37,210 nucleotides of DNA from Deltaproteobacteria bacterium (GTDB lineage Bacteria; Desulfobacterota; GWC2-55-46; UBA9637). Positions 1 to 37,210 of the stretch are shown here, one piece after another. The stretch is from the NCBI GenBank assembly GCA_016195725.1, contig JACPZB010000021.1:1-37210 (forward strand), in the 5' to 3' direction. Within the stretch, counting starts at the first letter, position 1. Every line of letters starts with the position of its first letter. Below the pieces are notes generated by a model. It did no database searches. It had not been told where the DNA came from and was given only the letters and a program-made list of their open reading frames with translations. Made by a program: the position numbers and the translations under genes.

Positions 1-1302
1 ATTCGGCGTCCTGAGTTTTTCTTTAATTATTTCTATGTAATCAGCCGTTTCCTCATACCTTACCGACTTCCTTATCTCAAAGCCGTAGCTTCCTATCTCA
101 AGAGACCTCATGGCCTTTTGCAGAGATTCTTTAAATGTTCTGCCTATTGCCATTACTTCACCGACAGACTTCATCTGTGTTGTCAGTATTGCGTCAGCCT
201 GCGGAAATTTTTCAAATGTGAACCTTGGAATCTTTGTCACCACATAATCAATGGTCGGCTCAAAACACGCGGGCGTTTTTTTCGTTATGTCATTCGGAAT
301 CTCATCAAGCGTATAACCAACAGCTAATTTTGCAGCAATCTTTGCAATAGGAAAACCAGTTGCCTTGCTGGCAAGGGCGGAAGAACGAGAAACTCTCGGA
401 TTCATCTCAATGACATACATCTTGCCGTTGTCAGGGTTCACAGAAAACTGAATATTTGAACCGCCTGTATCAACACCAATCTCCCTTATAATCTTTAGCG
501 CAGCATCCCTCATTATCTGATATTCCTTGTCTGTAAGGGTCTGTGCAGGTGCAACCGTTATAGAATCACCAGTATGAACACCCATTGGGTCAAAATTCTC
601 AATTGAGCATATAATCACAACATTGTCTTTATTGTCCCTCATAACCTCAAGTTCATATTCTTTCCAACCTATAACAGATTCTTCAATCAGAATTTCGCTG
701 TAAGGGCTTGCATCCAGACCATACTGAACCATTTCCTTAAATTCTTCTGCGTTGTAGGCAATACCTCCTCCTGTTCCGCCCAATGTAAAGGAAGGTCTTA
801 TAATAAAAGGGTAACTCATTGTTTCTGCTATACTGATGGCATCAGATAATGTCTTTGCATAGCCGCTCCTTGGCACCTCAAGGCCGATTCTTTCCATAGC
901 TTCTTTAAAAAGTTCTCTGTCCTCTGCCTTTTTTATTGCAGAAAGTTTTGCGCCTATCAACTCAACCCCGTGTTTTTTCAAAACACCCGATTCTGCAAGA
1001 GATACAGCAATATTAAGCGCTGTCTGACCGCCCATTGTCGGCAAAAGAGCATCGGGCCTTTCCTTTTCAATTATCTTTTCAACTACATCAGGTATAACAG
1101 GCTCAATATATGTCCTGTCTGCAAGACCAGGGTCTGTCATTATTGTTGCAGGATTTGAGTTTATAAGTATCACCTCGTAACCTTCTTCCTTCAAAGCCTT
1201 ACAGGCCTGGGTCCCTGAATAATCAAATTCGCAGGCCTGGCCTATAACAATAGGACCGGCTCCAACGATCAGCACCCTTTTTATGTCCGTTCTCTTAGGC
1301 AA
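1..1302 (-). CDS. carB: Carbamoyl-phosphate synthase large subunit, N-terminal part (runs off left edge)
   Basis: This is the ATP-grasp large subunit that makes carbamoyl phosphate from bicarbonate, ammonia (delivered by CarA) and two ATP, for pyrimidines and arginine. The ORF track misses it because it has no stop inside the window. The translation begins with [20 protein letters not shown], followed by the family motifs [36 protein letters not shown] and [18 protein letters not shown], so about 430 residues of the first (carboxyphosphate) half are present. The chosen start is TTG at 1302, preceded by GAAGGAG at proper spacing and matching where CarB proteins normally begin. It lies downstream of carA and an unknown gene, with a palindromic repeat just before its ribosome site. 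No frameshift is seen. Confidence 0.96.
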
Positions 1303-1319
1303 GATAATCTCCTTCTCAA

Positions 1320-1378
1320 GTAGCCGCAGGCTTTAGCCTGCGTCAAATAACGCAACCTAAAGGCTGCGGCGGCTGCTA
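1320..1378. repeat. GTAG-type double-hairpin palindrome, copy 1
   Basis: This is an inverted repeat made of two back-to-back small hairpins, GCAGGCTTTAGCCTGC and a second arm around ACGCAACCTAAAGGCTGC. A cleaner copy lies at 36625..36678. It fills the gap between the 211-aa gene and carB, and its right edge supplies the TAG stop of the 211-aa gene. It leaves the carB ribosome site intact. Confidence 0.85.
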
Positions 1379-2011
1379 TGCAATGAGTCCTTCCTCCATC
1401 AGAGTATAAACTTTTCTTATATCAATATTTGAACATCTACCCCACACTGTTTTTAGTTTTCTGAACTTTCTAATTAAATAGGTAAAATCCTCCACCCCTT
1501 CTTTTCTTGCCTCTTTTGCCTTTGCCTTTATAATGTAATAAATATTTTTAGGGTAAAAACAGAATGCACCTGAAAATCTATAGCCTCCTTTGAATGATAG
1601 AAGCCTGGCCTCTATTACATCCCCCTTTTCCAATAATGCCCGATGGGCATCAGCTATTATATATCTGTTCTTAGTAAATATATTTTTCACTCTAATATTG
1701 GTGGAGACCTTTGTTATGCTAAAAATAGAATGTATGTTATTTGCAAAGTCCAAATATATCTTTCTATCTTCCTCTGAGAGATTATAATTTTTTAGAAACG
1801 ACATGAGTGGTGTTAATCTGTCAGCTATTTGAGGCCTATCAAAAATATACCAGTCAAAAAATATATCCAATACATCTTCAAACCCTTCCACCTCATTACC
1901 CAGCTCTCCTCCGACGGCAACAAACTCCTGCTTTGCCTTTTTAATCTCCGCATCATATTTCTCGCATATAAAAGCTGTCTTCAGCCTTTCTATATACTCT
2001 TGAAATTCCAC
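1376..2011 (-). CDS. Conserved hypothetical protein between carA and carB
   Basis: This is a 211-aa soluble protein that I do not recognise. It starts with GTG at 2011; the ribosome site GGAGGG lies inside the 3' end of carA and the two genes overlap by 22 bases, so translation is probably coupled. The N-terminal half is acidic and helical and contains [10 protein letters not shown], a motif rich in aromatic residues. The C-terminal half is basic ([26 protein letters not shown]). There is no signal peptide or membrane segment. Its place inside the car operon hints at a link to nucleotide or nucleic-acid metabolism, but this is inference only. The stop codon lies at the edge of a palindromic repeat, so the natural C-terminus may have been altered. 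Confidence 0.75.
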
Positions 2012-3141
2012 TTACCCTCCATCATATCTGTAAAACGTTTAAAGAGATAAGAAGAATCGTGCGGCCCCGGAGACGCCTCCGGATGATACTGAACAGAAAA
2101 TAGCGGCAACTTTGTATGCGCCAGACCTTCAACGGTTTTATCATTTAGATTTATATGTGTAAGTTCTGCTATTCTGTTTAACGAATCCACATCAACAGCA
2201 AAACCGTGATTTTGCGATGTGATTTCAACCTTTCTTGTTGTCAAATCCATAACAGGCTGGTTTCCGCCGTGATGGCCGAACTTTAATTTATATGTCTTGC
2301 CGCCCAGCGCAAGTCCGAGTATCTGATGGCCGAGACAGATGCCAAATATAGGCTTCCTGGCAACCAGCTTTCTTACATTTTCAATACCATAAGTAACTGC
2401 ATCCGGGTCGCCAGGGCCGTTTGAAAGGAATATGCCGTCGGGGTTCATCTTTAAAACATCTTCAGCAGATGTGGAAGCAGGCACAATCATCACATTACAA
2501 CCAACATTAACAAGATTTCGCAATATGTTGAATTTTATGCCGAAATCGTAGGCGATAACCTTAAATCGTGGTTCTTCGTAACCTTTCTCCAAATCCCAGA
2601 GTCCCTGATTCCACTTATAAGGCTCTTTGCAAGTTACTTCTTTTGCCAAATCAAGCCCTGCCATTGAAGGGAACTCCTTTGCCTTTTTCACAAGCCTTGT
2701 CGGATCCAAATCACCCGTTGAGATAACAGCATTCATAGCGCCATTGTCCCTTAAATACCTCGTCAGCGCCCTTGTATCTATCCCTTTTATGCCGACAACT
2801 TTATTCTTTTTCAGATAGCTGTCCAATGTCTGCTTTGACCGCCAATTGCTCGGATAATCGCAGTATTCTTTGACGATAAAACCCTCAAGCCAGAGTTTAT
2901 TTGACTCCAAGTCCTCTTCGTTTATCCCGTAATTTCCAATCTGCGTATATGTCATGGCAACCATCTGGCCTTTATATGACGGGTCGGTAAGAACCTCCTG
3001 ATACCCGCACATGGAGGTATTAAAAACCACCTCACCTATGGTCTCCCCCTCTGCGCCAAAAGAATACCCCTCAAACACAGTACCGTCTGAAAGGGTAAGG
3101 GTTGCTTTTTTATTTTTAGATAATGACATATGATCAATCAT
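1990..3141 (-). CDS. carA: Carbamoyl-phosphate synthase small (glutaminase) subunit
   Basis: CarA hydrolyses glutamine and channels ammonia to CarB. The 383-aa length is normal. The N-terminal CPSase small domain has the typical [20 protein letters not shown] stretch. The C-terminal class I amidotransferase domain has GPGDPD, the nucleophile in FGICLGHQ (Cys about 269) and the His/Glu pair in [13 protein letters not shown]. Two starts are possible, ATG at 3141 (AAAGG five bases upstream) and ATG at 3129, where homologs more often begin. It is followed with overlap by the 211-aa gene and then carB, and preceded by a 58-bp palindrome that may act on readthrough from purC. Confidence 0.97.
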
Positions 3142-3160
3142 TCCTTCCTTTAGGCTTTTT

Positions 3161-3218
3161 GTAGTTGCCCATTTATCGGCGTATTTTATAATGCGCCCCT
3201 AAATGGGCAACAAGCTAC
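3161..3218. repeat. Long GTAG...CTAC palindrome upstream of carA
   Basis: This is an imperfect palindrome with outer arms TTGCCCATTTA and TAAATGGGCAA and inner arms GGCGTATT and AATGCGCC around a short TTAT loop. It begins GTAG and ends CTAC like the other palindromes in the window. It lies between purC and carA, 20 bases before the carA start. In RNA it would form a long stem. It has no trailing T-run, so a classical terminator is unlikely. Confidence 0.75.
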
Positions 3219-3247
3219 TGGTTAATTCTTAACATACAAGCCGCACT

Positions 3248-3952
3248 TCATCTCAGCACCTTCCGGCAAACCTCCTGATATGCCTCTTCAATCTTTCCTA
3301 AATCTCGCCTGAACCTGTCCTTGTCCATCTTCTCATTTGTCTCCTTATCCCAGAGTCTGCATCCGTCCGGGGTTATTTCGTCTCCGAGAAGTATCTGCCC
3401 TTTGTGCCGTCCGAATTCAAGTTTAAAGTCCACAAGGGTTATGCCCCTTTCATCAAAAAACTTGGAAAGATAGCCGTTTATCTCAAGAGCCATCTCTTTT
3501 AATATATCCACCTCAAATTTTTTGGCAAGATTAAATGCTTCTATGTGATAATCATTTATCATGGGGTCGCCGAGCGGGTCGCTTTTGTAATAAAATTCCA
3601 GAATAGTTTTTTTGAGCGGCGTCCCCTCTTCAACACCCATCCTCTTGGCAAGGCTTCCTGCGGCTATGTTTCTTACAACAACTTCTATGGGGATTATCTC
3701 CAGCCTCTTCACCACCATCTCCCTGTCAGACGACCTTTCAATAAAATGCGTTGGGATGCCTTTGTCTTCCAAATATTGAAAGAGCCTGGATGATATCTTG
3801 TTATTCAATATCCCCTTTCCCTGGATAATCCCCTTTTTCTTGCCGTCAAACGCCGTGGCCTCATCCTTAAAATATTGTATCAAGAAATCAGGATTATCTG
3901 TAGTATAAAGAATCTTTGCCTTGCCTTCATAAATTTTTTCAAGACGTTTCAT
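3248..3952 (-). CDS. purC: Phosphoribosylaminoimidazole-succinocarboxamide synthase
   Basis: SAICAR synthetase joins aspartate to CAIR using ATP in purine synthesis. The protein is about 234 aa, the short bacterial form. Diagnostic stretches are YEGKAKILY near the N-terminus, the nucleotide/substrate segment VVVRNIAAGSLAKR, and the C-terminal VDFKLEFGRHKGQ and GDEITPDGCRLWD. The ATG at 3952 is preferred to the TTG at 3955 because GGAGG lies exactly seven bases before it. purB follows upstream on the same strand beyond a stretch of gene debris, so this is a scattered purine/pyrimidine cluster. Confidence 0.97.
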   Translation of the reverse strand: MKRLEKIYEGKAKILYTTDNPDFLIQYFKDEATAFDGKKKGIIQGKGILNNKISSRLFQYLEDKGIPTHFIERSSDREMVVKRLEIIPIEVVVRNIAAGSLAKRMGVEEGTPLKKTILEFYYKSDPLGDPMINDYHIEAFNLAKKFEVDILKEMALEINGYLSKFFDERGITLVDFKLEFGRHKGQILLGDEITPDGCRLWDKETNEKMDKDRFRRDLGKIEEAYQEVCRKVLR

Positions 3953-3971
3953 CAATAAACCTCCTATAAAT

Positions 3972-4048
3972 ACAAGCTATAGGCGCTGGGTTATAAGGCT
4001 ATGGGTTATCTTACTTTATCTACTTTATCTATTGCCTATCGCCTTCCT
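3972..4048. repeat. Heptad array, GGCTATG family, upstream of purC
   Basis: Degenerate 7-bp units (GGTTATA, GGCTATG, then CTATTGC, CTATCGC) form two opposed halves around an AT-rich centre with repeated TTTATCTAC. Closely related arrays lie at 5930..5993, 11582..11633, 12976..13035, 16918..16987 and 24129..24178. It sits between purC and the MscS fragment and overlaps the last codons of the latter. Confidence 0.75.
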
Positions 4049-4229
4049 CTTTCACATACACCGTTCTTGCCGGATAAGGTATCTCAATTGCCTCTTTTTC
4101 GAACCTCTTTTTTATCTCTGTATTTATCTGATCAAGGGCAACTCCCAACCGGAAACAGTCCGCCACCCAAAAGAACATCTGAATATTTAAAGAAGATTCT
4201 CCAAATTCAAGGAAAAGGGCAACCGATTG
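4029..4229 (-). pseudogene. C-terminal fragment of an MscS-type mechanosensitive channel
   Basis: About 66 codons encode SVALFLEFGESSLNIQMFFW, then LDQINTEIKKRFEKEAIEIP and YPARTVYVK. This is the recognisable cytoplasmic C-terminal domain of small-conductance mechanosensitive channels. The membrane helices and the middle domain, at least 200 residues, are missing. Upstream the reading frame runs into an unrelated gene start, so the fragment has no promoter or start of its own and is a remnant. The ORF track begins it at a TTG that is not a real start. It is flanked by a heptad array and by other fragments, marking a deletion or rearrangement site. Confidence 0.8.
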
Positions 4230-4320
4230 CAAACAATAAGTTGCTATTCCCTATTTTCTTCAAATTACCAAAGTCTGACTTAATCTTTTTAATTAGATCA
4301 TCAGTAATAATATTTGACAT
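4207..4320 (-). pseudogene. Orphan gene start, fused out of frame to the MscS remnant
   Basis: An ATG at 4320 with GAGG nine bases upstream opens a 37-codon frame (MSNIITDDLIKKIKSDFGN, then LKKIGNSNLLFAIG) that stops soon after crossing into MscS-derived sequence. It looks like the 5' end of a gene whose body was deleted, with the break near 4225. The parent gene is not identifiable. Given the neighbouring restriction-enzyme-like remnant, a DNA methylase is one guess, but nothing in the 30 residues proves it. Confidence 0.5.
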
Positions 4321-4538
4321 TTTTATGAGACCTCAAAATATAATCCATTTCCTTTAGCAATGGCGGCAACTTGCCCGCATTATCCAGTTTTGTTACATCA
4401 AATTGATTTTTAAAACTTGCCCCGCTTATTGCTTTAACAAGGTTATTATCAAAAGACAAGCCCTTGCTCTTTTTTTCCAATAAGCTCTCGTAATATTTGT
4501 TCCAATACCTGAGCCTTTTTACTCACTCGTTTAGCCAT
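4301..4538 (-). pseudogene. Frameshifted 5' remnant of a possible type II restriction endonuclease
   Basis: An ATG at 4538 opens MAKRVSKKAQVLEQILRELI and stops after 29 codons. Shifting frame by one at a run of seven A residues continues the protein as KGLSFDNNLVKAISGASF then KNQFDVTKLDNAGKLPPLL, ending near 4301. The FKNQFDVTK-LD-LP pattern recalls a group of type II restriction endonucleases whose early region reads like FKNQFDATK...LP followed by HLGKG, from memory only. The HLGKG part and everything after are absent. This is a dead gene fragment: one indel and one truncation. It lies just downstream of purB. Confidence 0.5.
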
Positions 4539-4591
4539 ATTATGACACCTACCATAAGCAATGAATTTTATTTCTTTATCGTGCTTTTAAA

Positions 4592-5911
4592 TCAATTTTT
4601 AAACACCTTCTTAAACACATACCCCACATTCTTCACATACCTTGAAATATCAAAACATGCATCAATCTCTTTTTTTGAAAGCCGCGCCGTCACCTCTTTA
4701 TCTTTGAGCAAGAATTCTTTTAGTCCCTTAACCCCTTGACCCCTTGACCCCTGCATTTCTTTCCAGACCTTCATGGCATTTCTTTGAACCATTTGATACG
4801 CATCTTCTCTTGTAACGGCTTTTTCTGTAAGGGCGATGAGAACGGTCTGAGAAAACAGAAGGCCTTTTAGTTTATTCAAGTTCTCCTTCATATTTTCAGG
4901 ATAGACAACCAGATCCCTGATGAGTCCGGTCGCCCTTGTGAGCATAAAATCCACAAGAATAGTGGCGTCCGGCGCAATGACCCGTTCAACTGAAGAATGG
5001 CTTATGTCTCTTTCATGCCATAGCGGAATATTTTCCATTGCTGCATTTGCATATCCGCGCACAAGGCGCGCAAGGCCGGTGAGGTTTTCGGATAGAACAG
5101 GGTTTCTCTTGTGAGGCATGGCTGATGAGCCTTTCTGCCCCACAGTAAACGGCTCTTCAGCTTCCAACACCTCTGTACGCTGAAGGTGTCGTATCTCCAC
5201 AGCGAATTTCTCAATGGATGTAGCGATAATGGCCAGTGTTGTAAAATATTCTGCGTGTCTGTCCCTCTGGATAACCTGCGTTGAGATGGGCGCGGGCTTG
5301 AGTCCAAGCTTTTTGCAAACATATTCCTCAACAAATGGCAGGACATTGGCGAATGTGCCCACTGCGCCGGATAGTTTGCCATATGAAATAATCTCCCTTG
5401 CCATCTGCATCCTCGTAAGATTTCGCTTCATCTCCTCATACCAGAGCGCCATCTTGAGCCCGAAGGTTATAGGTTCCGCATGGATGCCGTGGGAGCGGCC
5501 AATCATCACGGTATCTTTATGCTCAAATGCCCGTTTTTTGATCGCCTCCATCAATTTCTTTATATCTGCGATAATCAAATCTGCTGCCTCCCTCAAAAGC
5601 AGGGCAAGGGATGTATCAAGGATATCCGAGGAGGTAAGCCCCCTGTGGATATATCTTGAATCAGGCCCGACAAACTCTGCAACTGATGTAAGAAACGAAA
5701 TCACATCGTGCTTTACCGTTTTTTCAATCTCATCTATTCTCTGAATATTGAAATCAGCCTTGGCCTTGATGTTATCCAGCGCATTCTTTGGAATCTCCCC
5801 CAGTTTTGCCCATGCCTCGCACGCGGCAATCTCCACCTCAAGCCATTTCTTGAATTTATTCTCCGGCTCCCAAATTCTGCTCATCTCTTTCCTTGAGTAT
5901 CTTTCAATCAT
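4592..5911 (-). CDS. purB: Adenylosuccinate lyase
   Basis: This lyase of the fumarase/aspartase superfamily splits SAICAR and adenylosuccinate in purine synthesis. The length is 439 aa. Family features are RYIHRGLTSSDILDTS, GRSHGIHAEPITFG (general-acid His region) and the flexible-loop signature GSSAMPHKRNP, which carries the catalytic Ser. Near the C-terminus there is a low-complexity piece (MQGSRGQGVKGLKEF) encoded by three 8-bp tandem units (CCCCTTGA on the plus strand). This seems to be an in-frame repeat insertion in a surface loop. No strong ribosome site is seen. A hairpin-forming heptad array lies just upstream. Confidence 0.96.
   Translation of the reverse strand: MIERYSRKEMSRIWEPENKFKKWLEVEIAACEAWAKLGEIPKNALDNIKAKADFNIQRIDEIEKTVKHDVISFLTSVAEFVGPDSRYIHRGLTSSDILDTSLALLLREAADLIIADIKKLMEAIKKRAFEHKDTVMIGRSHGIHAEPITFGLKMALWYEEMKRNLTRMQMAREIISYGKLSGAVGTFANVLPFVEEYVCKKLGLKPAPISTQVIQRDRHAEYFTTLAIIATSIEKFAVEIRHLQRTEVLEAEEPFTVGQKGSSAMPHKRNPVLSENLTGLARLVRGYANAAMENIPLWHERDISHSSVERVIAPDATILVDFMLTRATGLIRDLVVYPENMKENLNKLKGLLFSQTVLIALTEKAVTREDAYQMVQRNAMKVWKEMQGSRGQGVKGLKEFLLKDKEVTARLSKKEIDACFDISRYVKNVGYVFKKVFKN
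4724..4753. repeat. 8-bp tandem repeat inside purB
   Basis: Three units of TTGACCCC lie in frame in the purB coding region and encode Gly/Arg/Gln/Lys-rich residues. It resembles the 7-bp CCCTTGA array inside the response regulator gene (35387..35418), with one extra C per unit. Confidence 0.8.
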
Positions 5912-5929
5912 AAAAACTTCGCAAATATA

Positions 5930-5993
5930 AATAACAGGCTATGGGCGATAGGTTATAGGAAAAACCTTGCCTATCGCCCATCACCTATTGCCA
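5930..5993. repeat. Heptad array with 12-bp perfect inverted repeat between ZIP gene and purB
   Basis: Opposed GGCTATG-family units include the exact inverted pair ATGGGCGATAGG (5941..5952) and CCTATCGCCCAT (5970..5981). The spacer contains a smaller AGG/AAAAA/CCT hairpin. It could fold in the purB leader or at the end of the ZIP transcript. Confidence 0.85.
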
Positions 5994-5995
5994 TT

Positions 5996-6703
5996 TTAAT
6001 GGAGAAATTTCTCAATGGTAAATACCATGATAAATCCTGAAATAACTGACATTATCACCTTTATATTAAATTTTTTATGCGCCTCAAGCAATAAATCGCC
6101 TACGCCTATATAAATAAATGCGCCGGCAACAAATGCAATAATAGGTTCGTAAAATATGGAAGGTATATAAACTGCGGCATAGGCGCCAACGGGATAAGAG
6201 ATTGCGGCATACAAGATAGGAAACAGCATTTTCTTGGTGCTGTAACCAAGGTTTTTCATAAGAAGAGTTGCAGTCACATCCTGCGGTATCTCATGGATGA
6301 TTACAGCAACGGTAATAATAAGCCCCAGATGCGGATTCGTCAGGTATCCAACAGTTATGGCAATGCCATCCACGATATTATCCATAGCCATGCCAAATAT
6401 GGAAACCATGTTCATAGAATGCCGCTCGCACTCCATCTCGCCGCATGAATGGAGCACAGTAAGCTTCCCAATTATATAGAAGCAGAGAAACCCCAAGGCC
6501 AATATCCATGCATCTTTCTTAAGATTTGCCTCAGGAAGGATGTCCAAAAGAACTGTGGCAATAACTACGCCGGCGGCAAAGGCAATAATATATCGGATGC
6601 CCTTGAAATCTATATAGAGCGGAAGAAGTCCTGCGATAAGCGTTACCATGCCGGTTAAGAGGCCGTATACCACATACATTTCAATCATAGATTCTGCCGC
6701 CAA
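5996..6703 (-). CDS. ZIP-family metal cation transporter
   Basis: This is an inner-membrane permease, probably for zinc or another divalent metal, about 230 aa with seven to eight hydrophobic segments. The metal-site helices are visible as MAMDNIVDGIAI, where the usual His-Asn of the HNFxDG motif is Asp-Asn, and as VAVIIHEIPQDV (HEIP motif). A Cys/His-rich loop (HSCGEMECERH) between helices could bind metal. The track start is TTG at 6703; ATG at 6688 is also possible, and neither has a strong ribosome site. It is the last gene of the left block and does not seem functionally tied to purB. The first-site change from His to Asp may alter metal choice. Confidence 0.85.
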   Translation of the reverse strand: MAAESMIEMYVVYGLLTGMVTLIAGLLPLYIDFKGIRYIIAFAAGVVIATVLLDILPEANLKKDAWILALGFLCFYIIGKLTVLHSCGEMECERHSMNMVSIFGMAMDNIVDGIAITVGYLTNPHLGLIITVAVIIHEIPQDVTATLLMKNLGYSTKKMLFPILYAAISYPVGAYAAVYIPSIFYEPIIAFVAGAFIYIGVGDLLLEAHKKFNIKVIMSVISGFIMVFTIEKFLH

Positions 6704-6763
6704 CCTTTTTACACCTATTCTTTATAACAGTTGAGAGACAGATACAATAACTCAATTGTCTAA

Positions 6764-6931
6764 CAGGGTGTTAAAAAAGTGTTTTTTGGGTGTCATTACA
6801 AGGAGCATTAGCGATGAAGCAATCTCTAACTAATTGATTTTTATAGAAGCGATATTGCTTCCCCTGCACTTTGTTCAGGGCTTTGCCTCACACACTCGCA
6901 ATGACCCTCGTTTGGGTTTTTCAACAACCTG
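6764..6931. mobile_element. MITE-like element with imperfect terminal inverted repeats
   Basis: About 168 bp are bounded by CAGGGTGTTAAAAAA and the inverse of CAGGTTGTTGAAAAA, followed inward by matching GGGT.TCATT segments. The inside contains GTCATTGCGAG and AAGCAATCTC pieces (in imperfect form) that are familiar parts of dispersed bacterial repeats. It has no ORF. It lies between the ZIP gene and the tRNA gene. Confidence 0.65.
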
Positions 6932-6973
6932 CTAATAAAACTAAGTAAGTTACAGACTGGTTTATTCTTTTTT

Positions 6974-7047
6974 TGGAGCGGGCGAAGGGAATCGAACCCT
7001 CGTATGAAGCTTGGGAAGCTTCCATTCTGCCATTGAACTACACCCGC
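6974..7047 (-). tRNA. tRNA-Gly, anticodon CCC
   Basis: A complete cloverleaf can be drawn by eye. The acceptor stem is GCGGGTG/CGCCCGC, the D-arm contains AGTTCAATGGCAGAAT, the anticodon stem GAAGC/GCTTC closes the loop TTCCCAA (anticodon CCC, reads GGG), and the T-arm has GGTTCGATTCC. CCA is encoded in the gene. It is 74 nt long. A clear promoter lies about 90 bases upstream. Sequence downstream shows no strong terminator before the MITE. Confidence 0.95.
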
Positions 7048-7135
7048 AAGCGTTTAACGCCTAAGTATTTGAAAAATAGCGGTTTTTTATTTTTTGTGCA
7101 CAAAATTATTGCTCCGTAACTAAAAACTGGTCTTT

Positions 7136-7164
7136 TTTATACTACACCAGAGTATAAAAGTCAA
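7136..7164 (-). promoter_or_regulatory. Sigma-70-type promoter for tRNA-Gly
   Basis: TTGACT (-35) and TATAAA (-10) are separated by exactly 17 bases on the minus strand. Initiation near 7129 would give a leader of about 80 nt before the tRNA. Confidence 0.8.
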
Positions 7165-7278
7165 CCCTTGACAAATTACCGCTTTGTTTATGACAAACCA
7201 GCCTCATGTTTTGCTTTGGCAAAACAGATGGGTCAAACCTTCTGTGTTTTCTGCGCTCTCAGGTTAAAACAACATCCT

Positions 7279-8715
7279 TTATTCCCCTTCTGATTCTTCC
7301 AGCCAATTATTTATAAATTTAACAGCATCTCGTTTGCTTTTTACAATCCCCTCACCTTCAACCTCTGCTAATTTATTCAATATTCTTCCCACTATCACGC
7401 CTTCTGGAATGTTAAAAATATCCATGACCTCTTCTCCATTCAATATAGGTTTCGGCTTTTTTACTGAATAAACTTTGTAGTAAAAACCAATGAGGTCTCT
7501 TACGAGGGATGCAAGCTCTGGATCGTCTCCATCTCGGGTAGCTCTGGCGTCTGCGAAGGCAAGCAAAAGGAGAAGAAGGCCGTCGCCTCCGCCCATGACT
7601 CTAAATAGATGTGCCTTTGACCTGTTCGTTGGCTTGTCAAAGGATGCCAGATTAAAAACCCGGTGGTGATTTCTGCCAAGCCTTGCAATAAGCCCAATAG
7701 CGGCCCTGCTTAGCTTAAGACGTTTTCCTATCCGTTTACTAATAATTTCTCCTTCTCCTTCGTGACCTATAAATCTTATTCTGTCTTCTTCTCTTTTCAT
7801 TGTTACTGCTTTTCCAACATCATGGAGGAAAAGGGCAATTTTAAATAGCCCTCTTTTAGCAATATTCCCAAAGGTTATTTCAAAATAAGCATAAAGATTA
7901 TCAGCAAATTCTGGCGCAAAGGCATTCAGGTTGTTGTAAAGATTTTCTCCCTGTTCTAATGTCTTAAGTGAATGGGATAGAAGATTATAATCTTTCAAAC
8001 TCTCCCAATTCCTAATTTCGGGTATAATTTCACGGAGCAAAGAAAGTTCATGAAGTTTTTTTACATAATAAGCCGCCTCAGAGCAATAAAGTATAAGAAA
8101 AAATTCATCCCGTATCCTCTCCCACGAAGATTTGGGCAGGAGATTGGCTTTTGCTTGTATATATTTTTCTGTTTCTTTATCTATTTTTAAGTTGTATTGT
8201 GCAGAAAGCCTTACAGCACGAAGTAATCTTAATGGATCCTCATCAAAAATCTCTGGCTTAAGCATTCTTATTATTTTATTTTCTGCATCGTTTATGCCCT
8301 TGAAAATGTCTATTATCGCCGCATCCTTCTTTTTAAAAAGCGCATTCATATCCACTGACAAGGCATTTATTGTAAAATCTCTACGGCTGAGATCTTCCCA
8401 TATGTCTTTTCCTTTGCGCTGCGAAATGTCAATATTGAACATGCCATCTCTATGTTTAACATTAACCCTGTATGATTCAAGTTTTTTGTCAAGCAGGAAG
8501 GGACTTCCCTTAAGTCTGCCTGCAATGAGATTGGCCGTTTCCTTAACCTTTCCATCTAATACAATATCATAGTCAAAACCCAATGGCCTTGATAGAGCAA
8601 GATTGCGCAGTACTCCCCCTACAAGGTATGCCTCTGCTTTTACAGCATTGACACCATCAAAAATGGCGCGGAGGATTGATTCATTCTTTAACTGCAATAT
8701 TGCATCAGTCTTCAT
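7279..8715 (-). CDS. tRNA nucleotidyltransferase / poly(A) polymerase family protein with HD domain
   Basis: This class II nucleotidyltransferase probably adds or repairs tRNA CCA ends. The 478-aa protein shows the head domain with YLVGGVLRN, the metal-binding pair in FDYDIVL, then RRDFTINAL and FDEDPLRLLRAVR, which bind the nucleotide and primer. A long helical body follows and then a C-terminal HD-type domain (LFLHDVGK, and HEGEG, RNHH further on) as in the CCA enzymes with phosphohydrolase activity. Its own site is just after a terminator, with GAGG ten bases before the ATG. It lies beside a tRNA gene that already encodes CCA, so it may serve repair or act as an A-adding or poly(A) enzyme; sequence alone cannot separate these. 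Confidence 0.9.
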   Translation of the reverse strand: MKTDAILQLKNESILRAIFDGVNAVKAEAYLVGGVLRNLALSRPLGFDYDIVLDGKVKETANLIAGRLKGSPFLLDKKLESYRVNVKHRDGMFNIDISQRKGKDIWEDLSRRDFTINALSVDMNALFKKKDAAIIDIFKGINDAENKIIRMLKPEIFDEDPLRLLRAVRLSAQYNLKIDKETEKYIQAKANLLPKSSWERIRDEFFLILYCSEAAYYVKKLHELSLLREIIPEIRNWESLKDYNLLSHSLKTLEQGENLYNNLNAFAPEFADNLYAYFEITFGNIAKRGLFKIALFLHDVGKAVTMKREEDRIRFIGHEGEGEIISKRIGKRLKLSRAAIGLIARLGRNHHRVFNLASFDKPTNRSKAHLFRVMGGGDGLLLLLLAFADARATRDGDDPELASLVRDLIGFYYKVYSVKKPKPILNGEEVMDIFNIPEGVIVGRILNKLAEVEGEGIVKSKRDAVKFINNWLEESEGE

Positions 8716-8733
8716 TACTTATTAACCTCTGCA

Positions 8734-8762
8734 AAATAAAAAGGCCGACTAAGGCGGCCTTG
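8734..8762 (-). terminator. Rho-independent terminator after the TPR gene
   Basis: On the minus strand AAGGCCG and CGGCCTT form a seven-base stem around a short loop, followed by TTTTATTTT. It ends the acc/lipM/TPR transcript just before the nucleotidyltransferase gene. Confidence 0.9.
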
Positions 8763-8788
8763 AAAATGGTTTATACTAATATCATCTA

Positions 8789-10717
8789 TCACAAGAGTTC
8801 AATCTCAATCATATTATCTCGTGATGGAATAGCCTCTGTCTCATCGCCCTTCTTTGTTTTTTTTATCAACCTATTCACTTTAGAAGCAACCTCTCTGAAT
8901 GTTTTGTCCGTCTCATATACAGATTTAAATACCTCTACTGCCTCATGGCTGTTTCCAGATGCTTCATAGGCTAATCCAAGTTCATACATAAGCCCTTTTC
9001 TTTCCTCATCGCTCCTTCCGCCAACCTTTAGCCCTTTTAAAAAATTGCTGATAGCCTCCTGATAATTTCCTTTTGCCATGGAACTCAAACCGAGGCGGTT
9101 ATAGCAATCAAATTCAAATGACGGATCTTTCAAGGCAATCTTAAATTCTCTCATCGCATCGTTGTAAAGTTCCATCTCCATATATGCAATACCAAGGTTA
9201 TAATGGGTTTCACTGTTCTCCTTGCTTAACTGCTTTTCTACACCTTGCTTAAATTCTGTAAGGGTCTCTTTTCCCTCTGAACCAGATGTCCATGATTCTG
9301 TGAGAAAGCCCAGAGCCTCTTCCAGGCCTAACTCTAAAGAAAGATCAACATATCCTTCTTCAGGCGAGGATTCTAATTCGCCCATTACTCTAGACCCTTC
9401 GGGCATAAACTCTTCCAACCCCTCTAAACCATGGCTTTTTGCAGGTTCTTTAACTACCTTACTGGCCTCAATTTTTTCTACAACGGGAAGTTCTTCAACA
9501 GATTCAATATATTCATGGGAAAGTTCCTCTACAATCTCTTCAACATGAGCCTGCCCCTGATTGAATCCTTCAGGGGCGTGTTCCTCATGTGATGTAGGTT
9601 CTTTGATATCTATGAGCGGAACCGCTTCTCTTTTTTCCTTTTTGGCGGCAGCCTTAGCAGCGCTTATCTCAGGCATTTCTATAAGCAGCACATCTTCAAT
9701 CTGTTTCGCATCTTTAGCTTCAACAGGTTTAGCCTCCTGCACAACTTCTATCATCTCTTTCCAAGGTATTAAAGGCTCTTCCTCTGTCTTAACAGCTGAT
9801 GGCTCCTCTGGTGCCGCCTTAAGTTCTGAGGTTAAATCAACGCTGACTTCCGGCCACGATATGAGTGGTTCTTCTTCTGGTATTCTTTCTACAGAGGTGA
9901 CTTTCTTAGCAGCTTCTTGAACTACCGACTTTCTGCCAATGGCGTCCAGGGCATCCTTATCATCAGGATAGAGGGCAAGTATTTTCTCATATATCTCTTT
10001 CCTCTTATCAACCTCGCCTTTTTCTTTATATAATTTTGCGAGTTCTTTATAATACCGTACAAGCTGATTGTTATCGCCCTTAAGCCTGTAGACCTCTGCA
10101 AGTCCTTCTACTATGTCTATATTTTGCCTATTATCAGCATATAACCCTTGATACAACTTTTCAGCCTTTTCAAGCTTGCCATCTTTAACAAGACTTTTAA
10201 ACACCACTGTATACTCTGCCAAGGCATCCTTTGTAAATCCTCTTTTCTGATAATATTCCGATACCTTAAGCCTCACCCCTATATTTTGGGGGTCAGCTTC
10301 TATCATCTTTTTTAATACATCAAACGCTTCGTCAAACTTCCCTTTCTTTTCATAAAAGCTGACAAGTATGCTCAATTCTGCTATAGCATCTGCTATGAGT
10401 TTTTGCTTGGTATAAAGATCGGCAAGTTTGAAATGTATCTCCATAAGGCCTTCGTCTAACTTAAGAATCTGTTTATACACAGCAATGGCCTTCAGATAAA
10501 AACCCTTCTGGGCATGCAGCTTTGCTACTTCGCCATATTCCCTTATTGCCTCATCCCTCTTATTGACCTTTACATACAGGTCTCCTATTCTTAAACGAAT
10601 TGTGGCATCCTTGGGGTCCTTTTCAAGCGCCCTTTTATATTCGGCAATGGCCTTGTCAAGATAACCCTTTTGGACTAATTTTTGCGCCTTATCTATAATT
10701 TTACTTTTTTCATCCAT
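8789..10717 (-). CDS. Tetratricopeptide-repeat protein with acidic linker
   Basis: This 642-aa cytoplasmic protein has no signal peptide. Residues 1 to about 270 hold six or seven TPR units (for example KAIAEYKRALEKDPKD and YKQILKLDEGLMEIHFKLAD). Residues about 270 to 470 are a long acidic, Ala/Glu/Pro-rich linker with repeated EEPLI.W and VPLIDI-like pieces, and residues about 500 to 620 hold further TPRs (ETHYNLGIAYMEMELYNDAM). Such proteins are scaffolds; the partner is unknown. The repeated short hydrophobic motifs in the linker could be docking sites. AGAGAGGAA precedes the ATG. It is the last gene of the block with lipM and accBC and is followed by a terminator. A related helical repeat occurs in the 178-aa Roadblock gene upstream. 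Confidence 0.88.
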   Translation of the reverse strand: MDEKSKIIDKAQKLVQKGYLDKAIAEYKRALEKDPKDATIRLRIGDLYVKVNKRDEAIREYGEVAKLHAQKGFYLKAIAVYKQILKLDEGLMEIHFKLADLYTKQKLIADAIAELSILVSFYEKKGKFDEAFDVLKKMIEADPQNIGVRLKVSEYYQKRGFTKDALAEYTVVFKSLVKDGKLEKAEKLYQGLYADNRQNIDIVEGLAEVYRLKGDNNQLVRYYKELAKLYKEKGEVDKRKEIYEKILALYPDDKDALDAIGRKSVVQEAAKKVTSVERIPEEEPLISWPEVSVDLTSELKAAPEEPSAVKTEEEPLIPWKEMIEVVQEAKPVEAKDAKQIEDVLLIEMPEISAAKAAAKKEKREAVPLIDIKEPTSHEEHAPEGFNQGQAHVEEIVEELSHEYIESVEELPVVEKIEASKVVKEPAKSHGLEGLEEFMPEGSRVMGELESSPEEGYVDLSLELGLEEALGFLTESWTSGSEGKETLTEFKQGVEKQLSKENSETHYNLGIAYMEMELYNDAMREFKIALKDPSFEFDCYNRLGLSSMAKGNYQEAISNFLKGLKVGGRSDEERKGLMYELGLAYEASGNSHEAVEVFKSVYETDKTFREVASKVNRLIKKTKKGDETEAIPSRDNMIEIELL

Positions 10718-10756
10718 AAAGAATTTCCTCTCTATAATACACTGTCGGCAAAAAGT

Positions 10757-11572
10757 TTATGATCCAAAACCAACAAAGTTATGCATATTCCACATATTAG
10801 TTTTATATCTTTCTTCTATAAGTTTATCCCTCAAAGATACTTCATAAGGATTCAAGCCGCCCATAGTAAGATTGATATTCAAACCTTTTTTGATCTTCTC
10901 TGTTAAAATAGTTTTAAACGCATCTTTTTTAACGTTGCTATAAAGTCCAACCCATGCCATCCTTGATAGAGATTCTTTTCCAAATAACCGCAAAACTAAT
11001 TCTCTATCTACGCCAAAAAGAATGGAGCCATGCTGCAGAAACGTCCTTTTAAACCTTCTCTGGGCGCTTCCAACCAATTTTTTGTTGTCTATAATAATCT
11101 CATACCTAGATGGAGAATGGAAGCAGGAAATTTTTCCATGTCCGTTTGCATCCTGTCCTGTATTAAATAGGGAGTTGCATCTTGCATCTTGCATTTTCGC
11201 TTTAACCCCAATTTCTTTCAATGCCTCAAGGAGGCATCCGCTTATTATCCTATATCCCCCAGATATGCCCTCTGCAAACAACCGCTCATTTTCACTGCAA
11301 ATTATTGAATAGGTAATCTCATCACCATGCAGGACAGCCCTGCCGCCAGTGATGCGTCTGACAAAGGGTATACCTTCGCTTAAACAACTTTCAATAATAT
11401 TATGATTAGTGTTTTGAAAACAACCAATGGAAAGTGTCGGAGGGTTCCATTCATACAAGCGTAAGGTAGGCGGGGAAAATCCTTGGCTGCGGCCAGCAAG
11501 AACAGCCTCATCTGTTGCCATGTTCTCCCAGCCGCTTTTAGGCTGGTCGATCAATAATCTCCAGCTATCCAT
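10757..11572 (-). CDS. lipM: Octanoyl/lipoyl transferase, LipM-like
   Basis: This member of the biotin/lipoate A/B protein ligase family is 271 aa. It contains RRITGGRAVLHGDEITYS (the acyl-binding RRxxGG...H motif) and later YEIIIDNKKLVGSAQRR and QHGSIL. The Cys in KISCFHSPSRYE falls at about residue 150, the position of the catalytic Cys in Bacillus LipM. This favours an octanoyltransferase (octanoyl-ACP to an apo-protein) over an ATP-dependent lipoate ligase, although LplA-type activity is the alternative. Just before that Cys the segment MQDARCNSLF is encoded in part by a 7-bp tandem (TTGCATC units), so this loop has been altered by a repeat. No ribosome site is visible; a heptad array with a small hairpin directly precedes the start. 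Confidence 0.85.
   Translation of the reverse strand: MDSWRLLIDQPKSGWENMATDEAVLAGRSQGFSPPTLRLYEWNPPTLSIGCFQNTNHNIIESCLSEGIPFVRRITGGRAVLHGDEITYSIICSENERLFAEGISGGYRIISGCLLEALKEIGVKAKMQDARCNSLFNTGQDANGHGKISCFHSPSRYEIIIDNKKLVGSAQRRFKRTFLQHGSILFGVDRELVLRLFGKESLSRMAWVGLYSNVKKDAFKTILTEKIKKGLNINLTMGGLNPYEVSLRDKLIEERYKTNMWNMHNFVGFGS
11173..11196. repeat. Heptad repeat inside lipM
   Basis: Nearly three units of TTGCATC lie in frame within the coding sequence and encode residues around 126 to 132, just before the predicted active-site Cys. Both strands of this heptamer are stop-free in all frames, unlike the other families here. Confidence 0.8.
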
Positions 11573-11581
11573 AAATAAAAC

Positions 11582-11633
11582 AAGTTATAGGTTTTTCCTA
11601 TTACCTATCATCTCATACCTATTGCCTGTAGTT
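11582..11633. repeat. Heptad array with ATAGG-TTTTT-CCTAT hairpin between accC and lipM
   Basis: GGCTATG-family units surround a short perfect hairpin (ATAGG, five T, CCTAT) at 11587..11601. The same core occurs in the array at 16918..16987 and in complement near 5953. It occupies the whole gap between the accC stop and the lipM start. Confidence 0.8.
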
Positions 11634-12975
11634 ATGCAAACCTATTCAAAAAATTTATATCAACCCTGCCGGCAATAAAGTCGCTGTCGTTCATTATTTT
11701 TTTATGCAATGGAATATTTGTTTTAACCCCCTCTATCTCCATCTCATCTAATGCCATTGCCATTCTTTTGAGAGCCTCTGCCCTTGTATCCCCATGGACT
11801 ATCAACTTGGCAAGCAGTGAATCGTAGTGCGGAGGAACTGTGTAGTTGCAAGATATCGCTGAATCAATCCGCACCCCAGGACCGCCTGGCATCTGAAGGC
11901 TTGTAATCTTGCCAGGAGACGGCACGAATGTATCAGGGTCCTCTGCATTTATCCTGCATTCTATCGAATGGCCTTTAAGTCTTATATGCTTCTGCTTAAA
12001 TCTTATCCGTTCGCCTGTCGCAAGTCGTATCTGCTCCTTAATTATGTCTATTCCTGTTATCATTTCTGTTACAGGGTGTTCAACCTGAATCCTTGTATTC
12101 ATCTCCATGAAGTAGTATCGCAGATTTTTATCTAACAGAAATTCTACTGTTCCGACATTTGTATAAGCTATTGCCCTTGCTATCTTAACAGCAGCCTCCC
12201 CCATTCCCCTTCTTAACCGTTCATCAAGAACAGGAGACGGCGCCTCTTCCAATATTTTCTGATGCCTGCGCTGAATGGAGCAGTCTCTTTCTCCAAGATA
12301 AACAACATTTCCATATTTGTCAGCCATAATCTGAATTTCTATATGCCGGGGGGCTTCGCAATATTTTTCAATAAAAATATCTCCGTTTCCGAATGCAGCC
12401 TGCGCCTCATTTTTGGCAGTATGAAATAGATTGCCAAAACTGGCTGGAGTATGAACCAGCTTCATACCCCTGCCGCCGCCGCCAACAGCGGCTTTTATAA
12501 TTACAGGAAAACCTATTCTGCGCGCAATATCTACAGCATCCTTTTCATCCTTAATTCCAGCACTGCTCCATGGAAGGACGGATACTCTCAATCTTTCCAC
12601 TTCCTTCTTAGCCTGAATTTTATTTCCCATAAGACGAATGCTGTTAGAGCTTGGGCCTATAAACTTTATGCCACAGTTTTCGCATATTTCTGCAAACTCA
12701 GCATTTTCCGCCAGAAAGCCATAGCCAGGATGTATGGCCTCTGCATCTGTCACTTCCGCAGCGCTAATGATGGAAGATACATTGAGATAACTGTCTTTGC
12801 TCTTTGCAGGGCCTATACAGATAGCCTCGTCAGCAAGCTTTGTGTGCAGGTTATCCTTGTCCGCTTCAGAATAGACAGCAACAGTCCTTATGCCGAGCTC
12901 TTTGCAGGCCCTGATAATCCTTACAGCTATCTCACCCCTGTTTGCGATAAGTATTTTGTGAAACATAGGTTTCAT
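11632..12975 (-). CDS. accC: Biotin carboxylase subunit of acetyl-CoA carboxylase
   Basis: AccC carboxylates biotin on AccB using ATP and bicarbonate, the first step of fatty-acid synthesis. The ATP-grasp fold is complete at about 447 aa. It begins FHKILIANRGEIAVRIIRAC and includes HPGYGFLAENAEFA, the ATP loop AAVGGGGRGMKLV, GERDCSIQRRHQK and the catalytic EMNTRIQVEHPVTE. Two ATGs (12975 and 12966) are candidates; MFHKILIANRG at 12966 is where most homologs begin. The ORF track start (TTG 12984) lies inside a heptad array. No Shine-Dalgarno is visible because that array fills the 60 bases between accB and accC. Translation may rely on reinitiation. Confidence 0.96.
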   Translation of the reverse strand: MKPMFHKILIANRGEIAVRIIRACKELGIRTVAVYSEADKDNLHTKLADEAICIGPAKSKDSYLNVSSIISAAEVTDAEAIHPGYGFLAENAEFAEICENCGIKFIGPSSNSIRLMGNKIQAKKEVERLRVSVLPWSSAGIKDEKDAVDIARRIGFPVIIKAAVGGGGRGMKLVHTPASFGNLFHTAKNEAQAAFGNGDIFIEKYCEAPRHIEIQIMADKYGNVVYLGERDCSIQRRHQKILEEAPSPVLDERLRRGMGEAAVKIARAIAYTNVGTVEFLLDKNLRYYFMEMNTRIQVEHPVTEMITGIDIIKEQIRLATGERIRFKQKHIRLKGHSIECRINAEDPDTFVPSPGKITSLQMPGGPGVRIDSAISCNYTVPPHYDSLLAKLIVHGDTRAEALKRMAMALDEMEIEGVKTNIPLHKKIMNDSDFIAGRVDINFLNRFA

Positions 12976-13035
12976 TAAAGGCAATAGGCTATGGACTATG
13001 GAACGATTACCTAATAGCCTATCGCCTATTACCTC
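12976..13035. repeat. Heptad array between accB and accC
   Basis: GGCAATA/GGCTATG units are followed by opposed CTAATAG, CCTATCG and CCTATTA units. The array occupies the entire accB-accC gap and abuts the accC start region, displacing any ribosome site. Confidence 0.8.
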
Positions 13036-13037
13036 TT

Positions 13038-13502
13038 TTAAGTTGCTTCTATAATAAATAACGGCTCACCATACTCAACAGGCTGGCCGTTTTCTATTAA
13101 AATAGAGATAATCTTGCCACCAAACTCAGATTCTATCTCATTCATAAGCTTCATTGCCTCTACAATGCATACTATTTGCCCCTTTTTTACAATATCTCCA
13201 ACTTCTACAAATGGTTTGCTGTCTGGAGATGGCATCCTGTAAAAGGTGCCAACCATGGGAGAGGTAATTTGTTTTTGCTTGTCAGATTTAGAAGGCTCCG
13301 TTGTTTCCACTTTTTGCTCCTCTAATTGCAACTGAGGCGCCGCAGTAAGTGGCGTAACCAATGTTGGAGTTTTTACTATTGAGGCCTCAGAAGCAATACC
13401 TCTCTTTATTCTTATCTTCTCATTTGGCCTTTCAAGTTCAAACTCAACAACATCTGTATTGCTTAAAAATTTCACAATATCCTCAATTTCTTTAAAATCC
13501 AT
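13038..13502 (-). CDS. accB: Biotin carboxyl carrier protein of acetyl-CoA carboxylase
   Basis: AccB carries the biotin prosthetic group. It is 154 aa long, with a typical N-terminal helical domain ([20 protein letters not shown]), a Pro/Ala/Thr-rich flexible linker and a C-terminal biotinyl domain. The biotin-attachment Lys is in [11 protein letters not shown], and the domain begins with the conserved [25 protein letters not shown] lies five bases before the ATG, a strong site. accC follows in the same direction. The LipM-like gene nearby suggests a grouping of protein-bound cofactors, although LipM acts on lipoyl domains rather than on AccB. Confidence 0.97.
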
Positions 13503-13512
13503 TTTAACCTCC

Positions 13513-13606
13513 CATCATCGTAAACTGTGAACTGTAAACTGTTTACTTTTTCAGTTGCCGATTTTCGTTTTACCGTTCACTACTTACAGTTTACCATTCA
13601 CAGTCT
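13513..13606. repeat. Heptad array, GTAAACT family, between pepQ and accB
   Basis: Units GTAAACT, GTGAACT and GTAAACT run in one direction. After a T-rich centre come opposed units of the CAGTTTAC type. The two halves can pair. The array fills the entire gap between the pepQ stop and the accB ribosome site. Confidence 0.8.
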
Positions 13607-14674
13607 TCATAATACCGCCATCTCCTTAGACATCTTTGTCAAAACTTTGCAACCATCCCGCGTAACCAAAACCATATCTTCAATCCTTACCCCGCCCCAG
13701 TCAGGAATATATATCCCGGGTTCTATGGTAAAAACCATCCCCTCTTCTATCGCGGCGTTATTATAAGGAGATATATTAGGCCATTCATGAACTGCGAGTC
13801 CTACACCATGTCCTGTGCCATGACCAAAATATTTGCCATACTCCGCAGCTTTAATAAAATCTCTTGCAACAGAATCTATATATGATGCCTTGACTCCTGG
13901 CCTAACAGCATCTATCGCATAATCATGCGCATCCTTAACTATCTGATATATTTTTTTCTGCTCCCTGCTTGGCTGTCCCACAACAAATGTACATGTCTCA
14001 TCCGAATTATATCCTTGGTATGTTGCACCAAGGTCCACAATAACCATCTCAGATTTTTTTATCCTCTTATCAGATGCCTTGCCGTGTGGAAGGGCCGCTC
14101 TTATACCAGACGCAACAATTATATCAAAAGGAATATCTTCAGCGCCCATTTTTTTCATTGCCATTTCTATGGCGAGGGCTATATCACGCTCTAAAATACC
14201 CGGCATTATGCAATCTATCGCAGTCCTAAAGCCAACCGATGCCAGATCGATGGCCTTTCGTATTCTTTTTAGTTCGTCTTCATCCTTACTGCATCGTATC
14301 TTGTCAATATCATCAGGGGCAAGAAAAAACCTCTTTCCACGCAGCAAATTCTTCAGTTTATGATATGTATCGTACGTAATGCCTTGTCCTTCAAATCCTA
14401 CAACTTTAGATTCCAACTCCTTGATTAAAGATGCGGTATCTTCAATCTGTCTTTTATATATCCTGACCTTTAATCCTACTATCTCATCCTTTGCCTGTGT
14501 AGCATATCTTGAATCAGTTAAAAAGAAGGCACGGTGGGGGGTTGCAATAATAACCCCGCTGCTTCCTGTAAAGCCGCTGAAATACCGTATATTCTCCAGT
14601 GTGGTAATAATTAAAGTATCTATCTTCCATGTATGCAGCCTTTTCTGAAGACTGTATAATCTTGATTTCAGAAT
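13607..14674 (-). CDS. M24-family metallopeptidase (Xaa-Pro dipeptidase/aminopeptidase type), probable ATT start
   Basis: This peptidase cleaves peptides with Pro at the second position using two metal ions. The C-terminal pita-bread domain shows HGKASDKRI, VIVDLGATYQGYNSDETCTF (metal Asp pair), FGHGTGHGVGLAVHE (metal His), IEPGIYIPDWGGVRIED (metal Glu residues). The ORF track starts at a TTG (14416) and loses the N-terminal domain. The frame actually stays open upstream and encodes NIRYFSGFTGSSGVIIATP, the standard creatinase-type N-terminal motif, back to a stop. That stretch has no ATG, GTG or TTG. The best start is ATT at 14674, with AAGGA five bases upstream, giving the normal 355 aa; CTG at 14671 is next best. 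It follows the Roadblock gene by 12 bases. Confidence 0.85.
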   Translation of the reverse strand: MLKSRLYSLQKRLHTWKIDTLIITTLENIRYFSGFTGSSGVIIATPHRAFFLTDSRYATQAKDEIVGLKVRIYKRQIEDTASLIKELESKVVGFEGQGITYDTYHKLKNLLRGKRFFLAPDDIDKIRCSKDEDELKRIRKAIDLASVGFRTAIDCIMPGILERDIALAIEMAMKKMGAEDIPFDIIVASGIRAALPHGKASDKRIKKSEMVIVDLGATYQGYNSDETCTFVVGQPSREQKKIYQIVKDAHDYAIDAVRPGVKASYIDSVARDFIKAAEYGKYFGHGTGHGVGLAVHEWPNISPYNNAAIEEGMVFTIEPGIYIPDWGGVRIEDMVLVTRDGCKVLTKMSKEMAVL

Positions 14675-14686
14675 CTGATTCCTTAT

Positions 14687-15223
14687 TTAAAACTCCTTTC
14701 GTACACTGGCTACTGCCCTTTTTAATAAATACCGCGCCTTCCCCAAATTTTCACCGGGGCCAAGCACTATTGCCATAAAATAATCTTGATTTATAAGCCT
14801 CATTACTATCATAGAACCTTCAGCTGAGACGGACATCTCTTCTACATTGCCGAGCGCCAGCATAGAAGATGCGTTCTTTGCTTCACTCAATATTCTGGCA
14901 TATTCCACACCTAAGGCATCCATATCATAGGCAGCACTGCCTTTTATATAGTTTTGGATTGCAATCCCATCCTTTGCCATGATAGTGCCTGCTACACCAC
15001 CAGGCGCCTTATCAACCAGCTCTTTCAATATTTCTAAAAAGCCCATATCATGCCCTCCCTTTTTAAGCAAAACTTGATAAATTTTTATGGCATCTCTTTT
15101 AAGCCCCTGTCTCTCTAAGATTTCCGCCATTGTTAAAGTATAAAATTTATCATTATCCGGCAGCCATCCCTCGTTGTCATCACCCTCTTCTATAATCGCC
15201 TCCTCAACTGTCTCTCTCTCCAT
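14687..15223 (-). CDS. Roadblock/LC7-domain protein with N-terminal TPR-like helix pair
   Basis: A 178-aa soluble protein. Residues about 25 to 55 (FYTLTMAEILERQGLKRDAI and IYQVLLKK) look like one TPR-type helical hairpin. Residues about 75 to 170 form a Roadblock/LC7 fold (GVAGTIMAKDGIAIQNYIKG, then a central helix with SSMLALGNVEEMS, then MIVMRLINQDYFMAIVLGPG). MglB-type Roadblock proteins are GTPase-activating partners of small Ras-like GTPases such as MglA that set cell polarity and can place type IV pili. No MglA-like gene is in the window, so a link to the nearby pil genes is inference. The ATG follows a run of five G at four bases. It is between aroB and pepQ. Confidence 0.82.
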   Translation of the reverse strand: MERETVEEAIIEEGDDNEGWLPDNDKFYTLTMAEILERQGLKRDAIKIYQVLLKKGGHDMGFLEILKELVDKAPGGVAGTIMAKDGIAIQNYIKGSAAYDMDALGVEYARILSEAKNASSMLALGNVEEMSVSAEGSMIVMRLINQDYFMAIVLGPGENLGKARYLLKRAVASVRKEF

Positions 15224-15254
15224 TTTTCCCCCTAAAAAGCATACCTGAGCTTAT

Positions 15255-16358
15255 TTAGTTTAGAATCTCAGCCAAGTCAAGTGAAAATTCCTCGATGCTT
15301 AGTTGCCTTAAAATTACCCTGCCAATGTTTTCAACTAATACAAATTTTATTTTTCCACCAATTACCTTCTTATCTATCTCCATAGTTTTTAAAAAGTCTC
15401 TACCCAAAAATCTCTGCAAGGCAGCCAATGATAAGGCTGATCCATGCACGGGAAGTCCAATTTTCGTTATTAACCCCTCTATCCTCTCTACAACATCCTT
15501 ACTGCACAAACCAAGTTTGAAAGACAGCCTTGCTGCTGCTGCCATGCCTATTGCAACTGCCTCTCCATGCCTCACCTCTTTGTACTTAGTCACAGCCTCT
15601 ATCGCGTGACCGAATGTATGTCCGAAATTAAGTATTGACCTGATACCTGTCTCTGTTTCATCTTCCTCCACTATATCAGCCTTTATTTTACACGATATCT
15701 TTATTGCATCAATCAATTTATTGCCAAATCCAAGTATATCCTCATAGTTATGTTCCAAAAATGAGAAAAAGGTGTTGTCCCTGATAATACCATATTTAAT
15801 TACCTCAGCCAAGCCTGCCTTTATATCCCTTTCGCCTAACGTCTTAAGAATATCCGCATCTATAAATACCATCTTCGGCTGGTAGAATGCGCCAATAAGG
15901 TTCTTACCCCTGGCATGATTCACTGCTGTCTTGCCGCCAACAGAACTATCAACCTGAGATAGAAGGGTTGTTGGAACCTGAATATATGGAATACCCCTCA
16001 AGTATGTTGCAGCCGCAAAACCGGCAATATCACCAATTACCCCGCCGCCAAGGGCAACAATAGGGTTCTGCCTTTCTATCTTATACTCAATAAGCTTATC
16101 ATATATATGAGATACCCATTCAAGACTTTTATACTCTTCACCATCGGGAATATCTATCCTGTACGGCTCAAAACCAGCCTTGCTCAAACTGGAAAGCGTC
16201 CTGTCGCCATAAAGTCTTCCCACCGTGGGATTGGTAATACAGGCTGCCTTGCCTGACAAACCGTTTTTCTTCATCAGTTCTCCAATCATGTCAAGATTAT
16301 TCCTCCCGATATAGATTGGATAGCTTCGCTCTCCAAGATTTACAGTAATTTGTTCCAT
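15255..16358 (-). CDS. aroB: 3-dehydroquinate synthase
   Basis: AroB makes 3-dehydroquinate from DAHP, the second step of the shikimate path, with NAD and a divalent metal. It is 367 aa. Family features are DGEEYKSLE, ALGGGVIGDIAGFAAATYLRG (NAD-binding), PTTLLSQVDSSVGGKTAVNH, and the metal ligands in IKYGIIRD, NFGHTFGHAIE and RHGEAVAIGM. It is transcribed aroC, aroK, aroB. The ATG at 16358 lies only five bases after a strong palindromic repeat and has no visible Shine-Dalgarno, so translation may depend on the upstream aroK or on the hairpin. Confidence 0.97.
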   Translation of the reverse strand: MEQITVNLGERSYPIYIGRNNLDMIGELMKKNGLSGKAACITNPTVGRLYGDRTLSSLSKAGFEPYRIDIPDGEEYKSLEWVSHIYDKLIEYKIERQNPIVALGGGVIGDIAGFAAATYLRGIPYIQVPTTLLSQVDSSVGGKTAVNHARGKNLIGAFYQPKMVFIDADILKTLGERDIKAGLAEVIKYGIIRDNTFFSFLEHNYEDILGFGNKLIDAIKISCKIKADIVEEDETETGIRSILNFGHTFGHAIEAVTKYKEVRHGEAVAIGMAAAARLSFKLGLCSKDVVERIEGLITKIGLPVHGSALSLAALQRFLGRDFLKTMEIDKKVIGGKIKFVLVENIGRVILRQLSIEEFSLDLAEILN

Positions 16359-16363
16359 AATTA

Positions 16364-16412
16364 GTAGGGCGGGCTACGCCCGCCGATTGATGGTGGGCAT
16401 AGCCCACCCTAC
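16364..16412. repeat. GTAG-type palindrome between aroK and aroB that carries the aroK stop
   Basis: GTAGGGCGGGCTACGCCCGC on one side and GTGGGCATAGCCCACCCTAC on the other each fold into a small hairpin, and the ends GTAGGG/CCCTAC pair with each other. The right-hand CTA is the TAG stop codon of aroK. The left end lies five bases before the aroB start codon. Confidence 0.9.
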
Positions 16413-16909
16413 CTCACTATCTTTAAAAGCTCTTTTACCACATCACCGATGCTTTTTGCTGTTGTATCAATGGTAAAATCTGCCTTTTTATAAAATGGCT
16501 CTCTTACCTTCAGAAGGGCGGATATTGCCTCTCTTTTATCATCCTGAGAAATTAGTGGCCTTTCATCCCCTTTTCCTACCCTCGAAAAGATCGCATCAAT
16601 CGAGGCAGTAAGACATATTATCGTCCCATTCTTCTTCAATGCCTCAAAGTTCAAGGGATTGACAATAGCCCCACCGCCGGTAGCAATTACCATACCCGTA
16701 TGAGAAGATATATCATGTATCACTTTTGATTCCAATAGCCTGAAATATCCTTCGCCAAATTTTGCAAATATCTCATGTATGTTTATTCCAGCCTTTTTTT
16801 CTATTAAGTCATCGGTATCTATAAACTTGAGATTTAATTCTTTTGCAAGACGCCTTCCCACAGATGTCTTGCCAGTGCCCATAAAACCAGTAATAACAAT
16901 GTTTTTCAT
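16409..16909 (-). CDS. aroK: Shikimate kinase
   Basis: AroK phosphorylates shikimate with ATP. The protein is about 166 aa from ATG 16909 (NIVITGFMGTGKTSVGRRLA). The Walker A is GFMGTGKTS; shikimate-binding residues are in FIDTDDLIE and GGGAIVN; the LID Arg is near GDERPLI. The ORF track start (TTG 16930) lies in a heptad array and adds residues not found in the family. No ribosome site is evident before 16909. The last codon is directly followed by a TAG that belongs to a palindromic repeat, so the C-terminus may differ slightly from the ancestral one. Confidence 0.95.
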   Translation of the reverse strand: MKNIVITGFMGTGKTSVGRRLAKELNLKFIDTDDLIEKKAGINIHEIFAKFGEGYFRLLESKVIHDISSHTGMVIATGGGAIVNPLNFEALKKNGTIICLTASIDAIFSRVGKGDERPLISQDDKREAISALLKVREPFYKKADFTIDTTAKSIGDVVKELLKIVR

Positions 16910-16917
16910 AGAGCTAC

Positions 16918-16987
16918 AGGCAATGGGCAAGAGGCGCGGATGGGCAATAGGTTTTTCCTATAGCCCATAGCCTATAACCCATAGCCT
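16918..16987. repeat. Heptad array with strong hairpin between aroC and aroK
   Basis: ATGGGCAATAGG (16940..16951), five T, then CCTATAGCCCAT form an inverted pair with 11 of 12 matches, continued by CAATGGG and opposed CATAGCC-type units. The array fills the gap from the aroC stop to near the aroK start. Confidence 0.85.
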
Positions 16988-16990
16988 TGA

Positions 16991-18220
16991 TTAAAATCTC
17001 CTCAAATACTCCAGATACCCCCGATAGTTTCTCTTTATCTCATCGACAGAATCACCGCCAAATTTATCTATAAAGACATTTGCTATCTCAAAGGCAACAA
17101 CAGCCTCGCCAATCACAGATGCGGCAGGCACGGCGCATATATCAGACCGTTCTACGCTTGCCTGAAACTGCTTTTTTGTTTTTATATCCACTGACCTTAA
17201 TGGCTTATAAAGCGTAGGAATAGGTTTCATTGCAGCCCTTAATATAATCGGTTCACCATTGCTCATGCCGCCTTCTATGCCGCCTGCATTATTAGTCTTT
17301 CTGTAAAACCTTGGTTCTATGGGCCAGAATAGATTTTCCTTCTGACTTCTGACTTCTGACTTCTGACTTCTGTAAAAAATCTCATCATGCACCTCGGAAC
17401 CAAAACTTTCAGCTACGCCAAAACCCATTCCAATCTCAACCCCTTTAATTGCCTGAATACTCATAAGCGCCAATGAAAGCCGCGCGTCAAGTTTTCTGTC
17501 CCACTGGACATGGCTTCCAAGGCCTGGGGGAACGCCGGTTACGGCAATTTCAAATATCCCGCCGAGGCTGTCGCCATTTTTTCTTGCCATATCTATCGCC
17601 TTTCTCATCCTTTCTGAAATCTTTTTATCAGGACACCGAACATCAGATGCTTCCGCATTAAAAAAAATATCTTCTAACTTTGAACTTTGAACTTTGAACT
17701 TTGAACTTACTTCTACCCCGCCAATCCCAACTACCCAGCTCATCACCTTAATTCCGAATTCATCTAAAAATCTTTTGCATACAGCGCCAACTGCAACCCT
17801 TGCAGCGGTCTCTCTCGCACTGGAACGTTCAAGGATATTTCGGATATCGTAATGCCCATATTTCAAAGCGCCAGCTAAATCCGCATGGCCTGGTCTTGGT
17901 CTGGTCACTTCTTCCCCCCTTGCCCCCTTCCCCTTGCCCCCTGCCCCTCTATTCATTATTTCTTCCCAATTTTCCCAGTCTTTATTTTTTATGACCATCG
18001 CAATTGGAGAACCCATTGTTTTGCCCAATCTTACACCAGAGGTAATCTCTACCCTGTCTTTTTCAATTACCATCCTGCCGCCGCGACCATAGCCAATCTG
18101 CCTGCGGATAAGTTCTTTATTTATATCCCCTTCAGCCAAATTAAGATTTGCCGGCACCCCTTCTATGATACTAGTAAGAGATTTGCCGTGAGATTCACCT
18201 GCTGTCAAATACCTGAGCAT
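16991..18220 (-). CDS. aroC: Chorismate synthase with three repeat-derived in-frame inserts
   Basis: AroC makes chorismate from EPSP using reduced FMN. The correct start is ATG 18220 (AAAGGAG five bases upstream, [15 protein letters not shown]); the track start lies in a palindromic repeat. Signatures are [34 protein letters not shown], the [13 protein letters not shown] region and [17 protein letters not shown]. At 409 aa it is slightly longer than common forms of 360 to 390 aa. Three low-complexity stretches, [24 protein letters not shown] and [13 protein letters not shown], are encoded by tandem heptads (CCCCTTG-like, TTGAACT, TTCTGAC). They sit between conserved blocks, at places likely to be surface loops. 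The gene heads the aroC-aroK-aroB operon after the pilQ terminator. Confidence 0.97.
17341..17373. repeat. Heptad repeat (TCTGACT) inside aroC
   Basis: Almost five exact TCTGACT units encode the peptide [11 protein letters not shown] on the minus strand, which has a seven-residue period. The minus strand is stop-free in all three frames; the plus strand contains TGA in all three. Confidence 0.92.
17675..17708. repeat. Heptad repeat (TGAACTT) inside aroC
   Basis: Four exact TGAACTT units plus one variant encode [10 protein letters not shown]. The open strand is the coding strand of aroC; the other strand contains TGA. Confidence 0.92.
17914..17950. repeat. C-rich degenerate repeat inside aroC
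   Basis: TTGCCCC and TTCCCC units, mostly 7 bp, encode Gly/Lys-rich GKGKGARG within a variable loop of the protein. Confidence 0.7.
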
Positions 18221-18251
18221 ACGAACTCCTTTGGAAAAATATATTTTTTCT

Positions 18252-18355
18252 GTCATTCCCGAAGCCTTTACCGGGAATCCAGATTTTGATTTTATCCGGC
18301 TCCCTGCCTTAGCAGGGACGAATATGGATTCCCGCTAAAAACATGCGGGAATGAC
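18252..18355. repeat. Dispersed palindromic repeat (GTCATTCCCG...CGGGAATGAC)
   Basis: A 104-bp element with matching ends GTCATTCCCG/CGGGAATGAC and inner arms GGGAATCCAG and ATGGATTCCCG, around a TCCCTGCCTTAGCAGGGA hairpin. Such GTCATTCCCG-type repeats occur in many bacteria. It lies in the 5' region of aroC and explains the false N-terminal extension in the ORF track. Confidence 0.85.
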
Positions 18356-18379
18356 GGGAAGGTATCGTATCATCTTATC

Positions 18380-18408
18380 AAAAAAAATGCACCCCTTTGG
18401 GTGCATTT
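18380..18408 (-). terminator. Rho-independent terminator of the pil operon
   Basis: On the minus strand ATGCACCC, loop AAAG, GGGTGCAT is followed by seven or eight T. It lies about 30 bases after the pilQ stop and separates the pilMNOPQ operon from aroCKB. Confidence 0.95.
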
Positions 18409-18437
18409 AATGCTCGTATCATATCAATATCTTAACC

Positions 18438-21236
18438 TTATAACTCCACTTTACCCTTTACAATATTTGGCGTAATAAATATCAGAAGCTCTGTCTGGGA
18501 ATCAGCTGTTGATTTATTTTTAAATAGCCACCCCAAAAAAGGAATATCCTTAAAAAATGGTATGCCGCTCGATGTATCGCTTTTATCCGCTACTACAATA
18601 CCGCCAATAACTGCGGTTTCTCCGTCTTTTACAATTATCTCTGTTGACGCCTCTTTCTTGCTGATGCTCGGCGTTCCAGCGGCGCTCCTGAAAGAACCGA
18701 TTGAATTTCTGCTTGCCTTTATCTTCATGCTGACGCTGCCGTCAGGGGTTATATGCGGCGTAACAGTCAACTCTAAGGTTGCGTCAATAAACTGCGTCTG
18801 CGTACCTGAAGAAGATGTTGTCTCAAAAGGCACAGAATCACCCTGTGATATCTTTGCCTCTTTATTATCCAGTGTCGTAATCCTCGGCCTTGATATCGTC
18901 TTGGTTAAACCATTTTTCTCGCCGGCTGATATGCGAAGATCCAAAAGAAACGGATCGCCCGTCAAAGTTCCAAATGAAAAACCCATTGCGCCTAATGCCC
19001 CGGCGGTACCTGCTGCAGGAAGGCTTACTGCATAAGTCGGCTGTGCTGAAAATCTCCCGCCTGAACCTATAAAGCCAGTTGGAGTCAATGTCTGCGGTGG
19101 TGAAGTACTGGTGCTGCCAAACGAGCTATTAAATGAGTCTGGGCTCCTTGTAGCTGTAGCCGCCCCCCATTGAACTCCAAGGTCTCTCGCAAAATTACTC
19201 TGAGCCTCTATAATCCTTCCCTCTATCAGCACCTGAGGCGTTTGTGTGTCCAATTTCTTCACCAAATCCACCGCCTTTGCAATATTGGCAGGAATATCTT
19301 TGATAATAAGGGTATTTGTCCTTGCCTCTACTGTAACACTGCCTCTGTCGCTTAACAAACTTTTAACCTGCGGCTCTAATTCGCTTGCCTTTGCATAACT
19401 TACTGAGAATAATTTTATCTCAAGATCCTCCAATTTTTCCTTTGCCTTTCTTGACGCAAGCAGTTCTTCGTTCTCTTGTTTTATCTTTGAGAGCGGCATA
19501 ATTCTAACCACATTGCCTTCCTGCACCTTGCCAAGACCATTTGTCTTTAATATTATATCAAATGCCTGATCCCATGGGACGTCCACTAATCTTAACGACA
19601 CCTTGCCTTTTACATCCTCGCCAGCGATAATGTTTAAATTGCTGATTTCTGCCATTAGTCGCAAGATATTGCTTATATCAGCATCCTTAAAATCTAAGGA
19701 AATCTTACGGCCCGTATAAATTCCCTCTTCCCTTTTTGCAACCTCTCCAGTCGGTTTTATCTCTTGTGCCGACACTTTCTTTGATGCTGAAACCTCTTCA
19801 ACAGGTTTAGTCTCTGCCTCCTTTGGAACTGCCTGTGCTGCTGCAAGAAGTGGAAAATCCATCTCTATCCTTTCCTCTTCCTGGGAGATGTTATAGGCGG
19901 TTTTTTCCTTTAATTTTACAAGAATCCGAGCAGTTTTCGTCAATTCAGCAGGGGCTTGAAAAGAGCTTATACTCGCCACAGGCGTATTCAAGTCAGAGGT
20001 ATCAAGTGTCCTTCTCAGCTCCTCCGCTATAGTGGCATTTTTAATATCTAATACAAGATTGACTTCATCTGCTGATTTTGACAGCTGGTATTCTATTTTT
20101 TTAGATGCAGTAACAACAAGTCTTGCCTTATCGGTAAGTTGTTTAAAGTCAACTGACTTTATTTCCGCATTGTCAGCCCTCTTAGGTTCTGCCGCAGGCA
20201 TCGCAGAAGGTCCTGGAGCATAGGCTTCTCCAGTAGTGGTTGGTGTAATTGAAGTGGTTGGCATAGTTGTAACAGGTGTAGCAACTGTCTCAGGCTTTGC
20301 TGCCGCGACCCTTCCCGTAGTTATAACCAAAGACTCCTCAACTCTTTCGATGGTATAAGGGGGCAATGCTTTTTTGTTAGAATCAAAAACAAGCCTCACT
20401 TTATTTGGATGTTCGCCAATCCTCGCTCTTTTTATTTGAGAACTATTTATATTTAAACTATTTTTGGAAATCGAGCTTTTAACATTCCACACATCTACAA
20501 CCAGCCTTGCCGGCTTATCTATGGCAAAGGCGTTGAAATCACCTATTGCGCCGTTACCAATAATCCTTATTATTGTTCCGCCATCTTCCTTCCTTGCCTC
20601 TATTCGCAATAGCCTATCGGCTTTCTTTGCCTCTTTTTCTTCAACTGCAGCTGGAGGAGATGTTATGGTCTCTTCTACAACTGCCTTTGAAGGTTCCTCT
20701 TGTTTGGCAATCTCTTGTTTTGGAGGTTCGGCCTGAGGCGGTGCTTCAGTCGCGGCAGGCGCTTCTTTTTGAGGGGCAGCTTCATGGTTCAAGCTCACCG
20801 TAATGCTGCCTTCTCCTAACTTTACCTCATAATTAAGCCCCTCTTTTAATCCTATCTCCACCCTGACAATCGGCGTAATTGTTTTCTCTCCATAACTGGC
20901 AACTGTAATAGTGTTTATAAAATTATTATTGACCTCCATCGTTCCTTTCACTTTTTCCATATCTACACTGGGGATATCCAGAACCAGTCGGGTTGGGTCG
21001 GAAAGTTTAAAGGCAGTATAGGTTACTGGTCCGGAGGCCTCTATCAGCACCCCATTGCCATCTTCTATAAGAGAAACCCTTTCAATTGCTACCTTCCTCT
21101 TTGATTCTTCTCTTTTTATCTCTTGTTGGGAAGATGCGCAACCGTAAAAGACAGTAAGCAGGAAGCAGTAAGCGGCAACCAGCAAGAATAACTTTCTGAT
21201 TTTTGACTTATGAGTTATGGCTTCAATATTTCTCAT
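18438..21236 (-). CDS. pilQ: Type IV pilus secretin PilQ, lipoprotein-type
   Basis: PilQ forms the outer-membrane ring through which the pilus passes. The 932-aa protein has a lipoprotein signal (VFYGC, Cys about 33), three AMIN domains that bind peptidoglycan (about residues 50-140, 210-310 and 360-450), a secretin short domain (ISLDFKDADISNILRLMAEI), an N1-type domain with a VEARTNTLIIKDIPANI core, and the C-terminal secretin domain (QVLIEGRIIEA, then PFLGWLFKN, TELLIFITPNIV). Its start overlaps the pilP stop by ATGA, with AGGAGG seven bases before. The signal-peptide core is encoded by a degenerate heptad array (21141..21187). Family length is usually 700 to 900; the Pro/Ala-rich linkers account for the excess. 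Confidence 0.97.
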   Translation of the reverse strand: MRNIEAITHKSKIRKLFLLVAAYCFLLTVFYGCASSQQEIKREESKRKVAIERVSLIEDGNGVLIEASGPVTYTAFKLSDPTRLVLDIPSVDMEKVKGTMEVNNNFINTITVASYGEKTITPIVRVEIGLKEGLNYEVKLGEGSITVSLNHEAAPQKEAPAATEAPPQAEPPKQEIAKQEEPSKAVVEETITSPPAAVEEKEAKKADRLLRIEARKEDGGTIIRIIGNGAIGDFNAFAIDKPARLVVDVWNVKSSISKNSLNINSSQIKRARIGEHPNKVRLVFDSNKKALPPYTIERVEESLVITTGRVAAAKPETVATPVTTMPTTSITPTTTGEAYAPGPSAMPAAEPKRADNAEIKSVDFKQLTDKARLVVTASKKIEYQLSKSADEVNLVLDIKNATIAEELRRTLDTSDLNTPVASISSFQAPAELTKTARILVKLKEKTAYNISQEEERIEMDFPLLAAAQAVPKEAETKPVEEVSASKKVSAQEIKPTGEVAKREEGIYTGRKISLDFKDADISNILRLMAEISNLNIIAGEDVKGKVSLRLVDVPWDQAFDIILKTNGLGKVQEGNVVRIMPLSKIKQENEELLASRKAKEKLEDLEIKLFSVSYAKASELEPQVKSLLSDRGSVTVEARTNTLIIKDIPANIAKAVDLVKKLDTQTPQVLIEGRIIEAQSNFARDLGVQWGAATATRSPDSFNSSFGSTSTSPPQTLTPTGFIGSGGRFSAQPTYAVSLPAAGTAGALGAMGFSFGTLTGDPFLLDLRISAGEKNGLTKTISRPRITTLDNKEAKISQGDSVPFETTSSSGTQTQFIDATLELTVTPHITPDGSVSMKIKASRNSIGSFRSAAGTPSISKKEASTEIIVKDGETAVIGGIVVADKSDTSSGIPFFKDIPFLGWLFKNKSTADSQTELLIFITPNIVKGKVEL
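21141..21187. repeat. Heptad array encoding the PilQ signal-peptide core
   Basis: Units GTAAGCA, GGAAGCA, GTAAGCG, GCAACCA. Read on the minus strand they give LLVAAYCFLLTVFYGC, the hydrophobic core and lipobox. Confidence 0.8.
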
Positions 21237-21838
21237 TGTAATTCCTCCTCTCCTTTCGACAGCGGCAGTTTTATTTCAAACTCATTTGTCTTAATTTCGC
21301 CGCCAGGCTCTGCAAATTTCTCCTCTATCACTATCTTATCTTTCTCAATCCGCTTTACCCTTCCATCTTTATTCCCGATAAGATTGCCTTTTTTTATTCT
21401 ATATCCTTTGCCGTCCGGCGCTTCTACCATTGCCATGGGATTATCCACTCCCCAAATGATTGCCACGAGTTTGAGCTGCTCCACGTCATATTTTTGCAGC
21501 GGTGTCTTCGGCACAATCACTGTCACTCTCTCTGTTGCTTTCGTGATAAATGGTTTGAATGGGTTTCTTTGCTTTACTTCAACAGCCGTTTCTTCTTTTT
21601 TTTCTTCCTTTTTCGTTTCTACCACGGGAGACGCAACCTCTGGTTTGGGCGGTTCTTTTTTCACCTGAGATACAGGAGCTTGCGGTTGAGGTTGAGATGG
21701 CGTGCTACCTTGCTGGCAACCTGTTAAAACAGTAAACAGTGACCAGTGAACAGTAACCAGTAAAAACAAAACCAACCTTATTAGACCTTTTCTGATAACT
21801 GATAACTGATAACTGATAACTGATAACTGTTTTTTCAT
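21233..21838 (-). CDS. pilP: Type IV pilus assembly lipoprotein PilP
   Basis: PilP connects the inner-membrane PilN/PilO complex to PilQ. The 201-aa protein has a lipobox LTGC (Cys about 41), a Pro/Lys/Glu-rich disordered linker, and a folded C-terminal domain with RNPFKPF and VEQLKLVAIIWGVDNPMAMV, typical of PilP. The N-terminal 40 residues are peculiar: QLSVISYQLSVI comes from a perfect CTGATAA array and LLVTVHWSLFTVL from a degenerate GTAAACA array, so most of the signal peptide is repeat-derived. It starts right after the pilO stop and overlaps pilQ by four bases. Confidence 0.95.
   Translation of the reverse strand: MKKQLSVISYQLSVIRKGLIRLVLFLLVTVHWSLFTVLTGCQQGSTPSQPQPQAPVSQVKKEPPKPEVASPVVETKKEEKKEETAVEVKQRNPFKPFITKATERVTVIVPKTPLQKYDVEQLKLVAIIWGVDNPMAMVEAPDGKGYRIKKGNLIGNKDGRVKRIEKDKIVIEEKFAEPGGEIKTNEFEIKLPLSKGEEELQ
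21723..21767. repeat. Heptad array encoding the PilP hydrophobic core
   Basis: Units GTAAACA, GTGACCA, GTGAACA, GTAACCA. The minus strand is open in the frame used and encodes VTVHWSLFTVL before the lipobox. Confidence 0.88.
21792..21826. repeat. Perfect CTGATAA x5 array at the start of pilP
   Basis: Five exact units lie just after the pilP start codon and encode QLSVISYQLSVI. The coding strand is stop-free in all frames; the opposite strand has TGA and TAA. Confidence 0.95.
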
Positions 21839-21839
21839 T

Positions 21840-22454
21840 CTATTTTTTCGCCCCCGGCTGCGGCGCCTCTGCCTGAGGCAGAAACTTAAATGTTGTTGCT
21901 ACAAATGTGGCTGACAACATAATTTCACCCCTCACCTCTTTAGGGCTGCTTGCAATATTCAGCACATTTATATTAACTATCCTCGGCAGCCCCGCAACCT
22001 TTTCAAAGAAAAGCATTAGATTGTTATAGCCTCCCTCAACCTTCATATCTATGGTTACTTCGGCATAAAAACCCTTTGGAGTTTCCTTGCCTGGCTTGAA
22101 TGACATTATATCTAATCGTGAACCCTTTGCGGCATCAGATATGCTTTCAAGCAAGTTCGCAATCTCCTTTTCATTCGGAAGCCGAGCAAGAGCCTGCTTT
22201 AGCTGATTATCCAGCTCCTCCTTCTCCTTTTTAAATTTCGGCAGATCGCCGGCCAATATCTTCTTTTTAGCTGAATCATTTTTAAGCCTTTCCAGTTTAC
22301 TGCTTAAAGTACTGCCCTCAGCCAATTTTGCGCTATACAAAAACCAATAAAAACTGCCTATTAAAACAAGCCAGACAACCCCCAATATTAAGAACCTTTG
22401 CCAGAGGGGCAATTTAAGTATTATATTTACATCAATCTTTGGTAACGGGCTCAT
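21840..22454 (-). CDS. pilO: Type IV pilus inner-membrane protein PilO
   Basis: PilO, with PilN, forms the inner-membrane alignment complex. It is 204 aa from ATG 22454; the ORF track start (22508) wrongly extends into pilN. It has one membrane helix near residues 20-40 (FLILGVVWLVLIGSFYWFLY), a periplasmic coiled coil (about 45-95: LERLKNDSAKKKILAGDL) and a ferredoxin-like C-terminal domain (VTIDMKVEGGYNNLMLFFEK). It begins two bases after the pilN stop and is directly followed by pilP. Confidence 0.95.
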   Translation of the reverse strand: MSPLPKIDVNIILKLPLWQRFLILGVVWLVLIGSFYWFLYSAKLAEGSTLSSKLERLKNDSAKKKILAGDLPKFKKEKEELDNQLKQALARLPNEKEIANLLESISDAAKGSRLDIMSFKPGKETPKGFYAEVTIDMKVEGGYNNLMLFFEKVAGLPRIVNINVLNIASSPKEVRGEIMLSATFVATTFKFLPQAEAPQPGAKK

Positions 22455-22455
22455 T

Positions 22456-23031
22456 TTACACCTTAGGTTTAGCTGGAGATTGCGGCGGTGTCTCCGTTGG
22501 CCTCTCAAGCCTGATAGTAAAGTTGGCCAGCTTTACCTTTTCCTTTTCAGTCTGCTGGGCAATTTCAAGTTCAATCTTCCAAGACACCAGAGTCTTTTCA
22601 AGAACTCGCATAAAGTCAGCCACAATATCATCACCTGCGGCAAAACCGGTTATAACCACAGTTTGACCAGATTCCTTTAAAGAGTCAATCCATACCTTCT
22701 CTGGAACAGCAGCGGCAATATCATACAACATCTTGAGGTGGCTTCTTTTATTGACCTCGAGTTGTTTAACAATATTGAGCTTTTCTAAAACGACCTTCTT
22801 TTCAGCCTCAACATTCTTTACCTCCCCAATCTCTTTGTCAAGTTTTGAGATCTCCTTTTCTTCGCTGCCTATAGATTCCTTAAGCTCGTTTATTTTGCTG
22901 CTGATGGAAAAGTAAAATATTCCAAGAACGATAAGTACAAAAATAACGCTCAATCCTGCTACTGAGGCCTGCTGCCTTATAGTCTCCTTTTTCTTTGCAG
23001 CCCTTACCGGTAAGAGGTTTATCCTTATCAT
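22456..23031 (-). CDS. pilN: Type IV pilus inner-membrane protein PilN
   Basis: PilN has the diagnostic N-terminal INLLPVR motif, which binds the groove of PilM, then a membrane helix (about 22-45), a coiled coil (ELKESIGSEEKEISKLDKEI) and a periplasmic ferredoxin-like domain (VWIDSLKESGQTVVITGFA). It is 191 aa, normal for the family. It overlaps pilM by ATGA, so the two are translationally coupled. Confidence 0.96.
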   Translation of the reverse strand: MIRINLLPVRAAKKKETIRQQASVAGLSVIFVLIVLGIFYFSISSKINELKESIGSEEKEISKLDKEIGEVKNVEAEKKVVLEKLNIVKQLEVNKRSHLKMLYDIAAAVPEKVWIDSLKESGQTVVITGFAAGDDIVADFMRVLEKTLVSWKIELEIAQQTEKEKVKLANFTIRLERPTETPPQSPAKPKV

Positions 23032-24092
23032 TTGTCTCCCACCTTTCTGACAGCAAGACCAACACCAATGCCAAAATAAGGCGCAACGTCGCTAATATAG
23101 TCCGGAGCAAATTTTTTCGGATTACATTCTATATTGGTAAACGGATTGACAACCTCAAGAGGTATTGCGGTTCTATCTTGAATAATAGCCGGCAGACCTT
23201 TTGTCTTTGTACAGCCCCCGCTCAAATATATTTTGCTGACAAACATGCCGGGAGCGCCGCCAAGGAAGAAATCTACGCTTCTCTTAATCTCAAGCGCAAC
23301 ATTGCCTGAAACACGTTCAACCACCTGAGGAATACTGCTGGTGTCTACGCCGCTCGCCTCTCCCCCAAGCTTTAAGGTTTCCGCATCCTTAAAGCTTATA
23401 CCCAATGTCTTTTGTATCTCTTCTGTAAACTGGTTTCCACCCAGCGGAATTGCCCTTGTAAATATAGTTATGCCGTTCCGCAGAACATTGATGCTTGCAA
23501 TAGTTGCTCCAATATTTATCATTGCTATATTTTCATTTGGCGCAATGGAATAATTCATCTCAAACATATTTTCCAGCGCAAACGAATCCACATCCACAAT
23601 CACAGGAACGAGCCCGGCCTCTTTTATCACATTGATATAATCATTTATAACATCCTTCTTTACCGCAACCAACATGACCTCCATCTGCCCCCGGCCTTCG
23701 GTATCCGCCCCGAGTATCTGAAAATCTATATTCACATCTGTTATGGGAAACGGGATATACTGCTCTGCCTCCCACTGAATGGATTCCGCAAGTTCCGCCT
23801 CGGTCATCACAGGGAGATTTACCTTTTTGATAATAACAGAATGGCCGGTAAGCGCAGAAACTGTATTCTTAATTTTTATCTCCTGCTGGCCAATAAGATC
23901 CTTCACAGAATTTATAACAGTCATAGAATCTATAATAGAGCCGTCAACAATAGCCTCTGGCGGAAGCTGGCTCATGCCTATCTTAATCATCTTCCACCCT
24001 TTTTTTGTTGGGGCAAGCTGGATAATCTTGATAGAGTTTGAGCCGATATCCAACCCGACCACATCGGTTTTTTTAAAAAATGGCAATTCCAT
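23028..24092 (-). CDS. pilM: Type IV pilus actin-like ATPase PilM
   Basis: PilM is a cytoplasmic actin/FtsA-like protein that binds the tail of PilN. It is 354 aa. Actin-fold motifs are VGLDIGSNSIKIIQL (phosphate 1), IINVGATIAS-like MINIGATIASINV (phosphate 2) and IYLSGGCTKTKGLP (adenosine). The QWEAEQYIPFP motif is typical of PilM. It is the first gene of pilMNOPQ. A heptad array of the GGCTATG family separates it from a small XRE regulator, so the promoter either lies in that array or upstream of the regulator. Confidence 0.96.
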   Translation of the reverse strand: MELPFFKKTDVVGLDIGSNSIKIIQLAPTKKGWKMIKIGMSQLPPEAIVDGSIIDSMTVINSVKDLIGQQEIKIKNTVSALTGHSVIIKKVNLPVMTEAELAESIQWEAEQYIPFPITDVNIDFQILGADTEGRGQMEVMLVAVKKDVINDYINVIKEAGLVPVIVDVDSFALENMFEMNYSIAPNENIAMINIGATIASINVLRNGITIFTRAIPLGGNQFTEEIQKTLGISFKDAETLKLGGEASGVDTSSIPQVVERVSGNVALEIKRSVDFFLGGAPGMFVSKIYLSGGCTKTKGLPAIIQDRTAIPLEVVNPFTNIECNPKKFAPDYISDVAPYFGIGVGLAVRKVGDK

Positions 24093-24128
24093 AGTTTCTT
24101 CTGTAGCCTTCCTGAGGCATCAGGTTTT

Positions 24129-24178
24129 TTTGTATTGCCTACAACCTATCACCTATAACCTGTTTCTATCCGTGACTA
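24129..24178. repeat. Heptad array upstream of pilM
   Basis: Degenerate CCTACAA, CCTATCA, CCTATAA units follow AGGTTTTTTT, recalling the ATAGG-TTTTT core of other arrays. It lies between the XRE gene and pilM. Confidence 0.7.
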
Positions 24179-24181
24179 ATA

Positions 24182-24379
24182 TCACTCCTTAAATACCTTG
24201 TCTTTCTCGGAAAGCTTAAGCCCGAGGGCCTGAATAATCTTCCGCTTGGTATCAACCCTGCAGGTATAGCCGTTCTCAACTCTGTCTATGGTAAGCGGAG
24301 AAATCCCGGCCTTTCTTGCAAGCTCTGCTTTGCTGATAAGGAGTTCCTCTCTAATCTTTCTTAAATTATTCTTCGGCAT
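24182..24379 (-). CDS. Small XRE-family helix-turn-helix regulator
   Basis: A 65-aa protein that consists only of an HTH domain: LRKIREELLISKAELARKAG, then ISPLTIDRVENG is the helix-turn-helix with recognition helix. The target and effector are unknown. It lies after an MNT/HepT-like pair and before pilM, so it could be a third member of that module or a regulator of the pil operon. In several Desulfobacterota genomes a gene of this type precedes pilM (recalled, not checked), which favours the second reading. Confidence 0.85.
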   Translation of the reverse strand: MPKNNLRKIREELLISKAELARKAGISPLTIDRVENGYTCRVDTKRKIIQALGLKLSEKDKVFKE

Positions 24380-24395
24380 ATTTAAATTCCGTTTC

Positions 24396-24881
24396 CTATA
24401 ATTTGGAAAGTTCTTCCATAAATCTCAAAAACCGCACCACATCATTTTTAAAATCCTTTGCAACAGAGGAAAGGGTATCCTTCAATCCCTTCATCTTTTC
24501 CCATTCAAGTTCAAAACCATATATATTTCTAAATCTATGGCGAAATTCAAGGTATTCTCTTAGTTGTTTACTCACAGATTGAGATATTACAGGCGGTCTG
24601 ACCTTCTCTATCTCAAGCTCCATGTCCTTCAATAATTGAATATGCCAATTTGCACCTTCGGGTATCCCTCCGTTTAATTCCTCGGCTATTCTTACAAATA
24701 TTCTTTCAACACCGCAGTAAAAATCATGAAGTATAGAAGCAACGGCTCTTAAATAGAATGTGTCTTTCCCCCGCAGACTTTTATGTCTGCCAATTTCGGA
24801 AACCAATTCATCTGTCTTTTCCAGTTCCTCTCTGATTTCAGATACGACCCTGTATATCTTTTGCGAAAATCTATCTGCCAT
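24396..24881 (-). CDS. HepT-like HEPN-fold protein
   Basis: This 161-aa helical protein has the layout of HepT-like HEPN proteins, many of which are RNases or targets of an MNT-type nucleotidyltransferase. The characteristic segment is YLRAVASILHDFYCGVERIF, and the C-terminal LREYLEFRHRFRNIYGFEL corresponds to the R-x4-6-H-x-Y active-site motif. Here the residue expected to be His is Asn (RHRFRNIY). It starts five bases after the MNT gene stop, with no strong ribosome site, suggesting coupled expression. Whether it is an active toxin or an altered relative is open. Confidence 0.7.
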   Translation of the reverse strand: MADRFSQKIYRVVSEIREELEKTDELVSEIGRHKSLRGKDTFYLRAVASILHDFYCGVERIFVRIAEELNGGIPEGANWHIQLLKDMELEIEKVRPPVISQSVSKQLREYLEFRHRFRNIYGFELEWEKMKGLKDTLSSVAKDFKNDVVRFLRFMEELSKL

Positions 24882-24886
24882 CTTGT

Positions 24887-25246
24887 CTACACCGCAATAC
24901 GCATCCCTTCCCTCTCAACGGCCTCTCGCATCAATTTGTTTGCGTCTTCATACGGTATAATATCCACCGGAAATCGGGTTATATCCCTTATCTCTGCAAG
25001 GATTGAAAAATATTTATCCTTCGGCATACCTTTCACAACCAAATCTATATCTGAGGTTAAAGAAAAACTCTCTTTATCAAGCAGCGAGCCCACGAGATAG
25101 ATATCCCCGCATCCATAGTTGTCTTTAAGAAAGCCGGCAATTTTCTTTGCGTCATTCATAGCCATATCAGACAAGACAGCCCCTTCCCTTTTAAGTCTTT
25201 CCTGACGCTCTTTCCAGTATCTTATGTAATCCCTTTTTACACCCAT
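24887..25246 (-). CDS. MNT-domain minimal nucleotidyltransferase
   Basis: A 119-aa protein with the nucleotidyltransferase core YLVGSLLDKESFSLTSDIDL: GS, then the paired metal Asp in SDIDL, and VDIIPYED as the third Asp. MntA-type proteins AMPylate HepT partners and so neutralise them. The N-terminal helix (IRYWKERQERLKREGA) is typical. It is followed five bases later by the HepT-like gene and has its own promoter 25 bases upstream. Confidence 0.82.
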   Translation of the reverse strand: MGVKRDYIRYWKERQERLKREGAVLSDMAMNDAKKIAGFLKDNYGCGDIYLVGSLLDKESFSLTSDIDLVVKGMPKDKYFSILAEIRDITRFPVDIIPYEDANKLMREAVEREGMRIAV

Positions 25247-25272
25247 AGCCCAATTCAGACAAATTTATGTCA

Positions 25273-25301
25273 ACTTTAGTCCAATTTTATTAACTTGTCA
25301 A
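25273..25301 (-). promoter_or_regulatory. Sigma-70-type promoter of the MNT/HepT-like pair
   Basis: TTGACA (-35) and TAAAGT (-10) with a 17-base spacer on the minus strand. The start of transcription would fall about 20 bases before the MNT start codon. Confidence 0.7.
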
Positions 25302-25310
25302 GTATTTTTT

Positions 25311-25350
25311 TAATTTAATATAATTTAATATAAATTCATATAAATTTATA
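25311..25350. repeat. Four 10-bp AT-only repeats just upstream of the -35 box
   Basis: Units TAATTTAATA, TAATTTAATA, TAAATTCATA, TAAATTTATA. The 10-bp period matches DNA helical phasing. Their place immediately upstream of the promoter suggests a phased UP element or operator. Confidence 0.75.
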
Positions 25351-25463
25351 GTATAGGCAATATACCTTTTGCATGTTTGACAGTGGAACAATCATGTCGG
25401 TTGTACCTGAATTTTGATTGGGCTGCTAAAGAATTCCTGCAATGTTGTTTAAATCATACTGTC

Positions 25464-26282
25464 CTATTTCTGCTCTTGATCAACCTGAATATTAAAGATT
25501 TGAGCGCCCTCTCCGCCTGCCCCATCGGTTGCAGATGCCATGACATATACCCTGCCCTTAAATCCTGAGGGGACTGTCCATTTTATAAGCCCTGTTTTCG
25601 GATCAATGGTCATGCCCTCCGGAGCAGCTTTGAGAGAATATGTCAACGTGTCATTATCAGGGTCCTGCGCCTTAACCTCATAGGTAAAACTGTTGTCAGC
25701 AAACTTTGAATCGTGAATAGACGATGTTATTACAGGCGGACTATTGACAATATAGGTAAAAACGCTAACAGATATTCCCTTATCTTTTCCAATATAAGGA
25801 GTGGCGGCAAGGGTTATCTTGTCTCCGCCTTTAAAGTCCGCTGAAAGGGTATCTTTAGTTTCAGGCAGCGCCTCCCCATTTTTTGCCCATTGATATCTAA
25901 CAGTTGCATTGTTAAGTGTTAACACCTCAGCCTTTATCATGTCGCCCTTTACCGGAGATACTGGTAATAATTTTATTGAGATGATTTGAGGAGCGATTTT
26001 GACAGGCTCTCTTGAAATGGTCATTGGCTGCGCTGAAACCTTTGGCGGCTGATAAACCTGGACGCCTCTCAGGGGCGTCTCCTCTCTCTTTATTCCCAGC
26101 CATTGAAACGCAAAAATGAGGAGGAGTATCGCGCTGACAATGATAGTTATCAGATTTCTCCCCTGAAGATACCACGGAGCAACGATGGCCTGATCAGGGA
26201 CGATAATCGTGCCATCCTTTTGCTTAACCCGCGGGGAGGCCGGTCTTTTTGCTGCAGGAGTTCTTTTAGGTTTTTCCGCCAT
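25464..26282 (-). CDS. Single-pass membrane protein with Ig-like and cadherin-like domains, next to pilY1
   Basis: A 272-aa protein of no named family. The N-terminal 40 residues are Lys/Pro/Ala-rich and cytoplasmic, then one membrane helix (LITIIVSAILLLIFAFQW). The periplasmic part has an Ig-like domain (about 100-180, with VRYQWAKNGEALPETKD) and a cadherin/He_PIG-type domain (about 185-270, with SFTYEVKAQDPDNDTLTYSL). The latter resembles the putative-Ig modules inside PilY1. It follows pilY1 after a heptad array, so it may belong to the same sigma-54 operon and help adhesin assembly or export (inference). Confidence 0.75.
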   Translation of the reverse strand: MAEKPKRTPAAKRPASPRVKQKDGTIIVPDQAIVAPWYLQGRNLITIIVSAILLLIFAFQWLGIKREETPLRGVQVYQPPKVSAQPMTISREPVKIAPQIISIKLLPVSPVKGDMIKAEVLTLNNATVRYQWAKNGEALPETKDTLSADFKGGDKITLAATPYIGKDKGISVSVFTYIVNSPPVITSSIHDSKFADNSFTYEVKAQDPDNDTLTYSLKAAPEGMTIDPKTGLIKWTVPSGFKGRVYVMASATDGAGGEGAQIFNIQVDQEQK

Positions 26283-26329
26283 AGAAGATAGGGAAATTAA
26301 GTAACATAAAAAAAGGGGGAAAGGAAGGG

Positions 26330-26465
26330 GAAAAAAACGGTAGAGAGTAGAAGGTAGAGAGTAGGCAGGGGGAAAATACGGTAGATAGTAGAGAGTAGAA
26401 AGTAGACAGGGGAAAACAAAAGATTTTCTTTCTACCTTCTACCGTCTACCTTCTACCTTCTACTA
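26330..26465. repeat. Large head-to-head heptad array (AGTAGAC family) after pilY1
   Basis: Many GGTAGAG, AGTAGAA, AGTAGAC units run one way, then after an AAAACAAAAG centre opposed TTCTACC, GTCTACC units run the other way. The pilY1 stop TAG is the first triplet of the array. The opposed halves can form a long hairpin; on the minus strand a run of T follows, so it may also act as a transcription attenuator between pilY1 and the next gene. Confidence 0.88.
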
Positions 26466-29400
26466 TTTCTTCAGCCAGTGGACTATCTTTGATATCGCTG
26501 ATGTCACTGGCTCGTTTTCAGCCTCCACGATAACGCCTGTGGCTATCTGTATCTTCTTTTTCAAAGACCCCTGGCCTTCCTTTGGAGGCGGCACAATAAT
26601 TGCCTCGCCTGTTGGCGGCGCGCCGGGACCTAACAACACGCTCTTATTAACAGTAACACTGCCGGAGGTGCCGCTGGTTGCCTGATTCGAAAGTATCGCT
26701 ACGCTTGCAGGCGCAACGCCTGTGGTATAACCTACAGCATAGAGATAAGAAGAACCGCCATAAGCACAGACATCTGAACTCGGCCTGTAGGTCAAGAAGT
26801 CCACAATGCCGCCGACTGCCAGCGGCCGTGTTATAACTCTTTCGGCAGTAGCGACACCAGTATCAGGCGGCGCAGGGAGGCTTAAATACCACCCAAATTG
26901 AGAGGCTGAAGTCGTTGTCGATGTTTGGTTGACAGAAGTAACAACGGTTTGCAAGCCAAAACTGCCGCTTGTTGAATCGTAAGTGCATACCTGGGCTGTC
27001 CCTGTCACCGTGCCTGTTACATTGGTATTTGTTCTGTCATCAAGAGGCCTCGCGGCGCTTCCGATATAAGTATAATTACTTGTGGAATAGGGGCTGGCCG
27101 ACTGATCCTTTATTCCCATGAATATCTGCCGTGATGTATCAGTCTCATCCACATCGCTGTAGTATTTGCCTGAGCCTGCATAGACCCAGATATTTCCGTC
27201 AGAATCCCTTGCAGCATCAGGGGAAGCTGTAAATGGATAGTTCCCTGTAAAAAGGGTATCCCCCCAACCGGAGGCATTCCGTGCGCTGCCCCACGCCACA
27301 TATACACCTGCGGTATTCAACAATTGCGGTATATCTATCATGTAAAGATCGCCGCACCATGATGTGCCTGAACTTGCGGTACATGTGGCTGAATCGCTCT
27401 GACGGGCGCCACCAAAATAGATCTTCTCAGATACATAATCCTTGTCCGCGTCTATTGCCAGTATGTCGCCTCCTATAAGAGGCCGTGCGAAAGTACTGCT
27501 GCCAAGGTCGACCTTTTTAACAAGCGCCCCTGTATTCAAATTCAGCAAATAGATATAGCAATTGCTGGTTCTGCTGATATCTATGCCGCTCTTCGGCAGT
27601 TGTTTTGAGCCTGAGCCGATGACAACATACCAGTTGCCGTTTGTGGTGTTGACCCCTCCCGCATTTGTTCTCGCAATAGATGGAAAGGTTGTTGTATAGC
27701 CCAAATCGTCGTCGGAAAACTCCCAGAGCGGCGCAGGATTTTCAGGGTCTGTAATGTCAATGGCAAAATAGGATGAGAATCCCACATTCGTAAGGGGGGG
27801 GGCTGTCGGGCTTATGCCTCCGGAACATGCGCCGCCGAACCTCATGCCGCCGATGAGGATAGTGCGCCAGCTCGCTGCGATTCTTGGATCAGATGGCAAA
27901 GAATTGCCCACAGTTCCGTCCCCCAGACTTGCGTCCACAAGCCTCACAGAAAGGTCGTTTAAATAGATATGGCAGTAGCCTGTGTCCGCAAGATATTTGA
28001 GATACGGGAAACCGTTGAACGGAATGTATCCCCACACCTCCTCGCCGAGCTTATCGTTTGTGGCGTCTGTTGAGCTATAAAAATTCTTAAACAGGGCCTT
28101 TACGCCTGCGAGAAGACCTGTATCCTTCAGATACCCGACCCTGAAGGCATGTAACATGCCGTCATTTGCGCCGACAAAGGCAATGGAGGATTTCTGCTTA
28201 TAGGAAGTGCTGGATATGTAGCTGTAATAGCTGTTGTCTCCGTAATCTATATGATAGGTATTCAAGGGCGTGCTTGAAAAGACCTTTGGCGTTGAACTTA
28301 TGATGTCGCCGAGTTTCCAGACATTCCCATTCGGATCTCCGCCGACGATACTCACGCCGTTAATTGTTGATACGCGTCTGTCTCTGTAGGTATTATTTGC
28401 AGCAGCGCCGCAGGCGGTATTGTCTAAAGCCCCTGTTTCAAGGCATTCGCCCCTTATGTAACTTACGATATTTCCTGCGGTATAAGTCGCATCAGGGTTG
28501 AGGGCGCTGCACATGGTGCGGGCATCGCCGGCTACTACGGTTGTGCAATCGCTGACAGTGCGTAATGAATCCCCTACATTTGCCATTGTAAATGCATTTG
28601 CTGTGATATTCGTAGCAGTTGTTGTTATTGTAGTTGTGCCGGAACTTCTTAACACATTCTTTGATGTAAATAAATTCCGCGCTGGAATGCTGCCATCAAC
28701 ATTCGGGCGCCGGAGCGCAAGCTTTTTTCCTGCCTCCCAGAGGTATTTCACATCTGAAAACGCCTTTATAGTTGGGCTGGAGCAGGATGCCAGAGAGCCG
28801 CCGTTTCCATCCGCATCTGTTGTAAATGTGGCTGCCTTGGTATCGTTTGTCGCGGAATCATAATAGAGTTTTAACACATTGTCTTCATTGAGTTTGAGAT
28901 TATAATCATTAACGGTATCTTCTCTCAGATTGTCCTTCGGGTCTATCCAGATATTCTGCAGATAACCGGTCCACCCAACCTCCCTTGTGCCTTGCAGCAT
29001 TGTGGGCAGGAAGTATGCCTGAACCATTGAACCAATGCCCCTTGAAGATGTGGTAAGAACCGAGACCGCGGTTCCTGATGCGGCCTGGCCGAGGATATCG
29101 GTGATGGCGTTGGTAATCTGGGCCTCTATCTGCGAGCCCTGGGATGCGTCATAGAACTTTCCACCCGCGGTTAAAGCAGAGTCCATAAGTATATTTTTAT
29201 TTATTCCTCTGGTGGAACCGTTGCCGTTTGTCGGGCTGCCGGTGGCGCAATTCGTCCCGCTTTGACCTGAAACGCATTCCGTATCCTTGGCAAAGGTAAA
29301 CACGGCGTAATGGTAGAGATTCTGCGTGCCGTCCTTAGTGCTTCTCAGATCATTTTTATACGCATAGCAGGTGTTCTGGATAAGCGGTTTTGTAGCATCG

Positions 29401-31481
29401 TAGCCGGTGTTCGGGGGAGTGACAGTGCACCCGGTCTGGGTAAAATTAGTGTTGCTGTTGCTGTTGCTCAGGTCAAAGGCAGAGCTCAAAGTCAGCACAA
29501 AGTTTTTTCTGCATTTGACGGTATCGCTTGCGAACGGGTCGCCGCAGCTGTTTTGAAACCAGGTTCCCGCCGGGGCAACATTTCTGAAATAGTCTATAAT
29601 GCCGTAATATGAGTCTGCGAGCGGGGCGTTTACCACATTATTAGGAACGGCGGTGTCAACGGCATTTAAGAATTGGGTGAGACCGCTTGTGCCCACGCAC
29701 TCGTTCACCTTTACCTTGACACTGCCTGCCTGATCAAAATTGGTCAAGCCCCAGTTTGCCTTGCCCCAGAATTTTTGGATAAGCCCTGTGCCTGCATCGG
29801 AGGGCAGACTGCCCCCGGTAAAGTCCGTGCCGCTTGCCTGCACCCATATCTTGTATTTCAGCTCGTTGCCGGTCGTGGCGGCTATTGTAATGGAAAGGTC
29901 TTTATTTGTGTTGGCTACGGAAGTTCCGCCTGAGTTTACATCAACCTTTATATTGAAGTTGGATGTGCCTGTCGTTGTGGGTGTGCCTGAGATTGTCCCT
30001 GTAGTTGAAGCAAGAGAAAGGCCGGCCGGGAGAGAGCCTGACCGGATGCTCCATGTGCAGGTATAACTGGAGGCGGGCGTGGTGGTGGTTACGCCGTAGC
30101 CGCAGGTATAGGTTGTGCCGCTAATCGTAAATGATGCCGTAAGATTCTGCGAATAACTGGAGCCCGGCGCCCCGTTGGGAAATGTAACAGTTGTAATAGT
30201 AACATTGCCAGAAGACGCTGCGTTTATCGTAAGGTTGAAACACTCCTTCTGTGAGGCGCCGCCGTCTTCTTTCGCCTTGACCTCAAACTTGTATGTCCCG
30301 GCCGTGGTTGGGGTGCCTGAAATCACGCCTGCGCTGCTGAGACTAAGACCCGGAGGGAGTCCTAATGTTCCGCTAAAACTGTTGCATAATCCTCCGGGGA
30401 GAGACCATGTATATGGCGCGGCGCCGCCCGATGCCGCGAGGGTCTGAGAATAAGCTGTGCTTACTGTTCCGGAAGGCAAAGGGCTTGAGGTGTCGATAGA
30501 AACATTGGCGGCATGTGCCTCGGTTACGATATTAACATCTTCAACCGATTTTGCGGCGCCCGTCAATTGACTCATTACCTTTGCAAATAAACCCTTTTCC
30601 CATGAGTCGTTGGACGGCTGTTTCAGCGCAAACCTAATGCCGTCTTTTACTTTATCATTGTGCGGGTCAGGCCAGAGCCCCCATCGCACGGCCGCTGCGG
30701 CAATTGCATCATATACCTTGCCGAGGCGCAGCCTCTTCATGGTCTTTGCGAAAAATGTATTGCTGTAATTCGGGTCTGCTTGAACTATAAGAACGCCGCT
30801 TGCGGTTGTGCACGCTGTGCCGCTGACTGCCCGTTCTATCTCAAGCTCTCCCTTCTCCACCTCAAATTTGCAGCCGGGATAATTGGTGGGGTCTGTCCAT
30901 TCCCATTCTGTCTCTTGACCTGGGGGACAATCACTGCCGCTTACGCTCTTTACACCTGAGGTAACGCCTCCCGCGCCCCTTGCCACAGCAGCATTGCCGC
31001 CGGTCAAAATCTTCTGCAGCAAATCAAACCGGGACATGGTGATATAATTGAGCCAGTTGCCTTTGAACACAATCACATTGGAAGGCAGTGTAATTGTCCC
31101 GCCGCACAGCGCAGTGCCGGCGCCGGCGCCCATAACAAAAAATGGGTCGGCCGCCGCAGCGCCCTGGCACACAAGGCTGAATTGATTTGCGCTCACATGT
31201 CCTGTCCAGGTGGTGCCCGGGGCCGGGGGGTCCTGATAATAGTAGGCATTGGAGATAAAATAGCCCGCATAGGTGGTATTAGTGTCATATGCGACGCTGT
31301 GGTCATATGCAGGATTGAGCATGTCGCAGGAGTTGTCCAGGTTTATCATGATATTCGGCAGGATTGACCTTGTTACATACGGCGGGGCGCTGCAGTAGTC
31401 GGACATGGCCGCGCGGGACGTCTGCGGCAGAGTCAGCGCCGCAAAGATAATCGTCAAAAATAATATCGCAATCCGTTTCAT
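26463..31481 (-). CDS. pilY1: PilY1-like type IV pilus tip adhesin/assembly protein with Ig-type inserts
   Basis: A 1672-aa secreted protein with a Sec signal (cleavage near SRAAMS) that primes and tips the pilus. The N-terminal part has NIMINLDNSCDM, the place where many PilY1 proteins carry a von Willebrand A site DxSxS; here the last Ser is Asp. Two putative-Ig domains (about 327-420 and 425-535, with GLSLSSAGVISGTPTTAGTY) are inserted. The C-terminal half (about 1000-1600) is the PilY1 beta-propeller with VGANDGMLHAFRVGY and a calcium-site-like DADKDYVSEKIYFGG. Cysteines are numerous, as expected for an extracytoplasmic protein. GGAGG lies seven bases before the ATG. It has its own sigma-54 promoter. 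Confidence 0.93.
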   Translation of the reverse strand: MKRIAILFLTIIFAALTLPQTSRAAMSDYCSAPPYVTRSILPNIMINLDNSCDMLNPAYDHSVAYDTNTTYAGYFISNAYYYQDPPAPGTTWTGHVSANQFSLVCQGAAAADPFFVMGAGAGTALCGGTITLPSNVIVFKGNWLNYITMSRFDLLQKILTGGNAAVARGAGGVTSGVKSVSGSDCPPGQETEWEWTDPTNYPGCKFEVEKGELEIERAVSGTACTTASGVLIVQADPNYSNTFFAKTMKRLRLGKVYDAIAAAAVRWGLWPDPHNDKVKDGIRFALKQPSNDSWEKGLFAKVMSQLTGAAKSVEDVNIVTEAHAANVSIDTSSPLPSGTVSTAYSQTLAASGGAAPYTWSLPGGLCNSFSGTLGLPPGLSLSSAGVISGTPTTAGTYKFEVKAKEDGGASQKECFNLTINAASSGNVTITTVTFPNGAPGSSYSQNLTASFTISGTTYTCGYGVTTTTPASSYTCTWSIRSGSLPAGLSLASTTGTISGTPTTTGTSNFNIKVDVNSGGTSVANTNKDLSITIAATTGNELKYKIWVQASGTDFTGGSLPSDAGTGLIQKFWGKANWGLTNFDQAGSVKVKVNECVGTSGLTQFLNAVDTAVPNNVVNAPLADSYYGIIDYFRNVAPAGTWFQNSCGDPFASDTVKCRKNFVLTLSSAFDLSNSNSNTNFTQTGCTVTPPNTGYDATKPLIQNTCYAYKNDLRSTKDGTQNLYHYAVFTFAKDTECVSGQSGTNCATGSPTNGNGSTRGINKNILMDSALTAGGKFYDASQGSQIEAQITNAITDILGQAASGTAVSVLTTSSRGIGSMVQAYFLPTMLQGTREVGWTGYLQNIWIDPKDNLREDTVNDYNLKLNEDNVLKLYYDSATNDTKAATFTTDADGNGGSLASCSSPTIKAFSDVKYLWEAGKKLALRRPNVDGSIPARNLFTSKNVLRSSGTTTITTTATNITANAFTMANVGDSLRTVSDCTTVVAGDARTMCSALNPDATYTAGNIVSYIRGECLETGALDNTACGAAANNTYRDRRVSTINGVSIVGGDPNGNVWKLGDIISSTPKVFSSTPLNTYHIDYGDNSYYSYISSTSYKQKSSIAFVGANDGMLHAFRVGYLKDTGLLAGVKALFKNFYSSTDATNDKLGEEVWGYIPFNGFPYLKYLADTGYCHIYLNDLSVRLVDASLGDGTVGNSLPSDPRIAASWRTILIGGMRFGGACSGGISPTAPPLTNVGFSSYFAIDITDPENPAPLWEFSDDDLGYTTTFPSIARTNAGGVNTTNGNWYVVIGSGSKQLPKSGIDISRTSNCYIYLLNLNTGALVKKVDLGSSTFARPLIGGDILAIDADKDYVSEKIYFGGARQSDSATCTASSGTSWCGDLYMIDIPQLLNTAGVYVAWGSARNASGWGDTLFTGNYPFTASPDAARDSDGNIWVYAGSGKYYSDVDETDTSRQIFMGIKDQSASPYSTSNYTYIGSAARPLDDRTNTNVTGTVTGTAQVCTYDSTSGSFGLQTVVTSVNQTSTTTSASQFGWYLSLPAPPDTGVATAERVITRPLAVGGIVDFLTYRPSSDVCAYGGSSYLYAVGYTTGVAPASVAILSNQATSGTSGSVTVNKSVLLGPGAPPTGEAIIVPPPKEGQGSLKKKIQIATGVIVEAENEPVTSAISKIVHWLKK

Positions 31482-31503
31482 AGAGATACCCTCCGTTTTT
31501 ATC

Positions 31504-31548
31504 AGTAGAAGGTAGACAGCTGTCTTTTCCCCCTGTCTACTTTCTACT
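31504..31548 (-). repeat. Heptad hairpin in the pilY1 5' leader
   Basis: AGTAGAAGGTAGACAG and the inverse of CTGTCTACTTTCTACT pair at 15 of 16 positions around a 13-base loop. It lies between the sigma-54 promoter and the pilY1 ribosome site, ten bases upstream of the latter. Further heptads extend to about 31565. Confidence 0.88.
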
Positions 31549-31570
31549 CTCTACTATCTACTTTCCTTAT

Positions 31571-31587
31571 TTGCAACTTGCGTGCCG
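31571..31587 (-). promoter_or_regulatory. Sigma-54 promoter of pilY1
   Basis: CGGCACGCAAGTTGCA on the minus strand: GG and GC are exactly ten bases apart and match TGGCACG-N4-TTGCA at all but the first base. Initiation near 31561 would start the RNA at the base of the heptad hairpin. Confidence 0.8.
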
Positions 31588-31705
31588 ATTTCAAAGCCCT
31601 TGATAAACCTGATAATTTTCTACTCCTCACTTTTATGCGCCAGCTAAACCTTGCGCAGGGTGTGAAAAAATTGCGATACAGGGTTTTCTCATTGTATGGA
31701 TAGCC

Positions 31706-31756
31706 CTCTGTGGCTGCCCCTCCTGTTTTGGGCAGGCACGGCGGCGCCGCCCCTAC
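31706..31756. repeat. GC-rich GTAGGGG-type repeat abutting the pilX stop
   Basis: GTAGGGGCGGCGCCGCCGTG and then CTGCCC / GGGCAG arms form hairpins. The CCCTAC end is immediately adjacent to the TGA of the PilX-like gene, as with other palindromes at gene 3' ends here. Confidence 0.7.
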
Positions 31757-32410
31757 TCATCCTGTAAACCTGTAAAGCGCGGAGTTTTCCGCTGTTGCAT
31801 TATTAGGGCCTTGCACAGACACGGTGATCCTGTAAAATATAGCGGTAGAGGGCGCGCCGCCGGCAGTCCTTGCAAATTCAAGCCTGCCGCCCGGCAGCGA
31901 CACGGTGTACAACCTCAAGAGCGTTACCGTTGCCCGATAATCGCCGCTGATGCCGGTGAGGGTAATAGTAGTCTGACATGCGCTGCCTTGATTCAGAATG
32001 GCAAAAGAAAGATTGTATGTCTGGCCAGTGCAAGTTGCCGTAATCATAGTGGTAACCGTCTCCCCCCACATGGTCTTATTTATGGAATCCTTTACCACAT
32101 TTATGGCCCCGTCCGCCGCCTCTGACGCAGTTGCATACCTCTTGCCGGCCCCGGACATGATTGTGGACTGGGTTATGAAATACAAAATCCCTGCTACCAG
32201 AGCCATGATAGCAACACTCATAAGCAGAGCCACTACAAGGGCAATGCCTTTGTTATTGGTAGACGGTAGATGGTAGATGGTAGACTTTTTAAAAGTAGAC
32301 GGTAGACAGTAGATAGCAGATAGGAAAGACATGGATTTTGTTTTCCCCTGTCTACTTTCTACTCTCCTACTGTCTACTGTATTTTTGCTGTATGCTCTTA
32401 ATAAGTCCAT
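31757..32410 (-). CDS. pilX: PilX-like minor prepilin with unusually long repeat-encoded leader
   Basis: Mature protein begins GIALVVALLMSVAIMALVAG, the PilX-type hydrophobic segment, followed by a pilin-like domain with SGAGKRYATASEAADGAINV and two Cys. The best start is ATG 32410 (GGAGG seven bases upstream), which lies inside the 3' end of the four-helix-bundle gene. The leader before Gly is then about 54 residues and includes FLSAIYCLPSTF and YHLPSTNNK, encoded by AGTAGAC-family heptads. An internal ATG (MSFLSAIYC) would give about 28 residues but has a poor ribosome site. Normal prepilin leaders are 5 to 25 residues. It is part of the minor-pilin operon before pilY1. Confidence 0.82.
   Translation of the reverse strand: MDLLRAYSKNTVDSRRVESRQGKTKSMSFLSAIYCLPSTFKKSTIYHLPSTNNKGIALVVALLMSVAIMALVAGILYFITQSTIMSGAGKRYATASEAADGAINVVKDSINKTMWGETVTTMITATCTGQTYNLSFAILNQGSACQTTITLTGISGDYRATVTLLRLYTVSLPGGRLEFARTAGGAPSTAIFYRITVSVQGPNNATAENSALYRFTG
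32258..32396. repeat. AGTAGAC-family heptad arrays within the pilX leader and the end of the four-helix gene
   Basis: GGTAGAC, GGTAGAT, AGTAGAC units (32258..32318), then opposed TGTCTAC, TTTCTAC units (32349..32385). They encode most of the PilX leader; at the far end they give the TAG stop of the four-helix-bundle gene. Confidence 0.85.
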
Positions 32411-32741
32411 ATAACATCCTCCCTGTCTGATCACATTGACTGTTTAAGATTTTGTTATCTTTCAAATATCCAAGGTCTGCAGATAAAATTACATAATATC
32501 TCAATTCTTCTAATGACCCTTGGCTCATATTATAAAAATTTGCTTTGTCCTTCAACGTGCGCTTTCTGAAACCTTCGGCAATATTTGCAGCAATTGATAC
32601 GGCAGCCCGACGCATTTGAGAAACAAGGCTGAATTTTTCTTCATTTGGAAAATATCTTGTAACTTTATATGCCTCCAACACAAGCTCATGCGCCTTTTTC
32701 CATACTTCCAAATCTTCAAATCTCTGCGCTTTTATTTTCAT
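32367..32741 (-). CDS. Four-helix-bundle protein (S23/IVP, Avd-like family)
   Basis: About 124 aa with the family signature: FEDLEVWKKAHELVLEAYK, FPNEEKFSLVSQMRRAAVS, IAANIAEGFRKRT, and NMSQGSLEELRYYVILSADL. This is the small basic helical family found within 23S rRNA intervening sequences and, as Avd, in diversity-generating retroelements; many copies stand alone and have no known role. ATG 32741 has AAGG five bases upstream; the track start GTG 32747 overlaps that site. It lies between pilW and pilX, in an operon that elsewhere is pure pilin genes, and is flanked by heptad arrays on both sides, suggesting later insertion. Confidence 0.9.
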   Translation of the reverse strand: MKIKAQRFEDLEVWKKAHELVLEAYKVTRYFPNEEKFSLVSQMRRAAVSIAANIAEGFRKRTLKDKANFYNMSQGSLEELRYYVILSADLGYLKDNKILNSQCDQTGRMLYGLIKSIQQKYSRQ

Positions 32742-32744
32742 TTC

Positions 32745-32822
32745 CACCTTTTCCCTGTCTACTGTTTGCTGTCTACTTTCTTCTTTTCCCTCCCTACTCT
32801 CTACCTTCTACTGTCTACTGCT
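32745..32822. repeat. Heptad array between pilW and the four-helix gene
   Basis: Opposed TGTCTAC, TGTTTGC, TGTCTAC and TCTCTAC, CTTCTAC, TGTCTAC units separated by T/C-rich pieces. Confidence 0.8.
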
Positions 32823-32829
32823 TTATTTT

Positions 32830-33933
32830 TCACCTGATATTCCTCGGCGTTATACTTAAGGTTACGAGCCTCCATCTATAGTTTTGCTGCGTGATAGCCA
32901 CATTCCTCCCCGTTCCCAAAAGACTATCCCCGACCGGGATACTTGCCAGAGAAGTATAATTAGTATCCAGATTGCCTGATTGAACCAATATATACACCCT
33001 TATCTGTTTAAGCCGCTTTTTCAGGGTTTGCGGGTCATAGTCTTTTGCCTTTGTTTGCCCGCCATTGTCCCATAGGTTTATCGGTCCGCTTCCATCTGTT
33101 GAAATTGTATCAAGGCCAAAGGCAACTTCAAAATCAAGAACGCAGTCAAGGATGGCATCGCCGCTGCCAGGAGAGGTATCTGTCCTGCTCTCTGCCCTTA
33201 AAAGGCTGAATGTCCCTGTAGCGCAGTTGGCAGGCGGCGTGCCGCCAAGATAATATCTTACAGTATAAAATGGCTTAAGAGTGAGCAGTGCATCATCACC
33301 GCTATTAGCAGCGCCGTAAAGCCCGTACAAGAGAGTCCCCACTGCCGGATAAATAGAGACGCCGCCTGGCGTGGTGGTAAGACGGTTAGCAAATGTAAGA
33401 TTTGTGCCGTCGTATCTAAATAACCATGCTCCACCCTGTGCGAGGAGTTTCTTCGTAGCCGGCTCCATCAGCACTACCCTGTCGTTTGCGCCGACATTCT
33501 CTCTTGCATCACCCCAATCCGTTGTGAAACTCGGGTCATTTGTTATTGCATATGTCCATGCCTGGGTCTGTTGTGAATTTATGCCGAGGGCTGTTCCCAT
33601 CATGGTTAAGGTATCGCTGCTGTTGATATCATTGTTGCTTGCATTCGCAACTCTGGGCGCGGTAAAGGCGGGGTTTGTTGCAGCGCTATAATCATCTGCA
33701 AGACCGTAGCCTGCCATATTTAAGTCCCTTTCTATAACATTCCTTGCTATCTGTATCTCCATCTCGGCCTCGCTAATCCTGTATTCCCTCGTCGTAGTCT
33801 GCAGCTGCGTGGTATATGCAATATAAACAAGAGAAAGAATTACCGAAAATATAACCAATGATACAAGTATCTCTATCAGGCTGAAGCCCCCCTGCTTGAG
33901 GCTTGCAGGGGCAGGCTTGTTATTCTTTTTCAT
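32830..33933 (-). CDS. pilW: PilW-like minor prepilin
   Basis: A 367-aa prepilin. After a 15-residue leader (KKNNKPAPASLKQGG) come FSLIEILVSLVIFSVILSLV, a class IVa processing site and helix with Glu at position 5, then VYIAYTTQLQTTTREYR and the typical PilW stretch AEMEIQIARNVIERDLNMAG YGL. The C-terminal part is beta-rich and divergent. GGAAAG precedes the ATG. It is expected to sit in the priming complex at the pilus tip together with PilV, PilX, FimT and PilY1. Confidence 0.9.
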   Translation of the reverse strand: MKKNNKPAPASLKQGGFSLIEILVSLVIFSVILSLVYIAYTTQLQTTTREYRISEAEMEIQIARNVIERDLNMAGYGLADDYSAATNPAFTAPRVANASNNDINSSDTLTMMGTALGINSQQTQAWTYAITNDPSFTTDWGDARENVGANDRVVLMEPATKKLLAQGGAWLFRYDGTNLTFANRLTTTPGGVSIYPAVGTLLYGLYGAANSGDDALLTLKPFYTVRYYLGGTPPANCATGTFSLLRAESRTDTSPGSGDAILDCVLDFEVAFGLDTISTDGSGPINLWDNGGQTKAKDYDPQTLKKRLKQIRVYILVQSGNLDTNYTSLASIPVGDSLLGTGRNVAITQQNYRWRLVTLSITPRNIR

Positions 33934-33944
33934 TTTCTTTCCCT

Positions 33945-33975
33945 TTCCACTGTCTACTGTTTGCTGTCCACTCGT
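33945..33975. repeat. Heptad array between pilV and pilW
   Basis: Units ACTGTCT, ACTGTTT, GCTGTCC fill the 40-base gap and adjoin the pilV stop. Confidence 0.75.
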
Positions 33976-34569
33976 TCACACTGCCTTGTGCTTGTGGATT
34001 ACTGCGCTATTCGTATAAGACTGCGTCTGCCCGGGATAGCTGTATAAAACAGTGATTGAAATCTCTTTTAAATCAGTTGTCAAGTCAGTCACCGACCATG
34101 TAACCGTATAAGACTGGGTAGTCCCCCTCATGGTTTGAACAGGATTTGGATAGTACAGATAATAATTGGCAGTTGAGCCTGTAGGATCTTGTAAGGCAGC
34201 GTTTGTAGTACCGTAAGGTGTTAAATTACAGGGGGTTGTAGTGGTACAAGTTGTAGAAAGCGAAGGGCTATTCATCGGCTGGGCAAGGAGTATCTCCGCT
34301 GTCTGAGTAGTAAGCCGTATGGCAGTATTCCTTATATCGTTCTGCAAATTAACCCGTATGGATGTAATAACAATGTTTAAAAGCCCAAGCATAGAAATGG
34401 CCAGGATGGCAAGGGCTATCATCATCTCTATGAGGGAAAACCCCTTTTTATTAGCAGGTAGTAGACAGTAGACAGCATGCAAAGGAAAACCTTTCTCTCC
34501 CCGTCTACTGTCTACTCCATGCTGTCTACTTTCTTTATGCCGGCTACTGTGATTGACAATTGTTTCCAT
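33976..34569 (-). CDS. pilV: PilV-like minor prepilin with 42-residue repeat-encoded leader
   Basis: Mature part begins FSLIEMMIALAILAISMLGL with Glu at position 5, then NIVITSIRVNLQNDIRNTA, typical of PilV. The start ATG 34569 is well supported (AGGAG six bases upstream, overlapping the gspH/fimT end by 26 bases), so the leader before the cleavage Gly is about 42 residues, far longer than normal. Much of it (VDSRRGEKGF, LHAVYCLLPANKK) is encoded by AGTAGAC-family heptads that form a 12-bp perfect inverted repeat (34468..34479 with 34518..34529). Confidence 0.88.
   Translation of the reverse strand: METIVNHSSRHKESRQHGVDSRRGEKGFPLHAVYCLLPANKKGFSLIEMMIALAILAISMLGLLNIVITSIRVNLQNDIRNTAIRLTTQTAEILLAQPMNSPSLSTTCTTTTPCNLTPYGTTNAALQDPTGSTANYYLYYPNPVQTMRGTTQSYTVTWSVTDLTTDLKEISITVLYSYPGQTQSYTNSAVIHKHKAV
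34453..34540. repeat. Heptad inverted array encoding the PilV leader
   Basis: GTAGACAGCATG pairs exactly with CATGCTGTCTAC; outer GTAGACAGTAGAC and GTCTACTGTCTAC also pair. The whole array is inside the open frame. Confidence 0.88.
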
Positions 34570-35098
34570 CCCATACTCCTTCTCTTATCCTGACGGTCTC
34601 TATCTTCACACATCTTTTCTGGCTAACCCCTGATAAACTCAGGACATACTTGATATCCTGAGTATTTCCTATGCTCCAACTCGTATTTCTTATCATGCCT
34701 CCTTTATCGTATATTCTGATATTAGCTGCAAGCGTAGGGTCTCCTGCATCGCCTACGGTAACTGTTACGCCTGATGGCAGTGTGACCTGCCTTGTATTTG
34801 TCTCTTCTCCTGTTCCAGCATATTGAAAATCCCCGTTTGCATCATTGAATTCAAAAACCGTATAAGTAGTATTTGAGACAAACCGTATGCCGAAACCTCG
34901 GCTGTTCGCTCCAGAAGGGCTCTGCGTCATTGCGTCAATTCTTGTCTTCTGCAAATCGCCGTAAAGCTGTTTTGATGCTGCGGTAAGATTGCGTCCTTGA
35001 ATAGATCCAGTCCCCCACATGGCAATTGCAGCCACTATTGCAATAAGCGCCACCACAATTAAAAGCTCAATCAGTGAAAAGCCTTTCTCGTTCTTCAT
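34544..35098 (-). CDS. fimT: GspH/FimT-type minor prepilin
   Basis: About 184 aa from ATG 35098. A short leader MKNEKG precedes FSLIELLIVVALIAIVAAIA with Glu at position 5, then the FimT/GspH pattern KQLYGDLQKTRIDAMTQ and a beta-rich domain with FEFNDANGDFQYAGTGE. The track start (TTG 35128) is rejected because it lies in the -12 region of a sigma-54 promoter. It is first in the minor-pilin operon and overlaps pilV. Confidence 0.9.
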   Translation of the reverse strand: MKNEKGFSLIELLIVVALIAIVAAIAMWGTGSIQGRNLTAASKQLYGDLQKTRIDAMTQSPSGANSRGFGIRFVSNTTYTVFEFNDANGDFQYAGTGEETNTRQVTLPSGVTVTVGDAGDPTLAANIRIYDKGGMIRNTSWSIGNTQDIKYVLSLSGVSQKRCVKIETVRIREGVWDGNNCQSQ

Positions 35099-35123
35099 CT
35101 TTATTCTCTTAAATAAGATATTA

Positions 35124-35140
35124 AGCAATTTCTATGCCAG
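35124..35140 (-). promoter_or_regulatory. Sigma-54 promoter of the minor-pilin operon
   Basis: TGGCATAGAAATTGCT on the minus strand: GG and GC are ten bases apart and match TGGCA-N6-TTGC. Initiation near 35113 would leave a 15-base leader with GAGA before ATG 35098. It lies downstream of a PilR-like activator gene. Confidence 0.85.
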
Positions 35141-35230
35141 ATTGTTGTAAAAAATAACCTATTGATAAATAAAGACTTTTTTTAGGCAGAGATTTGTTTG
35201 TCCTATAAATCTTGCATAACTATGAAAAAA

Positions 35231-36613
35231 TTACAAACCATATTCCTTTATCTTATACAAAAGCGCCCTGTGGCTTATCTCTAATAGTTCCGCCGCCTTT
35301 GTCTTGTTGCCGTTTGTCATCTCAAGGGCTTTTTTTATGAACTCTTTTTCAAGCTCTTCTTCCGCCCTTTTGATTGAGAGTTCCGCCCCTTGACCCTTGA
35401 CCCTTGACCCTTGACCCGTTTCTTTTAAAAACGGCAGGCTGTCGGCTTTGATTACATCACCCTCGGCCAGTATCACCGCCCTTTCAATCACATTCTCCAG
35501 TTCCCGCACATTCCCGGGCCATGAGTAATTGCTCAAATGATTCATGGTCTCTTCGTCAACGGTCTTTATCTTTTTACCAAACTTTTTTGCATAACGGCTT
35601 ATAAAATGGTTTATAAGGAACGGAATATCACCATGCCTCTCCCGCAAGGGAGGAAGCTTTATCGGTACGACATTGAGCCTGTAAAAAAGGTCTTCCCTGA
35701 AATTGCCTTTTCTAATCTCTTCTGTCAGGTCTTTGGCAGTCGCCGCGATCACCCTTACATCAATCTTTTTAGATTTTGAATCCCCCAGCCGTCGCAGCTC
35801 TCCTTCCTGAAGAACCCTCAACAGCTTTACCTGCAATTCCTTTGGAAGCTCGCCTATTTCATCTAAAAACATAGTCCCTGCATCTGCTTCTTCAAAAAGG
35901 CCCGGCTTATTTCTTACAGCGTCAGTAAATGCGCCTTTGACATGACCGAAGAGCTCGCTCTCCAGAAGATTTTCAGGGATTGCGCCGCAATTTACTGCAA
36001 TAAACGGCCTATCCCTTCTAATACCATTATAATGGAGCGCCCTGGCTATAAGTTCCTTTCCAGTGCCGCTCTCACCGGTTATAAGTATGGTTGTATTATA
36101 ATCCGCCACCTTCTTTATAAGTTTAAATATTTCAAGCAGTTGCTGGTTTTCTGTTATAATATTCTTAAGGTCATATTCTTGCTCGGCAATATGTTTAAAT
36201 CTCGCATTTTCCCGTTTAAGACTTTCCCTCTCTTCCGCCTTCTTTAACGTAAGGATTATCTCATCGGCCTTGAACGGCTTTGATATGTAATCATATGCGC
36301 CAAGCCTCATACATTCAATTGCAGTGTCAATTGTGCCGTAGGCGGACATCATGATGACAACCCCCCCACCCCTGCCCTCCCCCTCAAGGGGGGAGGGTGA
36401 GGGAGGGGGTGACTTGAGTCTCTTGAGAAATTCCATCCCGTCCATGCCCGGCATTTTTATATCGCAGAGGATGAAGTCAAAATCATCCTTTTCCAATACC
36501 TTCAATGCCTGAGCGCCGCCTTCCACAGACGCCGCATCGTAGCCTTCCTTTTTTAAAATTATGGAAAGCATGTGGCGCATGGATTCTTCGTCGTCAATGA
36601 TTAGAATTCTCAT
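35231..36613 (-). CDS. pilR: Sigma-54-dependent response regulator, PilR/NtrC type
   Basis: A 460-aa activator. The receiver domain has Asp 7/8, the phospho-acceptor in ILCDIKMPGMDG (about 51), and MMSAYG and SKPF. The AAA+ domain has GESGTGKE (Walker A), GAFTDA (in place of the usual sigma-54 contact loop GAFTGA) and GTMFLDEIGELP (Walker B). The C-terminal Fis-type HTH is NKTKAAELLEISHRALLYKI. Two repeat-derived inserts occur: SPPPSPSPLEGEGRGGG in the receiver between helix 3 and strand 4, and GQGSRVKGQG (CCCTTGA heptads) between the AAA+ and HTH domains. It follows its kinase and most likely drives the two sigma-54 promoters in this window. Confidence 0.93.
   Translation of the reverse strand: MRILIIDDEESMRHMLSIILKKEGYDAASVEGGAQALKVLEKDDFDFILCDIKMPGMDGMEFLKRLKSPPPSPSPLEGEGRGGGVVIMMSAYGTIDTAIECMRLGAYDYISKPFKADEIILTLKKAEERESLKRENARFKHIAEQEYDLKNIITENQQLLEIFKLIKKVADYNTTILITGESGTGKELIARALHYNGIRRDRPFIAVNCGAIPENLLESELFGHVKGAFTDAVRNKPGLFEEADAGTMFLDEIGELPKELQVKLLRVLQEGELRRLGDSKSKKIDVRVIAATAKDLTEEIRKGNFREDLFYRLNVVPIKLPPLRERHGDIPFLINHFISRYAKKFGKKIKTVDEETMNHLSNYSWPGNVRELENVIERAVILAEGDVIKADSLPFLKETGQGSRVKGQGAELSIKRAEEELEKEFIKKALEMTNGNKTKAAELLEISHRALLYKIKEYGL
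35387..35418. repeat. Heptad repeat (TGACCCT) inside the response regulator gene
   Basis: About four exact units encode QGSRVKGQGAE in the linker before the DNA-binding domain. Confidence 0.9.
36358..36411. repeat. C-rich palindrome inside the receiver domain
   Basis: CCCTCCCCCTCAAGGGGGGA is flanked by further C-rich and G-rich arms, an inverted repeat that encodes SPPPSPSPLEGEGRGGG in frame. It resembles dispersed hairpin repeats common in environmental genomes. Confidence 0.85.
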
Positions 36614-36624
36614 AAAGTTTATTG

Positions 36625-36678
36625 GTAGCCGCAGGCTTTAGCCTGCGTATTTTTACGCAACCTAAAGGTTGCGGCTAC
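36625..36678. repeat. GTAG-type double-hairpin palindrome, copy 2, between kinase and regulator
   Basis: GCAGGCTTTAGCCTGC and GCAACCTAAAGGTTGC hairpins flank ATTTTT, with GTAGCCGC/GCGGCTAC at the ends. The same family as 1320..1378. It encodes the last four residues and the TAG stop of the histidine kinase and ends about 12 bases before the regulator start. Confidence 0.92.
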
Positions 36679-37210
36679 ATGGCAAAATCACCTCAAAGGT
36701 CGTCCCCTTCCCCAATTCGCTCTTCACCTTTATATCCCCGCCGTATGCCTGTATTATGCCAAGAGATAGTGTAAGTCCCAGGCCTGTTCCTTTTCCTTGG
36801 TCTTTGGTGGTAAAAAACGGATCGAATATCTTATCAATGTCGGATTGTGCAATACCCTTGCCTGTATCAGTCACAGAGATTTTAATATATGCACGCTCTG
36901 GAATATGACTGCGCACAGCCGAAAAATCTTTATTCAGTGTATCATCCTTTCTTCTTCTCGAACTCTTATCCTGTTCCGACAGAACAATTTCAGATGTTTC
37001 CACCCTTATTATTCCTCCCCCTTCCATTGCATCTTTTGCATTCAGGAAAAGGTTGAGCAGAACCTGTTGAAGCATACCTTCATCCATAAGGATGTGTTGA
37101 ATACCCTGATCAAACTTCATATCAAACGATATAACACTGCCTGAAAATTGAGGCAAGAGCAGTTGGGTGGAGTCTTTGACCACCCTGTTGACATCAACGT
37201 CCTGCAAGGC
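36662..37210 (-). CDS. pilS: Sensor histidine kinase, C-terminal part (runs off right edge), PilS/NtrB type
   Basis: The frame is open to the window edge, so only the catalytic ATP-binding domain is seen. Boxes are N (QQVLLNLFLNAKDAME), G1 (VTDTGKGIAQ), F (FDPFFTTKDQGKG) and G2 (GTGLGLTLSLGI). A basic, variable loop (SSRRRKDDTLNKDF) lies between N and G1. The last residues SRNL and the stop are encoded by a palindromic repeat, so the native end was probably at or near VILPC. It sits directly upstream of the PilR-like gene and likely phosphorylates it. The sensor and dimerisation parts are outside the window. Confidence 0.9.
   Translation of the reverse strand, partial: ALQDVDVNRVVKDSTQLLLPQFSGSVISFDMKFDQGIQHILMDEGMLQQVLLNLFLNAKDAMEGGGIIRVETSEIVLSEQDKSSRRRKDDTLNKDFSAVRSHIPERAYIKISVTDTGKGIAQSDIDKIFDPFFTTKDQGKGTGLGLTLSLGIIQAYGGDIKVKSELGKGTTFEVILPCSRNL

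Follow-up and report, generated by a model that had tools for sequence, protein, structure and literature searches.

The window analysed here, 37,210 nt in all, comes from the uncultured bacterium whose genome serves as our home genome (G000); its family is called the family below, and all positions are those of the window. The genes pilM, pilN, pilO, pilP and pilQ lie consecutively on the minus strand, in the order pilMNOPQ (Table 1). The start codon of pilP follows the pilO stop at a distance of 0-5 nt in six of the seven family genomes. As the first-pass annotation of this DNA had proposed, the body of the protein is that of a standard PilP, matching PF04351 with 49.6 bits (gathering score 25.6; 5e-13).

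The translation of the pilP reading frame (21838-21233, minus strand) opens MKKQLSVISYQLSVIRKGLIRLVLFLLVTVHWSLFTVLTGCQQ, and its codons 1-41 read MKKQLSVISYQLSVIRKGLIRLVLFLLVTVHWSLFTVLTGC. Two arrays of 7-nt units occupy this stretch, both of which had been noticed in the first-pass annotation and are recovered by TRF. Just after the start, a perfect CTGATAA array, read as (TCAGTTA)n = QLSVISYQLSVI, supplies residues 4-16 of the n-region. A degenerate GTAAACA-type array, with the TRF consensus AAACAGT/CAGTAAACAGTAAC, is read as LLVTVHWSLFTVL; it supplies residues 26-38, forms the hydrophobic core, and runs up to the LTGC lipobox, whose Cys is invariant. After the ATG, in-frame start codons are limited to TTG at codons 21 and 23, which precede the hydrophobic array. 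A true start downstream of that array is thus ruled out, since start codons are absent between it and the lipobox. We infer that PilP would be exported and processed through this array-built signal.

Table 1. Positions of the pilP locus features and of other heptad-built leaders in the window.
Feature	Positions	Strand	Description
pilO	21840..22454	-	PF04350; upstream neighbour of pilP
pilP CDS	21233..21838	-	201 aa lipoprotein; residues 70-187 match Pfam PilP (PF04351)
pilP ATG	21836..21838	-	one base past pilO stop (21840-21842)
pilP n-region array	21792..21829	-	CTGATAA x5.4, 100% identity (TRF)
pilP h-region array	21727..21764	-	degenerate AAACAGT/GTAAACA heptads (TRF)
pilP imperfect inverted repeat (hairpin)	21727..21832	.	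arms 21727-21770 and 21789-21832, the two arrays
PilP lipobox L-T-G-C	21716..21727	-	read from sequence; predicted lipidated Cys at codon 41, 21716-21718
pilQ secretin	18438..21236	-	lipoprotein signal MRNIEAITHKSKIRKLFLLVAAYCFLLTVFYGC overlaps heptad array 21152-21173
PilX-like pilin leader	32257..32380	-	GTAGACA-family inverted heptad arrays; mature part starts NKGIALVV...
PilV-like pilin leader	34455..34512	-	AGTAGAC / GTCTACT inverted pair, then N_methyl motif

The two pilP arrays face each other as the arms of an inverted repeat, and the transcript is predicted to fold as a long stem (RNA fold z = -3.85); a search of Rfam at the hairpin site returned no known RNA family. Complementarity between the arms is not perfect. 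The perfect complement of the TCAGTTA arm is TAACTGA, a heptamer with stop codons in every frame (PMC4679880), and the h-region arm departs from it. This mutual pairing had been missed by the first-pass annotation, as had the abundance of such arrays across the genome and the similar construction of the PilQ and pilin leaders.

Several further repeats lie in the window. The pilin leaders (33976-34569 and 31757-32434) are long and heptad-built up to the prepilin peptidase site, although that of the PilV-like pilin may be shorter if a TTG start is used. The AroC gene (16991-18256) carries heptad inserts at 17336-17374 and 17671-17710, and a degenerate one at 17911-17947; in L068 and L069, which belong to the next family, AroC has different heptad inserts at this last site. 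At the end of the pilY1 reading frame (26322-26463) there is a purine-first inverted heptad hairpin, in a possibly terminator-like position. A response regulator (35231-36613) contains an in-frame insert, SPPPSPSPLEGEGRGGG, of another repeat type, together with a C-terminal CCCTTGA array.

To compare PilP signals among relatives, mostly MAGs with one genome per species, we scored lag-7 identity out of 28 within the 150 nt that end at the lipobox Cys. All seven family genomes read have heptad-built signals (20-28/28), whereas the 21 PilP relatives outside the family score at most 15/28, none of them being heptad-built, and have short, ordinary signals (Fisher p = 8e-7). Among these homologues, no relative lacking the repeats carries the same peptide. 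The heptads themselves vary between species: CAGTTAT and TGTTTAC in G000; CAGTTAT and GCAATGAG in G007; TCAGAAG/GGCTATG/CTTGCCT in G001; CAGTCAC/GACCTTG in G003; GCAAGAA/TTCTTGC in both G004 and G006; and AGTAGAC/CTGTCTA in G005. Grouping G000 with G007 and G004 with G006 gives five heptad states in seven species, which implies four replacements or more on any tree. Because an ordinary lipoprotein signal is present in all PilP homologues read outside the family, export is the ancestral function. The first-pass annotation had suggested that a functional export signal arose here from noncoding repeat DNA. That the signal peptide is written in the arrays stands; as for its origin, the array DNA is best read as having replaced an existing PilP signal, not as having created export where none existed.

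The same construction recurs in other exported proteins, so that a PilP-specific oddity is ruled out: PilQ, LolA, TolC-like, BamD, LptA-type and other proteins are affected. Heptad-built signals were found in PilQ (7/7 family genomes read), in the TolC-like OEP (8/8, with scores of 19-28 and bodies 70-85% identical) and in LolA (7/7, with bodies 83-89% identical). OEP and LolA were selected since G000 already had arrays there, and their 100% is therefore conditional, whereas the sequence differences among their orthologues are not. Two exported families were picked beforehand. BamD, retrieved by a PF13525 (YfiO) search in which many internal, non-N-terminal TPR matches were ignored, has heptad-built signals in three of four cases. 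Skp has none in eight; it keeps a conserved ordinary signal, with arrays upstream of it. Skp thus rules out a universal rule for all signal peptides, and the takeover is partial. Beyond the family, array-built signals occur in the next family, in the OEP of G009 and G010 and the PilQ of G008 (= GWC2_42_11) and G010, and the PilQ signal of a Nitrospinota MAG (L070) is also heptad-built.

While the mature proteins and flanking sequences are conserved, the heptads usually differ among species, even between sisters. The species tree joins G004 with G006 (100%), G005 with G007 (100%) and G000 with G001 (95%), its deeper nodes being weak. In the sister species G004 and G006, the LolA signals consist of different heptads throughout, between closely matching flanks. 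Simple inheritance of one repeat is ruled out by such differences.

Arrays with this period are abundant across these genomes. Counts come from samples of three genomes in the family (457 kb of G000, and 277 and 290 kb of the other two), a strict array being defined as 18 of 21 positions identical at lag 7. Strict lag-7 arrays number 105-116 per Mb in the three genomes (105 in the 457-kb sample) and zero in a class-level control genome (G027). At lags 4-13 other than 7, the 457-kb sample holds 0-13 strict arrays per Mb, so that the lag-7 density greatly exceeds chance; overall, counts at other lags are near zero, with exceptions at the harmonic 14, to some extent at lag 8, and in one genome that shows a low background. 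A looser detector gave lag-7 counts of 95, 46 and 59 in the family genomes versus 1 in the control. Many heptamer families coexist, including GTAGACA, GTAAACA, CTGATAA, CTTCTGA, AACTTTG and CCCTTGA. In the G000 sample, about 33% of the arrays fall between genes and the remainder within open frames or gene bodies, classes that depend on a first-pass gene caller whose choice of starts by codon usage leaves heptad N-termini outside genes. Period-8 arrays, of which G000 has about 13 per Mb, are perhaps a second repeat class, and in the OEP N-termini of G001 and G002 (L161, L162) period-8 scores are as high as those for period 7 (20-21/28). A degenerate GTARACA x3 pattern occurs in seven of 395 genomes of the phylum, in scattered families; it is too narrow for mapping the trait and indicates only that such arrays are present elsewhere. 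An assembly artefact is an unlikely source, since the arrays are mostly shorter than 50 bp and recur across independent assemblies from different projects.

Arrays at gene starts favour exported proteins. They occur at 8 of 35 putative lipoproteins versus 26 of 932 other gene starts (p = 1e-5); in the control genome they occur at neither (0/12 and 0/327). N-terminal arrays are likewise absent from cytosolic PurA (0/7) and RpsB (0/7). Array bearers named by Pfam include LolA, SBP_bac_11, OEP, LptD_N (LptA-type), CcmH, SpoIID, ChapFlgA (FlgA-type), Peripla_BP_6, an AhpC/TSA lipoprotein and GNA1162. By the sequence features used to judge them (charge and hydropathy), array-built signals have a net charge of +2 to +10 and a core hydropathy of 2.1-3.1, compared with 2.3-3.7 for ordinary signals; this lower hydrophobicity may reduce export efficiency. 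Arrays also lengthen the N-termini of some non-exported proteins (Gmk, UbiA), and tolerance alone thus explains part of the pattern. The guanylate kinase (L056:4470-5180) has, from its putative start, a charged-then-hydrophobic heptad N-terminus that looks like a signal peptide, although the enzyme is cytosolic. In-frame inverted heptad pairs also lie inside the cytosolic enzymes TsaD (L092:1482-1569), a CbiX-CbiC fusion (L059:4576-4689) and Ppx/GppA (L057:6820-6897).

Pairing between neighbouring arrays is a general tendency. In the three family genomes, the inverted match of an array to its own flank exceeds the 95th percentile set by the flanks of other arrays in 45, 24 and 19% of cases, versus 12, 9 and 3% in direct orientation. 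Some pairs are poor, as in the PilP of G005 and the OEP of G000. In-frame N-terminal hairpins are purine-first by 14:0, compared with 11:8 for intergenic ones (p = 0.01), in a test of 33 hairpins that is partly shaped by stop-codon avoidance. Such a bias at gene starts is as expected if selection passes only purine-first hairpins.

We propose, at a probability of roughly 0.8, that the pilP signal would exemplify a lineage-wide process whereby heptad arrays overwrite the stretch from start codon to signal peptidase site. The arrays, often inverted pairs that form imperfect hairpins, would repeatedly overwrite signal peptides, and they probably originate by polymerase slippage and template switching across the hairpin. 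A stop-free heptad array encodes one and the same heptapeptide whichever frame is read, 7 and 3 being coprime. A purine-rich arm would encode K/R/Q/S/E, suited to an n-region, and its pyrimidine-rich complement L/F/V/C/A/S, suited to an h-region. With the charged purine arm first and its hydrophobic complement second, a hairpin would read as a charged-then-hydrophobic signal peptide. Signal peptides are degenerate, many random sequences being functional (Kaiser 1987, as cited in PMC4585086), and Sec and lipoprotein signals would tolerate almost any sequence of this kind. Given such tolerance, a new array could take over, the old signal be lost, and selection keep export.

Three other readings are each improbable. 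The arrays might be tolerated debris, random insertions that survive wherever junk is tolerated, as in cleaved leaders, loops and the ends of genes, with the real signal or start elsewhere. Arrays do lie in loops of cytosolic AroC, TsaD, CbiX-CbiC and Ppx/GppA, at the N-termini of Gmk, HisG and UbiA, and upstream of the intact ordinary signal of Skp. In PilP, PilQ, OEP and LolA, however, the array is the only h-region, with no other hydrophobic segment, and it reaches the lipobox or Ala-X-Ala site; in pilP, moreover, there is no alternative start from the h-region array to the lipobox. We consider debris an unlikely account of these signals.

The hairpin could instead be a conserved RNA or DNA element, for example in translation control, with the peptide as a by-product. 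This would fit the excess of inverted pairing over controls, the fold score of pilP and the translational control suggested for intergenic TAACTGA repeats in Beggiatoaceae (MacGregor 2015, PMC4679880). It is equally doubtful, because a convincing inverted partner is lacking in two of the PilP members, in several OEPs and for most arrays across the genomes, because a general RNA element does not predict a preference for exported genes, and because no recoding was seen that preserves the hairpin but not the peptide.

No better placed is a phase-variation switch, in which gain or loss of 7-nt units after the ATG would shift the frame and turn PilP and pili off. Heptanucleotide phase variation has a precedent in Haemophilus HMW1A (PMC8262952), and in silico only changes of 3n units keep pilP open, one or two units giving peptides of 16-46 aa. 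Only some arrays are perfect, however, and the degenerate h-regions of LolA and OEP would slip little; arrays also lie in such housekeeping genes as lolA and bamD, whose switching off should kill the cell.

Overwriting of signal peptides by heptad arrays has partial parallels in known systems. Direct TAACTGA repeats, for which translational control was proposed, are known from Beggiatoaceae, cyanobacteria and Bacteroidetes (MacGregor 2015, PMC4679880); most are intergenic, and they occur several nucleotides or less from a start codon and in some cases within an ORF (PMC4679880). The CTGATAA of pilP is a rotation of this heptamer, with the reverse-strand reading LSVISYQ, and tandem TAACTGA units occur in pilP (x5.4); beyond G000 they are present in four more genomes of the family as well as in G034. 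The systems differ in that BOGUAY repeats only TAACTGA, related heptamers being rare, while many heptamer families are present here; in that those repeats are mostly intergenic and just upstream of starts, compared with about a third intergenic in our G000 sample; and in that the arrays described here are often inverted pairs that form signal peptides of conserved envelope proteins.

Repeated palindromic DNA fused in frame has been described as contributing a predicted signal peptide in Yersinia, where the element YAPL/RU-2 does so in YPO1552 (Delihas 2007; PMC2229807). As described there, that case concerns a single putative exported protein and a mobile element of fixed form, 168 bp long, whereas here changing short tandem arrays affect orthologous conserved proteins in many species. 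Nor do the arrays look like MITEs or other fixed mobile elements, which have homologous copies with terminal inverted repeats: between loci and species, the arms share a 7-nt period and complementarity, not sequence. Rickettsia palindromic elements likewise place palindromic repeat DNA in frame within conserved genes (Ogata 2000, PMC2229807); they are described as homologous 105-146-bp elements, while only the 7-nt period and hairpin form are common here. PARCEL palindromic amphipathic repeats (PMC2996958) and Borg tandem repeats (PMC9879509) are further examples of palindromic or tandem DNA diversifying protein sequence. Signal peptides are enriched among Borg repeat-proteins (PMC9879509) and PARCEL concerns repeat protein domains of surface proteins (PMC2996958), but neither kind of repeat is described as being itself the signal peptide. 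The TAACTGA heptamer and one repeat-derived signal peptide (the Yersinia MITE) are thus already known; pervasive replacement of signal peptides by heptad arrays appears to be new, and a search of the open-access literature yielded no account of signal peptides made of heptad arrays.

The emergence of new signal peptides in nature is rarely observed; here their source in the DNA can be seen. Replacement between sister species with intact flanks, in several orthologous sets, makes the question of how repeat DNA becomes a protein segment directly testable, and the logic of complementary arms offers a concrete, testable reason for hairpins to favour signal peptides. At heptad-built N-termini, homology searches and start-codon calls fail. 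At what we judge to be even odds, the heptad-hairpin process could be a standing source of export signals in this groundwater 'Deltaproteobacteria' lineage and in at least one Nitrospinota, under which the signals of core envelope proteins would be continually replaced.
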